From positions 1 to 47,854 of the forward strand of contig JAFZVU010000080.1 in the NCBI GenBank assembly GCA_017617655.1: a DNA stretch of 47,854 bases. Reading direction: 5' to 3'. Below the pieces are notes generated by a model. That model did no database searches and was not told where the DNA came from. It worked only from the letters and a program-made list of their open reading frames with translations. Of this stretch, positions 1 through 47,854 are shown piece by piece. The DNA comes from Bacteroidales bacterium (GTDB taxonomy: Bacteria > Bacteroidota > Bacteroidia > Bacteroidales > UBA932). The stretch's first letter is position 1; every line of letters starts with the position of its first letter. The position numbers were made by a program, and so were the translations under genes.

Positions 1-36
1 CTCCCGCCGTCCCTGAAATGCGGACGGCGGGAGCAC
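1..36 (-). repeat. Solo copy of the GTGCTCC palindromic repeat (locus A)
   Basis: Read on the minus strand this begins GTGCTCC and forms a perfect 12-bp stem (CTCCCGCCGTCC at 1-12 against GGACGGCGGGAG at 22-33) with a 9-nt loop. It resembles one unit of the 52-bp tandem repeats at 5329 and 12153 but lies in the opposite orientation, and the window edge cuts off whatever lies beyond it. No T-run follows on the plus strand, so it is not an obvious terminator. Its membership in the family is inferred from the shared GTGCTCC start and stem position. Confidence 0.5.
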
Positions 37-74
37 CCCGGGGAGGTGGAAGTTTGTTTAACGAAAAAATAGAC

Positions 75-98
75 GTATTTTCGGGTTTCTGCAGTTAT
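75..98 (+). promoter_or_regulatory. Candidate ECF sigma promoter/operator, site 1
   Basis: GTATTTT (75-81), 9 nt, then GCAGTTAT (91-98), ending 7 nt before the ATG of the first sigma gene. The same two boxes at the same spacing occur at 4557, 6244 and, on the minus strand, at 6154; a looser match lies at 9700. The position suggests autoregulation, and the short distance to the ATG implies a very short or absent 5' leader. Confidence 0.55.
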
Positions 99-105
99 AA
101 TAAAT

Positions 106-660
106 ATGACCGAACAGGAACTGGCCAGTCGGTGTGCACAGGGGGACAACGCTGCGCGCAAGGAGCTGTACTTGACGTACGGCCCTCGGATGCGCGCGCT
201 TTGCCGTCGCTACGCCGCCAGCGCGGCTGATGCGGAAGATTTGTTGCAGGAAGCCTTCATCAAGATTTTCCGCGTCATCGGTCGTTACAAATGGACGCGG
301 CCCGGCTCTCTCTATTCCTGGATGACGAGGGTGACTCTCAACATGGCCATCGATTCTGCGAAGATCCGGCGGCGGATGAACCACGAACTGACGGATATGG
401 AATCTCTGGCCGATGCGCCTGCCGACGAGCCGCAGTATGAGGATACCGCATCCATCCCTTCCGAAGTGCTTCACGCGATGATCGAGGATTTGCCAGAGGC
501 ATGTCGCACGGTTTTCAAACTCTACTGCCTGGACAATTATTCCCACAAGGAGATTGCTTCCCTGTTCGGGATCAAGGAAAACAGTTCATCGTCGATGCTG
601 GCCAAGGCCCGGGCGGCACTTACCCGTTCTATCAAAAAATATTTAGAAAAAAAGAAGTAA
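106..660 (+). CDS. ECF-type RNA polymerase sigma factor (copy 1)
   Basis: A 184-residue sigma-70 family protein of ECF size. Region 2 lies at about residues 22-87, with the acidic LLQEAF segment and SLYSWM, where -10 recognition and core binding occur. Region 4 lies at about 127-180, with LPEACRTVFKLY and the helix-turn-helix SHKEIASLFGI. No region 1 or 3 is present. It starts at the ATG directly after motif site 1 and is followed after 37 bp by a membrane-spanning barrel protein, the expected anti-sigma partner. It is a close paralogue of the sigma factor at 6276; even the DNA of the first 80 bases is nearly the same, so the duplication is probably recent. The signal it answers to is unknown. 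Confidence 0.93.
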   Translation: MTEQELASRCAQGDNAARKELYLTYGPRMRALCRRYAASAADAEDLLQEAFIKIFRVIGRYKWTRPGSLYSWMTRVTLNMAIDSAKIRRRMNHELTDMESLADAPADEPQYEDTASIPSEVLHAMIEDLPEACRTVFKLYCLDNYSHKEIASLFGIKENSSSSMLAKARAALTRSIKKYLEKKK

Positions 661-697
661 TTCAGCTATTTCAACGTTATATATGTAAGGAGGAAAA

Positions 698-2059
698 ATG
701 GAACTAAAACCTAATAAAGACTGGACCGATGCCATCAGGGAATCATATCCCTCTGAAGTCGACGCTCCTGATGCGGCCGGATGGGAGGCCATCGAGCGAC
801 GCCTGCACCGTTCTGTGGTGCTGCGCCGCAGTGCTATTGCCGCCGCCATTGCCGCCGCCGTCCTGCTGCCATTGTCAGTGCTGCTCATCCGGAGCCCCTG
901 GCAACAATCTCTCCCTCCGACAGAAAACAATGTCGCCCAGAACGGATCTTCCCCTGTCATTCCTCCTTCAGGGGAAGCGTCCGGCGATACCATCTTCATC
1001 GCAGCGGCAGATTCTCCGGAAGATGTGACTCAGGCAGTCTCCTTCCCGGATGTCGCCACTTGGGATGCAGATACCGATTCGGATCTCTTAAGGGACAGCC
1101 GCCCGCTCGACCGACGCTCTGCCAATGCTGGTCAGTCCGGCTTGTCTGATCAATCTGCCCAGCCTGCTCTGCCCGACTACTCCGACCGTGCCGAAGATCC
1201 TTCAGATGCGCTGCAGCCGTCCCAGCCTGCCGAGACCGATGTTTCCAGTCCTGACAGTACAGCACGGAAGACAGAGACGCCTGCCGACAAGCCAGTAGTC
1301 CGGCAGATCCAGGAGATTGTCCCCGAAGATCTGCTGGCCTTTGCCGAAGATGAAGCGCAGCAGCGCCGGAGTCGCAAAGTGTCGGTCGGTGTAAGCGCCG
1401 GCGCAGGTGCCATCCAGCGGAATATGAGTTTCAACTCTATGTCGGCTCCTTATTATGCCAAGCTGGCTTATATGAATACTGCCCAGACCAATGAATTGAC
1501 AGGCCTGATAAGCGCTGATAATATTAACAGTTATTTCACCGGCCTGCTGACTAAGGGAGCAAATAAAGCTAATATGCCAAATCCCTATACGCCATCGGAT
1601 GTGCTTTACGTCCACGACCTTCCCCTTTCCTTCGGATTGCTGGCGCAAATCAGCCTGCTTCCCTGGCTGGGAGTAGAGAGTGGCATCGAATATACATACC
1701 TGCATTCGGTAGCAGATTCATATACCGGTACTTTGGACCAGCGGCTCCATTTTATCGGTGTTCCTGTCCGGATGGATGCGAGAATCTGGTCAAACAACTC
1801 TTTTGAAGTATATGCAGGCCTTGGCGGCAAGGTGGACAAGTGCGTCTCGGCAAACCTTGGGCAGATCAGGTGCGATGAGCCCCGGCTTCAATGGTCTGTC
1901 GAGGCGGCTGGGGGTATCCAGTACCGGCTGTGGGACCATCTTAGTCTTTATTTCCAGCCGGAGTTGTCTCTGTATCTGACACAGACCGACCTTATAACCT
2001 ACCGCACGGAACACCCGCTGTGCTTTGCGCTTGCTGCTGGCCTTCGCTATGATTTGTAA
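698..2059 (+). CDS. Dual membrane-spanning anti-sigma-like protein with C-terminal outer-membrane beta-barrel (copy 1)
   Basis: A 453-residue protein with four visible parts: a basic cytoplasmic N-terminus (1-43) with conserved DW, AGW and LHR positions; one membrane helix (about 44-64); a long Asp/Ser/Pro/Gln-rich linker (about 65-225); and a C-terminal region (about 227-453) of alternating strands ending LRYDL, typical of an outer-membrane beta-barrel with a terminal aromatic/hydrophobic signature. It follows an ECF sigma gene, and this order matches the Das/Dma sigma/anti-sigma pairs reported in Bacteroides, in which one protein spans both membranes. Anti-sigma activity is inferred from layout, not from a recognised anti-sigma domain. 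A strong Shine-Dalgarno (AAGGAGG, 687-693) precedes the ATG, unusual for this phylum. Confidence 0.78.
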   Translation: MELKPNKDWTDAIRESYPSEVDAPDAAGWEAIERRLHRSVVLRRSAIAAAIAAAVLLPLSVLLIRSPWQQSLPPTENNVAQNGSSPVIPPSGEASGDTIFIAAADSPEDVTQAVSFPDVATWDADTDSDLLRDSRPLDRRSANAGQSGLSDQSAQPALPDYSDRAEDPSDALQPSQPAETDVSSPDSTARKTETPADKPVVRQIQEIVPEDLLAFAEDEAQQRRSRKVSVGVSAGAGAIQRNMSFNSMSAPYYAKLAYMNTAQTNELTGLISADNINSYFTGLLTKGANKANMPNPYTPSDVLYVHDLPLSFGLLAQISLLPWLGVESGIEYTYLHSVADSYTGTLDQRLHFIGVPVRMDARIWSNNSFEVYAGLGGKVDKCVSANLGQIRCDEPRLQWSVEAAGGIQYRLWDHLSLYFQPELSLYLTQTDLITYRTEHPLCFALAAGLRYDL

Positions 2060-2084
2060 TATGTTATTCAGGAGGAATCATACT

Positions 2085-2774
2085 ATGAAACAGATAAGAT
2101 ATACAATATGGCTCGCATTGACAGCGTTGTTGCTGTCTGGATGCAGCAGTTCATTGCAGGAAGGACCCGAGATACCGGACAGTACTCCTACTACGGATTT
2201 CTACCATCTGCATATCAGTTTCAAGAATAAAAACGGAGAGGACCTGCTTCAACCGCTGGCCTACTACAGGTCAGATCCTACCAGCAAAAAATATTTGGGA
2301 GAAGTGGACCCCGAAAGGTGTATTCTGAAAATAGGATCAACATTCATATTTGACGCTGAATATTCTTTTTTCACATTGGCGAAATTTGATGCACTTCACA
2401 GCTGGATGACTCCCGACAAAAACGGAATGTATGAGTACAGGTATGGGAACAAGGGAACATGGTATCTTACTAGCAATTACAGCATTCCATCTAAAAAGGA
2501 TGGGTCTCTATACAGCCCGTTGAGGTATTATATCTGTTTGCCGGATTTGTTATCTCCCACCGTATCTTTCGAACTTGTCACATGGTGGGAAGAAGGAACA
2601 GTTGATGAGAGCGGCGGAGAGCGATTCCCTGCATGTGTAATGGCCACCTTCGATACAAGAATGCAGTTTGTCGATACAAGAGAGGTAAAACCGGTAAAAG
2701 GCGTGACCTATAACGAAAAAGGCGAAATCTATTATGTAGGATATTTCCTGGATATCGTTCTCGACAGACGTTAG
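2085..2774 (+). CDS. Secreted lipoprotein, family shared with 11273-12016
   Basis: A 229-residue protein with a short lipoprotein signal: lysine and arginine near the N-terminus, a hydrophobic stretch, then LLLSGC with Cys at about residue 19. The mature part is a probable beta-rich domain with HISFKNKNGEDLLQPLAYY near its start and TWWEEG toward its end. The lipoprotein at 11273 has the same pattern (ISFKDTEGKDLVAPLA and TYWDEG), so the two are distant paralogues. I chose the ATG at 2085, after an AGGAGG Shine-Dalgarno at 2070-2075, over the upstream in-frame ATG because it puts the signal peptide first. It probably belongs to the operon of the sigma and barrel genes. Function unknown. Confidence 0.8.
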   Translation: MKQIRYTIWLALTALLLSGCSSSLQEGPEIPDSTPTTDFYHLHISFKNKNGEDLLQPLAYYRSDPTSKKYLGEVDPERCILKIGSTFIFDAEYSFFTLAKFDALHSWMTPDKNGMYEYRYGNKGTWYLTSNYSIPSKKDGSLYSPLRYYICLPDLLSPTVSFELVTWWEEGTVDESGGERFPACVMATFDTRMQFVDTREVKPVKGVTYNEKGEIYYVGYFLDIVLDRR

Positions 2775-2859
2775 CGCCAGGCGCCACTCCACGACCAGAA
2801 AGCACAGGCGGAAACTTTCCGGTCACGGAAGTTAAATATGGTCCAGCGGCGGTGGCTCG

Positions 2860-4137
2860 CTACAAAAACTGCATATTCTTCACGATATCTTCTGTCATCG
2901 ACAAGGGAACGCCGCAGTCTTTCGCAATCCTGGGCCAACTTGATGCCGCATCGCATATCTGGTCAATAATGTCATCGGCCTCCTTGATGTCATTGGCTGC
3001 GGCGCAGGCCAGAAGGTCTGCCCGGGAGATTTTATCAAATTTCCCATTCACAGACATCTGGTGCATAGACGTCCAGCCGCCTTGCGGATTAAAAGCATAA
3101 CCCATATCGTATGCTGGAGATAGGCGCCACTGCCCATCTTCTCCCATAAGGAAAGAGATGTTTTTTGTATGATCATCCTGATTGCGCACAACAACGTTGA
3201 AAACCATACGCCGGAACAATTCGGTAACGGCTGAATAGGGGAGCCTCAGAGCGCGCATTACGCCGAAGGCCTGCTCATAGCTATATCCACGCAGAAGGCG
3301 GAAGTCATAATGAGCCAACGCACACAAGGTCTGCATGTGGACTTTTCTTCCGTTGTTGCGGTCAAACCGTTTTGCAAGGAAATGCGCTCTGCCATTTTCT
3401 TCTATCAGCATGCATTCCGACATTTCGATGCCGCAATCTTTTGCCAGCTGATAAAAAGAGTATTCCAAACGACCGTAATTTTCAGTCTCACGGAAGCCGG
3501 CTTCAGCTGAAACACCGTCCAGCTTAATTAGATAGTAGTCAAAACCTGCAGGCGCTTCAACTTGTCCGGACCGGACTTCTCCGGTTGCCTTGTTATATGC
3601 AATTATTGCCTTTGCTCGCTGACCTCCTGCTGATGTTCCAAGCCGCAAGATCTCTGCTATAGCCGCCTTTTTTTCATCATTCAGGTTCACTCCAAATGCA
3701 GCCTTCTGGGTAAGGGCGTCCCGTGCGACTTCCACCAGAGAATTAATCTCAAACAACTGTTGAGAATTATAATCCATCTCTATCGCGGGTTCAAATTCAA
3801 GAGCACCCATACAACGTTTCCCCAGGAAACAAAGCGTTTCCACCGGATTGCTGCTCGTATGTCCGGTAAGAGAAAGCCATTGATCGAATAAAGCGCGTCC
3901 GTAACTGTCAGGCAGAGCATCGGCCAACATTCCCGGCAAGCCCATGAATGTATCTCTGTTGAGTCCGGCAAACGAATAAATGCGCCCTTCCCGTACCGGC
4001 ATCATGAGTGGTGACGGCTCCAGACCTAATCCGACAAAGCTGTGGTCATATTCAAAACGCACCACTTCATATCGCTGGTCCCAGCGGAATGTTCCCACAA
4101 GGTGGTCGAACATATTAACTCGTGCGACATCTATCAT
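2860..4137 (-). CDS. hipA: HipA-family serine/threonine kinase toxin
   Basis: A 425-residue protein close in length to E. coli HipA (about 440). The N-terminal subdomain runs to about residue 120. GTSAGGQRAKA at 167-177 corresponds to the nucleotide-binding or autophosphorylated loop. The catalytic loop is NQDDHTKN at 319-326, with Asp321 as likely catalytic base and Asn326 as metal ligand, and PAYD with Asp344 serves as the DFG-like metal site. All key residues are present, so it should be active. In the family, HipA phosphorylates aminoacyl-tRNA synthetases such as GltX and slows growth; the substrate here is unknown. It overlaps the upstream antitoxin gene by 4 bp (ATGA), a sign of translational coupling. 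Confidence 0.9.
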   Translation of the reverse strand: MIDVARVNMFDHLVGTFRWDQRYEVVRFEYDHSFVGLGLEPSPLMMPVREGRIYSFAGLNRDTFMGLPGMLADALPDSYGRALFDQWLSLTGHTSSNPVETLCFLGKRCMGALEFEPAIEMDYNSQQLFEINSLVEVARDALTQKAAFGVNLNDEKKAAIAEILRLGTSAGGQRAKAIIAYNKATGEVRSGQVEAPAGFDYYLIKLDGVSAEAGFRETENYGRLEYSFYQLAKDCGIEMSECMLIEENGRAHFLAKRFDRNNGRKVHMQTLCALAHYDFRLLRGYSYEQAFGVMRALRLPYSAVTELFRRMVFNVVVRNQDDHTKNISFLMGEDGQWRLSPAYDMGYAFNPQGGWTSMHQMSVNGKFDKISRADLLACAAANDIKEADDIIDQICDAASSWPRIAKDCGVPLSMTEDIVKNMQFL

Positions 4138-4451
4138 ATCTTCCTTGTTGCTCTTTTGCGTTGATGTGCTGATGCAGAATGCACCAGTTCGTAGTATTCG
4201 CTAGGACTCAGCTGCTCCTCCTCCATCAGAGGCTGGAGGACATCCAGCTTCCCCAATGAACGGAGAATCCGAAGGAACGAGTCGAATGAGCGTATTTCGC
4301 CCTTTTCAATTTTCTTCAGCGAAGACAGAGATACGCAGGTCTCCTCGGCCAGGGTCTGCTGCGTAATGTTCTGTTTAAGGCGAACAGACTTCAATCTCTC
4401 TCCTATTCTGGCGATAATTGCCGAGTCGGCAAGCATATATATATCTTCCAT
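4134..4451 (-). CDS. hipB: HipB-like helix-turn-helix antitoxin
   Basis: A 105-residue Xre/Cro-type DNA-binding protein. The helix-turn-helix lies at about residues 17-55, with RLKQNITQQTLAEETCVSLS followed by LKKIEKGE, the usual recognition-helix tail. In HipBA pairs the antitoxin binds the toxin and represses its own promoter. It is the first gene of the two-gene operon. An in-frame ATG at codon 6 is an alternative start. The pair sits between the first sigma module and the duplicated lipoproteins, in a region visibly richer in AT than the housekeeping genes nearby, which fits horizontal arrival. Confidence 0.87.
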   Translation of the reverse strand: MEDIYMLADSAIIARIGERLKSVRLKQNITQQTLAEETCVSLSSLKKIEKGEIRSFDSFLRILRSLGKLDVLQPLMEEEQLSPSEYYELVHSASAHQRKRATRKI

Positions 4452-4479
4452 AAGAGCTTAATATTTAGCTTTTATATGG

Positions 4480-4487
4480 CAAAGATA
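4480..4487 (-). promoter_or_regulatory. Probable hipBA promoter -7 box
   Basis: On the minus strand this reads TATCTTTG, an exact match to the Bacteroidota -7 consensus TAnnTTTG, 28 nt before the hipB start. The sequence further upstream is very AT-rich, with no clear -33 TTTG. The TA repeats between 4437 and 4492 could form the HipB operator. Confidence 0.5.
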
Positions 4488-4556
4488 TATATAATAGTTT
4501 AAAATTAAAACTTTTTAATTTCCTCACTGATCCAACAATTCTAACAATCGCACGCA

Positions 4557-4580
4557 GTATTTTACCGAAGCCGCAGTTAT
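4557..4580 (+). promoter_or_regulatory. Candidate ECF sigma promoter/operator, site 2
   Basis: GTATTTT (4557-4563), 9 nt, then GCAGTTAT (4573-4580), 33 nt before the lipoprotein start at 4614. It is the same motif and spacing as before both sigma genes, which suggests that the sigma factor drives this lipoprotein. Confidence 0.55.
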
Positions 4581-4613
4581 TATGGTAGAAAAACAAGTAA
4601 ATTAGCAGTGGAC

Positions 4614-5135
4614 ATGAAAAGGATACTGACTCTTTCCCTCTATTTGATTGCTGCGACGATGGCTTTGTCCTGCAGCAAGGATCTGTTTACGCCGGACGGG
4701 TATCTCATTGACAAGTCGTTGGTCGCCAAGACCACGATACAACCAAAGGACGAGATCCAAGCACGCCAGGACGATTTTGAGACCACGATCGTTGATTTCC
4801 GTGACGGTACTGTCCTAAGGACCTTCGAGGTGGAAGGACAGTCACATCTTATAGCGCACAGCACGGGCAAAATGGTTTACGATGCCTTCTGGCTCTTCAT
4901 GAACTTCGACTATATCGACAACATGAAAGTCGGAGATGTCCTGAAACCGACCTATTGCTGGTTTTCATTGATATTTTCTAGTTCCAGTCTTGCTTCAACT
5001 TATACATATGACGGAAAAATAACCCTGGCCGCCAAAGGTGACGACTACGTCGTATTCTATTTCGACAAAGTCACTTTCACGACAGAGTTTTATGTATATG
5101 TAATGGACGGGTATCTCCGCTGCAATCTTAAGTAA
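4614..5135 (+). CDS. Small secreted lipoprotein, inverted-duplicate copy 1
   Basis: A 173-residue protein with a lipoprotein signal (MKRILTLSLYLIAATMALSC, Cys20). The mature part carries FETTIVDFRDGTVLRTFEVEGQSHL, then strands ending FTTEFYVYVMDGYLRCNLK; it looks like a small all-beta domain. I do not recognise a family. Near its N-terminus it holds 22 residues (YLIDKSL to IQAR) that the copy at 5665 lacks; the two signal peptides are identical. I chose the ATG at 4614 over a GTG two codons upstream because the signal then starts properly. The candidate ECF promoter motif precedes it, and the hairpin leader and tandem palindromes follow its stop. Confidence 0.8.
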   Translation: MKRILTLSLYLIAATMALSCSKDLFTPDGYLIDKSLVAKTTIQPKDEIQARQDDFETTIVDFRDGTVLRTFEVEGQSHLIAHSTGKMVYDAFWLFMNFDYIDNMKVGDVLKPTYCWFSLIFSSSSLASTYTYDGKITLAAKGDDYVVFYFDKVTFTTEFYVYVMDGYLRCNLK

Positions 5136-5197
5136 GTAGCATAATTCAACAGTTCTTACCGTCTCTGAAACCTATATTACTGTAACCGCAAATATCC

Positions 5198-5328
5198 CCG
5201 TGGTATGGCTATATCGGCATAAACTCCCATACTGCGGAGTGTTTTTGTGGGTATTTCCGGGGAAACCGCTCCTTGGTATGTGACCTGCGGGCTATACTCG
5301 CATATCGTGGAATCTGGCACCCTCCCAA
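5198..5328 (+). ncRNA. Conserved structured leader of repeat array B
   Basis: This stretch matches 12022-12152 with about 16 differences over 126 positions (counted by eye), with no length change. It opens with an 11-bp stem (5198-5208 with 5227-5237) around an 18-nt loop. Two pairs that are Watson-Crick at the second locus are G-U wobbles here, which supports selection on RNA structure. Both copies run straight into tandem 52-bp palindromes and then a terminator. A small non-coding RNA or structured 3' UTR of the preceding lipoprotein gene are both possible. Changes in the longest open frame are mostly non-synonymous, which argues against a peptide. Confidence 0.5.
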
Positions 5329-5573
5329 GTGCTCCTACCGGTCCAAGTGATGGACCGGAGGGCGCGTTTTACACCCCAAAGTGCTCCTACCGGTCCAAAC
5401 GGTGGACCGGAGGGCGCGTTTTACACCCCAAAGTGCTTCTACCGGTCCAAGTTGTGGACCGGAGGGCGCGTTTTGCCCCTCAAAGTGCTCCTACCGGTCC
5501 AGATGATGGACCGGAGGGCGCGTTTTACCCCTCAAAGTGCTCCTACCGGTCCAAGTTGTGGACCGGAGGGCGC
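5329..5573 (+). repeat. Tandem 52-bp palindromic repeat array B (five copies)
   Basis: Copies start at 5329, 5381, 5433, 5485 and 5537; the last is cut short after GGAGGGCGC. Each reads GTGCTCCTACCGGTCC, a 7-nt loop, then GGACCGGAGGGCGC, followed (except in copy 5) by a T-rich tail. The inner 7-bp arms are invariant, while the loops vary (AAGTGAT, AAACGGT, AAGTTGT, AGATGAT, AAGTTGT). The 52-bp period is not a multiple of three, so successive copies change reading frame and the open frames across them are accidental. There are no unique spacers, so this is not a CRISPR array. Confidence 0.9.
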
Positions 5574-5606
5574 AGCTTCCGCCGGATGCGCGGCCGGCGG
5601 CCAAAC

Positions 5607-5642
5607 AAAAAAGGGAAGCACCGCGGAGTGCTTCCCTTTTTT
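5607..5642. terminator. Strong bidirectional intrinsic terminator
   Basis: A perfect 15-bp stem with a 6-nt loop (AAGGGAAGCAC, CGCGGA, GTGCTTCCCTT) with A-runs and T-runs at its outer ends, so it can stop transcription both from array B and from the minus-strand lipoprotein gene ending at 5665. Its core is nearly the same as that of the terminator at 12519-12553, which closes the second array. Confidence 0.88.
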
Positions 5643-5664
5643 GTTAAAAGCCTATTATGCGGTT

Positions 5665-6120
5665 TTACTTAAGCGCGCAGCGGAGATACCCATCCATCAC
5701 ATATACATAGTAGTAAGTCGTGAATGTGACTTTGTCGAAATAGAATACGACGTAGTCGTCACCTTTGGCGGCCAGGGTTATTTTTCCGTCATAAGTGTCG
5801 GCCCAGGCTCTGTCAGTACCAGATAATAACAAACGGAACGAACAAAAAGACGGGTTCAGGGTGTCTCCAACTTTCATATTATCTATGTAGTCGAAGTATA
5901 TGATGAGATAAAAATAATCCCAATCTATCTTGCCGGCACTGTGCGCCATAAGATGTGACTGTCCTTCCACCTCGAAGGTCCTTAGGACAGTACCGTCACG
6001 GAAATCAACGATTGTGGTCTCAAAATCGTCCTGGCCATCCGGCGTAAACAAATCCTTGCTGCACGACAAAGCCATCGTTGCAGCAATCAAATAGAGGGAA
6101 AGAGTGAGTATCCTTTTCAT
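5665..6120 (-). CDS. Small secreted lipoprotein, inverted-duplicate copy 2
   Basis: A 151-residue paralogue of 4614-5135 in opposite orientation, with an identical 20-residue lipoprotein signal and the same FETTIVDFRDGTV core. It lacks the 22-residue segment after PDG, an in-frame loss or an insertion in the other copy. The middle (KIDWDYFYLIIYFDY, SGTDRAWADT) has diverged more than either end. The reading frame is intact, so it is probably expressed. The upstream motif on the minus strand (6154-6177) is the same as for copy 1. Function unknown. Confidence 0.8.
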   Translation of the reverse strand: MKRILTLSLYLIAATMALSCSKDLFTPDGQDDFETTIVDFRDGTVLRTFEVEGQSHLMAHSAGKIDWDYFYLIIYFDYIDNMKVGDTLNPSFCSFRLLLSGTDRAWADTYDGKITLAAKGDDYVVFYFDKVTFTTYYYVYVMDGYLRCALK

Positions 6121-6153
6121 GTCCACTGCTAATTTACTTGTTTTTCTACCATA

Positions 6154-6177
6154 ATAACTGCGGCTTCGGTAAAATAC
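6154..6177 (-). promoter_or_regulatory. Candidate ECF sigma promoter/operator, site 3 (minus strand)
   Basis: On the minus strand, GTATTTT (6177-6171), 9 nt, then GCAGTTAT (6161-6154), 33 nt before the start of the lipoprotein at 6120. It lies within the inverted duplication, so its sequence is not independent of site 2. Confidence 0.5.
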
Positions 6178-6243
6178 TGCGTGCGATTGTTAGAATTGTT
6201 GGATCAGTGCGGAAATTGAAAAGTTATTGTGAACTTAGACGCA

Positions 6244-6267
6244 GTATTTTCGGATTATAGCAGTTAT
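6244..6267 (+). promoter_or_regulatory. Candidate ECF sigma promoter/operator, site 4
   Basis: GTATTTT (6244-6250), 9 nt, then GCAGTTAT (6260-6267), 8 nt before the ATG of the second sigma gene. Its layout is nearly the same as site 1. Together with site 3 it makes the interval 6121-6275 a divergent control region. Confidence 0.55.
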
Positions 6268-6275
6268 ATGATTAT

Positions 6276-6833
6276 ATGACCGAACAGGAACTGGCCAGGC
6301 TCTGTGCACAGGGCGTCGATGCTGCGCGCAAGGAGCTGTACTTGACGTACGGCTCGCGGATGCGCGCGCTTTGCCGTCGCTATACTGCCAATGCGGCCGA
6401 AGCGGATGACCTGATGCAGGATGCCTTCATCAAGATATTCCGTGTCATCGACCGTTTTGTCTGGACGCAACCCGGTTCGCTTTATTCCTGGATGTCACGG
6501 GTGGCCATCAATATGGCTTTTGACTCAGCCAAGTTGAAGAAGAGGCTGGCCAGCGAGATAATGGATGTGGAGGATTTGGTTGATGTAGCAACGGACGAAC
6601 CCGGTCGGGAGGAAACAGAGGCCATCTCTTTTGATGTGCTCAAAGATATGATCGAGGCCCTGCCGGAAGGCTACCGGACCGTCTTCAAACTCTACTGCAT
6701 AGACAATCTTTCTCACAAGGAGATAGCTTCGCTTCTCGGAATCAAAGAAAAGAGTTCTTCGGCCAATTTGGCAAGGGCCCGCGCCTCGCTTGCCGTCGCC
6801 ATCAAAAAATATTTTGAAAACAACACGCAGTAA
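6276..6833 (+). CDS. ECF-type RNA polymerase sigma factor (copy 2)
   Basis: A 185-residue ECF sigma factor, paralogue of 106-660. Region 2 (about 22-87) has AEADDLMQDAFIKIFRVI and SLYSWM; region 4 (about 128-180) has LPEGYRTVFKLY and the helix-turn-helix SHKEIASLLGI. The N-terminal 50 residues nearly match copy 1, while the stretch joining regions 2 and 4 (EIMDVEDLVDVATDEP) differs. The recognition helix is almost unchanged between copies, so both may read the same promoter, in line with the shared upstream motif. Its barrel-type partner follows after 39 bp. Confidence 0.93.
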   Translation: MTEQELARLCAQGVDAARKELYLTYGSRMRALCRRYTANAAEADDLMQDAFIKIFRVIDRFVWTQPGSLYSWMSRVAINMAFDSAKLKKRLASEIMDVEDLVDVATDEPGREETEAISFDVLKDMIEALPEGYRTVFKLYCIDNLSHKEIASLLGIKEKSSSANLARARASLAVAIKKYFENNTQ

Positions 6834-6872
6834 TTCATAGTAATCATAGTTATAAATACGCAAGGAGGAAAC

Positions 6873-8129
6873 ATGGAGCATAAAAATGATAATGATTGGA
6901 TAGAGGTCATCAAGGAAAAATACCTCTTGGATGCCGGAGCTCCGCCAGAGGCCGGATGGGATGCCATCAACCGAAGCCTGCACCGCCCCATATTGCTGCG
7001 CCGCGCTGCCATTGCCGCCTCCTTCCTGCTGCCAATCGCAGTCGGGCTGCTTATCTGGAGTCCCTGGCAGAAGACTCATCCTTCCTCTGGGGACATTATC
7101 GCTGTTTCCGAAACAACTGCCCCCACAGTTTTTCCTTCCGACACGAATGTCGAAGATCCAATAGATGCCGTGCAGACAGCCAGTCCGGCCAGCAAGCCCG
7201 TGGCAGTCCAGTCAACCCACAAAGCTGCGCAAGCCATCATGCCGGCCCAACCAGCCGGAGAACATACTGCCACCTTTGATAGCACAACCAGCCACCAGCA
7301 GCTTCCTTCGGGAGATAATAACGCAAAACAACCCACATCCGGACAACAGACCGAAGAACCGTCAGGCTCCGAACAACCCACCTACCGCCAGTCTCTGGAC
7401 GATCCCTTCGCAGACCTGCTGGCCGATGCCGAACCGGAGCAACAGAAAAAGCATCGTATTTCTGTCAGCCTTGGTGCCGGCACAAAACCAGTACAGCAAG
7501 ATAAAGGAATCCCGGCGCAAGCGGCTCCTTATTTTGCAGGACTGACATATCTGAATTGCGCCCCAGGTGAAACTCCTTCCGTCAAGTCCAGTGTATCTAA
7601 CACCAGTAAGTATTATTATCATTATATGGCCAGCAATTATGGGCAATTACCTGTTTCTCCCACTGAAATAGGGCAGTATCATCACGACTTCCCTATTACT
7701 GCCGGACTGCAGGTACGACTCGAGTTGTTGCCATGGCTTGGCATCGGGAGCGGTGTAGAATACTCATATCTTCATTCCGTTGCGTCATCAATCATGGCCA
7801 ACGTTGATCAACGTCTTCATTTCATTGGCATACCGCTGCGGTTCGATGCACGGCTCTGGTCAAACCATCATTGGGAGGTCTACGCCGGCCTGGGTGGCAA
7901 GGCAGAAAAATGCATTTCCGCAAGTTATGGAAATCTAAAATGCGAGGAGCCCCGCCTCCAATGGTCTGTAGAGGCCTTTGGCGGCGTACAATACCGGATA
8001 TGGAACAATACGAGTCTCTATCTCCAGCCGGAACTGTCTTGGTACTTGACCCAAACAGATCTTGTCACTTACCGCACAGAACATCCTTTTGGCGTCTCCT
8101 TGAACGCCGGCCTTCGATTCGATTTTTGA
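6873..8129 (+). CDS. Dual membrane-spanning anti-sigma-like protein with C-terminal outer-membrane beta-barrel (copy 2)
   Basis: A 418-residue paralogue of 698-2059 with the same parts: a cytoplasmic N-terminus with DW, AGW and LHR (1-44); one membrane helix (about 45-62) ending SPWQ; a Thr/Pro/Gln/Ser-rich linker (about 65-190) unlike that of copy 1; and a beta-barrel (about 193-418) ending LRFDF. The tip and the barrel are conserved between copies, whereas the periplasmic linker and the segment after the first strands differ, as expected if linker length and surface loops tune the signal. A strong AAGGAGG (6862-6868) precedes the ATG. The anti-sigma role is inferred from gene order and topology. 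Confidence 0.78.
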   Translation: MEHKNDNDWIEVIKEKYLLDAGAPPEAGWDAINRSLHRPILLRRAAIAASFLLPIAVGLLIWSPWQKTHPSSGDIIAVSETTAPTVFPSDTNVEDPIDAVQTASPASKPVAVQSTHKAAQAIMPAQPAGEHTATFDSTTSHQQLPSGDNNAKQPTSGQQTEEPSGSEQPTYRQSLDDPFADLLADAEPEQQKKHRISVSLGAGTKPVQQDKGIPAQAAPYFAGLTYLNCAPGETPSVKSSVSNTSKYYYHYMASNYGQLPVSPTEIGQYHHDFPITAGLQVRLELLPWLGIGSGVEYSYLHSVASSIMANVDQRLHFIGIPLRFDARLWSNHHWEVYAGLGGKAEKCISASYGNLKCEEPRLQWSVEAFGGVQYRIWNNTSLYLQPELSWYLTQTDLVTYRTEHPFGVSLNAGLRFDF

Positions 8130-8143
8130 TTCTTATTATAACC

Positions 8144-9667
8144 ATGAAAAAGCATACCACGATAATTTTTTTGATAATTGCTCTTGTCGGTTGCCAAAGC
8201 AAACTCCAAGTTTCGGACTTTGTACCAGCAGAAATGGCCGTTGTTAATGATATTGTCACCAAGTCGTCTGCTCCGAAAGTAGACAGTACAGTAACATTCC
8301 TTACAGAAACGAATTTCATGGCATGGTCAAAAATCGGTAGTTTGGAGGAACGTTTTCAAGCATGTGATGTCCCCGAAAGCATCACAACCCGGTTATCAAC
8401 AAAAGCATTGGTTGAATCAATTGCCAAATACCCGCTTAATTATTTGATATTCGCTTATGACAACCCTCTGACCGCAGTACAAATTATTATTGACTATAGC
8501 CACTTGCACCAAGAACTTCAGTCCAGAGATGATGCAATATCAGAGTTGACAGATTTATATTCGAAAAGCACAATAATAACTGATGATAACGTGGATTCAC
8601 AGAACTCTCGTATAGTTCTTTCGTATAAAGATGAGATGTTCTTAGGGTACCTTCTGTTATTTGAAATAACTACGAAATCTATTGACATCAATAGTGGCCA
8701 AATCCTTCTAAAGGTAGTTGAAGATAAAATACTAGAGGAGTCTTCTCAAAAAGAGATATTCAGTGATTTTTTTATGACTCCTTTAGTTGCTATTAAGAAT
8801 TGTCTTCAGAATAGTTCTCCATCTGGGTATAGAACACCAACAACAACGATTTATACTCCTTTGGGGCACGAATTAGTAGGTTACCTTTATCCTGAGATGT
8901 CTCAATCAGATATAGATAGCATTACTCGCGAAGCTGCCATGCAATATTCTGATGCTACTGTTTTGAGACCAGCATCAAATGTATACAATTGCCATAGCTA
9001 TGCTTGGTATTCCGATGATCCTTCAAATAATATCTGGTTGGAGAGTCATTTAAATCCATACACCTCACAGTTGCATTATTATTGGACGTATGATTATTAT
9101 GAAGAGTGGTACGAATATAACTCAACAAAAGCGACATATATGCAATCTTCTCCTCTACAATCACACTCTGCCCGTATTACCCCATCAGGAGATTATATTT
9201 CTAAGTGGAGGAATGGGCCATTAATGCAGCATAGTAAAACAGATTGTCCATATTTTACCACAGAAATGCACTACTATAAAACAAGATATTTCCCATCTAA
9301 TTATATAAACTTTACTGGCACGACGGTAGTATTGCCGGGCACAACAAATTATTACTCTATCTCAAATATCGATGAAGAGGCCGATCCTTATGATTATGAT
9401 GTGACGGCTTCATTCATAGTTAATCCCAGCCAAACTCCCTTTACGTTTACTACCATCAACAAAGCAACGCAGACGTATAGTCTGCAATGCAACGATTACG
9501 GTGCTTATAAAATACGTGCAGAATATGAAAGACAGCCAGGCTATTTGTTCTATGGAGAATTGCTTGTAATCTGTGTAGGCAGTAGGACAATGCAACGGAT
9601 TCAAGACGAAAATGTGACTGACTTAGAAAGATTTCTCCGAGACAACTGGGATCATATATCAGAATAA
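8144..9667 (+). CDS. Large lipoprotein with a possible Cys/His hydrolase site
   Basis: A 507-residue protein with a lipoprotein signal (MKKHTTIIFLIIALVGC, Cys17). I do not recognise a named family. The central region holds NCHSYAWY with Cys283, then HSARI with His341, then YISKWRNGPLMQH; an NCH-YAW motif followed by an H-A/SKW block is reminiscent of papain-like Cys/His folds (NlpC/P60-type), so a hydrolase is a plausible guess. The N-terminal half (about 20-240) is helical. I chose the ATG at 8144, 14 nt after the barrel gene stop, over upstream in-frame codons because it starts the signal peptide. The gene is visibly AT-rich compared with the sigma and barrel genes before it, suggesting a different origin. 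Confidence 0.75.
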   Translation: MKKHTTIIFLIIALVGCQSKLQVSDFVPAEMAVVNDIVTKSSAPKVDSTVTFLTETNFMAWSKIGSLEERFQACDVPESITTRLSTKALVESIAKYPLNYLIFAYDNPLTAVQIIIDYSHLHQELQSRDDAISELTDLYSKSTIITDDNVDSQNSRIVLSYKDEMFLGYLLLFEITTKSIDINSGQILLKVVEDKILEESSQKEIFSDFFMTPLVAIKNCLQNSSPSGYRTPTTTIYTPLGHELVGYLYPEMSQSDIDSITREAAMQYSDATVLRPASNVYNCHSYAWYSDDPSNNIWLESHLNPYTSQLHYYWTYDYYEEWYEYNSTKATYMQSSPLQSHSARITPSGDYISKWRNGPLMQHSKTDCPYFTTEMHYYKTRYFPSNYINFTGTTVVLPGTTNYYSISNIDEEADPYDYDVTASFIVNPSQTPFTFTTINKATQTYSLQCNDYGAYKIRAEYERQPGYLFYGELLVICVGSRTMQRIQDENVTDLERFLRDNWDHISE

Positions 9668-9699
9668 TATGTGTGCAAAATTTAATATCATCTGACGCA

Positions 9700-9723
9700 G
9701 TCATTTGTGGGTTGTGCAGTTCT
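9700..9723 (+). promoter_or_regulatory. Candidate ECF sigma promoter/operator, site 5 (degenerate)
   Basis: GTCATTT, 9 nt, GCAGTTCT: the same spacing as sites 1-4, with two changes in the first box and one in the second. It also keeps the GCAG preceding each box 19 nt apart (9697 and 9716). It lies 39 nt before the C10 peptidase gene at 9763. Confidence 0.4.
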
Positions 9724-9762
9724 TTATATAGAAAAAGATTTCAACCCAAAAGAATAAACGCT

Positions 9763-11238
9763 ATGAAAAATCTGTTTAATTATCTCGCGGTATTGATATG
9801 CATAGTAATGCTGCTGTTTTCGTGCAACAGGATTGACACTGTCGGTTTTGATAACGAATCAGTTGCAACTAAAGACATGACCAATGCACACAGCCTCAAT
9901 GTCACTCATCAGGAGGCACAGGGAGTTGCAGACATGTTCTTGCGTTCTGAGGCTGGTAGTGATATTTTCCAGACAAAGAGTGCAAATGCGAAGCGTGTCA
10001 GTTCATCATCCACTGTCAGAGAAGACGGACAGAACCTGATGTATGTTTTCAATTATGAAGGTGGAGGTTTTGTCATCGTAAGTGCAACAAGGAACTATTA
10101 CCCTGTGCTGGCATACTCAGACAAGAATTCTTTTGTGCTGCAAGAAGACATGGGTCCTGTGGATGTCTGGCTTGACGAAACGATAGTTAGCATCAAGAAC
10201 AGTAGTTCGCTCGATGAAGCAACAAAAACCCAGATGCAGAACATGTGGGCAAGCTATGCCGGCACCTACGTTGACCCGACGCAGGAGATTCTCGCCACCC
10301 GCAGACCCCAAACCCGCAGCACCGGCGAGGATTATTGCTGGGATCGGATTGACGCGTTGCAAGCTTTATATGGCAGTCAAGGGTGGACTTTCCTTCCTGT
10401 CTCATTTGTGGAACAGCTATTCGAGGATGCTGGGCTATCGGATTATTATGATGATATATGCTACTCTGCCACACAAAATCACTCGGCGTTAAATGAAACA
10501 GTCATAGGATATAAAAATACTCCATATTATACCACCCCCGTGGGTCCACTACTTGATACATATTGCTGGTATCAAAGGTCTCCGTTCAACGATTTATGTC
10601 CACCTAATTGTCCTGCAGGATGTGCTGTAATCGCAGCTGCACAGATAGTAAAATACTATGAGCACGCCCCTACATATCCTCTTCAATGGGGTACGACGAC
10701 ATTTTATTGGAGCGAGATAGCCGACTATCCAGATAATTCCTCAACAACACGTCAGCCTCATTTTATCCAATATATAGCAAGTTATATCCCGGGTATTGAT
10801 TATGCGAATTATGATAGCGGTGCAACTTCAAATCAGATTAAAAATGGCATGCAGAATTTGGGATATACCGCCTCATTGCAAAGCCATAACGCTTCATCTG
10901 CTTTCAGTCAGATTTCACAAGGAGGAAAACCCGTGTTGATGTTAGGAGTTAATTCAGATGGAGGTGGACATGCATGGGTTTGTGATGGAGTCAAGCAGTA
11001 TATATACAACTACATTACTTTCTTTACAGAAAACCAACCCTATGGTGCCGGCACTTTCACTCAAGGAATGTATACAATAAGTAACCCGGGAACCGAGGGC
11101 GGCATAGTCATACCCTATTATCATATGAAATTTGGTGCAGAAGACGGAGACTATGATGATTGGTATATTGATAATGCTTTTTCATCAGGTTGTGACTACC
11201 AATACTCTAGACAAGATATTTTCATTTCATATCCATAA
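9763..11238 (+). CDS. Secreted C10 family (streptopain-like) cysteine peptidase lipoprotein
   Basis: A 491-residue precursor with a lipoprotein signal ending LLFSC (Cys18). Residues about 40-150 fit a Spi-type inhibitory prodomain (THQEAQGVADMFL, then GGGFVIVSATRNYYPVLAYSD). The C10 catalytic domain follows: CPAGCAVIAAAQIVKYY with nucleophile Cys287 and GGGHAWVCDGV with His403. In this family the zymogen matures by cleavage of the prodomain and degrades host or competitor proteins, or other cell-surface proteins. I chose the ATG at 9763 because the upstream in-frame ATG would bury the signal peptide. It is AT-rich like its neighbours and probably forms an operon with the lipoprotein at 11273. 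Confidence 0.9.
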   Translation: MKNLFNYLAVLICIVMLLFSCNRIDTVGFDNESVATKDMTNAHSLNVTHQEAQGVADMFLRSEAGSDIFQTKSANAKRVSSSSTVREDGQNLMYVFNYEGGGFVIVSATRNYYPVLAYSDKNSFVLQEDMGPVDVWLDETIVSIKNSSSLDEATKTQMQNMWASYAGTYVDPTQEILATRRPQTRSTGEDYCWDRIDALQALYGSQGWTFLPVSFVEQLFEDAGLSDYYDDICYSATQNHSALNETVIGYKNTPYYTTPVGPLLDTYCWYQRSPFNDLCPPNCPAGCAVIAAAQIVKYYEHAPTYPLQWGTTTFYWSEIADYPDNSSTTRQPHFIQYIASYIPGIDYANYDSGATSNQIKNGMQNLGYTASLQSHNASSAFSQISQGGKPVLMLGVNSDGGGHAWVCDGVKQYIYNYITFFTENQPYGAGTFTQGMYTISNPGTEGGIVIPYYHMKFGAEDGDYDDWYIDNAFSSGCDYQYSRQDIFISYP

Positions 11239-11272
11239 AAACAAATGCATCTTAATAACAATACATATTGTC

Positions 11273-12016
11273 ATGAAAACGATATTTCATATACTATTGT
11301 CATTTATAATTGTTTGTTCTTTGTCTTCATGTGGTCATGAATTGGGTGGTCCTTCTCAGGAAGGAGAATTCTCGTTCTCTTTAGACTCACTTATTAGAAC
11401 CGGAAATTATGAATTCAACAATACTTTTGGCCCTGCGTGGAAATACACGCTTGCAATAAGTTTCAAAGATACGGAAGGGAAAGATTTAGTTGCACCGTTG
11501 GCCGAAGAGCAATGGGACAGTAATCCCGACGCATCTCATTGGGCGGAATATATTAATCCAGATAAATTACATTTAGATGTCATCTATTCAAACCCGCCAG
11601 ATTGTTTTGATAATGCCACATATACTTACAACAAAACGAACCCAGAGGCTATTCTTCCTGGAGATCATGTCAAGTATTGCACAGCATCTCAATATGGTCA
11701 ACCCGATTCGCCGTGGTACGTTGTACATAGTGAGGCTACGTATATAAATACTTGGGGAGAAGACGTTCAAGACCTAACCCTTAATATAACATGTCCCACT
11801 ATCTTCGGCGATGACGAAATCCATGAGTTTGCAACTTACTGGGATGAAGGTGCAGAGAAAAGGGGAGAAGAATGGTTGGCTATGTGCACAAAACTTGTAT
11901 ATGAAGGACATGAGTATATTCCAGAAAAAAAAGTAAGAGTAGAGCACTTCGAAAATTTCGGAAAAGCTTGGAATACTGTTTTTGTGGATTATCGAATCGA
12001 CATCATCCTAAAATAA
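11273..12016 (+). CDS. Secreted lipoprotein, family shared with 2085-2774
   Basis: A 247-residue protein with a lipoprotein signal (MKTIFHILLSFIIVCSLSSC, Cys20). The mature part starts with a short Ser/Glu-rich linker, then ISFKDTEGKDLVAPLAEEQW, INPDKLHLDV and, near the end, TYWDEGAEKRGEEWLAMC and YRIDIILK. Those blocks align with the lipoprotein at 2085 and support distant paralogy. It lies 34 bp after the C10 peptidase gene and could be its partner or inhibitor, though nothing in the sequence proves this. I chose the ATG at 11273 because the signal peptide starts there. The structured leader at 12022 begins 5 bp after its stop. Confidence 0.78.
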   Translation: MKTIFHILLSFIIVCSLSSCGHELGGPSQEGEFSFSLDSLIRTGNYEFNNTFGPAWKYTLAISFKDTEGKDLVAPLAEEQWDSNPDASHWAEYINPDKLHLDVIYSNPPDCFDNATYTYNKTNPEAILPGDHVKYCTASQYGQPDSPWYVVHSEATYINTWGEDVQDLTLNITCPTIFGDDEIHEFATYWDEGAEKRGEEWLAMCTKLVYEGHEYIPEKKVRVEHFENFGKAWNTVFVDYRIDIILK

Positions 12017-12021
12017 CTGTT

Positions 12022-12152
12022 CCGCAGTATGGCTATATCGGCGTAGACCCCCATACTGCGGAGTGCATTTGTGCGTATTTGCCGGAAAACAGCTCCTTGG
12101 TATGTAACCAACGGACTATACTCGCATACCGTGGAAGCTGGCACCCTCCCAA
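12022..12152 (+). ncRNA. Conserved structured leader of repeat array C
   Basis: Second copy of the 5198-5328 module. It opens with an 11-bp perfect stem, CCGCAGTATGG (12022-12032) with CCATACTGCGG (12051-12061), around an 18-nt loop of the same length as at the first locus. It begins 5 bp after the stop of a lipoprotein gene and runs directly into array C. Confidence 0.5.
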
Positions 12153-12302
12153 ATGCTCCTACCGTCCCCGAAGATGGGACGATAGGCGCGTTTTCCCCCC
12201 CAAAGTGCTCCTACCGTCCCCGAAGATGGGACGATAGGCGCGTTTTCCCCCCCAAAGTGCTCCTACCGTCCCCGAAGATGGGACGATAGGCGCGTTTTCC
12301 CC
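12153..12302 (+). repeat. Tandem 52-bp palindromic repeat array C (three copies)
   Basis: Copies start at 12153, 12205 and 12257. Each reads (G/A)TGCTCCTACCGTCCC, a 7-nt loop, then GGGACGATAGGCGCG and a TTTTCCCC tail. The period is 52 bp as in array B, but the stem is CGTCCC/GGGACG instead of CCGGTCC/GGACCGG: both arms changed together. The three copies are nearly the same, suggesting recent expansion or homogenisation. Confidence 0.9.
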
Positions 12303-12332
12303 TACACCTGCCGAAACCGTCTTTGAAGCACT

Positions 12333-12518
12333 GCCACGGTCAGCACATTTCCGCCCGTTCTTGCTGACCAAGGCGGCAAAAGCGCCAGATTTGCGAAAAA
12401 ACGTGCCACGGTCAGCACATTTCCGGCTGTTCTTGCTGACCAAGGCGGCAAAAGCACCAGATTTGCAGAAAAACGTGCCACGGTCAGCACATTTCCGGCT
12501 GTTCTTGCTGACCAAGGC
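12333..12518 (+). repeat. Tandem 72-bp repeat array (two full copies and a partial third)
   Basis: Units start GCCACGGTCAGCAC at 12333, 12405 and 12477. Each holds the inverted pair GGTCAGCA and TGCTGACC, 16 nt apart, then an AAAGCGCCAGATTTGC stretch. The third copy stops at the terminator. The period is a multiple of three, so a long minus-strand open frame appears (12159-12734), but it overlaps rpsC and mirrors the repeats, so I do not call it a gene. The sequence is unrelated to the 52-bp family. Confidence 0.88.
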
Positions 12519-12553
12519 AAAAAAAAGGAAGCACCGCGAAGTGCTTCCTTTTT
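12519..12553. terminator. Bidirectional intrinsic terminator after rpsC
   Basis: An 11-bp stem (AAAGGAAGCAC with GTGCTTCCTTT), 6-nt loop CGCGAA, A-run on one side and T-run on the other. It ends the ribosomal operon on the minus strand and the repeat array on the plus strand. Its core closely matches the terminator at 5607-5642. Confidence 0.9.
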
Positions 12554-12573
12554 CTCTTGTGTATCGAAACAGG

Positions 12574-13338
12574 TTATGCTTCCCTGCGTGAATCACGACG
12601 CGGGCCGCGACGGTCACCGCCGCGACGGTCACCGCCACGACGCTCACGACGCTCGCCGCCACGATCTGAGCTGGCTGCTGCTGATGCAGACACGCCTGCG
12701 TTCGGGCTGAGGTCACGTTTGCCGTAAACTTCACCGTTGCAGATCCACACTTTCACTCCGAGAACGCCGACCTTGGTGTGAGCCTCGGCCAGAGCGTAGT
12801 CGATATCAGCGCGGAAGGTGTGAAGAGGAGTACGACCCTCTTTGTAGAGCTCGCTGCGAGCCATTTCGGCGCCGCCCAGACGACCGCTGATGAGAACCTT
12901 GATGCCTTCTGCACCTACCCTCATGGTAGAAGCGATGGCCATCTTGATGGCACGGCGGTATGAAACGCGGCCCTCAACCTGACCGGCAATGTTGTTGGCA
13001 ACGATGTTGGCGTCAACCTCGGGGCGCTTAACCTCGAAGATGTTGATCTGGACATCCTTACCGCAAACCTTGCGGAGTTCTTCTTTCAGCTTGTCTACTT
13101 CCTGACCGCCCTTGCCGATTATGAAGCCCGGACGAGCGGTGTGGATAGTAACAGTGATGACCTTCAAAGTGCGCTCGATGACGATCTTGCTCAGGCTGGC
13201 CTTTGCCAGACGGGCGTTGAGGTACTCGCGGATCTTTGCGTCATCCTGGATTCTTTCAGGGTAATTACCACACCAGTTGGAGTCCCAACCACGGATAATA
13301 CCAATACGGTTGCTGATAGGATTAGTTTTTTGTCCCAT
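12574..13338 (-). CDS. rpsC: 30S ribosomal protein S3
   Basis: A 254-residue ribosomal protein of the 30S head near the mRNA entry site. It begins [22 protein letters not shown]; the KH domain with [15 protein letters not shown] lies at about residues 70-85, and the C-terminal domain with [12 protein letters not shown] at about 150-160. The tail after about 218 is unusually rich in Arg, Gly, Asp and Ser (RGGD-type blocks). It is the last gene of this ribosomal cluster and ends at a terminator; rplP and rpmC, which normally follow, are absent. Confidence 0.97.
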
Positions 13339-13343
13339 AATTA

Positions 13344-13766
13344 TTATTCTTCCTCCTTAACTGGTTGTTTCTTGGTATCGAGAACGATGGTGACATGGTT
13401 GCTGCGCTTGCGGATGCGTGCTGCACGACCCTGAGGGGCGGTGCGGATGCGTTTCAGCGTGCGGCCTTCGTTGACCATGATGGTCTTGATGTACACGTTG
13501 CCGTTCTCAAGTTCTTTACGGCTGTCTTCGTTTTTGGCTTCCCAGTTGGCGATAGCGCTGCGAAGAAGCTTGCTCAGACGGTTAGAAGCCTCTTTCTTAG
13601 AGTATTTGAGCACATCGAGAGCGTGATTGACTTCCATGCCGCGGACCATGTCAGCAACGAGGCGTGACTTGCGCGGTGAAGTAGGGACGTCATTCAGCTT
13701 CGCGATAGCTGTCTGCTTCTTTATTTCTTTCTGCCTTTCGGCCATTTCTCTTTTTCTTGCTCCCAT
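13344..13766 (-). CDS. rplV: 50S ribosomal protein L22
   Basis: A 140-residue protein of the large subunit that lines the exit tunnel and binds 23S rRNA. The core runs from [17 protein letters not shown] to the long beta-hairpin ending [11 protein letters not shown]. It has the N-terminal lysine-rich extension usual in Bacteroidota and a short acidic tail (PVKEEE). Five bases separate it from rpsC. Confidence 0.96.
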
Positions 13767-13779
13767 AGTAGTCTATTTA

Positions 13780-14046
13780 TTAACGGTTACCACTATGACC
13801 TCTGAATGTACGTGTAGGAGCAAACTCGCCGAGCTTGTGACCGACCATGTTTTCAGTTACATACACCGGAATAAATCTGTTACCGTTATGCACTGCGATA
13901 GTGTGGCCGACAAAGTCAGGTGAAATCATGCTTGCACGCGACCAGGTCTTGATTACTTCTTTTTTCATTGTACCCTCATTCATAGCGAGAACCCTTTTTT
14001 CGAGAGCTTCCTGAATGTAGGGACCTTTTCTAAGTGAACGACTCAT
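13780..14046 (-). CDS. rpsS: 30S ribosomal protein S19
   Basis: An 88-residue protein of the 30S head, complete in length. It begins [15 protein letters not shown] and has the typical [20 protein letters not shown] and [17 protein letters not shown] blocks. It follows rplB after 23 bp and precedes rplV, the usual order. Confidence 0.97.
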
Positions 14047-14069
14047 AATTTCTCAAAAAATTTATTCCG

Positions 14070-14894
14070 TTATTTCTTTCTTCTTTCGATGATGAACTTG
14101 TTGCTGGTCTTCTTGGGATTACGAGTCTTGTAGCCCTTAGCCGGCAGGCCCTTGCGGCTGCGAGGATGTCCGCCGGAAGCACGACCTTCACCACCACCCA
14201 TAGGGTGATCAACAGGGTTCATAACAACACCACGGTTGTGAGGACGACGGCCGAGCCAACGGCGACGGCCAGCCTTGCCGTGAGATTCGAGGTTGTGTTC
14301 AGTATTGGATACGATGCCGACTGTAGCACGGCAAGAAACCAGCACCATGCGAGTCTCGCCTGAAGGGAGACGGAGGATAGCGTGGTTGCCTTCACGTGCG
14401 GTGAGCTGAGCGTATGCACCGGCTGAACGGGCCATTGCGGCACCAGTGCCGGGACGGAGCTCGATGCAGTGTACGAGGGTACCCAGAGGAATTTCACCGA
14501 GAGGAAGAGAGTTTCCGATTTCGGGAGCGACACCGCTGCCTGAAGAAATCTTCTGACCTACTTTCAGTCCGTTCGGAGCAATGATATAACGTTTTTCGCC
14601 ATCTTCATACTGTACCAGAGCGATACGAGCTGTACGGTTCGGGTCGTACTCGATGGTTTTAACGGTTGCAGAATATTTGTCTTTATCGCGAAGGAAATCT
14701 ACAACACGGTACATCTGTTTGTGTCCACCACCGATGTAACGCATTGTCATCTTACCCTGATTGTTGCGGCCACCGCTCTTGCGGAGGGGCTTCAGGAGGG
14801 ATTTCTCGGGAGTAGTGCAAGTGATATCGTCGTATGCACTGATAACTTTATTTCTCTGACCGGGAGTTACCGGTTTGAATTTACGAACTGCCAT
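14070..14894 (-). CDS. rplB: 50S ribosomal protein L2
   Basis: A 274-residue protein of the large subunit, needed for subunit joining and peptidyl transferase activity. The N-terminal RNA-binding fold and the C-terminal [15 protein letters not shown] segment, which carries the conserved histidine near the catalytic centre, are both present. Four bases separate it from rplW. Confidence 0.97.
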
Positions 14895-14898
14895 GACC

Positions 14899-15189
14899 TT
14901 AAATGTTACTGTAGAAATCTATTTTATCATCTGCGGCCAAAGTCACGAACGCTTTCTTGTAGTTATTAGTGCGGCCTGTCAACATACCTGCTTTTGTATA
15001 GCGGCTTTTAATCTTACCATGGTATCTAACGGTATTGACTGCCAATACAGAGACACCATACATCTGCTCGACCGCTTTCTTGATCTCCACCTTGTTGGCG
15101 TCGCGGTCAACTATAAAACCGTAACGGTTCATCTTATCGCCTAGAACCGTCATCTTTTCAGTTACAACTGGCTTAATTAATATTCCCAT
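14899..15189 (-). CDS. rplW: 50S ribosomal protein L23
   Basis: A 96-residue protein at the exit of the peptide tunnel, where trigger factor and SRP dock. It has [11 protein letters not shown] near the start ([10 protein letters not shown]) and [20 protein letters not shown] in the centre, as in the family. It lies between rplD and rplB in the usual order. Confidence 0.96.
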
Positions 15190-15197
15190 CGCTCAAA

Positions 15198-15824
15198 TTA
15201 TTTGCGTCTTTCAACAAGGATATCCTGAACTCCGTCAACCATTACCACATGATTTGCATTCATGATGGCGTAAGTGTTGATTTCGTCAACAGTGATGACT
15301 TTAACCTCAGGAAGATTGCGAGACGATAAGTAAATGTTGTTTGAATTTTCAGGGAGCACCACGAGAGTCTTGCGGCCGTTAGCCTTGATTGCATCGAGAA
15401 TCTTGATGAAATCTTTAGTCTTGGGGGCTTCCATTGCGAAAGGTTCAACCATGGTGATGGCATTTTCCTGAGCCTTGTAAGTCAGGGCAGAGAAACGTGC
15501 CAGCTGTTTAACCTTCTTGTTGAGCTTGAAGCTGTAATCACGGGGTTTGGGACCGAATACACGACCGCCACCTACGTAGATGTTAGCCTTGATGCTACCA
15601 TGACGCGCACCGCCGCCGCCTTTCTGGCGACCCATTTTCTTGGTGCTGTGTGCAACTTCCCAGCGCTCTTTAGACTTGTGAGTGCCCTGACGCTGGTCAG
15701 CGAGGTATTGTTTCACGTCAAGATAAATAGCATGATCGTTGGGTTCAATCGCGAAGATTGAATCGTCAAGGATGGCTTCCTTACCAGAAGCAGATCCGTC
15801 GATTTTGTATACTGCTAATTTCAT
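15198..15824 (-). CDS. rplD: 50S ribosomal protein L4
   Basis: A 208-residue protein of the large subunit whose extended loop reaches the exit tunnel. The loop region ([20 protein letters not shown], then [20 protein letters not shown]) is intact. In other bacteria L4 represses its own operon; no such control can be seen here. It starts 6 bp after the rplC stop. Confidence 0.96.
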
Positions 15825-15830
15825 AAGACG

Positions 15831-16463
15831 TTAATCCTCCACAATTACATATGAACCTTTTGCACCAGGAACAGAACCCTTAAGGATAAGGAGATTGCTC
15901 TCAGGGACGACTTTCATCACCTGAAGATTCTGTACCTTGACGCGGTCGCCACCCATGTGGCCACCCATCCTCATACCAGGGAATACCCTTGAAGGCCATG
16001 ATGATGCACCCAGAGAACCCGGCTTGCGGAGTCTGTTGTGCTGACCGTGGGTAACACCGCCGACACCCTGGAAACCATGACGCTTAACAACGCCCTGGAA
16101 ACCCTTGCCTTTGGAAATACCTGTTACGTCAACCCAGTCGATTTCCCCGTCGTTAAGATCGAGGTCACCAACGGTGATAGTGTCGCCCAAATTCACCTTA
16201 GTCGTGTCAAAACCCTTGAACTCGACAAGTTTGCGTTTGGGAGTGGTTCCTGCCTTTTTGAAATGGCCCTGGAGGGCCTTGCTGGCGTGTTTCTCTGAAA
16301 TTTCGTCATAGGCAAGTTGTACAGCGGCATAACCATCTTTTTCTACTGTACGAATCTGCGTAACAACACACGGTCCAGCCTCAATAACGGTGCAGGGGAT
16401 GTTTTTTCCGTCTGCATCGAAGAACGAAGTCATTCCGACTTTCTTTCCAATTAATCCAGGCAT
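15831..16463 (-). CDS. rplC: 50S ribosomal protein L3
   Basis: A 210-residue protein near the peptidyl transferase centre. It begins [16 protein letters not shown] and carries the [16 protein letters not shown] and [23 protein letters not shown] blocks. It is the first gene of the cluster: rpsJ (S10), which usually precedes it, is missing, and a consensus promoter lies 56-85 bp upstream instead. Confidence 0.97.
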
Positions 16464-16493
16464 AGATAAATTGTTATATATTAATTAATTATA

Positions 16494-16548
16494 AGCCCCG
16501 CGCATTTTTGCGGGGCTGCAAATGTACAATTAAATTAACAAATAGCAA
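16494..16548 (-). promoter_or_regulatory. rplC operon promoter with hairpin at the mRNA 5' end
   Basis: On the minus strand, TTTTTG (TTG at 16548-16546), a 19-nt spacer, then TACATTTG (16526-16519): an exact Bacteroidota consensus. Transcription should start a few bases later, at the edge of the 8-bp stem AGCCCCGC/GCGGGGCT (16517-16494), which would sit at the very 5' end of the mRNA, ahead of about 30 AT-rich nt and the start codon. The rplM promoter has a similar GCAGCCCC start. Confidence 0.75.
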
Positions 16549-16571
16549 AAATTATTGCCTGAAATTCAGGA

Positions 16572-17207
16572 CTATCCCACGATCCAGACCATCACATAGT
16601 TCTCGAAAACCATGTATTCGAGCTCGAATTCGTCTTCTGTGCCGTCTTTGTGGTAGAATGTGGCTTCGAGCCAGCCTTCGTCGTGGGCGCGGAATTTCTC
16701 CACCTCGATCTGCTCGGCGAAGTCGACTTCCATAAGGGACATTCTCTTGAAAAGGGCTTCCTTGGCGCACCAGTAGATGGCGAGCTGCAGGTTGCGCTTG
16801 TTGTCCGGGAGGTCGTCGATCTCGTCTTCAGACAGGGCTTTGGCCTCGACGGCTGAGAAGTCGCGGTCGAGACATTCGATGTCGATGCCGAGGTCTTCGC
16901 TGGGATGGGTGATTATTGCCACGAAGCGGCCGCTGTGGGAGATGCTGAGCTCCTGGGCGGAATTCTGGAGATAGGGTTTGCCGTTGTCGTGGTGGCCCAG
17001 ATACACTTTGTCCTCGAAGATTGTGTTGAGAAGCGCCCTTTCGGCCAGTTTCTCCTTGCGGCGGGCTTCACTGCGCAGCAGGCTCAGCTCTTCAAGCTCT
17101 TCGCTCGGGATCGAGCCCATTGCAAGTAGTTCTTCCTCGGTTTCTGTGATGTCCCACACGTAAATCGATGCGCCGTTGTCTAGTTCTTTAGTAAGGAAAA
17201 GTGCCAT
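16572..17207 (-). CDS. 4'-phosphopantetheinyl transferase, Sfp type
   Basis: A 211-residue protein of the Sfp/AcpT superfamily, which moves the phosphopantetheine arm of CoA to a serine of carrier proteins. The two family motifs are present: GIDIECLDRDF (about 109-119; Asp ligands for magnesium) and WCAKEALFK (about 146-154; Glu ligand). No separate AcpS gene is visible in the window, so this may serve the fatty-acid carrier protein or another carrier. The gene lies alone between the tRNA and the rplC promoter; a weak hairpin (CCTGAA..TTCAGG, 16558-16570) follows its stop. Confidence 0.85.
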   Translation of the reverse strand: MALFLTKELDNGASIYVWDITETEEELLAMGSIPSEELEELSLLRSEARRKEKLAERALLNTIFEDKVYLGHHDNGKPYLQNSAQELSISHSGRFVAIITHPSEDLGIDIECLDRDFSAVEAKALSEDEIDDLPDNKRNLQLAIYWCAKEALFKRMSLMEVDFAEQIEVEKFRAHDEGWLEATFYHKDGTEDEFELEYMVFENYVMVWIVG

Positions 17208-17220
17208 ATAATTAAATGTG

Positions 17221-17291
17221 TTGAGATACGAGGATTCGAACCTCGACAGACAGAACCAAAATCTGTAGTGCTACCATTACACCATATCTCA
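17221..17291 (-). tRNA. tRNA-Gln (anticodon UUG)
   Basis: A 71-nt tRNA on the minus strand. The acceptor stem pairs TGAGATA with TATCTCA; the D-arm holds GGTGTAATGG; the anticodon stem ACAGA/TCTGT encloses TTTTGGT, giving anticodon TTG; the T-arm has GGTTCGAATCC. The discriminator is A and CCA is not encoded. A TATATTTG box lies just upstream at 17301-17308. Confidence 0.97.
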
Positions 17292-17300
17292 GTGCCGCGG

Positions 17301-17308
17301 CAAATATA
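17301..17308 (-). promoter_or_regulatory. Probable tRNA-Gln promoter -7 box
   Basis: TATATTTG on the minus strand matches TAnnTTTG and ends 9 nt before the tRNA 5' end. No clear -33 TTG is seen at the right distance. Confidence 0.5.
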
Positions 17309-17333
17309 CAAAGATTTTACTATTTGCTAAATT

Positions 17334-17768
17334 CTATCTTTTTGATTTGAAGAATTCTGTGACGATGGTGCTGCATTCTTGTCCGAGGACGCCTTTGGTG
17401 TATTGGGTCTTGGGATGGAGCAGCGAGGGGGTGAAGAGCGTGAAGCCTCGCTTGGGGTCGTCGGCGCCCCAGACGAGTCTGCCGAGCTGGGCCCAGGCCA
17501 TTGCGGCGGCGCACATAGGACAGGGCTCGATGGTCACATAAATGGTGCAGTCGGTGAGGTAGCGGCCGCCAAGGTAGTCGCAAGCCATCGTGATGGCCTG
17601 CATCTCGGCGTGGGCTGTCGGGTCGTGGAGGGGCAGGGTCAGGTTGTGTGCCCGGGCTATGACTTGCCCGTTGCATACCACTACGCAGCCGATGGGCACT
17701 TCCTTGCGCTCAAGGGCGGCGTGCGCCTGGTCCAGCGCGAGTTTCATATATCTTATATCGTCATCCAT
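17334..17768 (-). CDS. tadA: tRNA-adenosine (or nucleoside) deaminase, TadA-like
   Basis: A 144-residue member of the cytidine/deoxycytidylate deaminase fold. The zinc site is complete: HAEM (His and catalytic Glu at about 53-55) and PCPMC (two Cys ligands at about 82-86). Length and motifs fit TadA, which makes inosine at the wobble base of tRNA-Arg(ACG). A guanine or other nucleoside deaminase cannot be excluded by sight. The gene lies between a strong terminator upstream and tRNA-Gln downstream, so it needs its own promoter, which I could not pinpoint. Confidence 0.85.
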   Translation of the reverse strand: MDDDIRYMKLALDQAHAALERKEVPIGCVVVCNGQVIARAHNLTLPLHDPTAHAEMQAITMACDYLGGRYLTDCTIYVTIEPCPMCAAAMAWAQLGRLVWGADDPKRGFTLFTPSLLHPKTQYTKGVLGQECSTIVTEFFKSKR

Positions 17769-17894
17769 GTGACAAAAAAAAAGAGGCCGATCCTCTGCCA
17801 GAATCGAGCCCCTTCTCGTGTACTAAAACCTAAACCTGTATTAATGATGCAAAACAGTTCCGGAACGTTGCACTGAGGGGCAAAATTTTTCTGT
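17769..17894 (-). ncRNA. Candidate short structured RNA ending in an intrinsic terminator
   Basis: In minus orientation, downstream of the ThiL-like gene, this interval has the self-complementary GTTCCGGAAC, a TGCATC-ATTAATACAGG stretch, and then an 11-bp hairpin with one bulged base (GGGGCUCGAUUC with GGAUCGGCCUC, about 17783-17814) followed by nine U (17773-17781). The terminator is clear; whether the rest is a 3' UTR or an independent small RNA is not. Confidence 0.35.
17773..17814 (-). terminator. Intrinsic terminator after the ThiL-like gene
   Basis: An 11-bp stem with one bulge and two G-U pairs followed by a run of nine T on the minus strand, a few bases before the tadA start. It separates tadA from the upstream gene. 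Confidence 0.8.
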
Positions 17895-18887
17895 TTACAG
17901 AGCTTTTATTTCAATTTCCGCTCCTTCGGGCGTTACCAGCTGGCATCCTACGTCAGGTTTGCAGAGGTGTCCTATTATGTCGTAAGTCTGTATTTCCTTG
18001 CTCAGGACCTCATGTTTGTCGATCGGGACGGTGAAAAGAAGGCGGTAGTCGTCGCCCCCGTTCATAGCTGCCGTGAATACATCCATGTTGATATCCTCGG
18101 CCATGTCGAAGGTATGCGAAGAGATAGGAATCTTGTCGACATACACCTTGGCGCCGAGGCCGGTGGCTGCACTAAGCTTCTTCACAGCCTCTGCCAGGCC
18201 CTTTGTGACGAAGGCTCCGGCGGAAGGCACGATGCCCTGCTCAAGGAAGCGGTCTATGGTATTGGCCTGGACCTCGGGGCAGAGATACTGGGCCAATATA
18301 TATTTGTATTTACTGAGGTCGGGCTGCTTGCCCTCTGCGGCCGCCACGAACGAAGCCTTCTCCCTTTCAAGGACATGCTGGCCCATATAGGCCGCGCCGA
18401 CATTGCCGGACAGGCAGATCAGATCCATCGACTTGGCCGCGGGGCGCGAGTCGAGCACCTTCTTCTTCTGGCTTCCGAAGGCACCGAGGCTGATATTGAG
18501 GCCGTTCACAGAAGGGTTGAGTTCCAGAGAAAGGCTCTTCAGCGAATGTTCCTTCGCTGCGGCTACCACGCCCTCCCAGAGCTCCGCAACGTCTTCAAGG
18601 CAGAAGCGGGCAGAGATGCCGAGCACCACCGACAGGGCGGTCGGGCGGTAGAAGGCGGCATAGACCTCTCCGAGAACGTTCAGCACGGCTTTGTAGCCGA
18701 GATGGCGCAGGGGATTGTAGACCAGGTCGAAGTCGACGCCCTCGCTCATTACCTTGTGGGCGAAGAACTCTCCGCTGCCCAGCGGAGCCGGTTTGTTTTC
18801 AAACCCGCTGTCCTTGAAAAGAGCCTCGAGAGCCGCAGCACGGCCTATCTGGGAAAATTCAGTGCGCTTTTTATCCTTCTCTGCCAT
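17895..18887 (-). CDS. ThiL/PurM-fold protein lacking metal-binding motifs (AIR synthase-related)
   Basis: A 330-residue protein that follows thiamine-monophosphate kinase (ThiL) over its whole length: EGVDFDLVYNPLRHLGYKAV (about 49-68), LICLSGNVGAAYMGQHVLEREKA (156-178), NGGDDYRLLFTVP (276-288) and IGHLCKPDVGC. The motifs that bind magnesium-ATP and substrate in ThiL are gone, however: GDDAA is replaced by GSGEF (37-41), the DVYAM Asp by Glu (74), GGDTT by SLELN (120-124), and DISDGL by FVTKGL (226-231). Kinase activity is therefore unlikely, and a regulatory or scaffold role is a guess. It is divergent from sufB; the two promoters lie back to back. Confidence 0.78.
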   Translation of the reverse strand: MAEKDKKRTEFSQIGRAAALEALFKDSGFENKPAPLGSGEFFAHKVMSEGVDFDLVYNPLRHLGYKAVLNVLGEVYAAFYRPTALSVVLGISARFCLEDVAELWEGVVAAAKEHSLKSLSLELNPSVNGLNISLGAFGSQKKKVLDSRPAAKSMDLICLSGNVGAAYMGQHVLEREKASFVAAAEGKQPDLSKYKYILAQYLCPEVQANTIDRFLEQGIVPSAGAFVTKGLAEAVKKLSAATGLGAKVYVDKIPISSHTFDMAEDINMDVFTAAMNGGDDYRLLFTVPIDKHEVLSKEIQTYDIIGHLCKPDVGCQLVTPEGAEIEIKAL

Positions 18888-18902
18888 AAGAATGATTTTT
18901 CA

Positions 18903-18930
18903 CAAAAATAATGTAAAACAATTAACTTTG
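18903..18930. promoter_or_regulatory. Back-to-back promoters of the ThiL-like gene and sufB
   Basis: Minus strand: TATTTTTG (18910-18903), 15 nt before the ThiL-like start. Plus strand: TAACTTTG (18923-18930), 7 nt before the sufB ATG. Twelve bases separate the boxes, so the two -33 regions overlap the opposite promoter. Confidence 0.6.
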
Positions 18931-18937
18931 CCCCTCT

Positions 18938-20374
18938 ATGGGTAAAAATGAGCAGATAATTAAGGACTTCACCGGTAAGGAATATGCCGAAGGTTTCGAG
19001 ACCAACATCGAGCAGCATCTGCTCGAGAAAGGTCTTAACGAAGACATAATCCGCCAGATCTCCGCCCTGAAGGAAGAGCCGGAATGGCTGCTCGAGTTCC
19101 GCCTGGAGGCCTTCCGCAAATGGCAGAAGATGAAGCTGCCGACCTGGGGCCATCTGCGCATCCCGCCCATAGATTTCCAGGACATTATCTACTTCGCAGC
19201 TCCTCGCAAGCCGAAGAGCCGCGACGAGATAGACCCCGAGCTTTACAAGACCTTCGACAAGCTGGGCATACCCCTGCACGAAAGGGATGTGCTTAGCGGC
19301 GTGGCCGTGGACGCTGTGTTCGACTCTGTGTCTGTCAAGACCACGTTCAAGAAGACCCTGGCGGAGAAAGGCATTATCTTCTGCTCATTCAGCGAAGCCG
19401 TACGAGACTATCCGGAACTCGTAAAGAAATATCTGGCGAGCGTGGTGCCTTCCGGCGACAATTTCTACGCCGCCCTCAACTCCGCAGTCTTCAGCGACGG
19501 CTCGTTCTGCTACATCCCGAAGGGCGTACGCTGTCCCATGGAGCTTTCGAGCTACTTCCGCATCAACGCCCGCGGCACAGGCCAGTTCGAGCGCACGCTG
19601 ATAGTGGCCGACGAAGGTTCGTATGTAAGCTACCTGGAGGGCTGCACCGCCCCCATGCGCGATGAAAACCAGCTGCACGCTGCAGTGGTGGAGATAGTGG
19701 TGGAGAAAGACGCCGAGGTGAAGTATTCCACCGTGCAGAACTGGTATCCCGGCGATGCCCAGGGCCACGGCGGCATCTTCAACTTCGTGACCAAGAGGGG
19801 CATCTGCAAGGGCGACGGCAGCCGTCTGTCATGGACCCAGGTGGAGACCGGCAGCGCTATCACATGGAAATACCCGAGCACCATCCTGAAGGGCGACAAC
19901 TCCTGGTCGGAATTCTATTCGGTAGCCCTGACCAACAACTGGCAGCAGGCCGACACCGGCACCAAGATGATACACATAGGGAAGAACACGGTGAGCAACA
20001 TTGTCAGCAAGGGCATCTCGGCCGGCCACAGCCAGAACAGCTACCGCGGCCTGGTGAAGGTGGCCCCGAACGCCACGGGAGCCCGAAATCACTCGCAGTG
20101 CGACTCACTGCTTATAGGCGACAAATGCGGAGCCCACACCTTCCCTGTGATAGAATGTGCAAATGAAAGCGCCGTGCTGGAGCACGAAGCCACTACATCG
20201 AAGATAAGCGAAGACCAGCTCTTCTACTGCCGCCAGAGAGGCATCACGGAAGAAGACGCGGTGGGACTGATTGTTAACGGATATGCCCGCGAAGTGCTGG
20301 CGAAGCTCCCGATGGAGTTCGCCGTCGAAGCGCAGAAGCTGCTGGCATTGTCACTGGAGGGCAGTGTAGGATGA
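18938..20374 (+). CDS. sufB: Fe-S cluster assembly scaffold SufB
   Basis: A 478-residue protein matching SufB in full, including the right-handed beta-helix core and the C-terminal [42 protein letters not shown] block, in which the conserved Cys (family Cys405 region) lies. SufB forms the SufBC2D scaffold that builds 4Fe-4S clusters under oxidative stress or as the main pathway. It starts only 7 nt after a -7 box, so the transcript may be leaderless. The stop overlaps the next start by 4 bp (ATGA). Confidence 0.97.
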
Positions 20375-20955
20375 ATTGGATAGACCTTGTTTCCTCGATA
20401 TTGGGCCTGACCTGCGTGGTGCTGGCCGGCCGCAACAGCAAGTACAACTTCTGGGTGGGATACCTTTACACCGCTGCGCTGTTCCTGCTGTTCTGGCAGA
20501 AGAACCTGCTGGCGTCGCTGATGCTGCAGCCAGTGTCGCTGGCCATCAACATAATGGGCCACTACCGTTGGACCCACCCTCGCGAGGACGAGAAGAGCTC
20601 GGCCGACAGCAGCGCGCTGAAGGTGACCATGCTCAGCTGGACGGAGAGGGTGTTCTGCGTGCTGGCAGTGTTCGTGATTGCCTTCGCATGGGGCTGGCTG
20701 CTGAACCGCCTGTTCCCCGCCGACCCGCATCCCTACCTCGACTCCTGTGTGACTGTGCTGATCCTGATGGCCCAGTTCCTGTCGGCCCAGAAGAAGTGGG
20801 ACTGCTGGGTGGCCTGGCTGATAGTGAACGTAACGCAGATGGCCCTGCACATCTCGGTGGGCAACGTGTTCATGCCGATAGTTTGCGGGCTCTACCTGAT
20901 AAACGGCATAATCTCGCTGCGCAACTGGGGGAAACTTTATAACAAGAACGCATAA
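20371..20955 (+). CDS. pnuC: PnuC-family vitamin transporter
   Basis: A 194-residue membrane protein with about seven helices and the family layout: an N-terminal [34 protein letters not shown] and a C-terminal [16 protein letters not shown], which holds the WxxW substrate-binding pair. PnuC takes up nicotinamide riboside without energy input; related PnuT proteins of Bacteroidota carry thiamine, and sequence by eye does not decide between them. No TPP riboswitch is seen. It is inserted between sufB and sufC and coupled to sufB by an ATGA overlap, an unusual place. Confidence 0.87.
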
Positions 20956-20967
20956 TAATATCTGTAT

Positions 20968-21732
20968 ATGGCAGACAACGACATATTGCTCGACATCCGC
21001 GGCCTCCATGCCAGCGTGGGCGAAAAAGAAATACTCAAGGGCATCGACCTCCAGGTGAAGGCCGGGCAGGTGCATGCCATAATGGGCCCCAACGGCGCCG
21101 GCAAGAGCACCCTGGCAGCCACCCTTGCGGGAAGGGACAACATAACCGTGACCGCAGGCAGCATAAGCTTCGAAGGCGAGGACCTTATCCCTGCCAGCCC
21201 TGAGGAGCGCTCGTGGAAAGGCATATTCCTTGGCTTCCAGTATCCTGTCGAGATCCCCGGCCTGTCGAACGCCAACTTCATGAAAGCCGCCGTCAACGAG
21301 CACCGCAAGCAGCGCGGCCTGCCTCCCGTTACGGCAGTGGAGTTCCTCCGCATGATGAAAGAGAAGATGGCTCTGGTGGAGATGGACGCGAGCTTCTCGT
21401 CCCGTGCTGTGAACGCCGGCTTCTCAGGCGGCGAGAAGAAGCGCAACGAAGTCTTCCAGATGGCTATGCTCGACCCGAAGCTGGCCATCCTCGACGAGTC
21501 CGACTCAGGCCTTGACGTGGACGCCCTGCGCATCGTGGGTACGGGTGTCGACAAGCTGCGCCGCAGCGACAACGCCACCATCCTGATTACTCACTACCAG
21601 CGTCTGCTCGACTATATAGTTCCCGATTTCATACACGTATTATATAAAGGTCGTATCGTGCTGACCGGCGGCAAGGATCTTGCCCGCGAGATTGAGGAGC
21701 GCGGCTACGACTGGATAACCGGCAAACTGTAG
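20968..21732 (+). CDS. sufC: Fe-S assembly ATPase SufC
   Basis: A 254-residue ABC-type ATPase of the SufBC2D complex. Walker A is GPNGAGKS (40-47); the signature is FSGGEKKR, with Lys after GGE as is typical of SufC; Walker B is LAILDESDSGLD. Two SufC subunits drive conformational change of SufB and SufD. It follows pnuC after 12 bp and precedes sufD by 1 bp. Confidence 0.97.
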   Translation: MADNDILLDIRGLHASVGEKEILKGIDLQVKAGQVHAIMGPNGAGKSTLAATLAGRDNITVTAGSISFEGEDLIPASPEERSWKGIFLGFQYPVEIPGLSNANFMKAAVNEHRKQRGLPPVTAVEFLRMMKEKMALVEMDASFSSRAVNAGFSGGEKKRNEVFQMAMLDPKLAILDESDSGLDVDALRIVGTGVDKLRRSDNATILITHYQRLLDYIVPDFIHVLYKGRIVLTGGKDLAREIEERGYDWITGKL

Positions 21733-21733
21733 G

Positions 21734-22402
21734 ATGGAGACTCTTGAACTCAGGCAAGGCGGCATGAAGCTGCACATCGAAGACGGCTCTGCTAAGAGCT
21801 GGCTGGTGATGCAGCGCACAGGCGGCGAATTCCCGGTGGAGATCACCGTCGGGGAAGACGCCAGTCTGGAGCTGGCCTTCATAGTGCTGGGGGATGTCCA
21901 CGTGAGCAACAGCCTTACCATAAACCTCACCGGCCGCGGCGCAAACTGCCGCCTGCGGGGTCTCTGGCTGATTGGCGGGAATGCCGACGTGCGTTTCGAT
22001 GTGCGTATGAACCACGAAGTGGGGGAGTGTACATCGGAGCAGATTTTTAAAGGCATAGAGGGCGGCAGCGCCCGCAGCGATTTCTTCGGCCTGATCAAAG
22101 TGGCCCCGGACGCCCAGAAGACCGACGCCCGCCAGCAGTGCCATAACCTGCTGCTGACCGAAGAGGCGAGGGCCAATGCGAAGCCTCAGCTTGAGATTTA
22201 TGCCGACGACGTGGTCTGCACCCACGGAGCTACGGTGGGCCGCATGGACGACGACGAGCTGTTCTACATGCGTAGCCGCGGCATCTGTCTCGAAGAAGCA
22301 AAACGACTCCAGCTGACGGTGTTTGCCGCCGCTGCGCTGGATATCGTTCCTGAAGATGTTTCAGCCGGCCTGGAAGGCTGGATAGAGGCTATCTCCCGTT
22401 AA
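21734..22402 (+). CDS. sufD: Short-form SufD
   Basis: A 222-residue protein, about half the usual SufD length (about 420-450). It retains the last part of the beta-helix and the C-terminal helical region: SDFFGLIKVAPDAQKTDARQQCHNLLL, then DDVVCTHGATVGRMDDDELFYMRSRGI with the conserved His at the SufB interface. The N-terminal helical domain and early beta-helix turns are missing. The start is a clean ATG 1 bp after the sufC stop, and there is no upstream remnant in any frame, so it looks like a trimmed gene rather than a frameshift. sufS, sufE and sufA do not follow. Confidence 0.88.
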   Translation: METLELRQGGMKLHIEDGSAKSWLVMQRTGGEFPVEITVGEDASLELAFIVLGDVHVSNSLTINLTGRGANCRLRGLWLIGGNADVRFDVRMNHEVGECTSEQIFKGIEGGSARSDFFGLIKVAPDAQKTDARQQCHNLLLTEEARANAKPQLEIYADDVVCTHGATVGRMDDDELFYMRSRGICLEEAKRLQLTVFAAAALDIVPEDVSAGLEGWIEAISR

Positions 22403-24053
22403 GGATAGATTTGAGCACCTCGTTGGTGATGGTGCGGGTGACTGTGTTGGCTGCCGATTTGGTGGCCTTCTCCAGTGCCGTGCCGCCGGTCTTCTTTGTA
22501 GAGGTGGTCTTCTTTGCGGTAGAAGATTTTGAAGATGACGACGAGGTCTTCTTCTTCGAACCGGTGGTTATGGATTTAGCGGCAGAATTGGCGAGGCTGC
22601 GGGCGAAGGTGGTGGCTGCAGCCGTGGCCAGAGTGCCGAGGATGGTGCGGTTGAGGCCCTTGCTGCTCTTCTTCTTGTTGGCAGCGGCTTTCTCTTTCTC
22701 CTTGGCGGCCTTGGCTTCTTCCTTCTCTTTCTTGGCGAGGGCTTTCTCCTCCTCGCGGGCCTGGGCCTCATACTGTGCGGTCAGGACCTCGTATGCGCTC
22801 TCGCGGTCGATTACAGATTTATATTCTTTTATTCTCGCCGGGGCTGCGTTCTGCACGTCGAGCCTCTGGCCGTCACTGATGGCGCCGATCTGGCTCAGCG
22901 GGAAGAGGATCTTGGCGCGCTCTACGACTGAAGGTGCACCCTTCTCGTCGAGGAAAGAAACCAGAGCCTCACCGGTAGAGAGTTCGGTGATTACGTCGGC
23001 TGTCTTGAAAGCGGGGTTGGCGCGGAAGGTGTCGGCTACTGTGCGGACTACCTTCTGGTCCTTCGGAGTGTATGCTCTCAGAGCATGCTGCACGCGGTTA
23101 CCGAGCTGACCCAGCACATTGTCCGGAAGGTCGGTGGGAGCCTGGGTCACGAAGTAGACACCGACGCCCTTCGAACGGATGAGGCGGATAACCTGCTCAA
23201 TCTTGTCGGTAAGAGCCTTTGACGTGCCCTCGAAGAGGGTGTGGGCCTCGTCGAAGAAGAACACCAGCTTGGGCAGCTCCATGTCGCCTACCTCGGGCAT
23301 CTTGGCGTACAGCTCGGTGATGAGCCACAGCAGGAAGGTAGAATAGAGCTTCGGCTGGAGCATCAGCTTGTCGGCCACCAGCACGTTCATCACGCCGCGG
23401 CCGTTCTCGGTGTCGATAAGGTCTTCCACGCTGAAGGCAGGCTCGCCGAAGAACTGCTCTCCGCCCTGGTTCTCGAGGGTAAGGATAGCGCGCTGGATGG
23501 CGCCGACGCTGGCGGTGGAGATGTTGCCGTATTTGGTGGTGAAGCTGTCGGCGTTCTTGCCGATGAAGTCCAGCATCATGCGCAGGTCCTTGAGGTCGAG
23601 GAGCAGCAGCTTGGCGTCGTCAGCGATCCTGAAAAGGATGTTCAGCACGCCTTCCTGGGTGTCGTTGAGGTCGAGGATGCGGGACAGCAGCTGGGGGCCC
23701 ATCGCAGACACGGTGGTGCGCATGGGGAAACCCTGCTCTCCGAACACGTCGTAGAAACGGGTGGGGTTGCCTGCGAACTTGGGGTCTTCGATGCCGAACT
23801 CGGGGCAGCGCTTCTGGATGAAGCCGGACATCTTGCCGGCCTGGCTGATGCCGGAAAGGTCGCCTTTCATATCGGCCATGAAGCAGGGCACACCTGCCTG
23901 CGAGAATGTTTCTGCTATAACCTGCAGGGTGACGGTCTTTCCGGTGCCGGTTGCACCAGCGATAAGGCCGTGCCTGTTTGCCATTTCTCCGTTGATATAG
24001 ATCGGGCCGTTGTCACTGTGGGCCACGTAAAGTTTTTTGTCTTCTGTGAACAT
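22389..24053 (-). CDS. HerA-like/DUF853 ATPase with lysine-rich tail
   Basis: A 554-residue P-loop ATPase of the HerA/FtsK clade, DUF853 (YjgR-like) type. Walker A is GATGTGKT (33-40), Walker B is FFDEAH (266-271), followed by VYFVTQAPTDLP. The catalytic part ends near 430; then comes a Lys/Glu/Ala-rich coiled coil and a Lys/Ser/Thr-rich low-complexity tail with an internal hydrophobic stretch (ILGTLATAAATTFA). Family members are poorly studied; DNA translocation or helicase roles are presumed. I chose the ATG at 24053 because upstream in-frame codons extend into the divergent promoter. It overlaps the sufD end by 14 bp tail to tail. Confidence 0.88.
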   Translation of the reverse strand: MFTEDKKLYVAHSDNGPIYINGEMANRHGLIAGATGTGKTVTLQVIAETFSQAGVPCFMADMKGDLSGISQAGKMSGFIQKRCPEFGIEDPKFAGNPTRFYDVFGEQGFPMRTTVSAMGPQLLSRILDLNDTQEGVLNILFRIADDAKLLLLDLKDLRMMLDFIGKNADSFTTKYGNISTASVGAIQRAILTLENQGGEQFFGEPAFSVEDLIDTENGRGVMNVLVADKLMLQPKLYSTFLLWLITELYAKMPEVGDMELPKLVFFFDEAHTLFEGTSKALTDKIEQVIRLIRSKGVGVYFVTQAPTDLPDNVLGQLGNRVQHALRAYTPKDQKVVRTVADTFRANPAFKTADVITELSTGEALVSFLDEKGAPSVVERAKILFPLSQIGAISDGQRLDVQNAAPARIKEYKSVIDRESAYEVLTAQYEAQAREEEKALAKKEKEEAKAAKEKEKAAANKKKSSKGLNRTILGTLATAAATTFARSLANSAAKSITTGSKKKTSSSSSKSSTAKKTTSTKKTGGTALEKATKSAANTVTRTITNEVLKSILNGR

Positions 24054-24076
24054 AGTCGAGGGTTTGTCTGTTACTA

Positions 24077-24102
24077 CAAAATTAACAAAATAAGTATATT
24101 TG
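24077..24102. promoter_or_regulatory. Back-to-back promoters of the HerA-like gene and the hydrolase gene
   Basis: Minus strand: TAATTTTG (24084-24077), with a TTTG 21 nt further upstream. Plus strand: TATATTTG (24095-24102), 25 nt before the ATG at 24128. Ten bases separate the boxes. Confidence 0.6.
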
Positions 24103-24127
24103 TAACAAACCGAAATCACTAGCATAC

Positions 24128-24964
24128 ATGAAGAAATTGCTCCTTTGCCTTGTGGCTGTCCTGACTGTGACCACCGCTTTCGCACAGCGCAACGAGCGTG
24201 CACAGCGCCGCCAGCAGGCCAAAGCGGAATATCTTACCGCCGACAACATCTTCTACTCCCAGAATACCGATGCATATTCGCTCGACAGATGCGTCCTCGA
24301 CGTGTACTATCCGACCAAGATGACAGAATGCCCGGTGATAGTGTGGTTCCACGGCGGCGGCCTGACTTCCGGCAACAAGTTCATCCCCGAGCAGCTTAAG
24401 GACTGCGGCTATGTTGTGGTGGCGGCCAACTACCGCCTGATGCCTAAGGTCGAGGTGACCCAGTGCATCGACGATGCCGCGGCAGCTGTGGCGTGGGTGT
24501 TCAACAACATAAAGAAATACGGCGGCGACCCTGAAAACATCTATGTCAGCGGCCACTCTGCGGGAGGATATCTCACCAGCATGATTGGCCTCGACAAGGC
24601 ATATCTCTCGAAATACGGCATAGACGCCGACCGCATCGCGGCTCTGATCCCCTTCAGCGGCCAGGTGATGACCCACTATGAATACCGCACCCGCCACGGC
24701 GGCAGCCCCTATGTCCCGACCATAGATGACACTGCGCCGATTGCCCATGTCCGTGCCGACGGTCCGCCCTACGTAATCGTGTCCGGCGACCGCGAGCTGG
24801 AGCTCTACGGCCGCTACGAGGAGAATGCCTATATGTGGAGGATGATGAAACTCATAGGCCACGAGCAGACCTATATCTATGAGCTCGACGGATACAGCCA
24901 CGGGGCCATGGCGGACCCTGCGTTCCATATCCTTAAGCAGTACGTAAAACCGAGAGTCAATTAG
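24128..24964 (+). CDS. Secreted alpha/beta hydrolase (lipase/esterase type)
   Basis: A 278-residue protein with a signal peptide (MKKLLLCLVAVLTVTTAFAQ, cleavage after about 20). The fold is that of hormone-sensitive lipase-like esterases: oxyanion motif HGGG (75-78), nucleophile elbow GHSAGG with Ser144, acid probably Asp in VSGDRELEL, and a C-terminal His in GYSHGAM. A carbohydrate or xylan acetyl esterase is possible given its periplasmic or secreted place. Its stop overlaps that of murB on the other strand. Confidence 0.85.
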   Translation: MKKLLLCLVAVLTVTTAFAQRNERAQRRQQAKAEYLTADNIFYSQNTDAYSLDRCVLDVYYPTKMTECPVIVWFHGGGLTSGNKFIPEQLKDCGYVVVAANYRLMPKVEVTQCIDDAAAAVAWVFNNIKKYGGDPENIYVSGHSAGGYLTSMIGLDKAYLSKYGIDADRIAALIPFSGQVMTHYEYRTRHGGSPYVPTIDDTAPIAHVRADGPPYVIVSGDRELELYGRYEENAYMWRMMKLIGHEQTYIYELDGYSHGAMADPAFHILKQYVKPRVN

Positions 24965-25932
24965 ACAGTCTCCACTTCGGGCTGCAGCCTTACTCCGAAG
25001 ACAGATTCAACTTTCGCCGTGATATCTTCCGCCAGGCGGATGATGTCGGCGGCGGTGGCGTGCCCGCGGTTTACCAGGATCAGGGCGTGCTTCTCGTATA
25101 CCCCGGCGTCACCAACGGTCATGCTCTTGCAGCCACTGCGGTCGATGAGCCAGCCTGCAGATAGCTTCACCCCGCCGGCGGCCGGGTAGTGCGGCATGTC
25201 GGGATAGCGGGCCTGCAGGGCGGCGAAGGTTTCTTCGCTCACCACCGGGTTCATGAAGAAGCTGCCTGCGCTGCCGATTACCTCGGGGTCGGGCAGCTTG
25301 GCCTGCCTTGTAGCGATGACGGCGTCGCGCACTTTCTGCAGCGTCGGCTCGCCCTCGATGCTGCCGGCCAGATTGCCGTAGTTAAGGGAGAACGAGGGAA
25401 TCAGGGAGAGCTTGAAGACCACCTTCAGCACGAAATAGCGCTTGCCGCTCTTCTTGAAGATGCTGGAGCGGTAGGCATATTCGCATTCGTCCGGGAAGAA
25501 CACCCTCGGCAGCCCTTCGACAGTGTCGTACACCTCGACAGAGCTTACAAGACTGCCGGCCTCGGCGCCGTAGGCCCCTATGTTCTGCACGGCTGCGGCA
25601 CCCACGTCGCCCGGGATCAGGGAGAGGTTCTCCGCGCCGTACCACTCGTTGTCGACGCAGAGCTTTACGAAGTCGTCCCAGCGCATACCGGCTCCCACGC
25701 GGACGCGGACATAGCCGTTGCCGCGGGAGGCCTCCCAGCTGGTGTCGGTGCAATGGAAGACGCTGCCCTCGACAGCTGGTTTGGAGAAGAGCAGGTTGCT
25801 GCCTCCTCCAACCGGCAGCCAGGGCTTCGGAGCGGCGGCCAGACAGGCGGCCAGCTGCCCGGCGTCGGCATATTCGTAGTAATTGTCGGCGAAGGCGTCG
25901 AGCCCGAGTGTGTTGGGAATCCTGACAGGCAT
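24961..25932 (-). CDS. murB: UDP-N-acetylenolpyruvoylglucosamine reductase
   Basis: A 323-residue FAD enzyme that makes UDP-N-acetylmuramate, the second committed step of peptidoglycan synthesis. The FAD-binding part holds PVGGGSNLLF (about 40-49) and LSLIPGDVGAAAVQNIGAYGAE. The active-site SAGSFFMNP (Ser proton donor) and C-terminal LQPEVE (Glu) are present, as in type I MurB. It lies 6 bp downstream of the C1 peptidase gene and is probably cotranscribed with it. Confidence 0.96.
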   Translation of the reverse strand: MPVRIPNTLGLDAFADNYYEYADAGQLAACLAAAPKPWLPVGGGSNLLFSKPAVEGSVFHCTDTSWEASRGNGYVRVRVGAGMRWDDFVKLCVDNEWYGAENLSLIPGDVGAAAVQNIGAYGAEAGSLVSSVEVYDTVEGLPRVFFPDECEYAYRSSIFKKSGKRYFVLKVVFKLSLIPSFSLNYGNLAGSIEGEPTLQKVRDAVIATRQAKLPDPEVIGSAGSFFMNPVVSEETFAALQARYPDMPHYPAAGGVKLSAGWLIDRSGCKSMTVGDAGVYEKHALILVNRGHATAADIIRLAEDITAKVESVFGVRLQPEVETV

Positions 25933-25938
25933 CGCGGC

Positions 25939-27315
25939 TTAGAACATATAGTCCCAGCAAGGGAGCATTATGTGCTCGCCGGCAAGGGCGTCTATGGATT
26001 TCTTGTCGAGATATTTGCGGTTGATGACAATGCGGAAGAGATATTCGTCGAACCAGCGGTCGGTGAAGGTGAGATATCCCCTGTCGCCGGAAGCGGCGCC
26101 CCAGCTGTTCTCGAACTGCCATTTGACGGGAACGTCATTGTCGTCGGTATCGCAGGCTACAATCAGCATGGCGTGAGAAGAGCCGCTCTGACGGGTCAGG
26201 ATGCGGGCTTTCTTGTCCATAGCCAGGCTTACGCCCATGAGGCTTTCGTAGTCGTATGTGCCCACGTCAAGCTTGCCGACTCCGGAAGCGGTGTTGCTCT
26301 GCTTGCCCACGTCGCAGGATGCATACATGGGCTCGTCGGCCTTGATGGACTTGAGTGCGGCAACCTTGATGACGTCGTTCGGCAGGTTGAGGTAATACCA
26401 GTTGATGCCTTCTATGCTGTTGCGGTAGTTCTCTATCTCGTAGACTTTGTAATACGGCCTGGTGGGGTCGTTCATTATCATCACGAAGTTCTCCGGATTG
26501 TAATTCTCCGGGATGACGGTCTTGTAGAATTCCACCGGGGTAGACTTGACGGTCTGGACGTTGCCGTTGAGGTCTTTGTATCTCCAGGTGAACTCTGTCG
26601 GGGGCTCGCCGAGGCAGAGGGCCAGGATGCGGTAGATGTCCTTGAGGATCTCGACCTTCTCGGCGCGGACGTCGGCTATTTTCTTCTTGGCCGCCACCAT
26701 TTCGCGGAGCTCATATCCGCCGGCGCGCAGGCGCTCGTTGAGGATGCTTACCATCTGGCTGGTGTTGTTGGAGTGCTCGGTCTCGGGCATTATCTCGGCA
26801 GGCACCACGCCGTATTTCTCGCCTATGTTGTAGAAAAGGTTCCACACTCCTCCGTCGCTCACGGGGCTCTTGAAATATGTCACCACCTCGCGGTCGTCGA
26901 ACGAGCGGTCGGCCGTGGCGATTATATCTTCAAGGAAGAGGTTGGCCTTCTCGAACATGTCCCAGAAATAGCTGAAGTTGTGGGAGAAGTCGAAACTGCC
27001 GACGTTGTAGCGCTTCATGGCGATGGGGCGCAGCTGGTTCATCGAGGTGAACATCCAGCAGCGGCCGGAGCTCAGCTGGTCGGTGATACCCTTCACTGAA
27101 GTGGTGTATTTGAAGAAGTTGTCGACAGGCTCGGCCGAATGGTTGAGGGCGAGGGCCTTGATGCTCTTGTTCTGGACGAGGATGTTCTGAAGGGCGGCGG
27201 TGGGGCCGTCTTTGACGAAACTTGACTGGATGCGGCTCAGCTCGGCTGGAGTGATGGTCTGGGCGCAGACAGTGGCGCAGATAAGCAGCGCCGGCAATAA
27301 CAATATCTTTTTCAT
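25939..27315 (-). CDS. Secreted C1-family aminopeptidase (bleomycin hydrolase/PepC type)
   Basis: A 458-residue protein with a signal peptide (MKKILLLPALLICATVCAQ) and the bleomycin hydrolase fold of clan CA: TDQLSSGRCWMFTSMN with nucleophile Cys86, SSHAM with the catalytic His and FENSWG with the Asn. These enzymes are usually cytoplasmic hexamers, but Bacteroidales have exported forms that trim peptides in the periplasm. The start agrees with the signal peptide and with the -7 box 12 nt upstream. Confidence 0.9.
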   Translation of the reverse strand: MKKILLLPALLICATVCAQTITPAELSRIQSSFVKDGPTAALQNILVQNKSIKALALNHSAEPVDNFFKYTTSVKGITDQLSSGRCWMFTSMNQLRPIAMKRYNVGSFDFSHNFSYFWDMFEKANLFLEDIIATADRSFDDREVVTYFKSPVSDGGVWNLFYNIGEKYGVVPAEIMPETEHSNNTSQMVSILNERLRAGGYELREMVAAKKKIADVRAEKVEILKDIYRILALCLGEPPTEFTWRYKDLNGNVQTVKSTPVEFYKTVIPENYNPENFVMIMNDPTRPYYKVYEIENYRNSIEGINWYYLNLPNDVIKVAALKSIKADEPMYASCDVGKQSNTASGVGKLDVGTYDYESLMGVSLAMDKKARILTRQSGSSHAMLIVACDTDDNDVPVKWQFENSWGAASGDRGYLTFTDRWFDEYLFRIVINRKYLDKKSIDALAGEHIMLPCWDYMF

Positions 27316-27323
27316 AATGGTAC

Positions 27324-27340
27324 AAAGTTAATTAACTTTA
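27324..27340. promoter_or_regulatory. Palindromic divergent promoter between the C1 peptidase and aminopeptidase P genes
   Basis: AAAGTTAATTAACTTT is a perfect 16-bp palindrome (27324-27339). On the minus strand it supplies TAACTTTG (27330-27323), 7 nt from the peptidase start; on the plus strand it supplies TAACTTTA (27333-27340). The two -7 boxes share no base but nearly touch, so only one direction can be used at a time. Confidence 0.6.
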
Positions 27341-27365
27341 CATGTTACTTAAAAACTTAAATCGC

Positions 27366-28760
27366 ATGTTCAGCAGAAATATTTACGTAGCGCGCAGACA
27401 ACGCCTGATTAAGAGCGTGGGGGATGGCATCCTCCTGTTCCTCGGCAACAGCGAGGCCCCTTCCAACTACTCTGACAACCAATACATATTCCGTCAGGAC
27501 AGCACCTGGCTTTATTATTTCGGCATCGACCAGCCCGACATGGCTGCCGTAATCGACGTGGAGAGCGGCGAAGAGACCATCTTCGGCAACGACGTCGACA
27601 TCGACGACATAATCTGGATGGGGCCGCAGCCCCTGGTGGCCAGCCGTGCCGAAGAGGTCGGAGTGGCTAAGTCAGCCCCTCTGGCTGAGCTGGAGAAGGT
27701 GGTGAAAGCCGCAGTGGCCAAGGGCCGCAAGGTGCATTTCCTGCCGCCTTACCGCTACCGCAACATGATCCTGTTGCATTCGCTGCTCGGTCTTCCTTTC
27801 GACCAGATGAAAGCTGCCGCCAGCGTCGAGTTTATAAAGGCCGTGGTGGAGATGCGCCTCGTCAAGGAGCCGTGCGAGATCCAGCAGATCGACATGGCCT
27901 GCAACCTGGGTTACGCCATGCACATGGCCGCTACTAAGCTAATGAAGCCCGGCATGCTGGAGCAGGACCTCGTGGGCGTCATGGAAGGAGTTGTCATAAG
28001 CGGAGGCTACATGACTTCTTTCCCCACCATCCTCTCGCAGAACGGAGAGACTCTGCACAACCACTCCCATCACCAGATAATAACCGAAGGCCGCCTTACC
28101 GTCATCGACGCGGGCGCCGAGATAGCGAGCCACTACTGCTCGGATTTCACCCGCACGCTGCCCTGCAGCGGCCGCTTCACCGAGCAGCAGAAGGAAGTGT
28201 ATACCATAGTCTCAGAGGCCAACAATCTCGCCCTCGGGCTGGCGCGTCCCGGCATCAGCTACCGTGATGTCCATCTGGCTGCCGCCCGCCTGATCCTTCA
28301 GGGCCTGAAGAATATCGGTCTGGTCAAAGGCGACGTGGACGAAGCCGTGGCAGCTGGTGCCGCCGGCCTCTTCATGCCTCACGGCCTGGGCCACAATATG
28401 GGTCTTGACGTGCATGACATGGAGAACCTCGGCGAGAACTACGTCGGCTATGAGGAAGGCGTCAAGCGCTCCACCCAGCTGGGTCTCGGTTCGCTGCGCA
28501 TGGCCAGGGTGCTCAAGCCGGGCAACGTTGTCACCGACGAGCCGGGCATCTATTTCATCCCCGCCCTCATCGACAAATGGAAAGCCGAAGGAACCTGCCG
28601 GGATTTCATCAATTTCGAAGCGCTGGATGCCTACCGCAGCTTCGGCGGCATCCGCATAGAGGACGACCTGCTCATCACCGAGAGCGGCGCAAGGCTCCTC
28701 GGCAGCAAGCGCCTCCCGAGGACGGTCGAAGAAGTTGAAAACGCAATGTCTGAAGAATAA
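27366..28760 (+). CDS. Xaa-Pro aminopeptidase (aminopeptidase P, M24B)
   Basis: A 464-residue metallopeptidase that releases an N-terminal residue preceding proline. The pita-bread domain carries the five metal ligands: Asp in TVIDAGAE and SDFTRTLP, His in MPHGLGHNMGLDVHD, and Glu in VVTDEPGIYF and GGIRIEDDLL. I prefer the ATG at 27366 (MFSRNIYVARRQRL, as in relatives) to that at 27342, because 27342 is only 2 nt after the -7 box and could not be on the mRNA. It has no signal peptide. The S9 peptidase gene follows after 2 bp. Confidence 0.92.
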   Translation: MFSRNIYVARRQRLIKSVGDGILLFLGNSEAPSNYSDNQYIFRQDSTWLYYFGIDQPDMAAVIDVESGEETIFGNDVDIDDIIWMGPQPLVASRAEEVGVAKSAPLAELEKVVKAAVAKGRKVHFLPPYRYRNMILLHSLLGLPFDQMKAAASVEFIKAVVEMRLVKEPCEIQQIDMACNLGYAMHMAATKLMKPGMLEQDLVGVMEGVVISGGYMTSFPTILSQNGETLHNHSHHQIITEGRLTVIDAGAEIASHYCSDFTRTLPCSGRFTEQQKEVYTIVSEANNLALGLARPGISYRDVHLAAARLILQGLKNIGLVKGDVDEAVAAGAAGLFMPHGLGHNMGLDVHDMENLGENYVGYEEGVKRSTQLGLGSLRMARVLKPGNVVTDEPGIYFIPALIDKWKAEGTCRDFINFEALDAYRSFGGIRIEDDLLITESGARLLGSKRLPRTVEEVENAMSEE

Positions 28761-28762
28761 TC

Positions 28763-30859
28763 ATGAAAAAGTTTTTTATCGCAGCAGCCTTAATCATGGC
28801 AATAATGACTATGACAGATTGCAAGAAGTCGCCCTCAGACAGCGGCGAGATCGTAAAGCCGGAGAATCTGGCGGCGGACGGCCATTTCACGGCTGAGGTA
28901 ATGCACATGCTGGGCAAGGTGTCCGACCCGCAGGTGAGTCCTGACGGCAGCCGCATCCTTTTCGGAGTGACATATACCAGCATCGAACAGAACAAAGGAG
29001 TCCGCCAGCTTTTCGTGATGGACATCGACGGCGGCAGCCGCACCCAGATAACCCATTCTGGCAAGAGCTGCTCGAACGCCCGCTGGCTGGATGACAATAC
29101 CATCCTCTACCTCAGCGGAGGCCAGATTTACAAGATGCCGGCCGGCGGCGGCAAGGCAGCCAAGGTCAGCGACGTGGAAGGTGGCATCTCCGAGTTCAAG
29201 CTCAGCCCCGACTGCAGCCAGCTGCTATATGTAAGCGCCGTCAAGAACCACACTGCGCCGACCGACGTATATCCCGACCTCGACAAGGCCACGGTCCGCA
29301 CCATAGACGGCCTGATGTACCGCCACTGGGACCATTTCGTTGAAGAGATTCCGCACACTTTCATAGCCTCCCTGAAGGACGGCAAGCTGGGCGAGGGCAA
29401 GGACATCCTCGACGGCCAGCCGTACGAGCTTCCCACAGAGCCTTTCGGCGGCCTGGAGCAGCTCAGCTGGAGCCCCGACGGCAGCAAGGTGGTCTACTCC
29501 TGCCGCAAGCTGACGGGCATCGACTACGCTTTCTCGACCAATACCGACATATACCTCTATGACGTTGCCACCGGCGAGTGCGAAAACCTCACCGAAGGCA
29601 TGCCGGGCTACGACACGGAGCCCGTCTTCAGCCCGGACGGCGACTGCATAGCATGGTGCAGCATGGCAAGGGCACGCTACGAAGCAGACAAAGTGCGCAT
29701 CTTCGTGATGAACCTCGAAAATCGCAACAAGATTGAAATAACTGCTGACTTCAAGTACAACGGTTCGATCCCAGTATGGAGCGCCGACCAGAGATACCTC
29801 TATTTCGCAAGCCTCGTGGAGGGCGTGCAGGAAATCTGGCGCTACGACATGGACGCCATGAAGATGGAGAGGGTTACACCTCAGCACGAATGGTATGACT
29901 TCGACACCCCGACCGTGCTGGCCGACCGTCTGATTACTACCAACCAGTCGATGATGCGTCCTTCGGAGATAGTGTCAGTTTCGCTGGCCGACGGCAGCTG
30001 GAAGCAGCTCACCCACGAGAACGACGACATTCTGGCGAAGCTGGAACAACCCACCGTCGAGGAGCGCTGGATTACCACCACCGATGGCAAGCAGATGCTC
30101 ACATGGATCATCTATCCTGACGGCTTCGATGCAAGCAAGACCTATCCTGCCATCCTCATGTGCCTCGGAGGCCCGCAGGGCACTATCAGCCAGAGCTGGT
30201 CTACCCGCTGGAACTACCGTCTGATGAGCTCGCAGGGCTATATAATGGTTCTCCCCAACCGCCGCGGCACTACCGCATTCGGACAGGAATGGTGCGAGCA
30301 GATCTCCGGCGACTACATCGGACAGAATATGCAGGACTACCTGCGTGCAGCCGACGCGATGCTGGCCGAGCCGTATGTAGGCAAGATGGCGGCTGTCGGA
30401 GCAAGCTACGGCGGATATTCGGTATACTATCTGGCCGGAATCCACCAGGGCCGCTTCAGCGCCTTCATAGCCCACGCCGGCATATTCAACGAGGAGCACA
30501 TGTATGAGGTTACCGAAGAGATGTGGTTCCCCGACTGGGACAACGGCGGAATTGCCCGTCCCGACGAAGTGCAGGCCGGAGCCCCGTGGAGCGACAACCC
30601 GGTGGCCCGCCGCCATTACGACAATTCTCCCCACAAGCTAGTCAAGAACTGGGACACCCCGATCATGGTGGTTCACGGAGAGCTTGACTACCGCGTGCCG
30701 GTGGACCAGGGCATGGCCGCCTTCAACGCCGCCCAGATGATGGGCGTACCGTCGAAGATGCTGCTCTTCCCCGACGAGAACCACTGGGTGCTCAAACCGC
30801 AGAACTCAGTGTACTGGCATCGCCAGTTCTTCGACTGGCTCGACAGGTGGTGCAAATAG
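28763..30859 (+). CDS. S9-family dipeptidyl peptidase, DPP5-like
   Basis: A 698-residue secreted peptidase with a signal segment (MKKFFIAAALIMAIMTMTDC; a lipobox ending at Cys20 is possible but weak). An N-terminal beta-propeller (about 45-430, repeated SPDGS blades) precedes an alpha/beta-hydrolase domain with GASYGG (Ser548), HGELD (Asp642) and DENHW (His674). Layout and length match DPP5 of Porphyromonas gingivalis, which removes dipeptides after alanine or hydrophobic residues. Together with aminopeptidase P, with which it forms an operon, it fits peptide scavenging. Confidence 0.9.
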   Translation: MKKFFIAAALIMAIMTMTDCKKSPSDSGEIVKPENLAADGHFTAEVMHMLGKVSDPQVSPDGSRILFGVTYTSIEQNKGVRQLFVMDIDGGSRTQITHSGKSCSNARWLDDNTILYLSGGQIYKMPAGGGKAAKVSDVEGGISEFKLSPDCSQLLYVSAVKNHTAPTDVYPDLDKATVRTIDGLMYRHWDHFVEEIPHTFIASLKDGKLGEGKDILDGQPYELPTEPFGGLEQLSWSPDGSKVVYSCRKLTGIDYAFSTNTDIYLYDVATGECENLTEGMPGYDTEPVFSPDGDCIAWCSMARARYEADKVRIFVMNLENRNKIEITADFKYNGSIPVWSADQRYLYFASLVEGVQEIWRYDMDAMKMERVTPQHEWYDFDTPTVLADRLITTNQSMMRPSEIVSVSLADGSWKQLTHENDDILAKLEQPTVEERWITTTDGKQMLTWIIYPDGFDASKTYPAILMCLGGPQGTISQSWSTRWNYRLMSSQGYIMVLPNRRGTTAFGQEWCEQISGDYIGQNMQDYLRAADAMLAEPYVGKMAAVGASYGGYSVYYLAGIHQGRFSAFIAHAGIFNEEHMYEVTEEMWFPDWDNGGIARPDEVQAGAPWSDNPVARRHYDNSPHKLVKNWDTPIMVVHGELDYRVPVDQGMAAFNAAQMMGVPSKMLLFPDENHWVLKPQNSVYWHRQFFDWLDRWCK

Positions 30860-30911
30860 GCCGCCTGCCGCGCTGGCATACTTTTAGCTGATAGCGTACT
30901 TCAAATTTAAA

Positions 30912-30919
30912 TAGATTTG
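30912..30919 (+). promoter_or_regulatory. Possible -7 box of the macroglobulin gene
   Basis: TAGATTTG matches TAnnTTTG but ends only 3 nt before the ATG at 30923. No clear TTG lies about 20 nt upstream. If real, the mRNA would be leaderless or the true start lies downstream. Confidence 0.3.
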
Positions 30920-30922
30920 GAA

Positions 30923-33900
30923 ATGGTGACTCTTTATCTGCTTCTCGGGCTGGTCTACAACGCCCAGAATCCTTCATGGAACACGACTCAGTATGCATCC
31001 CTGTGGGCTAAGGTAGAAAAGGCTCTCGACGCCGGCAAGCCCCAGACTGCCGCACAGTATCTCGCCGAACTCGAAAACATGACCCGTGAGAAAGGGGATG
31101 AACTCGAATGCCTCGAGGTCATGAAACAGAGATACGAATGTCTGACCAGATACAACTGGAAAGAGGCGAGGGACTATTACACCGCATATTCGACTCTGAG
31201 AGACTCCATCTTCGACGACCTCGACGCCAACATAGAGAAATACTGCAGGCATCCGAGGGTGATAATGCTCATCACCGAGAAGATAGAGCGCCTCAAGAAT
31301 GAGGAAGACTACAAGAGCGACGCCAACAAGAGCGAAGAGAAGTACAAGGAAATCCGCAAGATGTGCGAGGCTGCCATCAAGGCTTTCCCGAAGACAGACT
31401 ACGCCAAGGAGCTGAAGGGCATGATAGAAGAGATGGACTCTTCATGGCTTAGCTTCAGGGGCAAGGAGAAAGGCTATCCGGGAACAGAATTCACCTACGA
31501 CATAAACACCCGCAATGTCGCTTCAGCCGACTTCAAGGTCTACAAGATGAGCGGCCGCTACCAGATCGGAGACTACGAGAAATTCATCAAATACGACAGC
31601 GGCTCCACCCGCTGCGTGCTGGTAGGCTCGAAGAAGCTCGACAGCTTTGCCAACAAATACAACATAGGCGAAAGCACTTCCACCACATGGAAGTTCGATG
31701 AAGAGGGAATATATATAGTAAAGATAGTGGCCGGAGACCAGGCTTCTTATCAGAATGTGTATATCAGCCGCGTGGCAGTCGCCCTGCGCGAAGTCGGCAG
31801 CAAGTATGAAGTATATGCCGCCGACGCCATGTCCGGCAAGCCTTACGACAACATAAGCGTCACCACCTACCGCGACTCCCGCAGCAAGGGGACTTTCCTT
31901 GCGCCGGTCATCATATCTGCCAAAGACTATAAGCAGGACGGTTTCACTCCCCTCGACCAGAAACTCTACATGACCCCTGAGAACTATGCGATGCTGGCGG
32001 TAAACGCCGGCGGCGACGACTTCTCGGAGGCCTTGAGCATCAGCAAATCTTACGGCGGCAGATATGTATATGATCCCGTGCGTAACTCTGAAAGCTGCTA
32101 TGTCTACACAGACCGCAGGCTCTACAGGCCCACCGACGAGATCCAATTCAAGCTCGTGGTCTTCAAGTCTGACGGCAAGGAAGGCTCCGTGATCGAAGGC
32201 AGGGAGGTTGAGGTGAAACTGTTCGCCCCCGCCCAGAGCGAGCCCGTCGCCACGATGAAAGTAGTCACCAACGAATGGGGTTCTGCCAGCGGCACGTTCA
32301 AGATTCCCGAGGGAAGCCCTAACGGCACATACAGCATCAGCACCAAGAACGGCTCTGCCAACGTGAGGGTAGAGGAATACGTCACTCCCGATTTCTATCT
32401 GGAGATGCCGACTCCGGAAGGCATGTTCACCTTCGACGACGTGATAACCCAGACCGGTTCTGTCAAGGGCTATGCAGGCGTCGCCATGGCAGGTGCCAAG
32501 GTTGAATACACCGTACGCCGCAGGAGCATGTGGGTAAGGTGGTCTCCCAGCGTACGCTACTGGACTCTGATAGACGAAGGCAGCGTGACAGCCGACGCCA
32601 ACGGCAACTTCTCAATCTCTTTCAAGGCCGAAAGGCCCGAGTTCGATGAGAGGGAGGAGGATCCGAGGGCTGCCTACCTCATCGAAGTGAAGGTTACCGA
32701 CCGTCAGGGCGAGACCCACGAGGCTTCTTCTGACATAGTGGTGGCCGACATCCCTCTGAATCTGGAAACCTCTTTCACCAGCGAATATACAGTCAACGAC
32801 ACTGTTATCGCCGTCAACCGCGACGTCGAGAAATACCTGCTCATCAAAGCTGACAACCGCAACGGCATCCCCCAGAGCGTTGAAGGCACATACCGCCTGA
32901 CCAGCGGCGGAAAAGTGCAGGCCGAAGGCATCTTCACCACCGGCAAGCGCGAGCCGCTCGACTTCAGCACACTGCCTTCAGGCAGCTACAAGCTGGAATA
33001 CGAAGTGGTATGGCGCGGCCGCACCATCTCGGCCAGCAGGAATGTGGCTCTGTTCTCGCCTTCCGACAGCAAGGCGCCGGTTCCCAGCCTGCTCTTCTTC
33101 TACCCTCTCACCAGCAAGGGAGGAATCGAATTCGTAGTCGCCACTACTGAGAAAGACCTCTACGTAGAACTTGAGATCTTCGACCGCGAAGAAAAGCTCT
33201 ACCGCCTGCCCCTGCATCTGAGCGATGAAGCAAGGCACATCAGCCTGCCCTACCTCGAGTCATACAACGACTGCGTGGAGCTGAGCCTGTTCACCTTCAG
33301 GAATTACAAGCGCCACCTCATCACCCGCGAGTTCAGCCGGCCGACGGCTCCTACAAGGTTCGACCTCACCATAGAGTCGTTCCGCGACAAGACCGCTCCC
33401 GAGACGCAAGAGAGCTTCATAGTGAAGGGCGCTCCCAGCGAGCTGACAGTGTCTATCTTCGACATAACCACCGACCGCTACGGCGCCAACTCCTTCCCCT
33501 TCTCTCCTTTCCGCGCATATTCTACCTACAGCCCCTCAATCAGGACCAACATCTCCAACGACGGGATGTATTACGGCGAATCATTAATGAGGCCGATGAT
33601 GAGGACACGTGCGGCCGGAGTGAATGGAGCCGTAATGGAAGATATGTTAATGATGAGCAAGGCTGACGTTATGATCGAACCTCAGGTAGAGATGGAGGAG
33701 GCCGCCACCGATACTGCAGATGAAGAAGCCGGCGGTGCCGGGGAGGAAGCTGACGTACGCAGCGACTTCGGCGAGACCATAGCCTTCTATCCGCACCTCG
33801 TGATAGGCCCCGACGGCAGCGCCGAGGTTAAATACACCACCCGCCAGGCATTCGGCACCTACAGGGTGCTTGTCCGCGCCCACGACAAGAATCTGCACAG

Positions 33901-35665
33901 CGGTCTGGCCGAGAGCAAGTTCATTGTCCAGAAAGAGCTGATGGTTATGCCTCAGCTGCCGCTCTTCGCCACCGAAGGCGACCAGATAGTCCTCAAGAGC
34001 ATGGTTGCCAACGTGGGCGGCCGCGAACTTAAGGGCACAGCCAGCATAGTCTTCGAAGATGCCGACACCGGCCGCAAGCTCAATCTCGGCACCAAGGACA
34101 AGAAAGTGACCCTGGCGGCTGGCGCCCAGACCGAAGTGGCATGGACAGTAACCATCCCGGCTGCAAAGAAGATAAATGTGACAATCAGCATGACCGCCGA
34201 CGGCATTTCTGACGGAGAGAAGAACGCCATCGAGATAGTGCCGCAGGTGCAGGAAATCACCGAGACCGCATCGTTCGTGCTCGGAGGACCTCATGGCCGC
34301 AAGTACTACGAGAACCAGCTCAAGGAGCGCATCGGCGCCAAGGATGCCGTCATCAGATATGAAGAATACAGCACCCTCGACGCAGTCCGCAAGGCACTCG
34401 TGACCCCGGAGCTCCCCGCCAACGAAAACTTCATAGACTGGCTGAACGCCCTCTATGTGAACCAGACCCGCAAGAAGATAGGAGAGAGCTACGATGCAGC
34501 GCTCACCGAGGCGGCTGTCGCCAAGCTCAGGTCGCTGCAGCACTACGACGGCAGCTTCAGCTGGTTCCCCTGCATGTACGCTTCCGACGTGCTGACCATG
34601 CTCTTCCTCGAGAAGACTAAACAGCTCGAAAGGATGGGCGTTGCCGCAGAAGGCCTTGACGCCAGCGTCAGCAAGGCCCTCAAGTTCCTCGACAACCGCA
34701 TCGCCGCAATAGGCGACGTCAAGAACTGGAACTACGTCTCACTCATAGATTACTTCGCCATCCGCAGCCTCTACCTCGACGTTCCGATGTCAGATAAGGT
34801 AGCAGGAGTATTCAAGCAGTTCCTCACCAAGTCTGAGAAAGACTGGCAGACAATCTCGATCCTCGACAAGGCAAGGCTGGCCAACACGCTGCTGCGCACA
34901 AAGGGCACTACCTACTACGCCCGCTCGTTCGACGACCGCGTCGACAAGCTGATTGCTTCGCTCGTGGACCACGCCGTTGTCAACAGGACCGTCGGCTGCT
35001 ACTTCCCGAACGCAGTGATGCCGTTCAGGGGTCTGATGAGTTCTGAGATCTATGCCCACGCCGAGCTTCAGGAGCTGTTCTGGAAGGTAGGCGAGAGCGC
35101 GACCGTCAAGGGCCTGCAGCAGTGGCTTCTGCTCCAGAAGCACAACCAGGCCTGGGAGAACAACATGGCCACCGCCGACGCAGTGTTCGCCCTGCTCAGC
35201 CACGATGCCGAAGACCTCAAGCTAGGCGCCGTTTATTACACTTACAAGGCTCCGATGAAGACTGTCAAGGAGTTCGGCAACGACATGACTGTCAAGAGGA
35301 CCTTCTGGCGCGACGGCCGTGAGCTGGCCGAAGGCGACGTGCTCCATGTGGGCGACCGCATCGAGGTGAGATACGATATCTGGAACGGCGAGAACCGCTC
35401 GTTCGTCCAGGTACACGCCATGCGTCCGGCCTGCTTCTACCCGGTTGACGAGCGCTCTTATGGCTCTTCATATTTCTACAAGGAACAGACTGCCAGCGGC
35501 ACCGAGTATTACTACCAGCTGCTGCCGGAAGAGGACACACGCCTCGTAGAGTCATTCTACGTGACCCAGGAGGGAGTGTTCGACAAAGGTCTTGTGGAGA
35601 TAGAGTCGCTGTACGCCCCTGAATACAGAGGACACACAGCCGGAGGTACCGTTAAGAGTGAGTAG
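30923..35665 (+). CDS. Alpha-2-macroglobulin-like protein without a thioester
   Basis: A 1580-residue protein of the bacterial alpha-2-macroglobulin family. The N-terminal 190 residues are helical; MG-type domains follow, including SCYVYTDRRLYRPTDEIQFK (MG2-like, about 390); a Met-rich, acidic stretch (about 880-950) is where a bait region would be; FGTYRVLVRAHDKNLHSGLAESKF leads into the helical toroid. The CxEQ thioester of trapping macroglobulins is not found, so it would act without covalent capture. The signal is short and lacks the usual Lys (MVTLYLLLGLVYNAQN). I reject the TTG two codons upstream as start. Its end overlaps murA by 14 bp tail to tail. Confidence 0.85.
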   Translation: MVTLYLLLGLVYNAQNPSWNTTQYASLWAKVEKALDAGKPQTAAQYLAELENMTREKGDELECLEVMKQRYECLTRYNWKEARDYYTAYSTLRDSIFDDLDANIEKYCRHPRVIMLITEKIERLKNEEDYKSDANKSEEKYKEIRKMCEAAIKAFPKTDYAKELKGMIEEMDSSWLSFRGKEKGYPGTEFTYDINTRNVASADFKVYKMSGRYQIGDYEKFIKYDSGSTRCVLVGSKKLDSFANKYNIGESTSTTWKFDEEGIYIVKIVAGDQASYQNVYISRVAVALREVGSKYEVYAADAMSGKPYDNISVTTYRDSRSKGTFLAPVIISAKDYKQDGFTPLDQKLYMTPENYAMLAVNAGGDDFSEALSISKSYGGRYVYDPVRNSESCYVYTDRRLYRPTDEIQFKLVVFKSDGKEGSVIEGREVEVKLFAPAQSEPVATMKVVTNEWGSASGTFKIPEGSPNGTYSISTKNGSANVRVEEYVTPDFYLEMPTPEGMFTFDDVITQTGSVKGYAGVAMAGAKVEYTVRRRSMWVRWSPSVRYWTLIDEGSVTADANGNFSISFKAERPEFDEREEDPRAAYLIEVKVTDRQGETHEASSDIVVADIPLNLETSFTSEYTVNDTVIAVNRDVEKYLLIKADNRNGIPQSVEGTYRLTSGGKVQAEGIFTTGKREPLDFSTLPSGSYKLEYEVVWRGRTISASRNVALFSPSDSKAPVPSLLFFYPLTSKGGIEFVVATTEKDLYVELEIFDREEKLYRLPLHLSDEARHISLPYLESYNDCVELSLFTFRNYKRHLITREFSRPTAPTRFDLTIESFRDKTAPETQESFIVKGAPSELTVSIFDITTDRYGANSFPFSPFRAYSTYSPSIRTNISNDGMYYGESLMRPMMRTRAAGVNGAVMEDMLMMSKADVMIEPQVEMEEAATDTADEEAGGAGEEADVRSDFGETIAFYPHLVIGPDGSAEVKYTTRQAFGTYRVLVRAHDKNLHSGLAESKFIVQKELMVMPQLPLFATEGDQIVLKSMVANVGGRELKGTASIVFEDADTGRKLNLGTKDKKVTLAAGAQTEVAWTVTIPAAKKINVTISMTADGISDGEKNAIEIVPQVQEITETASFVLGGPHGRKYYENQLKERIGAKDAVIRYEEYSTLDAVRKALVTPELPANENFIDWLNALYVNQTRKKIGESYDAALTEAAVAKLRSLQHYDGSFSWFPCMYASDVLTMLFLEKTKQLERMGVAAEGLDASVSKALKFLDNRIAAIGDVKNWNYVSLIDYFAIRSLYLDVPMSDKVAGVFKQFLTKSEKDWQTISILDKARLANTLLRTKGTTYYARSFDDRVDKLIASLVDHAVVNRTVGCYFPNAVMPFRGLMSSEIYAHAELQELFWKVGESATVKGLQQWLLLQKHNQAWENNMATADAVFALLSHDAEDLKLGAVYYTYKAPMKTVKEFGNDMTVKRTFWRDGRELAEGDVLHVGDRIEVRYDIWNGENRSFVQVHAMRPACFYPVDERSYGSSYFYKEQTASGTEYYYQLLPEEDTRLVESFYVTQEGVFDKGLVEIESLYAPEYRGHTAGGTVKSE

Positions 35666-36977
35666 GCGGGTCGTCTATCCTGCGGATCTTGGCTCCTAAG
35701 GCAGAAAGCCTTTCTTCAATGTTCTCATAACCACGGTCGATCTGCTCGACATTGTGGATGAGGCTCCGCCCCTCTGCGCCGAGCGCTGCGATGAGCAGTG
35801 CGATGCCGGCGCGGATGTCGGGCGAGGTCATCTCCCTGCCCTTCAGGTTGCGGGTGTGGTTGTGTCCTATCACCACGGCCCTGTGCGGGTCGCAGAGGAT
35901 TATCTGGGCACCCATGTCGATGAGCTTGTCGACGAAGAACAGTCGGCTCTCGAACATCTTCTGGTGGATGAGCACGCTGCCCTTCGACTGGGTGGCCACA
36001 ACCAGCATGACGCTGAGAAGGTCGGGGGTGAGGCCGGGCCACGGGGCGTCGGCTATCTTGAGGATGGAGCCGTCGATGTATGTTTCCACTGAATTCTGCT
36101 TCTGGGCGGGGATGTAGATGTCGTCGCCCTTCTGGATTACCTTGATGCCAAGGCGGCGGAAACTGTCGGGGATTATGCCGAGGTTCTTGTATGAGACGTT
36201 CTTGATGGTAAGCTCGCTGCGGGTCATGGCGGCCATGCCGATGAAGCTGCCGACCTCGATCATGTCGGGCAGTATGGTGTGGGATGCTCCGTGGAGGGTC
36301 TCGACGCCGTCGATGGTGAGAAGGTTGGAGCCTATGCCCTGGATCTTCGCACCCATGCCGACCAGCATGTGGCAGAGCTGCTGTACGTAAGGCTCGCAGG
36401 CGGCGTTGTAGATTACGCTGCGGCCCCTGGCGGTGACTGCGGCCATTATTATGTTGGCGGTACCGGTGACGGAAGCCTCCGACATCAGGATGTCGGCGCC
36501 CTTGAGCTTTTTAGCGGTGATTACGAAAGTAGCCTTTTCAACATCATATTCTGACTTGGCACCTAGCTTGGCGAAACCTTCGAAATGGGTGTCGAGGTGG
36601 CGGCGTCCGATCTTGTCTCCGCCCGGCTTGGCCACGATGGCGAAACCGATGCGGCTCAGCAGCGGACCCACCAGCATCACGCTTCCGCGCAGGGCTGCGT
36701 TGTCCCTGCGGAACTTCTCGCTGGCAAGGAACTCCATATCGATGTCCTCCGCTTTGAACGACCATTTCTTCTCCCCGACCTTTGCGACCTTGCAGCCCAT
36801 CTCCTGCAGCAGCCCGATGAGGTTGCGCACGTCGGCGATGTCCGGGACGTTGTCGATTATGATTTCGTCTCTGGTGAGCAGAACTGCGCAAAGGACCTGC
36901 AGGGCTTCGTTCTTCGCTCCCTGGGGAGTGATGACGCCGTGCAACTGATGTCCGCCTTCTATTTCAAAAGATGCCAT
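35652..36977 (-). CDS. murA: UDP-N-acetylglucosamine 1-carboxyvinyltransferase
   Basis: A 441-residue enzyme for the first committed step of peptidoglycan synthesis (enolpyruvyl transfer to UDP-GlcNAc). Lys22 and Asn23 (AKNEAL) are in place. At the position of the E. coli Cys115, in PGGxxIGRR, there is Asp121, the substitution known to confer fosfomycin insensitivity in other bacteria. The C-terminal half has RAGIALLIAAL as expected. It is divergent from dusB. Confidence 0.96.
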   Translation of the reverse strand: MASFEIEGGHQLHGVITPQGAKNEALQVLCAVLLTRDEIIIDNVPDIADVRNLIGLLQEMGCKVAKVGEKKWSFKAEDIDMEFLASEKFRRDNAALRGSVMLVGPLLSRIGFAIVAKPGGDKIGRRHLDTHFEGFAKLGAKSEYDVEKATFVITAKKLKGADILMSEASVTGTANIIMAAVTARGRSVIYNAACEPYVQQLCHMLVGMGAKIQGIGSNLLTIDGVETLHGASHTILPDMIEVGSFIGMAAMTRSELTIKNVSYKNLGIIPDSFRRLGIKVIQKGDDIYIPAQKQNSVETYIDGSILKIADAPWPGLTPDLLSVMLVVATQSKGSVLIHQKMFESRLFFVDKLIDMGAQIILCDPHRAVVIGHNHTRNLKGREMTSPDIRAGIALLIAALGAEGRSLIHNVEQIDRGYENIEERLSALGAKIRRIDDPPTHS

Positions 36978-37005
36978 GCTGTTAATACTGTTGATAAAGA
37001 TTACT

Positions 37006-37023
37006 CAAAGATAACTATTTTTG
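37006..37023. promoter_or_regulatory. Back-to-back promoters of murA and dusB
   Basis: Minus strand: TATCTTTG (37013-37006), 28 nt before murA. Plus strand: TATTTTTG (37016-37023), 5 nt before the dusB ATG, with a TTG at 36991-36993. Only two bases separate the boxes. Confidence 0.6.
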
Positions 37024-37028
37024 CTCTT

Positions 37029-38003
37029 ATGAAAATCGGTGATGTCGATTTAGGTTCCAAACCTCTGCTGCTGGCTCCGATGGAGGACGTGACGGACGTA
37101 TCGTTCAGATATGTCTGCAAGAAATTCGGCGCCGACATGATGTACACCGAGTTCATCTCTTCCGACGGCCTTGTCCGCGACGCTGCGGGCTGCCTGGCCA
37201 AGATGCAGATCTACGATTACGAGCGGCCCATAGGCATGCAGGTCTACGGCAATATCCCCGATGCCATGGTGGAGTCCGCCAGGCGTATGGACGAGGCCGG
37301 GGCAGACGTAATCGACATAAACTTCGGCTGTCCGGTGAGCAAGATCGCCCGCCGCGGGGCCGGGAGCGGCATGATGAAGGAGCCCGACAAGATGGTGGAG
37401 ATTACCCGCCGCATAGTGGAGGCTGTGTCGAGGCCGGTGACAGTGAAGACCCGCCTGGGCTGGGACGAGAATTCGAAGATAATAGTGGAGCTGGCTGAGC
37501 GCCTGCAGGACGCCGGCATCGCTGCCCTTACCATCCACGGCCGCACACGCTGCCAGATGTACAAGGGCGAGGCTGACTGGACGCTTATAGGCGCGGTGAA
37601 GAACAATCCCCGCATAACCATCCCCATAATCGGCAACGGCGACATCAAGACTCCGCAGGACGCTGCCGCCGCCTTCGACCGCTACGGTGTGGACGGCATC
37701 ATGATAGGCCGGGCCAGCTTCGGACACCCGTGGATTTTCAAGGAGATCAGGCATTATCTGGAAACGGGAGAAGAGCTGCCGCCGATGTCGGTGGCCGACA
37801 GGGTGGCGCTGGCGAAGGACCATCTGGCGAAATCGATCGAGGTGAAAGGCCCGCGCACGGGCGTGCTGGAGATGCGCCGCCACCTGAGCTGCTATTTCAA
37901 GGCTCTGGACAACTTCAAGGAGACGAGACTGAAACTGGTGACATCGATGGATGTCGACGAGATATATTCAATTCTGGACTATATACAGGAGCACTGGGGA
38001 TAA
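37029..38003 (+). CDS. dusB: tRNA-dihydrouridine synthase
   Basis: A 324-residue FMN enzyme that reduces uridines in the tRNA D-loop. The TIM barrel holds LAPMEDVTDVSFR, INFGCPVSKI with the catalytic Cys (about 101), VKTRLGWD, IHGRTRCQMYKG and MIGRASFGHPWIF, all typical of DusB. I chose the ATG at 37029; the longer open frame upstream runs antisense through murA. Its stop overlaps the lpxK start (TAATG). Confidence 0.93.
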   Translation: MKIGDVDLGSKPLLLAPMEDVTDVSFRYVCKKFGADMMYTEFISSDGLVRDAAGCLAKMQIYDYERPIGMQVYGNIPDAMVESARRMDEAGADVIDINFGCPVSKIARRGAGSGMMKEPDKMVEITRRIVEAVSRPVTVKTRLGWDENSKIIVELAERLQDAGIAALTIHGRTRCQMYKGEADWTLIGAVKNNPRITIPIIGNGDIKTPQDAAAAFDRYGVDGIMIGRASFGHPWIFKEIRHYLETGEELPPMSVADRVALAKDHLAKSIEVKGPRTGVLEMRRHLSCYFKALDNFKETRLKLVTSMDVDEIYSILDYIQEHWG

Positions 38004-39133
38004 TGTCATTATTTGCTAGCAAAGTTCTTCTTTTTCCTTACTACACGCTGCTGAAGCTGCGCAACCGTGCCTACGACAAGGGCCGGCGCAAAGTTGCGGA
38101 TTACCGCAACTACGGCGACAAGGTCATTTCTTTCGGAAACATAGCGATGGGCGGCACGGGCAAGACTCCGCACGTGGAGATGTTCATCCGCCATTTCCTC
38201 GAAAAAGGCAAGACGGTGGCCGTGGTGTCGAGAGGATATAAGCGCAAGACCAGGGAGCCGCTGGAAGTCCAGGTCGACTCTTCAGCTCTTGAAGTGGGGG
38301 ACGAACCTCTGCAGATCAAGCGCAAATTTCCGCAGGTGCGGGTCTTTGTAAACAAAAAAAGGGAAGATACCGTCGAAACACTTATCAATCCTCCTCTGGG
38401 TGTCCCGGTCGACATAATCCTGCTGGACGACGCTCACCAGTACCGCCGCCTCATCCCCGGCCGTTCGATAGTGCTCATAGATTACAGCAGGCCGGTCTTC
38501 AAGGACAACCTCTTCCCCTTCGGAAAGCTGCGTGACCTTCCGGACCAGATTAAGCGTGCCGATACTGTTATAATCACCCGCAGCCCCGGATGGCTCGACG
38601 AATGGCAGAAGGAGAAAGTCAGGACTGCAAACCACCTCAATCCCAGCCAGCGGCTGTACTTCACCACGGTTGATTACCTCAAGCCGCTGGAAGTGTTTGA
38701 AGGGGCGGACGGCCGCTTCATCTACAGCCAGGAATGCATCCTTTTCACCGGCATTGCCGATCCCATCGAGCTCCACAACTTCCTCACTACGAAGTATGCG
38801 GAGATATACGAGGTGAAATATCCCGACCACCATCTATATAAGAAAGGTGACATAAGGGCGCTGGCTCGTCTGGCCAGAAAACACCCTGCCGCCGTGCTCC
38901 TCACTACTGAAAAGGATGCACAGCGGCTGAGATTGATAGAGGACGCCTGCAAGGCGATCCGCACACGTCTGTTCTATGTGCCTATAGAAACCAGGCTGAT
39001 AGAAGGTGAAAGCGACTTACTTCTCTACGAAAGTCACAATGGAGTGAGCCGGAATCCTGAACGACAGAGAAGAGCCGTCGACACTGAAGCTGTTGAAAGC
39101 TACCGTACCGACCTTTTCGGGAACATCGAATGA
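38003..39133 (+). CDS. lpxK: Tetraacyldisaccharide 4'-kinase
   Basis: A 376-residue inner-membrane-associated kinase that adds the 4'-phosphate to the lipid A precursor. The P-loop region is GNIAMGGTGKTP (about 45-56); VSRGYKRKT, DAHQYRRL (in place of the more common DGFQH) and LLTTEKDAQRL are also family blocks. The last 39 codons overlap the 3' end of the arabinofuranosidase gene on the other strand by 117 bp, and this Arg-rich tail goes beyond the usual family end. It is translationally coupled to dusB. Confidence 0.92.
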   Translation: MSLFASKVLLFPYYTLLKLRNRAYDKGRRKVADYRNYGDKVISFGNIAMGGTGKTPHVEMFIRHFLEKGKTVAVVSRGYKRKTREPLEVQVDSSALEVGDEPLQIKRKFPQVRVFVNKKREDTVETLINPPLGVPVDIILLDDAHQYRRLIPGRSIVLIDYSRPVFKDNLFPFGKLRDLPDQIKRADTVIITRSPGWLDEWQKEKVRTANHLNPSQRLYFTTVDYLKPLEVFEGADGRFIYSQECILFTGIADPIELHNFLTTKYAEIYEVKYPDHHLYKKGDIRALARLARKHPAAVLLTTEKDAQRLRLIEDACKAIRTRLFYVPIETRLIEGESDLLLYESHNGVSRNPERQRRAVDTEAVESYRTDLFGNIE

Positions 39134-40585
39134 GTTGTAGTCTTTCACATCCGCGCTGTTCAGGATCTCGGCGGTGAAGGCCTTGCCGCTCCCGCCCAGA
39201 TTTACGGTTACGTCCACATCGTTGTCAAGATTAACGTTGGTCACGGAGATGCTCAGCTTGCCTGCGTCTGAGATTGACGTGGTTGAGCTGATTGCATGTA
39301 CGTCGGCCAGCTTGCCTTCCTCTCTCTGGAGCAGGTCAGACTTCACTTCGGCCGGCACATATTTGTTTCCGCGGTGGGTGTTGTACATCTTGTATACGAA
39401 GAAGGTAGGGGTCTTGACCATCTTGTCGTCGCGGGTGAGGAGCATGGCCTGCAGCACGTTCACCATCTGGGCGATGTTGGTCATACCCAGGCGCTCGGTG
39501 TATTTGTGGAAGATGTCGAAGGTGGTGGAAGCTACGATGGCGTCGCGCATGGTGTTCTGCTGGAAGAGGTGGCCCGGGTTGGTACCTTCCTCTACGTCCC
39601 ACCAGGTGCCCCACTCGTCGATGAGGAGCTTGATGTTTCCTTCAGGGTCGTATTTGTCCATTATGGCGATGTGCTTCTTGATCACAGGCTCGATGCCCAT
39701 GGACTTGCCGACGGTCCAGTAGTAGAAGTCAGAATCGAAGTCGGTGGCGGAGCCGTGGCTGGGCTTGCTGAAGTCTGTAGAATAATAGTGCACTCCGATG
39801 CCGTCCATCTGCTGGCCGATGCCGGACATCAGCACTTCAGTCCAGTCGTAGTCATAGTCTGAAGCGCCGCTGGCAATCTTGAACAGGTGGTTTCCGCCGT
39901 AGTCGCGGCAGTACTCAGCGTAGCGGCGATACTCTCCGGCATAGTATTCAGGAGTCATCTGTCCGCCGCAGCCCCAGCTTTCGTTTCCGACGCCCAGGTA
40001 TTTCACCTTCCAGGGCTCCTTGCGGCCGTTCTTGGCCCTCATGTCGGCCCATTTGCCGCCGTCAGCTGTCATGTAGAGCACCCAGTTGGCAAGCTCCTGC
40101 ACGCTGCCGCTGCCGACGTTGCCGCTGATATAGGGTTCGCATCCCAGCATCTCGCAGAGGTTGAGGAATTCGTGGGTTCCGAAGCTGTTGTTCTCCACGG
40201 TGCCTCCCCACGAAGAGTTGACCATAGTGGGACGGTTGTCCCCGATGCCGTCTTCCCAGTGGTAGTAGTCTGCAAAGCAGCCGCCCGGCCAGCGGATCAC
40301 CGGCACTTTCAGCTCGCGCAGAGCTTCCAGCACGTCGTTGCGGTAGCCGTCGGTGTTGGGGATGGGCGAATTCTTGCCGACCCAGATGCCGCCGTAGATG
40401 CCGCTTCCCAGGTGTTCTGCGAACTGTCCGTAGAGTTCGTCAGGGATTACGTTGACGGCCTGGTCGGGGTGGATGGTTATGGTTGCAGTGTTTGTAGGAG
40501 CCGGAATCGAGTTGCCGCTGCCTGCGCAAGAGACTAGTGCGAAGCCTGCGATTGCGGCCAGAGATGCTAGAATCAGTCTTTTCAT
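39017..40585 (-). CDS. GH51 alpha-L-arabinofuranosidase lipoprotein
   Basis: A 522-residue glycoside hydrolase with a lipoprotein signal (LASLAAIAGFALVSC, Cys20). The TIM barrel carries the acid/base in GVGNESWG (Glu202) and the nucleophile in LLIDEWGTWW (Glu324). The C-terminal beta-domain ends SFRIPAHSIVTFVEK. It removes arabinose from arabinoxylan or arabinan side chains. No SusC/SusD pair is near it, so it is not part of a visible utilisation locus. Confidence 0.94.
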   Translation of the reverse strand: MKRLILASLAAIAGFALVSCAGSGNSIPAPTNTATITIHPDQAVNVIPDELYGQFAEHLGSGIYGGIWVGKNSPIPNTDGYRNDVLEALRELKVPVIRWPGGCFADYYHWEDGIGDNRPTMVNSSWGGTVENNSFGTHEFLNLCEMLGCEPYISGNVGSGSVQELANWVLYMTADGGKWADMRAKNGRKEPWKVKYLGVGNESWGCGGQMTPEYYAGEYRRYAEYCRDYGGNHLFKIASGASDYDYDWTEVLMSGIGQQMDGIGVHYYSTDFSKPSHGSATDFDSDFYYWTVGKSMGIEPVIKKHIAIMDKYDPEGNIKLLIDEWGTWWDVEEGTNPGHLFQQNTMRDAIVASTTFDIFHKYTERLGMTNIAQMVNVLQAMLLTRDDKMVKTPTFFVYKMYNTHRGNKYVPAEVKSDLLQREEGKLADVHAISSTTSISDAGKLSISVTNVNLDNDVDVTVNLGGSGKAFTAEILNSADVKDYNSFDVPEKVGTVAFNSFSVDGSSLSFRIPAHSIVTFVEK

Positions 40586-40648
40586 AGTTTGTTGAGGTTT
40601 ACGGGTGTAAATTTAGGAAAAAGAACATTATAAACAGAAGTATATAAT

Positions 40649-40700
40649 TTGCTTGTTATGAAAAAATGGCTATCTTTGCAGCCCCCAAAAAAGTGGGAAA
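40649..40700 (+). promoter_or_regulatory. rplM operon promoter and 5' mRNA hairpin
   Basis: TTTG with TTG at 40649-40651, 19 nt, then TATCTTTG (40671-40678): a full consensus match. The mRNA should begin near CAGCCCCC; CCCCC (40682-40686) can pair with GTGGG (40693-40697) around a loop of A. The rplC promoter has the same TTTGCAGCCCC junction. About 40 AT-rich nt follow before the GTG start. Confidence 0.75.
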
Positions 40701-40739
40701 TCGCAACATTTAAGTATTAACTAATTAACAATCAAGACT

Positions 40740-41192
40740 GTGGACACACTTAGCTACAAAACACTGTCGGTCAACAAAGAGAACTCCTCTAAAGAGTGGG
40801 TTGTCATCGATGCTACCGATCAGGTCCTCGGCCGTCTTGCTAGCAGGGTAGCGATTTTGCTCCGTGGCAAAAACAAACCCAACTTCACTCCGAACGCTGA
40901 CTGTGGTGACAACGTCATCATCCTCAACGCAGACAAAGTTCGTCTGACCGGAAAGAAGCTCACTGACAAGCAGTACGTCCGCTACACCGGCTACCCGGGT
41001 GGACAGCGTTTCGCAACGCCTAAGGATCTGCTCCAGCGCAAACCGTTGGCCGTTCTCGAGCACGCCATCAAAGGCATGCTTCCCAAGACACGTCTGGGTG
41101 AGCAGCAGTTCCATAACCTGTATCTCTATACAGGCAGCGAACATCCTCACGCAGCACAAAACCCTAAAACTATTACATTAAACGAAATCTAA
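40740..41192 (+). CDS. rplM: 50S ribosomal protein L13
   Basis: A 150-residue protein, one of the first to assemble on 23S rRNA. It has WVVIDATDQVLGRLAS, the NADKVRLTGKK block and the YTGYPGGQ loop. The start is GTG at 40740, giving MDTLSYKT, which matches the conserved N-terminus of Bacteroidota L13; no ATG fits. First gene of rplM-rpsI-rpsB-tsf. Confidence 0.97.
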   Translation: MDTLSYKTLSVNKENSSKEWVVIDATDQVLGRLASRVAILLRGKNKPNFTPNADCGDNVIILNADKVRLTGKKLTDKQYVRYTGYPGGQRFATPKDLLQRKPLAVLEHAIKGMLPKTRLGEQQFHNLYLYTGSEHPHAAQNPKTITLNEI

Positions 41193-41199
41193 ACAGAGC

Positions 41200-41589
41200 A
41201 TGGAAGTAATTAACGCCCTTGGAAGACGTAAATCAGCAGTTGCTCGCGTTTATGTAAACACTGGAAAAGGCAACATCACGATCAACGACCGTCCCCTCGA
41301 AGAGTACTTCAGGGAGGACACTCTCCGTTACATCGTGCAGCAGCCCCTTGAACTCACAGGTACCCTTTCTTCATTCGACATCAAGGTTACCCTTGACGGC
41401 GGTGGAATCAAAGGTCAGGCCGAAGCTCTCCGCCTTGCAATCGCCCGCGCACTTTGCAAGATCGACAAAGAGGCTTATCGTCCTATTCTGAAATCTAACG
41501 GCTTCCTCACCCGTGACAGCCGCGAGGTTGAAAGAAAGAAACCTGGTCAGCCCGGTGCACGCAGACGCTTCCAATTCAGCAAACGTTAA
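41200..41589 (+). CDS. rpsI: 30S ribosomal protein S9
   Basis: A 129-residue protein whose C-terminal tail reaches the P-site tRNA. The GRRKSAVARVYV start block, GGGIKGQAEALRLAIARAL and the terminal RRRFQFSKR are all typical. Seven bases separate it from rplM. Confidence 0.97.
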   Translation: MEVINALGRRKSAVARVYVNTGKGNITINDRPLEEYFREDTLRYIVQQPLELTGTLSSFDIKVTLDGGGIKGQAEALRLAIARALCKIDKEAYRPILKSNGFLTRDSREVERKKPGQPGARRRFQFSKR

Positions 41590-41777
41590 CATTATTACGA
41601 TTTACGACTTTATCGCACAGGTGGTTTACAGTAAAATGATCGGACCCGCTTATTGCTACCAATCGTTTGACCATCTGCGGAAAATCTGAAAGACCGGCTG
41701 CGGCCGCTACTTTCAGGATTGACAAAAAGAGAATCCTCGCAAAGGAGGATCACAGAAACAAACAAAAACAAACCAAA
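41590..41777 (+). promoter_or_regulatory. rpsB leader region with two hairpins
   Basis: 188 bp between rpsI and rpsB without a gene. It holds CTGAAAG/CTTTCAG (41686-41692 with 41710-41716) around a GC-rich loop, and ATCCTC/GAGGAT (41733-41738 with 41745-41750), then an A/C-rich unstructured run to the ATG. An S2-dependent autoregulatory leader is possible, as in other bacteria, but I cannot match a known fold. An upstream in-frame codon at 41667 would add 37 odd residues to S2 and is rejected. Confidence 0.4.
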
Positions 41778-42626
41778 ATGTCTAGAACAAATTTCCAAGA
41801 CTTACTCGATGCAGGTGTTCACTTCGGACACATGAAGAGAAAATGGAATCCTAAGATGGCTCCCTATATCTATATGGAGAAGAACGGAATCCATATCATC
41901 GACCTGCATAAGACTGTTGTCAAAATAGATGAAGCTGCAGCAGTTATGAAACAGCTTGCCCGCGCAGGCCGCAAGATACTGTTCGTAGCCACCAAGAAAC
42001 AAGCCAAAGAGATTGTCGCCGCTCAGGCACAGGCAGTTAACATGCCGTACGTAACAGAGCGCTGGGCCGGTGGCATGCTCACCAACTTCCCGACCATCCG
42101 CAAGGCTGTCAAGAAGATGAATACCATCGACAAGATGATCAGCGACGGTACCTTCGAGACTCTTGCAAAGAGGGAACGCCTCCAGATCACCCGTCAGAGG
42201 GCTAAACTCGAGAAGAACCTCGGTTCTATCGCCGACCTCAACCGCCTCCCTTCAGCACTCTTCGTAGTTGACGTACAGAAAGAGATCAACGCTGTCAAGG
42301 AAGCCAACCGCCTCAACATCCCCGTAATCGCCATGGTTGATACTTGTTGCGACCCCACCAACATTGATTATGTGATTCCGGCAAATGATGATGCAGCAAA
42401 GTCTATCGCACTCGTTACCGAGACTCTTTGCAAGGCTGTAGCTGAAGGTCTGGAAGAGCGCAAGCTCGAGAAAGACAAAGCTCAGGACGAAGCTGGCGAG
42501 GAAGCCGAAGCTGCTCCCGCCGCCGCTCCTGCACGCAGGGTTCGCGCCCGCAGGTCAGCTCCCAAGGCTGAGGCCAAGCCCGCCGAAGAAGCTAAACCCG
42601 CTGAAGAAGTAAAGGAAGAGAACTAA
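41778..42626 (+). CDS. rpsB: 30S ribosomal protein S2
   Basis: A 282-residue protein of the 30S body that helps S1 to bind. The conserved start is NFQDLLDAGVHFGHMKRKWNPKM; RWAGGMLTNFPTIRKAV and PVIAMVDTCCDPTNIDYVIPANDDA follow. The last 50 residues are an Ala/Glu/Pro/Lys-rich low-complexity tail, longer than in E. coli. Confidence 0.97.
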   Translation: MSRTNFQDLLDAGVHFGHMKRKWNPKMAPYIYMEKNGIHIIDLHKTVVKIDEAAAVMKQLARAGRKILFVATKKQAKEIVAAQAQAVNMPYVTERWAGGMLTNFPTIRKAVKKMNTIDKMISDGTFETLAKRERLQITRQRAKLEKNLGSIADLNRLPSALFVVDVQKEINAVKEANRLNIPVIAMVDTCCDPTNIDYVIPANDDAAKSIALVTETLCKAVAEGLEERKLEKDKAQDEAGEEAEAAPAAAPARRVRARRSAPKAEAKPAEEAKPAEEVKEEN

Positions 42627-42638
42627 AAAAGAATTGAC

Positions 42639-43628
42639 ATGGAAATCAAAGCAGCAGATGTCGCTAAATTGCGCAAAATGACAGGTGCCGGCATGATGGA
42701 TTGCAAGAACGCACTTGTAGAGGCTGAAGGTGACTTCAACCGTGCTCAGGAAATCATCCGTGAAAAAGGCAAGCTCGTCGCAGCTAAACGTGCTGACCGC
42801 GAGACTACCGAAGGAGCAGTTGTTGCCCGCATCAACGGCAACAAGGCCATCCTGGTAAGCCTTGGTTGCGAGACTGACTTCGTTGCCGCCAACGCTGAGT
42901 TCAAGGCTCTGGCAGAGGCCATCGCAGACGCAGCTATCGCAGCTTTCCCGGCTGACAAAGAAGCTCTGACAAATGTCAAGATGGCTGACGGCCGCACTGT
43001 CGGCGAGGCTATCACCGAGCAGACCGGTAAGAGCGGTGAGAAACATGTTATTGCTTACTACGCTACTCTCGAGGCTCCGTTCATCGGTTCATACATCCAC
43101 TTCACTCACAAGGACGGCGCCCTGGTTGGTTTCAACAAGGAAGTTGCTGGCGACCTTGGCAAGCACATCGCAATGCAGGTTACTTCAATGAAGCCCGTTG
43201 CTGTCAATGCCGAAAGCGTTCCCGCTGAGATCGTTAAGCAGGAGCTCGAGGTTGCAACCGAGAAGACCAAGGAAGAGCAGATCCAGAAGGCAGTCGATGC
43301 AGCTCTCAAGAAAGCCGGCATCAACCCCGCCCACTGCGACAGCGAAGATCATATCGAGTCTAACACTGCCAAAGGTTGGCTCACTCCTGACCAGGCAGCT
43401 CAGGCCCGCCAGATCATCAAGACCGTCTCAGCAGAGAAGGCCGCCAATCTTCCCGCAGCTATGATTGAGAACATTGCCAAAGGTCGTCTGGCCAAGTTCT
43501 TCAAGGAGCAGACCCTCGAGGAGCAGGAGTTCGTGATGGAAGGCAAGATCTCTGTCAAGGATTACATCGCAGGCATCGACAAAGACGCCAAGGTTGTGGC
43601 TTTCCGCCGCTTCTCTCTCAGCGACTAA
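42639..43628 (+). CDS. tsf: Translation elongation factor Ts
   Basis: A 329-residue guanine-nucleotide exchange factor for EF-Tu. The N-terminal UBA-like domain has LRKMTGAGMMDCKNAL; the core has TDFVA (CETDFVAAN), the key contact with EF-Tu, and HIAMQV. The length is in the long-form range common in Bacteroidota. It follows rpsB after 12 bp and ends before a clear terminator. Confidence 0.97.
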   Translation: MEIKAADVAKLRKMTGAGMMDCKNALVEAEGDFNRAQEIIREKGKLVAAKRADRETTEGAVVARINGNKAILVSLGCETDFVAANAEFKALAEAIADAAIAAFPADKEALTNVKMADGRTVGEAITEQTGKSGEKHVIAYYATLEAPFIGSYIHFTHKDGALVGFNKEVAGDLGKHIAMQVTSMKPVAVNAESVPAEIVKQELEVATEKTKEEQIQKAVDAALKKAGINPAHCDSEDHIESNTAKGWLTPDQAAQARQIIKTVSAEKAANLPAAMIENIAKGRLAKFFKEQTLEEQEFVMEGKISVKDYIAGIDKDAKVVAFRRFSLSD

Positions 43629-43650
43629 GTCCATTGCTCACCGCAATATG

Positions 43651-43683
43651 AAAAGGATGGCCAGCGTGGTCATCCTTTTTTTG
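43651..43683 (+). terminator. Intrinsic terminator of the rplM-tsf operon
   Basis: AAAAGGATGGCCA, loop GCG, TGGTCATCCTTTT: a 13-bp stem with one G-U pair followed by T residues. Confidence 0.9.
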
Positions 43684-43713
43684 TTGCTTTCAGCGCTACC
43701 AGAGCCTCCGAAA

Positions 43714-43763
43714 GTGCGCCTACCGGTCCAAAGCGTGGACCGGAGGGAGCGTTTTACCCTAAG
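43714..43763 (+). repeat. Solo copy of the GTGCTCC palindromic repeat (locus D)
   Basis: One unit in the orientation of arrays B and C: GTGCGCCTACCGGTCC, 7-nt loop AAAGCGT, GGACCGGAGGGAGCG and TTTTACCC. The inner stem matches array B exactly. It lies between the tsf terminator and the end of mutS2, without the hairpin leader. Confidence 0.85.
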
Positions 43764-43768
43764 TCTTG

Positions 43769-46300
43769 TTACTGCAGTTTCACCACCGTGATGCCGGCGC
43801 CGCCCTGGTCGAGGGGTGCGTCGCCGAAGGATTCGACACCGCCGATAGTCTTGAGATATTTGCGGATTTCCTCGCGGAGGATGCCGTTGCCCTTGCCGTG
43901 GAGGATGGTCACCTGGCCCACACCCACCATCAGGGCGTCGTCCATGAAGTGAAGGACTTTGTCTATGGCATCGTTGACCCTTTCGCCGCGCACGTCGATG
44001 GACGGGGTGAAATTCAGCCTGCGCTGGTTTACTGAATCGTTCTGGTAAGCGTCGGCAGAATAGGTCCTGTGGCCGGCGCCGGCCGCGTTGGTCTTCATGG
44101 CGGTCTTGTATTCCGTGGCGGAAATCCTCTGCACCCTCTCGCGGGCCATGGTGGAAGTTATAGAGCCTATGGAAACCGACACCTTGCGGGCAGTGAGCTT
44201 GGTAATTTCGCCGATTAGGTCGCTGCCGATTACCTTCACCTTGTCGCCGACCTGCAGCGGGCGGGCTGCTTCTTCGGCGGCAGCCTTGGCCTGCTTTTCA
44301 GCCTCCGATGCGGCCTGGATGCCCTGCCTGCGGGCGCGGGCCTCCTTGCGCTGGCGCTCCCTTTCCTTGCGGGCTGCGATCTGCTCCATCTTCTTCTCGA
44401 TGGCCTTGTCGCTCTTCGAGACGTTCTCCTCCTCCAGCTTCGCAGCGTACTGCGACAGTTCGGCCCTGGCGGCGCGGGTCTTCTCTTTCTCAGCCTGGCT
44501 CTCACGGATCTCACGGACAGTGCGCTCCACCTGCTTGTTGGCCTCCTTCACAATCTCCTTCGCTTCGGCGCGGGCCTCGTCGAGGATGCTCTTCTTGAGA
44601 GCCTTGATTTCGGCCAGCTCCTTCTGGTAACGGTCCGTCAGGCCCTCGAGGGTCTTGTCGGCCGACCTCACCTTGGTTAGCTTCTCGTCCAGCACCCTGC
44701 GGTTGCGGGCGATCTTGCGAAGCTGCTTCTCCATGTCGACGAAGTCGCTGCCGGCCTTCTCCTGGGCGTTCTTCACTATGAACTCCGGGAAGCCGATCTT
44801 GCGGGCCAGCTCGAAGGCGAAAGAATTGCCCGGCAGGCCCTGCTCCAGCTGGAACAGCGGCTGTATGTTTTCCACATCGAACAGCATCGCGCCGTTAGCG
44901 CAGCCCTTGCTGTTCTCTGCGTAGAGTTTCAGATTGGTGTAGTGGGTGGTGATGACGCCGTAGGCCCCGTTCTCCTCGATCTGCGCCAGCACCGCCTCTG
45001 CGATAGCCCCGCCTGCGGCCGGCTCCGTGCCGCTGCCGAACTCGTCGATGAGCACCAGCGACTTCTTCCCGGAGCGGATCACTATCTCCTTGAGATTCTG
45101 CAGGTGGGAGCTGTATGTACTGAGGTCGTTCTCCAGCGACTGGTCGTCGCCGATGTCGATGAAAATGTCGTCGAAAATCACGAATTCCGACACTTCGGAG
45201 GTCGGCACCAGCATGCCCCACTGGAACATGTACTGCAGCAGCCCGACCGTCTTGAGGCAGACCGACTTTCCGCCGGCGTTCGGGCCTGAGATCACCAGGA
45301 TGCGTTTGTTCCGGTCCAGATGGAGGTTCAGCGGCACGATCTTCTTCCCTTCGCGGGCCAGAGCCTTCTCGAGGATGGGGTGGCGGGCCTTGCGCAGCCA
45401 AACTTCGCCGTCCTGCGAAATGACGGGCATTCCGGCAATCATGTCGAGAGCCACAAGGGCCTTGGCGCGGATGAAATCAATCTCGCCGAGGAACTCCGCG
45501 GCTTGCAGCAGCTCGGGCAGATAGGGGCGCAGGAACTCGGTGAACTGGGCGAGGATGCGGGCTATCTCAGCTTGTTCGTCCTGGTGCAGCTCGTAGAGAC
45601 GGTTGTTCATCTCCACAATCTCTATCGGCTCTATGAAGACCGTCTTGCCGCTGGCGCTCTGGTCGTACACTATGCCGGCGATGCGGTGTTTGTTGACTGC
45701 CGACACGGGGATCAGCATCTTGCCGTCCCTCATCGCCACTCCGGCATCTTCCTCCACATAGCCGTCGCTCTGGGCCTTCTTGAGGATGGACGCAGTGACC
45801 TTCGAGACAGCTTTTTCCTTCTCTTTGATGAGACGGCGGATGCCCGCCAGAGCCTCGGAAGCGTTGTCGCGGACATTGCCGTAACGGTCTATTATGGAGT
45901 CGATGCGGCGGGCCACCTCGGGGAAGTAGGCCACCGGCTTCGACATTTCCTTAAGGTTGGGGTAGACTCCGTCCTTGCTGCGGTCGAAGAATGTGACGAC
46001 CTTGCGCACGGTGTCGAGGGTGGTGCGCAGAATCACCAGAGTCGGCAGGGAGATGGACGTGCTTTCGGAGGTCAGCGGCAGCAGCAGTTCGCGGGAATCC
46101 GTGAAACCTTCTGCGGGGAAGGTGTCTTCGAACATGCAGATAAGCCTCATCTCGTCGGTCAGCTGGAGGCGGTGGAGTATCTCGCCAGCGTCTGTGCAAT
46201 ACTGCTCGCCGTCGGTTCGGGCGGCTGCGTATTTCGACAGACACTTAGAGCGCACCTGGGAGCGGACCTTGTCGAAGCCTATCTTCTGTTCGTTGATCAT
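43769..46300 (-). CDS. mutS2: Endonuclease MutS2
   Basis: An 843-residue MutS-family ATPase without the mismatch-binding domain. The core leads to Walker A GPNAGGKS (about 338-345) and the FDDIFIDIGDDQSL and LIDEFGSGTEP motifs; a long coiled coil (about 510-640) follows; the C-terminus is a Smr nuclease domain (IDVRGERVNDAIDKVLHFMDD, then ILHGKGNGILRE). MutS2 limits recombination and, in some bacteria, rescues collided ribosomes. It overlaps cdaA by 4 bp. Confidence 0.95.
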   Translation of the reverse strand: MINEQKIGFDKVRSQVRSKCLSKYAAARTDGEQYCTDAGEILHRLQLTDEMRLICMFEDTFPAEGFTDSRELLLPLTSESTSISLPTLVILRTTLDTVRKVVTFFDRSKDGVYPNLKEMSKPVAYFPEVARRIDSIIDRYGNVRDNASEALAGIRRLIKEKEKAVSKVTASILKKAQSDGYVEEDAGVAMRDGKMLIPVSAVNKHRIAGIVYDQSASGKTVFIEPIEIVEMNNRLYELHQDEQAEIARILAQFTEFLRPYLPELLQAAEFLGEIDFIRAKALVALDMIAGMPVISQDGEVWLRKARHPILEKALAREGKKIVPLNLHLDRNKRILVISGPNAGGKSVCLKTVGLLQYMFQWGMLVPTSEVSEFVIFDDIFIDIGDDQSLENDLSTYSSHLQNLKEIVIRSGKKSLVLIDEFGSGTEPAAGGAIAEAVLAQIEENGAYGVITTHYTNLKLYAENSKGCANGAMLFDVENIQPLFQLEQGLPGNSFAFELARKIGFPEFIVKNAQEKAGSDFVDMEKQLRKIARNRRVLDEKLTKVRSADKTLEGLTDRYQKELAEIKALKKSILDEARAEAKEIVKEANKQVERTVREIRESQAEKEKTRAARAELSQYAAKLEEENVSKSDKAIEKKMEQIAARKERERQRKEARARRQGIQAASEAEKQAKAAAEEAARPLQVGDKVKVIGSDLIGEITKLTARKVSVSIGSITSTMARERVQRISATEYKTAMKTNAAGAGHRTYSADAYQNDSVNQRRLNFTPSIDVRGERVNDAIDKVLHFMDDALMVGVGQVTILHGKGNGILREEIRKYLKTIGGVESFGDAPLDQGGAGITVVKLQ

Positions 46301-47082
46301 TTGCTATAAGAGTTTTCGAGCGTCAGCCTCAGCTCGGCTATGCTCTGCATGGGGGTTATCTTTCCGTCCGCCACGTATGAGATGACGCCGGTCTCCTCTG
46401 AAACTACCACCACTTCGGCGTCGGTCACTTCGGAGATGCCGATGGCGGCGCGGTGGCGCATGCCGTAGCTCGGGTTGATGTCGGCACGGTTGGTGAGGGG
46501 CAGGATGCAGCGGGCTGCCACAATCCTGTTCTGGGTCATTATGATGGCTCCGTCGTGGAGGGGTGAATTCTTGAAGAAGAGGTTTTCTATGAGGCGGCGG
46601 TGCACTGCGGCGTCGATGCGGTCGCCGGTCTCTATGAAATTGTCAAGGGCGGATTGGTGCCTGAAGACTATGAGGGCGCCGGTGTGAGTCTCTGACATGT
46701 ACTGGCAGGCTGCGGTGATCTCTTCCAGAGCCTCCTGACTGATGGCCATCTCATTGTTGAACCATTTGCTGTGACGGTTTTTCAACTTCTTGCGCCCCGC
46801 GAAATAGCGGTTGCCGAAGTGCAGCAGGAACTGGCGTATCTCCTGCTGGAAAATGACGATCATGGCTATGACTCCCACTCCCAGCACCTGCCCCAGTATG
46901 GTCGAAAGCAGCCTCATGTTCAGCGCCTTCACCACTACCCACAGGACATACAGGAACAGGATTCCGATGAAAATCGACATCGCAGAAGTGCCTCTGATGA
47001 GTCTGTAGAACTCGAAGATGAGCAGAGCCACGAGCAGTATGTCGAGTATGTCTATGAATGTTATGTTGACAAAATCTATCAT
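46297..47082 (-). CDS. cdaA: Diadenylate cyclase, CdaA type
   Basis: A 261-residue membrane enzyme making cyclic di-AMP. Three N-terminal helices (about 10-28, 33-52, 62-80) precede the DisA_N/DAC domain with the catalytic DGA (177-179) and RHR (209-211) motifs. Bacteroidota commonly carry this single cyclase. The usual partner CdaR (YbbR) is not next to it; mutS2 is, with an ATGA overlap. Confidence 0.95.
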   Translation of the reverse strand: MIDFVNITFIDILDILLVALLIFEFYRLIRGTSAMSIFIGILFLYVLWVVVKALNMRLLSTILGQVLGVGVIAMIVIFQQEIRQFLLHFGNRYFAGRKKLKNRHSKWFNNEMAISQEALEEITAACQYMSETHTGALIVFRHQSALDNFIETGDRIDAAVHRRLIENLFFKNSPLHDGAIIMTQNRIVAARCILPLTNRADINPSYGMRHRAAIGISEVTDAEVVVVSEETGVISYVADGKITPMQSIAELRLTLENSYSK

Positions 47083-47102
47083 GGCAGATTATTGATAATT
47101 TT

Positions 47103-47123
47103 CAAAGATAATAAGTATCTTTG
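47103..47123. promoter_or_regulatory. Back-to-back promoters of cdaA and comF
   Basis: CAAAGATA (47103-47110; minus-strand TATCTTTG, 20 nt before cdaA) and TATCTTTG (47116-47123; plus strand, 5 nt before the comF ATG), separated by five bases. The two boxes form an exact inverted repeat. Confidence 0.65.
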
Positions 47124-47128
47124 AGAAA

Positions 47129-47854
47129 ATGAAAGTGATGGGCAGCAGGGTAGGACATATCTTCAGACTGTGCGTCGCCTCCCTGGGCGACCTTTTTTTT
47201 CCGCGCATGTGCCTTGTGTGCGGCTCCAAGCTCGATATTGGAGTGCGACACATCTGCCCGCGATGCGCGGACGACATCCCTTTTACCTATTTCTGGGGCT
47301 GGGAGGGCAATCCGGCGGAGCAGCGGCTGGCGGCTCTGGCGCACATCGACGAGGCCTGCAGCCTGTTCTTCTACCGCCGCGACAGCTCCTTCAGCCGCCT
47401 GATCCATCAGTTCAAGTACGGCGGCGACATCCGCCTTGGCCGCCGCCTGGCCCGGATGCTGGGGGAGTATATGGCAGACGTGTCACGGCAGCGGGCCTTG
47501 CCGGAGGGGAGGGTTGCTCCGAGTGTGCCGAAGGAATCCCAGCTGTGTGTATTGCCGGAGGGGGCTGTTGCTGAAGGAGCGTTTGCTCCGAGTGTGCCGA
47601 AAGAATCCCAGCTGTGTGCATTGCCGGAGGGGGCTCAAACGAAATCTGCCCCTGGAAGATTCCGTGGAATAGATGCCGTTGTGCCCGTGCCGCTGCATCC
47701 GCTGAAGAAGTTCCGCCGCGGCTTCAACCAGAGCGACGTCATCGCCCGCGAGCTCGCTGCAGCTCTCGGGGCCGCCTTCGAGCCGAAGCTCATCCGACGT
47801 CGCCGCTACACCCGCACGCAGACCCGCACCGATGACCGCCGCCGCAACATGGCC
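47129..47854 (+). CDS. comF: ComF-family phosphoribosyltransferase (3' end outside window)
   Basis: 242 codons are visible and the frame is still open at the window edge. The N-terminal zinc ribbon is present (CLVCGSK, then CPRC), then FYRRDSSFSRLIHQFKYGGD, then the phosphoribosyltransferase part: VVPVPLHPLKKFRRGFNQS and the start of the RYTRTQTRTDDRRRNMA block. ComF proteins assist DNA uptake in competent bacteria; the biochemical role is unclear. Between the two parts sits an in-frame tandem repeat (about codons 123-168) not found in the family. The ATG is 5 nt after a -7 box. Confidence 0.92.
   Translation, partial: MKVMGSRVGHIFRLCVASLGDLFFPRMCLVCGSKLDIGVRHICPRCADDIPFTYFWGWEGNPAEQRLAALAHIDEACSLFFYRRDSSFSRLIHQFKYGGDIRLGRRLARMLGEYMADVSRQRALPEGRVAPSVPKESQLCVLPEGAVAEGAFAPSVPKESQLCALPEGAQTKSAPGRFRGIDAVVPVPLHPLKKFRRGFNQSDVIARELAAALGAAFEPKLIRRRRYTRTQTRTDDRRRNMA
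47498..47633 (+). repeat. In-frame tandem 69-bp repeat inside comF
   Basis: TTGCTCCGAGTGTGCCGAA starts at 47514 and again at 47583 (period 69 bp, 23 codons). Both copies read APSVPKESQLC and LPEGA. The second copy also contains the small palindrome GGAGC-GTTT-GCTCC. It lies where relatives have a short loop before the phosphoribosyltransferase core. Confidence 0.8.

Follow-up and report, generated by a model that had tools for sequence, protein, structure and literature searches.

REP-like palindromic repeats of two classes, each with its own transposase clade, probably make up two array loci in a Bacteroidales genome

Among described systems, the closest to the repeats analysed here are the REP/BIME elements and REPtrons of TnpA_REP in E. 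coli and Pseudomonas, with which they share short imperfect intergenic palindromes that occur in pairs and tandem arrays and flank their own HUH-Y transposase gene. The E. coli system recognises a single hairpin, in single-stranded form. Fixed doublet spacings of 71 and 110 bp, together with evenly spaced tandem arrays, are described for P. fluorescens SBW25 in the available text of PMC3116915. For TnpA_Y1 subclass 2.6 of the Bacteroidetes (Bertels group 5), the accessible part of PMC6006769 reports "atypical secondary structures" in the flanks with copies elsewhere in the genome and, in its table, a median length of 179 aa and the motifs WQ and YIH[QN]NP. The excerpts available from PMC3733652 add CGTC-tagged REPs, in which CGTC serves as a terminal tag and which have no associated transposase.

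The window (the whole 47,854-nt stretch of Bacteroidales DNA analysed here) contains two loci, A and B, in which an earlier note had seen one family of structured RNA, built from a leader hairpin, an array of palindromes and a terminator. With a probability of roughly 0.88, both loci are instead accumulated REP-like palindromic repeats of two classes, each with its own clade of REP-associated tyrosine (HUH, Y1) transposases (RAYTs); most likely, they do not constitute a new RNA family. Their parts are listed below, with scores from models of the 52-nt class (R1) and of the leader class (R2), both of which had the two window loci in their training sets; the strand of array A is given by the orientation of the RAYT flanks.

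1..36, no strand: half a unit of the 52-nt class, at the end of the contig (R1 29.3 bits, E 6e-5)
5196..5313, plus strand: leader-class element of locus A, a palindrome pair at a distance of 73 nt, with a spacer (R2 129.5 bits, training copy)
5329..5573, minus strand: array A, five 52-nt units with stem CCGGTCC/GGACCGG, of the RAYT clade 1 class
5604..5645, no strand: bidirectional terminator of locus A with an 18-bp stem, outside the repeat; in a sister genome (G022), the rpsC terminator is collinear with it
12020..12137, plus strand: leader-class element of locus B, a palindrome pair at a distance of 73 nt (R2 132.6 bits, training copy)
12153..12293, minus strand: array B, three identical 52-nt units with stem CGTCCC/GGGACG
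12332..12520, plus strand: tandem array with a 72-nt unit, two complete copies and a truncated third
12522..12553, no strand: terminator after rpsC, outside the repeat; a like terminator occurs without an array in G004, G007 and G019
43714..43751, no strand: single unit of the 52-nt class (R1 45.3 bits, E 2e-8)

Much of the earlier description of this layout holds: the 52-bp period is exact, with five units at one locus and three at the other, the stems differ in step between the two arrays, the leader hairpin has 11 bp and an 18-nt loop, and the terminators of both loci are nearly identical in sequence. What had been described as this hairpin followed by about 90 nt of conserved sequence proves to be a pair of palindromes with a spacer, their distance of 73 nt being measured by hand from the stems, and the variable loops attributed to array "B", if that name meant the 12022 locus, are those of the 5198 array, the three units at 12153–12293 being identical, loops included. 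The 72-bp array at 12332–12520 had gone unmentioned; its palindrome, GGTCAGCA..TGCTGACC, is of the same class as the leader, and it is matched by R2 (E 1e-7). The leader element of locus A likewise is of the 72-nt class of RAYT clade 2. The repeats start 61 nt from the upstream ORF at locus A and 4 nt from it at locus B, and the two genes upstream have no Pfam match at E ≤ 0.01; the single unit at 43714–43751 has a terminator-like hairpin on one side and an ORF end on the other.

Both classes are dispersed. The best window scores (83 bits with R1, 133 bits with R2) belong to training copies; for copies not used in training, the highest values are 91 bits (R1, contig C42) and 87 bits (R2, contig C28). 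R1 matches 19 of the 26 genomes of the genus, its own included, and in its own genome (G000) occurs on at least seven contigs; besides the window's, these are, among the matches listed, C87, C42, C62, C43, C27 and C31. R2 matches 13 of 299 family genomes at E ≤ 0.01. Four of them (G000, G001, G014 and G022) have matches under 1e-10; the remaining nine mostly lie near the threshold, where about three genomes are expected by chance. Its eight places in the own genome include, outside the window's contig, C28, C41, C10, C78, C5 and C52, so that no contig beyond the window's is shared with R1 among the matches listed. The leader, as a single DNA query in the genus, gave many short matches; only two of the 12 loci read from this search (L026 and L027) have the double palindrome, and the matches on C41 and C78 of the own genome were later confirmed by R2. 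No ORF of at least 100 aa overlaps the repeat at 9 of 14 own-genome places, and one does at the other five (A, C78, C5, C87 and C62). In form and distribution the repeats fit REPs, being imperfect palindromes of about 20–65 nt that are mostly intergenic and present in several copies, and their spacers are conserved between units and loci, not unique as in a CRISPR array. On C62, an ATG of the ORF in question comes directly after the element.

The transposases, whose named relatives are Bacteroidales records, comprise a first clade of about 290–330 aa and a divergent second one of about 320–350 aa. A clade-1 RAYT passes the Pfam Y1_Tnp threshold (28.7 vs 23 bits), and in a profile comparison clade 2 aligns with clade 1 at 99.6% probability. 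Against the PDB, the clade-1 profile yielded matches at E 0.2–0.71 only (five IS200-type transposases and one unrelated chain) and the clade-2 sequence profile nothing at E ≤ 5; the predicted structure of clade 2 (pLDDT 87.8) has a sole match at E ≤ 0.001, namely 4er8 (E 2.7e-4, 10% identity, TM 0.66 by target length), the complex of a REP hairpin with a REP-associated tyrosine transposase. The RAYTs, in which the two HUH histidines and a tyrosine at the expected place never vary, combine, judged by sequence and model, the HUH motif, catalytic tyrosine and Y1 fold of RAYT/TnpA_REP proteins. The scores of four proteins against the NCBIfam RAYT equivalog NF047646 (34.3, 24.3, 19.5 and 17.3 bits) stay under its cut-off of 80 bits, the values for the two clades being 34.3 and 17.3 bits, and neither clade fits a row of the TnpA_Y1 table in the accessible part of PMC6006769.

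The 52-nt class, to which arrays A and B belong, is that of the clade-1 RAYTs. A gene of this kind on contig C35 of G022 has a CCGGTCC pair upstream, to which array A is similar at 74–76% over 85–89 nt, and a CGTCCC pair downstream, to which array B is similar at 73–74% over 88–91 nt; array B also has short matches (22–44 nt) to the flanks of a RAYT on C6 of G039. The 72-nt class, comprising the leader and the 12332–12520 array, belongs to the second RAYT clade. Leader-class elements that were not in the R2 training set lie at both ends of a 352-aa RAYT ORF on C171 of G001, upstream and across its 3' end, and the 12332–12520 array matches both flanks of an own-genome RAYT (C87:41631–42608) at 76–78% over 92–110 nt and 93% over 41 nt, with no such match at any other of the 15 transposase loci tested. 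The link between leader and RAYT is drawn from R2 and from reading the flanks, plain BLAST showing it only weakly (E 0.005 for leader A, no match for leader B). The loci on C35 of G022, C6 of G039, C171 of G001 and C87 of the own genome each have the make-up of a REPtron, a TnpA_REP gene with cognate flanking repeats and copies elsewhere. In the own genome, 83.9% complete, six RAYT genes were identified (C44, C88, C37, C62, C87 and C78), and the stems of arrays A and B are not in those of their flanks that were read (the downstream flank on C44 ends with the contig); arrays A and B may therefore be orphaned there.

Another RAYT clade, that of locus L065, was considered as the partner of the leader on account of a 72-nt pair in one flank; it is absent from the own genome at E ≤ 1e-30, and the 352-aa clade took its place. 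A stem motif GTATG..CATAC in the RAYT flanks of four loci is too loose to count, and the count of CGTCCC, seen at 11 of 94 RAYT loci, came without a separate control and was excluded as evidence.

One spacing is strongly preferred in each RAYT clade. Of 102 similar hairpin pairs flanking 94 RAYTs, 59 fall into the 52-nt bin (0/10 in ORF and 0/1 in shuffled controls) and, counted by locus, pairs about 52 nt apart (46–58 nt) accompany 41 of 72 clade-1 RAYTs and none of the 22 others. For clade 2, 51 of 93 pairs lie at 70–74 nt, 41 of them at exactly 72 nt (ORF control 1/15, shuffles 0/7); a third transposase clade has a centre distance of 84 nt. The hairpin-pair detector sees a pair in only 41/72 clade-1 loci and, at about 72 nt, 34/77 clade-2 loci, and reports none in either window leader, probably since the second palindrome core has only 6 bp. 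A tentative and on balance doubtful extension is that both RAYT clades read a phased palindrome pair at fixed spacing, not one hairpin: distances of 52, 72 and 84 nt would approximate 5, 7 and 8 helical turns, kept across genera and unrelated stems. If so, the enzyme, unlike that of E. coli, would gauge the palindrome distance on one DNA face, perhaps by dimerising or by means of its long C-terminal part, and the stem sequence could be wholly replaced while the spacing ruler stayed. A search of the open-licence literature found no publication on tyrosine transposases with palindromic repeats in Bacteroidales and, judged by the accessible text of that literature only, the spacing rule is unpublished.

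The best reading of the repeats is as atypical REP elements, unusually regular in their 52- or 72-base spacing, that lie beside ordinary genes and would be mobilised by RAYTs. The enzyme would recognise a folded single strand, probably at replication forks, and cut and rejoin it at the palindrome foot, whereby element pairs would be moved or copied into intergenic gaps; tandem arrays might then enlarge through unequal exchange or slippage between units, and a gap with one element could receive further ones. Effects on host mRNA ends, if any, would be secondary. At two orthologous intergenic sites, the number of units varies between species: after one orthologous stop codon there is a pair in G000, one palindrome in G007 and none in G014 or G004, and after rpsC one pair in G022 and none in G004, G007 or G019. 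Such variation in presence and unit number between close species speaks against the proposal that the arrays, domesticated from REPs, are kept as sites for a chromosomal protein (gyrase, an IHF-like protein or another nucleoid protein), as does a spacing that tracks the transposase clade within one host family; the proposal is thus very unlikely, even though the fixed spacing is near whole helical turns (by arithmetic only), arrays have grown at two loci, and gyrase, IHF and Pol I are known to bind REPs (PMC6006769, accessible part).

Stem covariation, asserted earlier, was confirmed against shuffles, with 55 stem cells changed on both sides compared to 27.3, although two of five measures were not clearly above shuffles (both-side-change pairs, 19/500; further types, 170/500). 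Together with the position of both loci after genes and before terminators, this is what a structured RNA would offer, be it an sRNA or a 3'-UTR element, in which leader hairpin, array and terminator form one working transcript. Covariation is, however, equally predicted by DNA palindromes recognised as single strands, and cross-unit pairing is as well supported as within-unit pairing, which four related arms would lead one to expect. Two leader pairs do differ between the loci, being G·T at 5198 and Watson-Crick at 12022, but the step from there to RNA fails: stem departures in 21 copies of the 52-nt class amount to 23 G·T vs 32 A·C cells (binomial p 0.28), a balance that indicates no RNA-strand preference. 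The supposed unit also comes apart, for leader and array recur separately on different contigs, the terminator belongs with rpsC, which it follows in G004, G007 and G019 with no array adjoining, and the repeats flank transposase genes. That the loci match no described RNA family was borne out, Rfam giving no match above the gathering score in the window except a tRNA; the best permissive match, on the terminator, scores 27.2 bits, with a gathering threshold of 51. A working RNA is accordingly less probable again than retained protein sites, and a mobile palindrome, one of the options of the earlier note, is the reading that the evidence favours.

As for the common plan of the two loci, the likeness itself is confirmed: the segments from 5198 and 12022 match over 281 nt at 79%. 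Locus A and the rpsC-side locus of G022 are collinear, on which grounds the shared layout is ascribed to duplication of the lipoprotein-gene/rpsC-side segment. Least probable of all is that leader and array travel together as the cargo of a miniature transposon, mobilised by a DDE transposase of the ordinary kind: the resemblance of 5198–5478 to 12022–12302 from end to end is accounted for by duplication of the neighbouring gene and terminator, leader and array are found separately elsewhere, and the flank transposases found, in a search for this type, are HUH enzymes.

Reading the loci as REP-like repeats removes a false candidate RNA family. In its place come REP/RAYT pairs of gut Bacteroidales that are open to experiment: there are three types of stem, each of them linked to a transposase locus, spacing follows a sharp rule specific to the clade, and one orthologous site offers natural alleles of zero, one and two units. 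It also carries a warning that co-varying palindrome arrays beside terminators may mimic structured RNA, though they are probably mobile DNA.

In comparison with REP/BIME elements and REPtrons, the present repeats differ in their foot, which, by eye in the aligned copies, is not the canonical 5' GT[AG]G: GTGC prevails among 21 copies of the 52-nt class, and four leader-class copies have TTCC or CCCC. Their pairs lean towards direct orientation (14 direct, 6 inverted and 1 tie among 21 pairs of the 52-nt class), not the two inverted REPs of a REPIN, and their transposases are, at about 290–350 aa, proteins with long C-terminal parts. Subclass 2.6 shares with them, in the accessible part of PMC6006769, the phylum, atypical palindromes without GT[AG]G and genome-dispersed copies, but differs from the present enzymes in length and in motifs, these having WG and YVQMN in the clade-1 consensus and HYH and YVLRQ in the clade-2 protein of G001. 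TIRYT/TIRtron systems likewise have double palindromes on both sides of the transposase gene, some in repeat families, whereas the examples named in the available excerpts of PMC3733652 are from Pseudomonas, Stenotrophomonas and Acidobacteria. CGTC-tagged REPs, finally, resemble the present repeats in that the palindromes contain CGTC (PMC3733652, same excerpts); here, by contrast, CGTCC lies in the stem, and that stem flanks RAYTs.

The loci at 5196-5645 (locus A) and 12020-12553 (locus B), which are separated by 6.8 kb, share a leader, palindromic units with a 52-nt period and a terminator; the earlier note read this arrangement as one family, and although the common plan holds in the window, related sequences carry its parts separately. 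The leader consists of two palindromes 73 nt apart (measured by hand) plus a spacer, a plan that recurs in the related genomes G014, where it is cut by a contig end, and G001. The 52-nt arrays belong to a second repeat class, distinct from that of the leader. The repeats of the two loci are:

5329-5573: array A, five 52-nt units with CCGGTCC/GGACCGG stems
12153-12293: array B, three 52-nt units with CGTCCC/GGGACG stems
12332-12520: 72-nt tandem repeats, absent from the earlier note's list

The last of these are matched by the leader covariance model (E 1e-7) and are therefore assigned to the leader's class; our detector of similar hairpin pairs reported no pair in either window leader, where the core of the second palindrome is short. 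The window has two further 52-class elements: a lone unit at 43714-43751, with a terminator-like hairpin on one side and the end of an ORF on the other, and, where the contig ends, half a unit (1-36); such repeats may break assemblies. Array A is flanked by inverted copies of a lipoprotein-type gene (5004-5135 and 5665-5796), with 132-nt arms that are 91% complementary and further 80-nt arms at 74%. Elsewhere, a HipA-type kinase gene preceded by a small HTH gene (2860-4451; HipA_C, Couple_hipA, HTH_3) resembles a toxin-antitoxin pair, and a C10-family peptidase with a Spi inhibitor domain is encoded at 9673-11238, with an ECF sigma factor gene (6276-6833) further upstream.

Used as a DNA query, locus B has six matches in its own genome (G000), half of them in the window; the three on other contigs, which consist of palindromes with a conserved spacer, form one pair on contig C43, two adjacent pairs on C87 and one pair on C62. 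Such DNA matches occur in 6 of 99 searched genomes, own included. A covariance model of the 52-nt class, built from 21 pairs, matches 19 of the 26 genomes of the genus (E<=0.01), and the leader-class model matches eight places in the own genome and 13 of 299 family genomes, at a threshold for which about three genomes are expected by chance; its matches below 1e-10 are confined to G000, G001, G014 and G022. Of the 14 places examined in the own genome, nine are free of overlap with any ORF of at least 100 aa.

Presence and absence can be compared at two orthologous sites, next to an ABC-type ATPase gene and rpsC (both named by eye). The site past the ATPase stop codon holds a pair in G000 (C62), just one palindrome, whose outer ends are those of the pair, in G007, and no element in G014 or G004. 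Downstream of rpsC there is one pair in G022, a terminator alone in G004, G007 and G019, and a leader, three units and the 72-nt array in the window; the other genomes read at this site have different genes next. In the window the ribosomal gene run (12574-13338, named by eye) stops after rpsC, and the C-terminal tail of S3 is rich in Arg, Gly and Asp; at the rpsC loci read in the genus (L158-L176), the terminator is followed by varying genes. One of these (L176, G020:C92) carries in its rpsC-side gap the palindrome CCCTTGCGTAAATTTACGCAAGGG, which resembles the palindromes flanking another REP-associated tyrosine transposase (RAYT; L049, G006:C26) and represents a different repeat class in the same gap. 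Since the gene segment upstream of locus A (4551-5135) is 83% identical to the G022 gene beside rpsC, and 5477-5640 (last units, GC-rich stretch and terminator) is collinear with the G022 rpsC side at 75% identity, locus A is a relative of the rpsC-side segment, which would account for the resemblance between the two loci; the terminators of both loci probably descend from that of rpsC.

Transposases accompany the 52-nt class. Pfam Y1_Tnp matches 21 of 26 genus genomes at E<=0.001 (17 over cut-off), and the stems of both window arrays occur around one RAYT, G022:C35, with a CCGGTCC/GGACCGG pair in its upstream flank and a CGTCCC/GGGACG pair 15 nt past its stop codon. Relatives of this protein are found in 129 of 299 family genomes (E<=1e-20). 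At 94 distinct transposase ORFs, hairpin density in the flanks is 4.4 and 5.9 per kb, versus 1.8 per kb in the genes, and 59 of 102 similar-hairpin pairs in the flanks fall in the 52-nt bin, compared to 0 of 10 in the ORF control and 0 of 1 in shuffles; a pair spaced 46-58 nt is present at 41 of 72 loci of the main clade (clade 1) and at none of 22 others. At one RAYT gene (L114, G311:C42), five palindromes with a strict 52-nt period lie upstream, the same number as in array A.

The leader's candidate partner is a 352-aa ORF (G001:C171:1641-2696) located between two leader-class elements of the same orientation (1606-1723 and 2905-3022). Its last 83 nt overlap the first element, which covers the 3' end of the transposase gene that it flanks and encodes the last residues of the protein (330-352), the low-confidence end of an AlphaFold model with mean pLDDT 87.8 and pTM 0.87. 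Pfam gives no match of note and the best NCBIfam match, REP-associated tyrosine transposase, scores 17.3 bits, far under the 80-bit cut-off; the same NCBIfam model matches 10 of 19 family members at E<=0.05, and the ORF profile matches the clade-1 profile with 99.6% probability. When the structure model is searched against the PDB, 4er8 (a REP-associated transposase in complex with a REP hairpin) is the one chain at E<=0.001, and IS200/IS605 transposases rank next. At E<=1e-10, 89 of the 299 family genomes encode a relative, and relatives are also present in records assigned to Bacteroidales or Bacteroidia, most of which come from the guts of ruminants and horses (80 of 82 loci kept). In a first set of relatives, 17 of 39 loci have similar-hairpin pairs at 66-80 nt in their flanks, 24 of 43 pairs falling in the 72-nt bin; in a larger one, 34 of 77 loci carry a pair with a spacing of 70-75 nt, and the distance is exactly 72 nt in 41 of 93 pairs and 70-74 nt in 51 of 93, the latter against 1 of 15 in the ORF control and 0 of 7 in shuffles.

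A comparison was made between five parts of the window and 15 transposase-bearing loci. The sole match of the 72-nt array is a RAYT locus of the same genome, G000:C87:41631-42608, where both flanks align at 76-78% over 92-110 nt; array A matches only G022:C35, and array B matches G022:C35 and, briefly, G039:C6. Because leader A has a single weak match (G001:C171, E 0.005) and leader B none among these loci, the leader/RAYT link comes mainly from model matches and flank sequences. The stems of arrays A and B were not found in the flanks read for six own-genome RAYT genes. Palindromes 84 nt apart flank a third RAYT clade at 3 of 3 loci (G022:C20, G023:C25, G000:C37), and in another (L074, L076, L062), with a DTHVHF motif in the first two, longer near-identical repeats with several hairpins lie on both sides.

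Stem covariation in the 21 aligned pairs scores 0.276, versus 0.168 for shuffles and 0.049-0.130 for slid controls, with two of five measures weaker (observed value reached in 19 and 170 of 500 shuffles); pairing of arms across units is equally supported (0.286). The G-U pairs from which the earlier note argued for RNA are real but carry no weight, as G·T is not in excess of A·C. If the element acted as an RNA made from one strand, G·U should be better tolerated than A·C; no such preference was seen in the stem departures of the aligned pairs (23 G·T vs 32 A·C cells, p 0.28).

By analogy with TnpA_REP, as described in PMC8266576, PMC6006769 and PMC3116915, the likely course is that the transposase would recognise a folded single strand, cleave it via a 5'-phosphotyrosine and transfer the strand, after which arrays could grow between like units. 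The elements are non-canonical: the GT[AG]G foot is absent from those aligned, and pair orientation is direct in 14 cases, inverted in 6 and tied in 1. Transposase lengths and motifs (the latter compared by eye) seem to fit none of the rows in the published table of subclasses. It is already known that REP elements can have a RAYT of their own, fixed spacings and tandem arrays; judging by searches of open-licence papers, what seems to be new is two clades of long RAYTs in Bacteroidales with a strong ruler of 52 or 72 nt.
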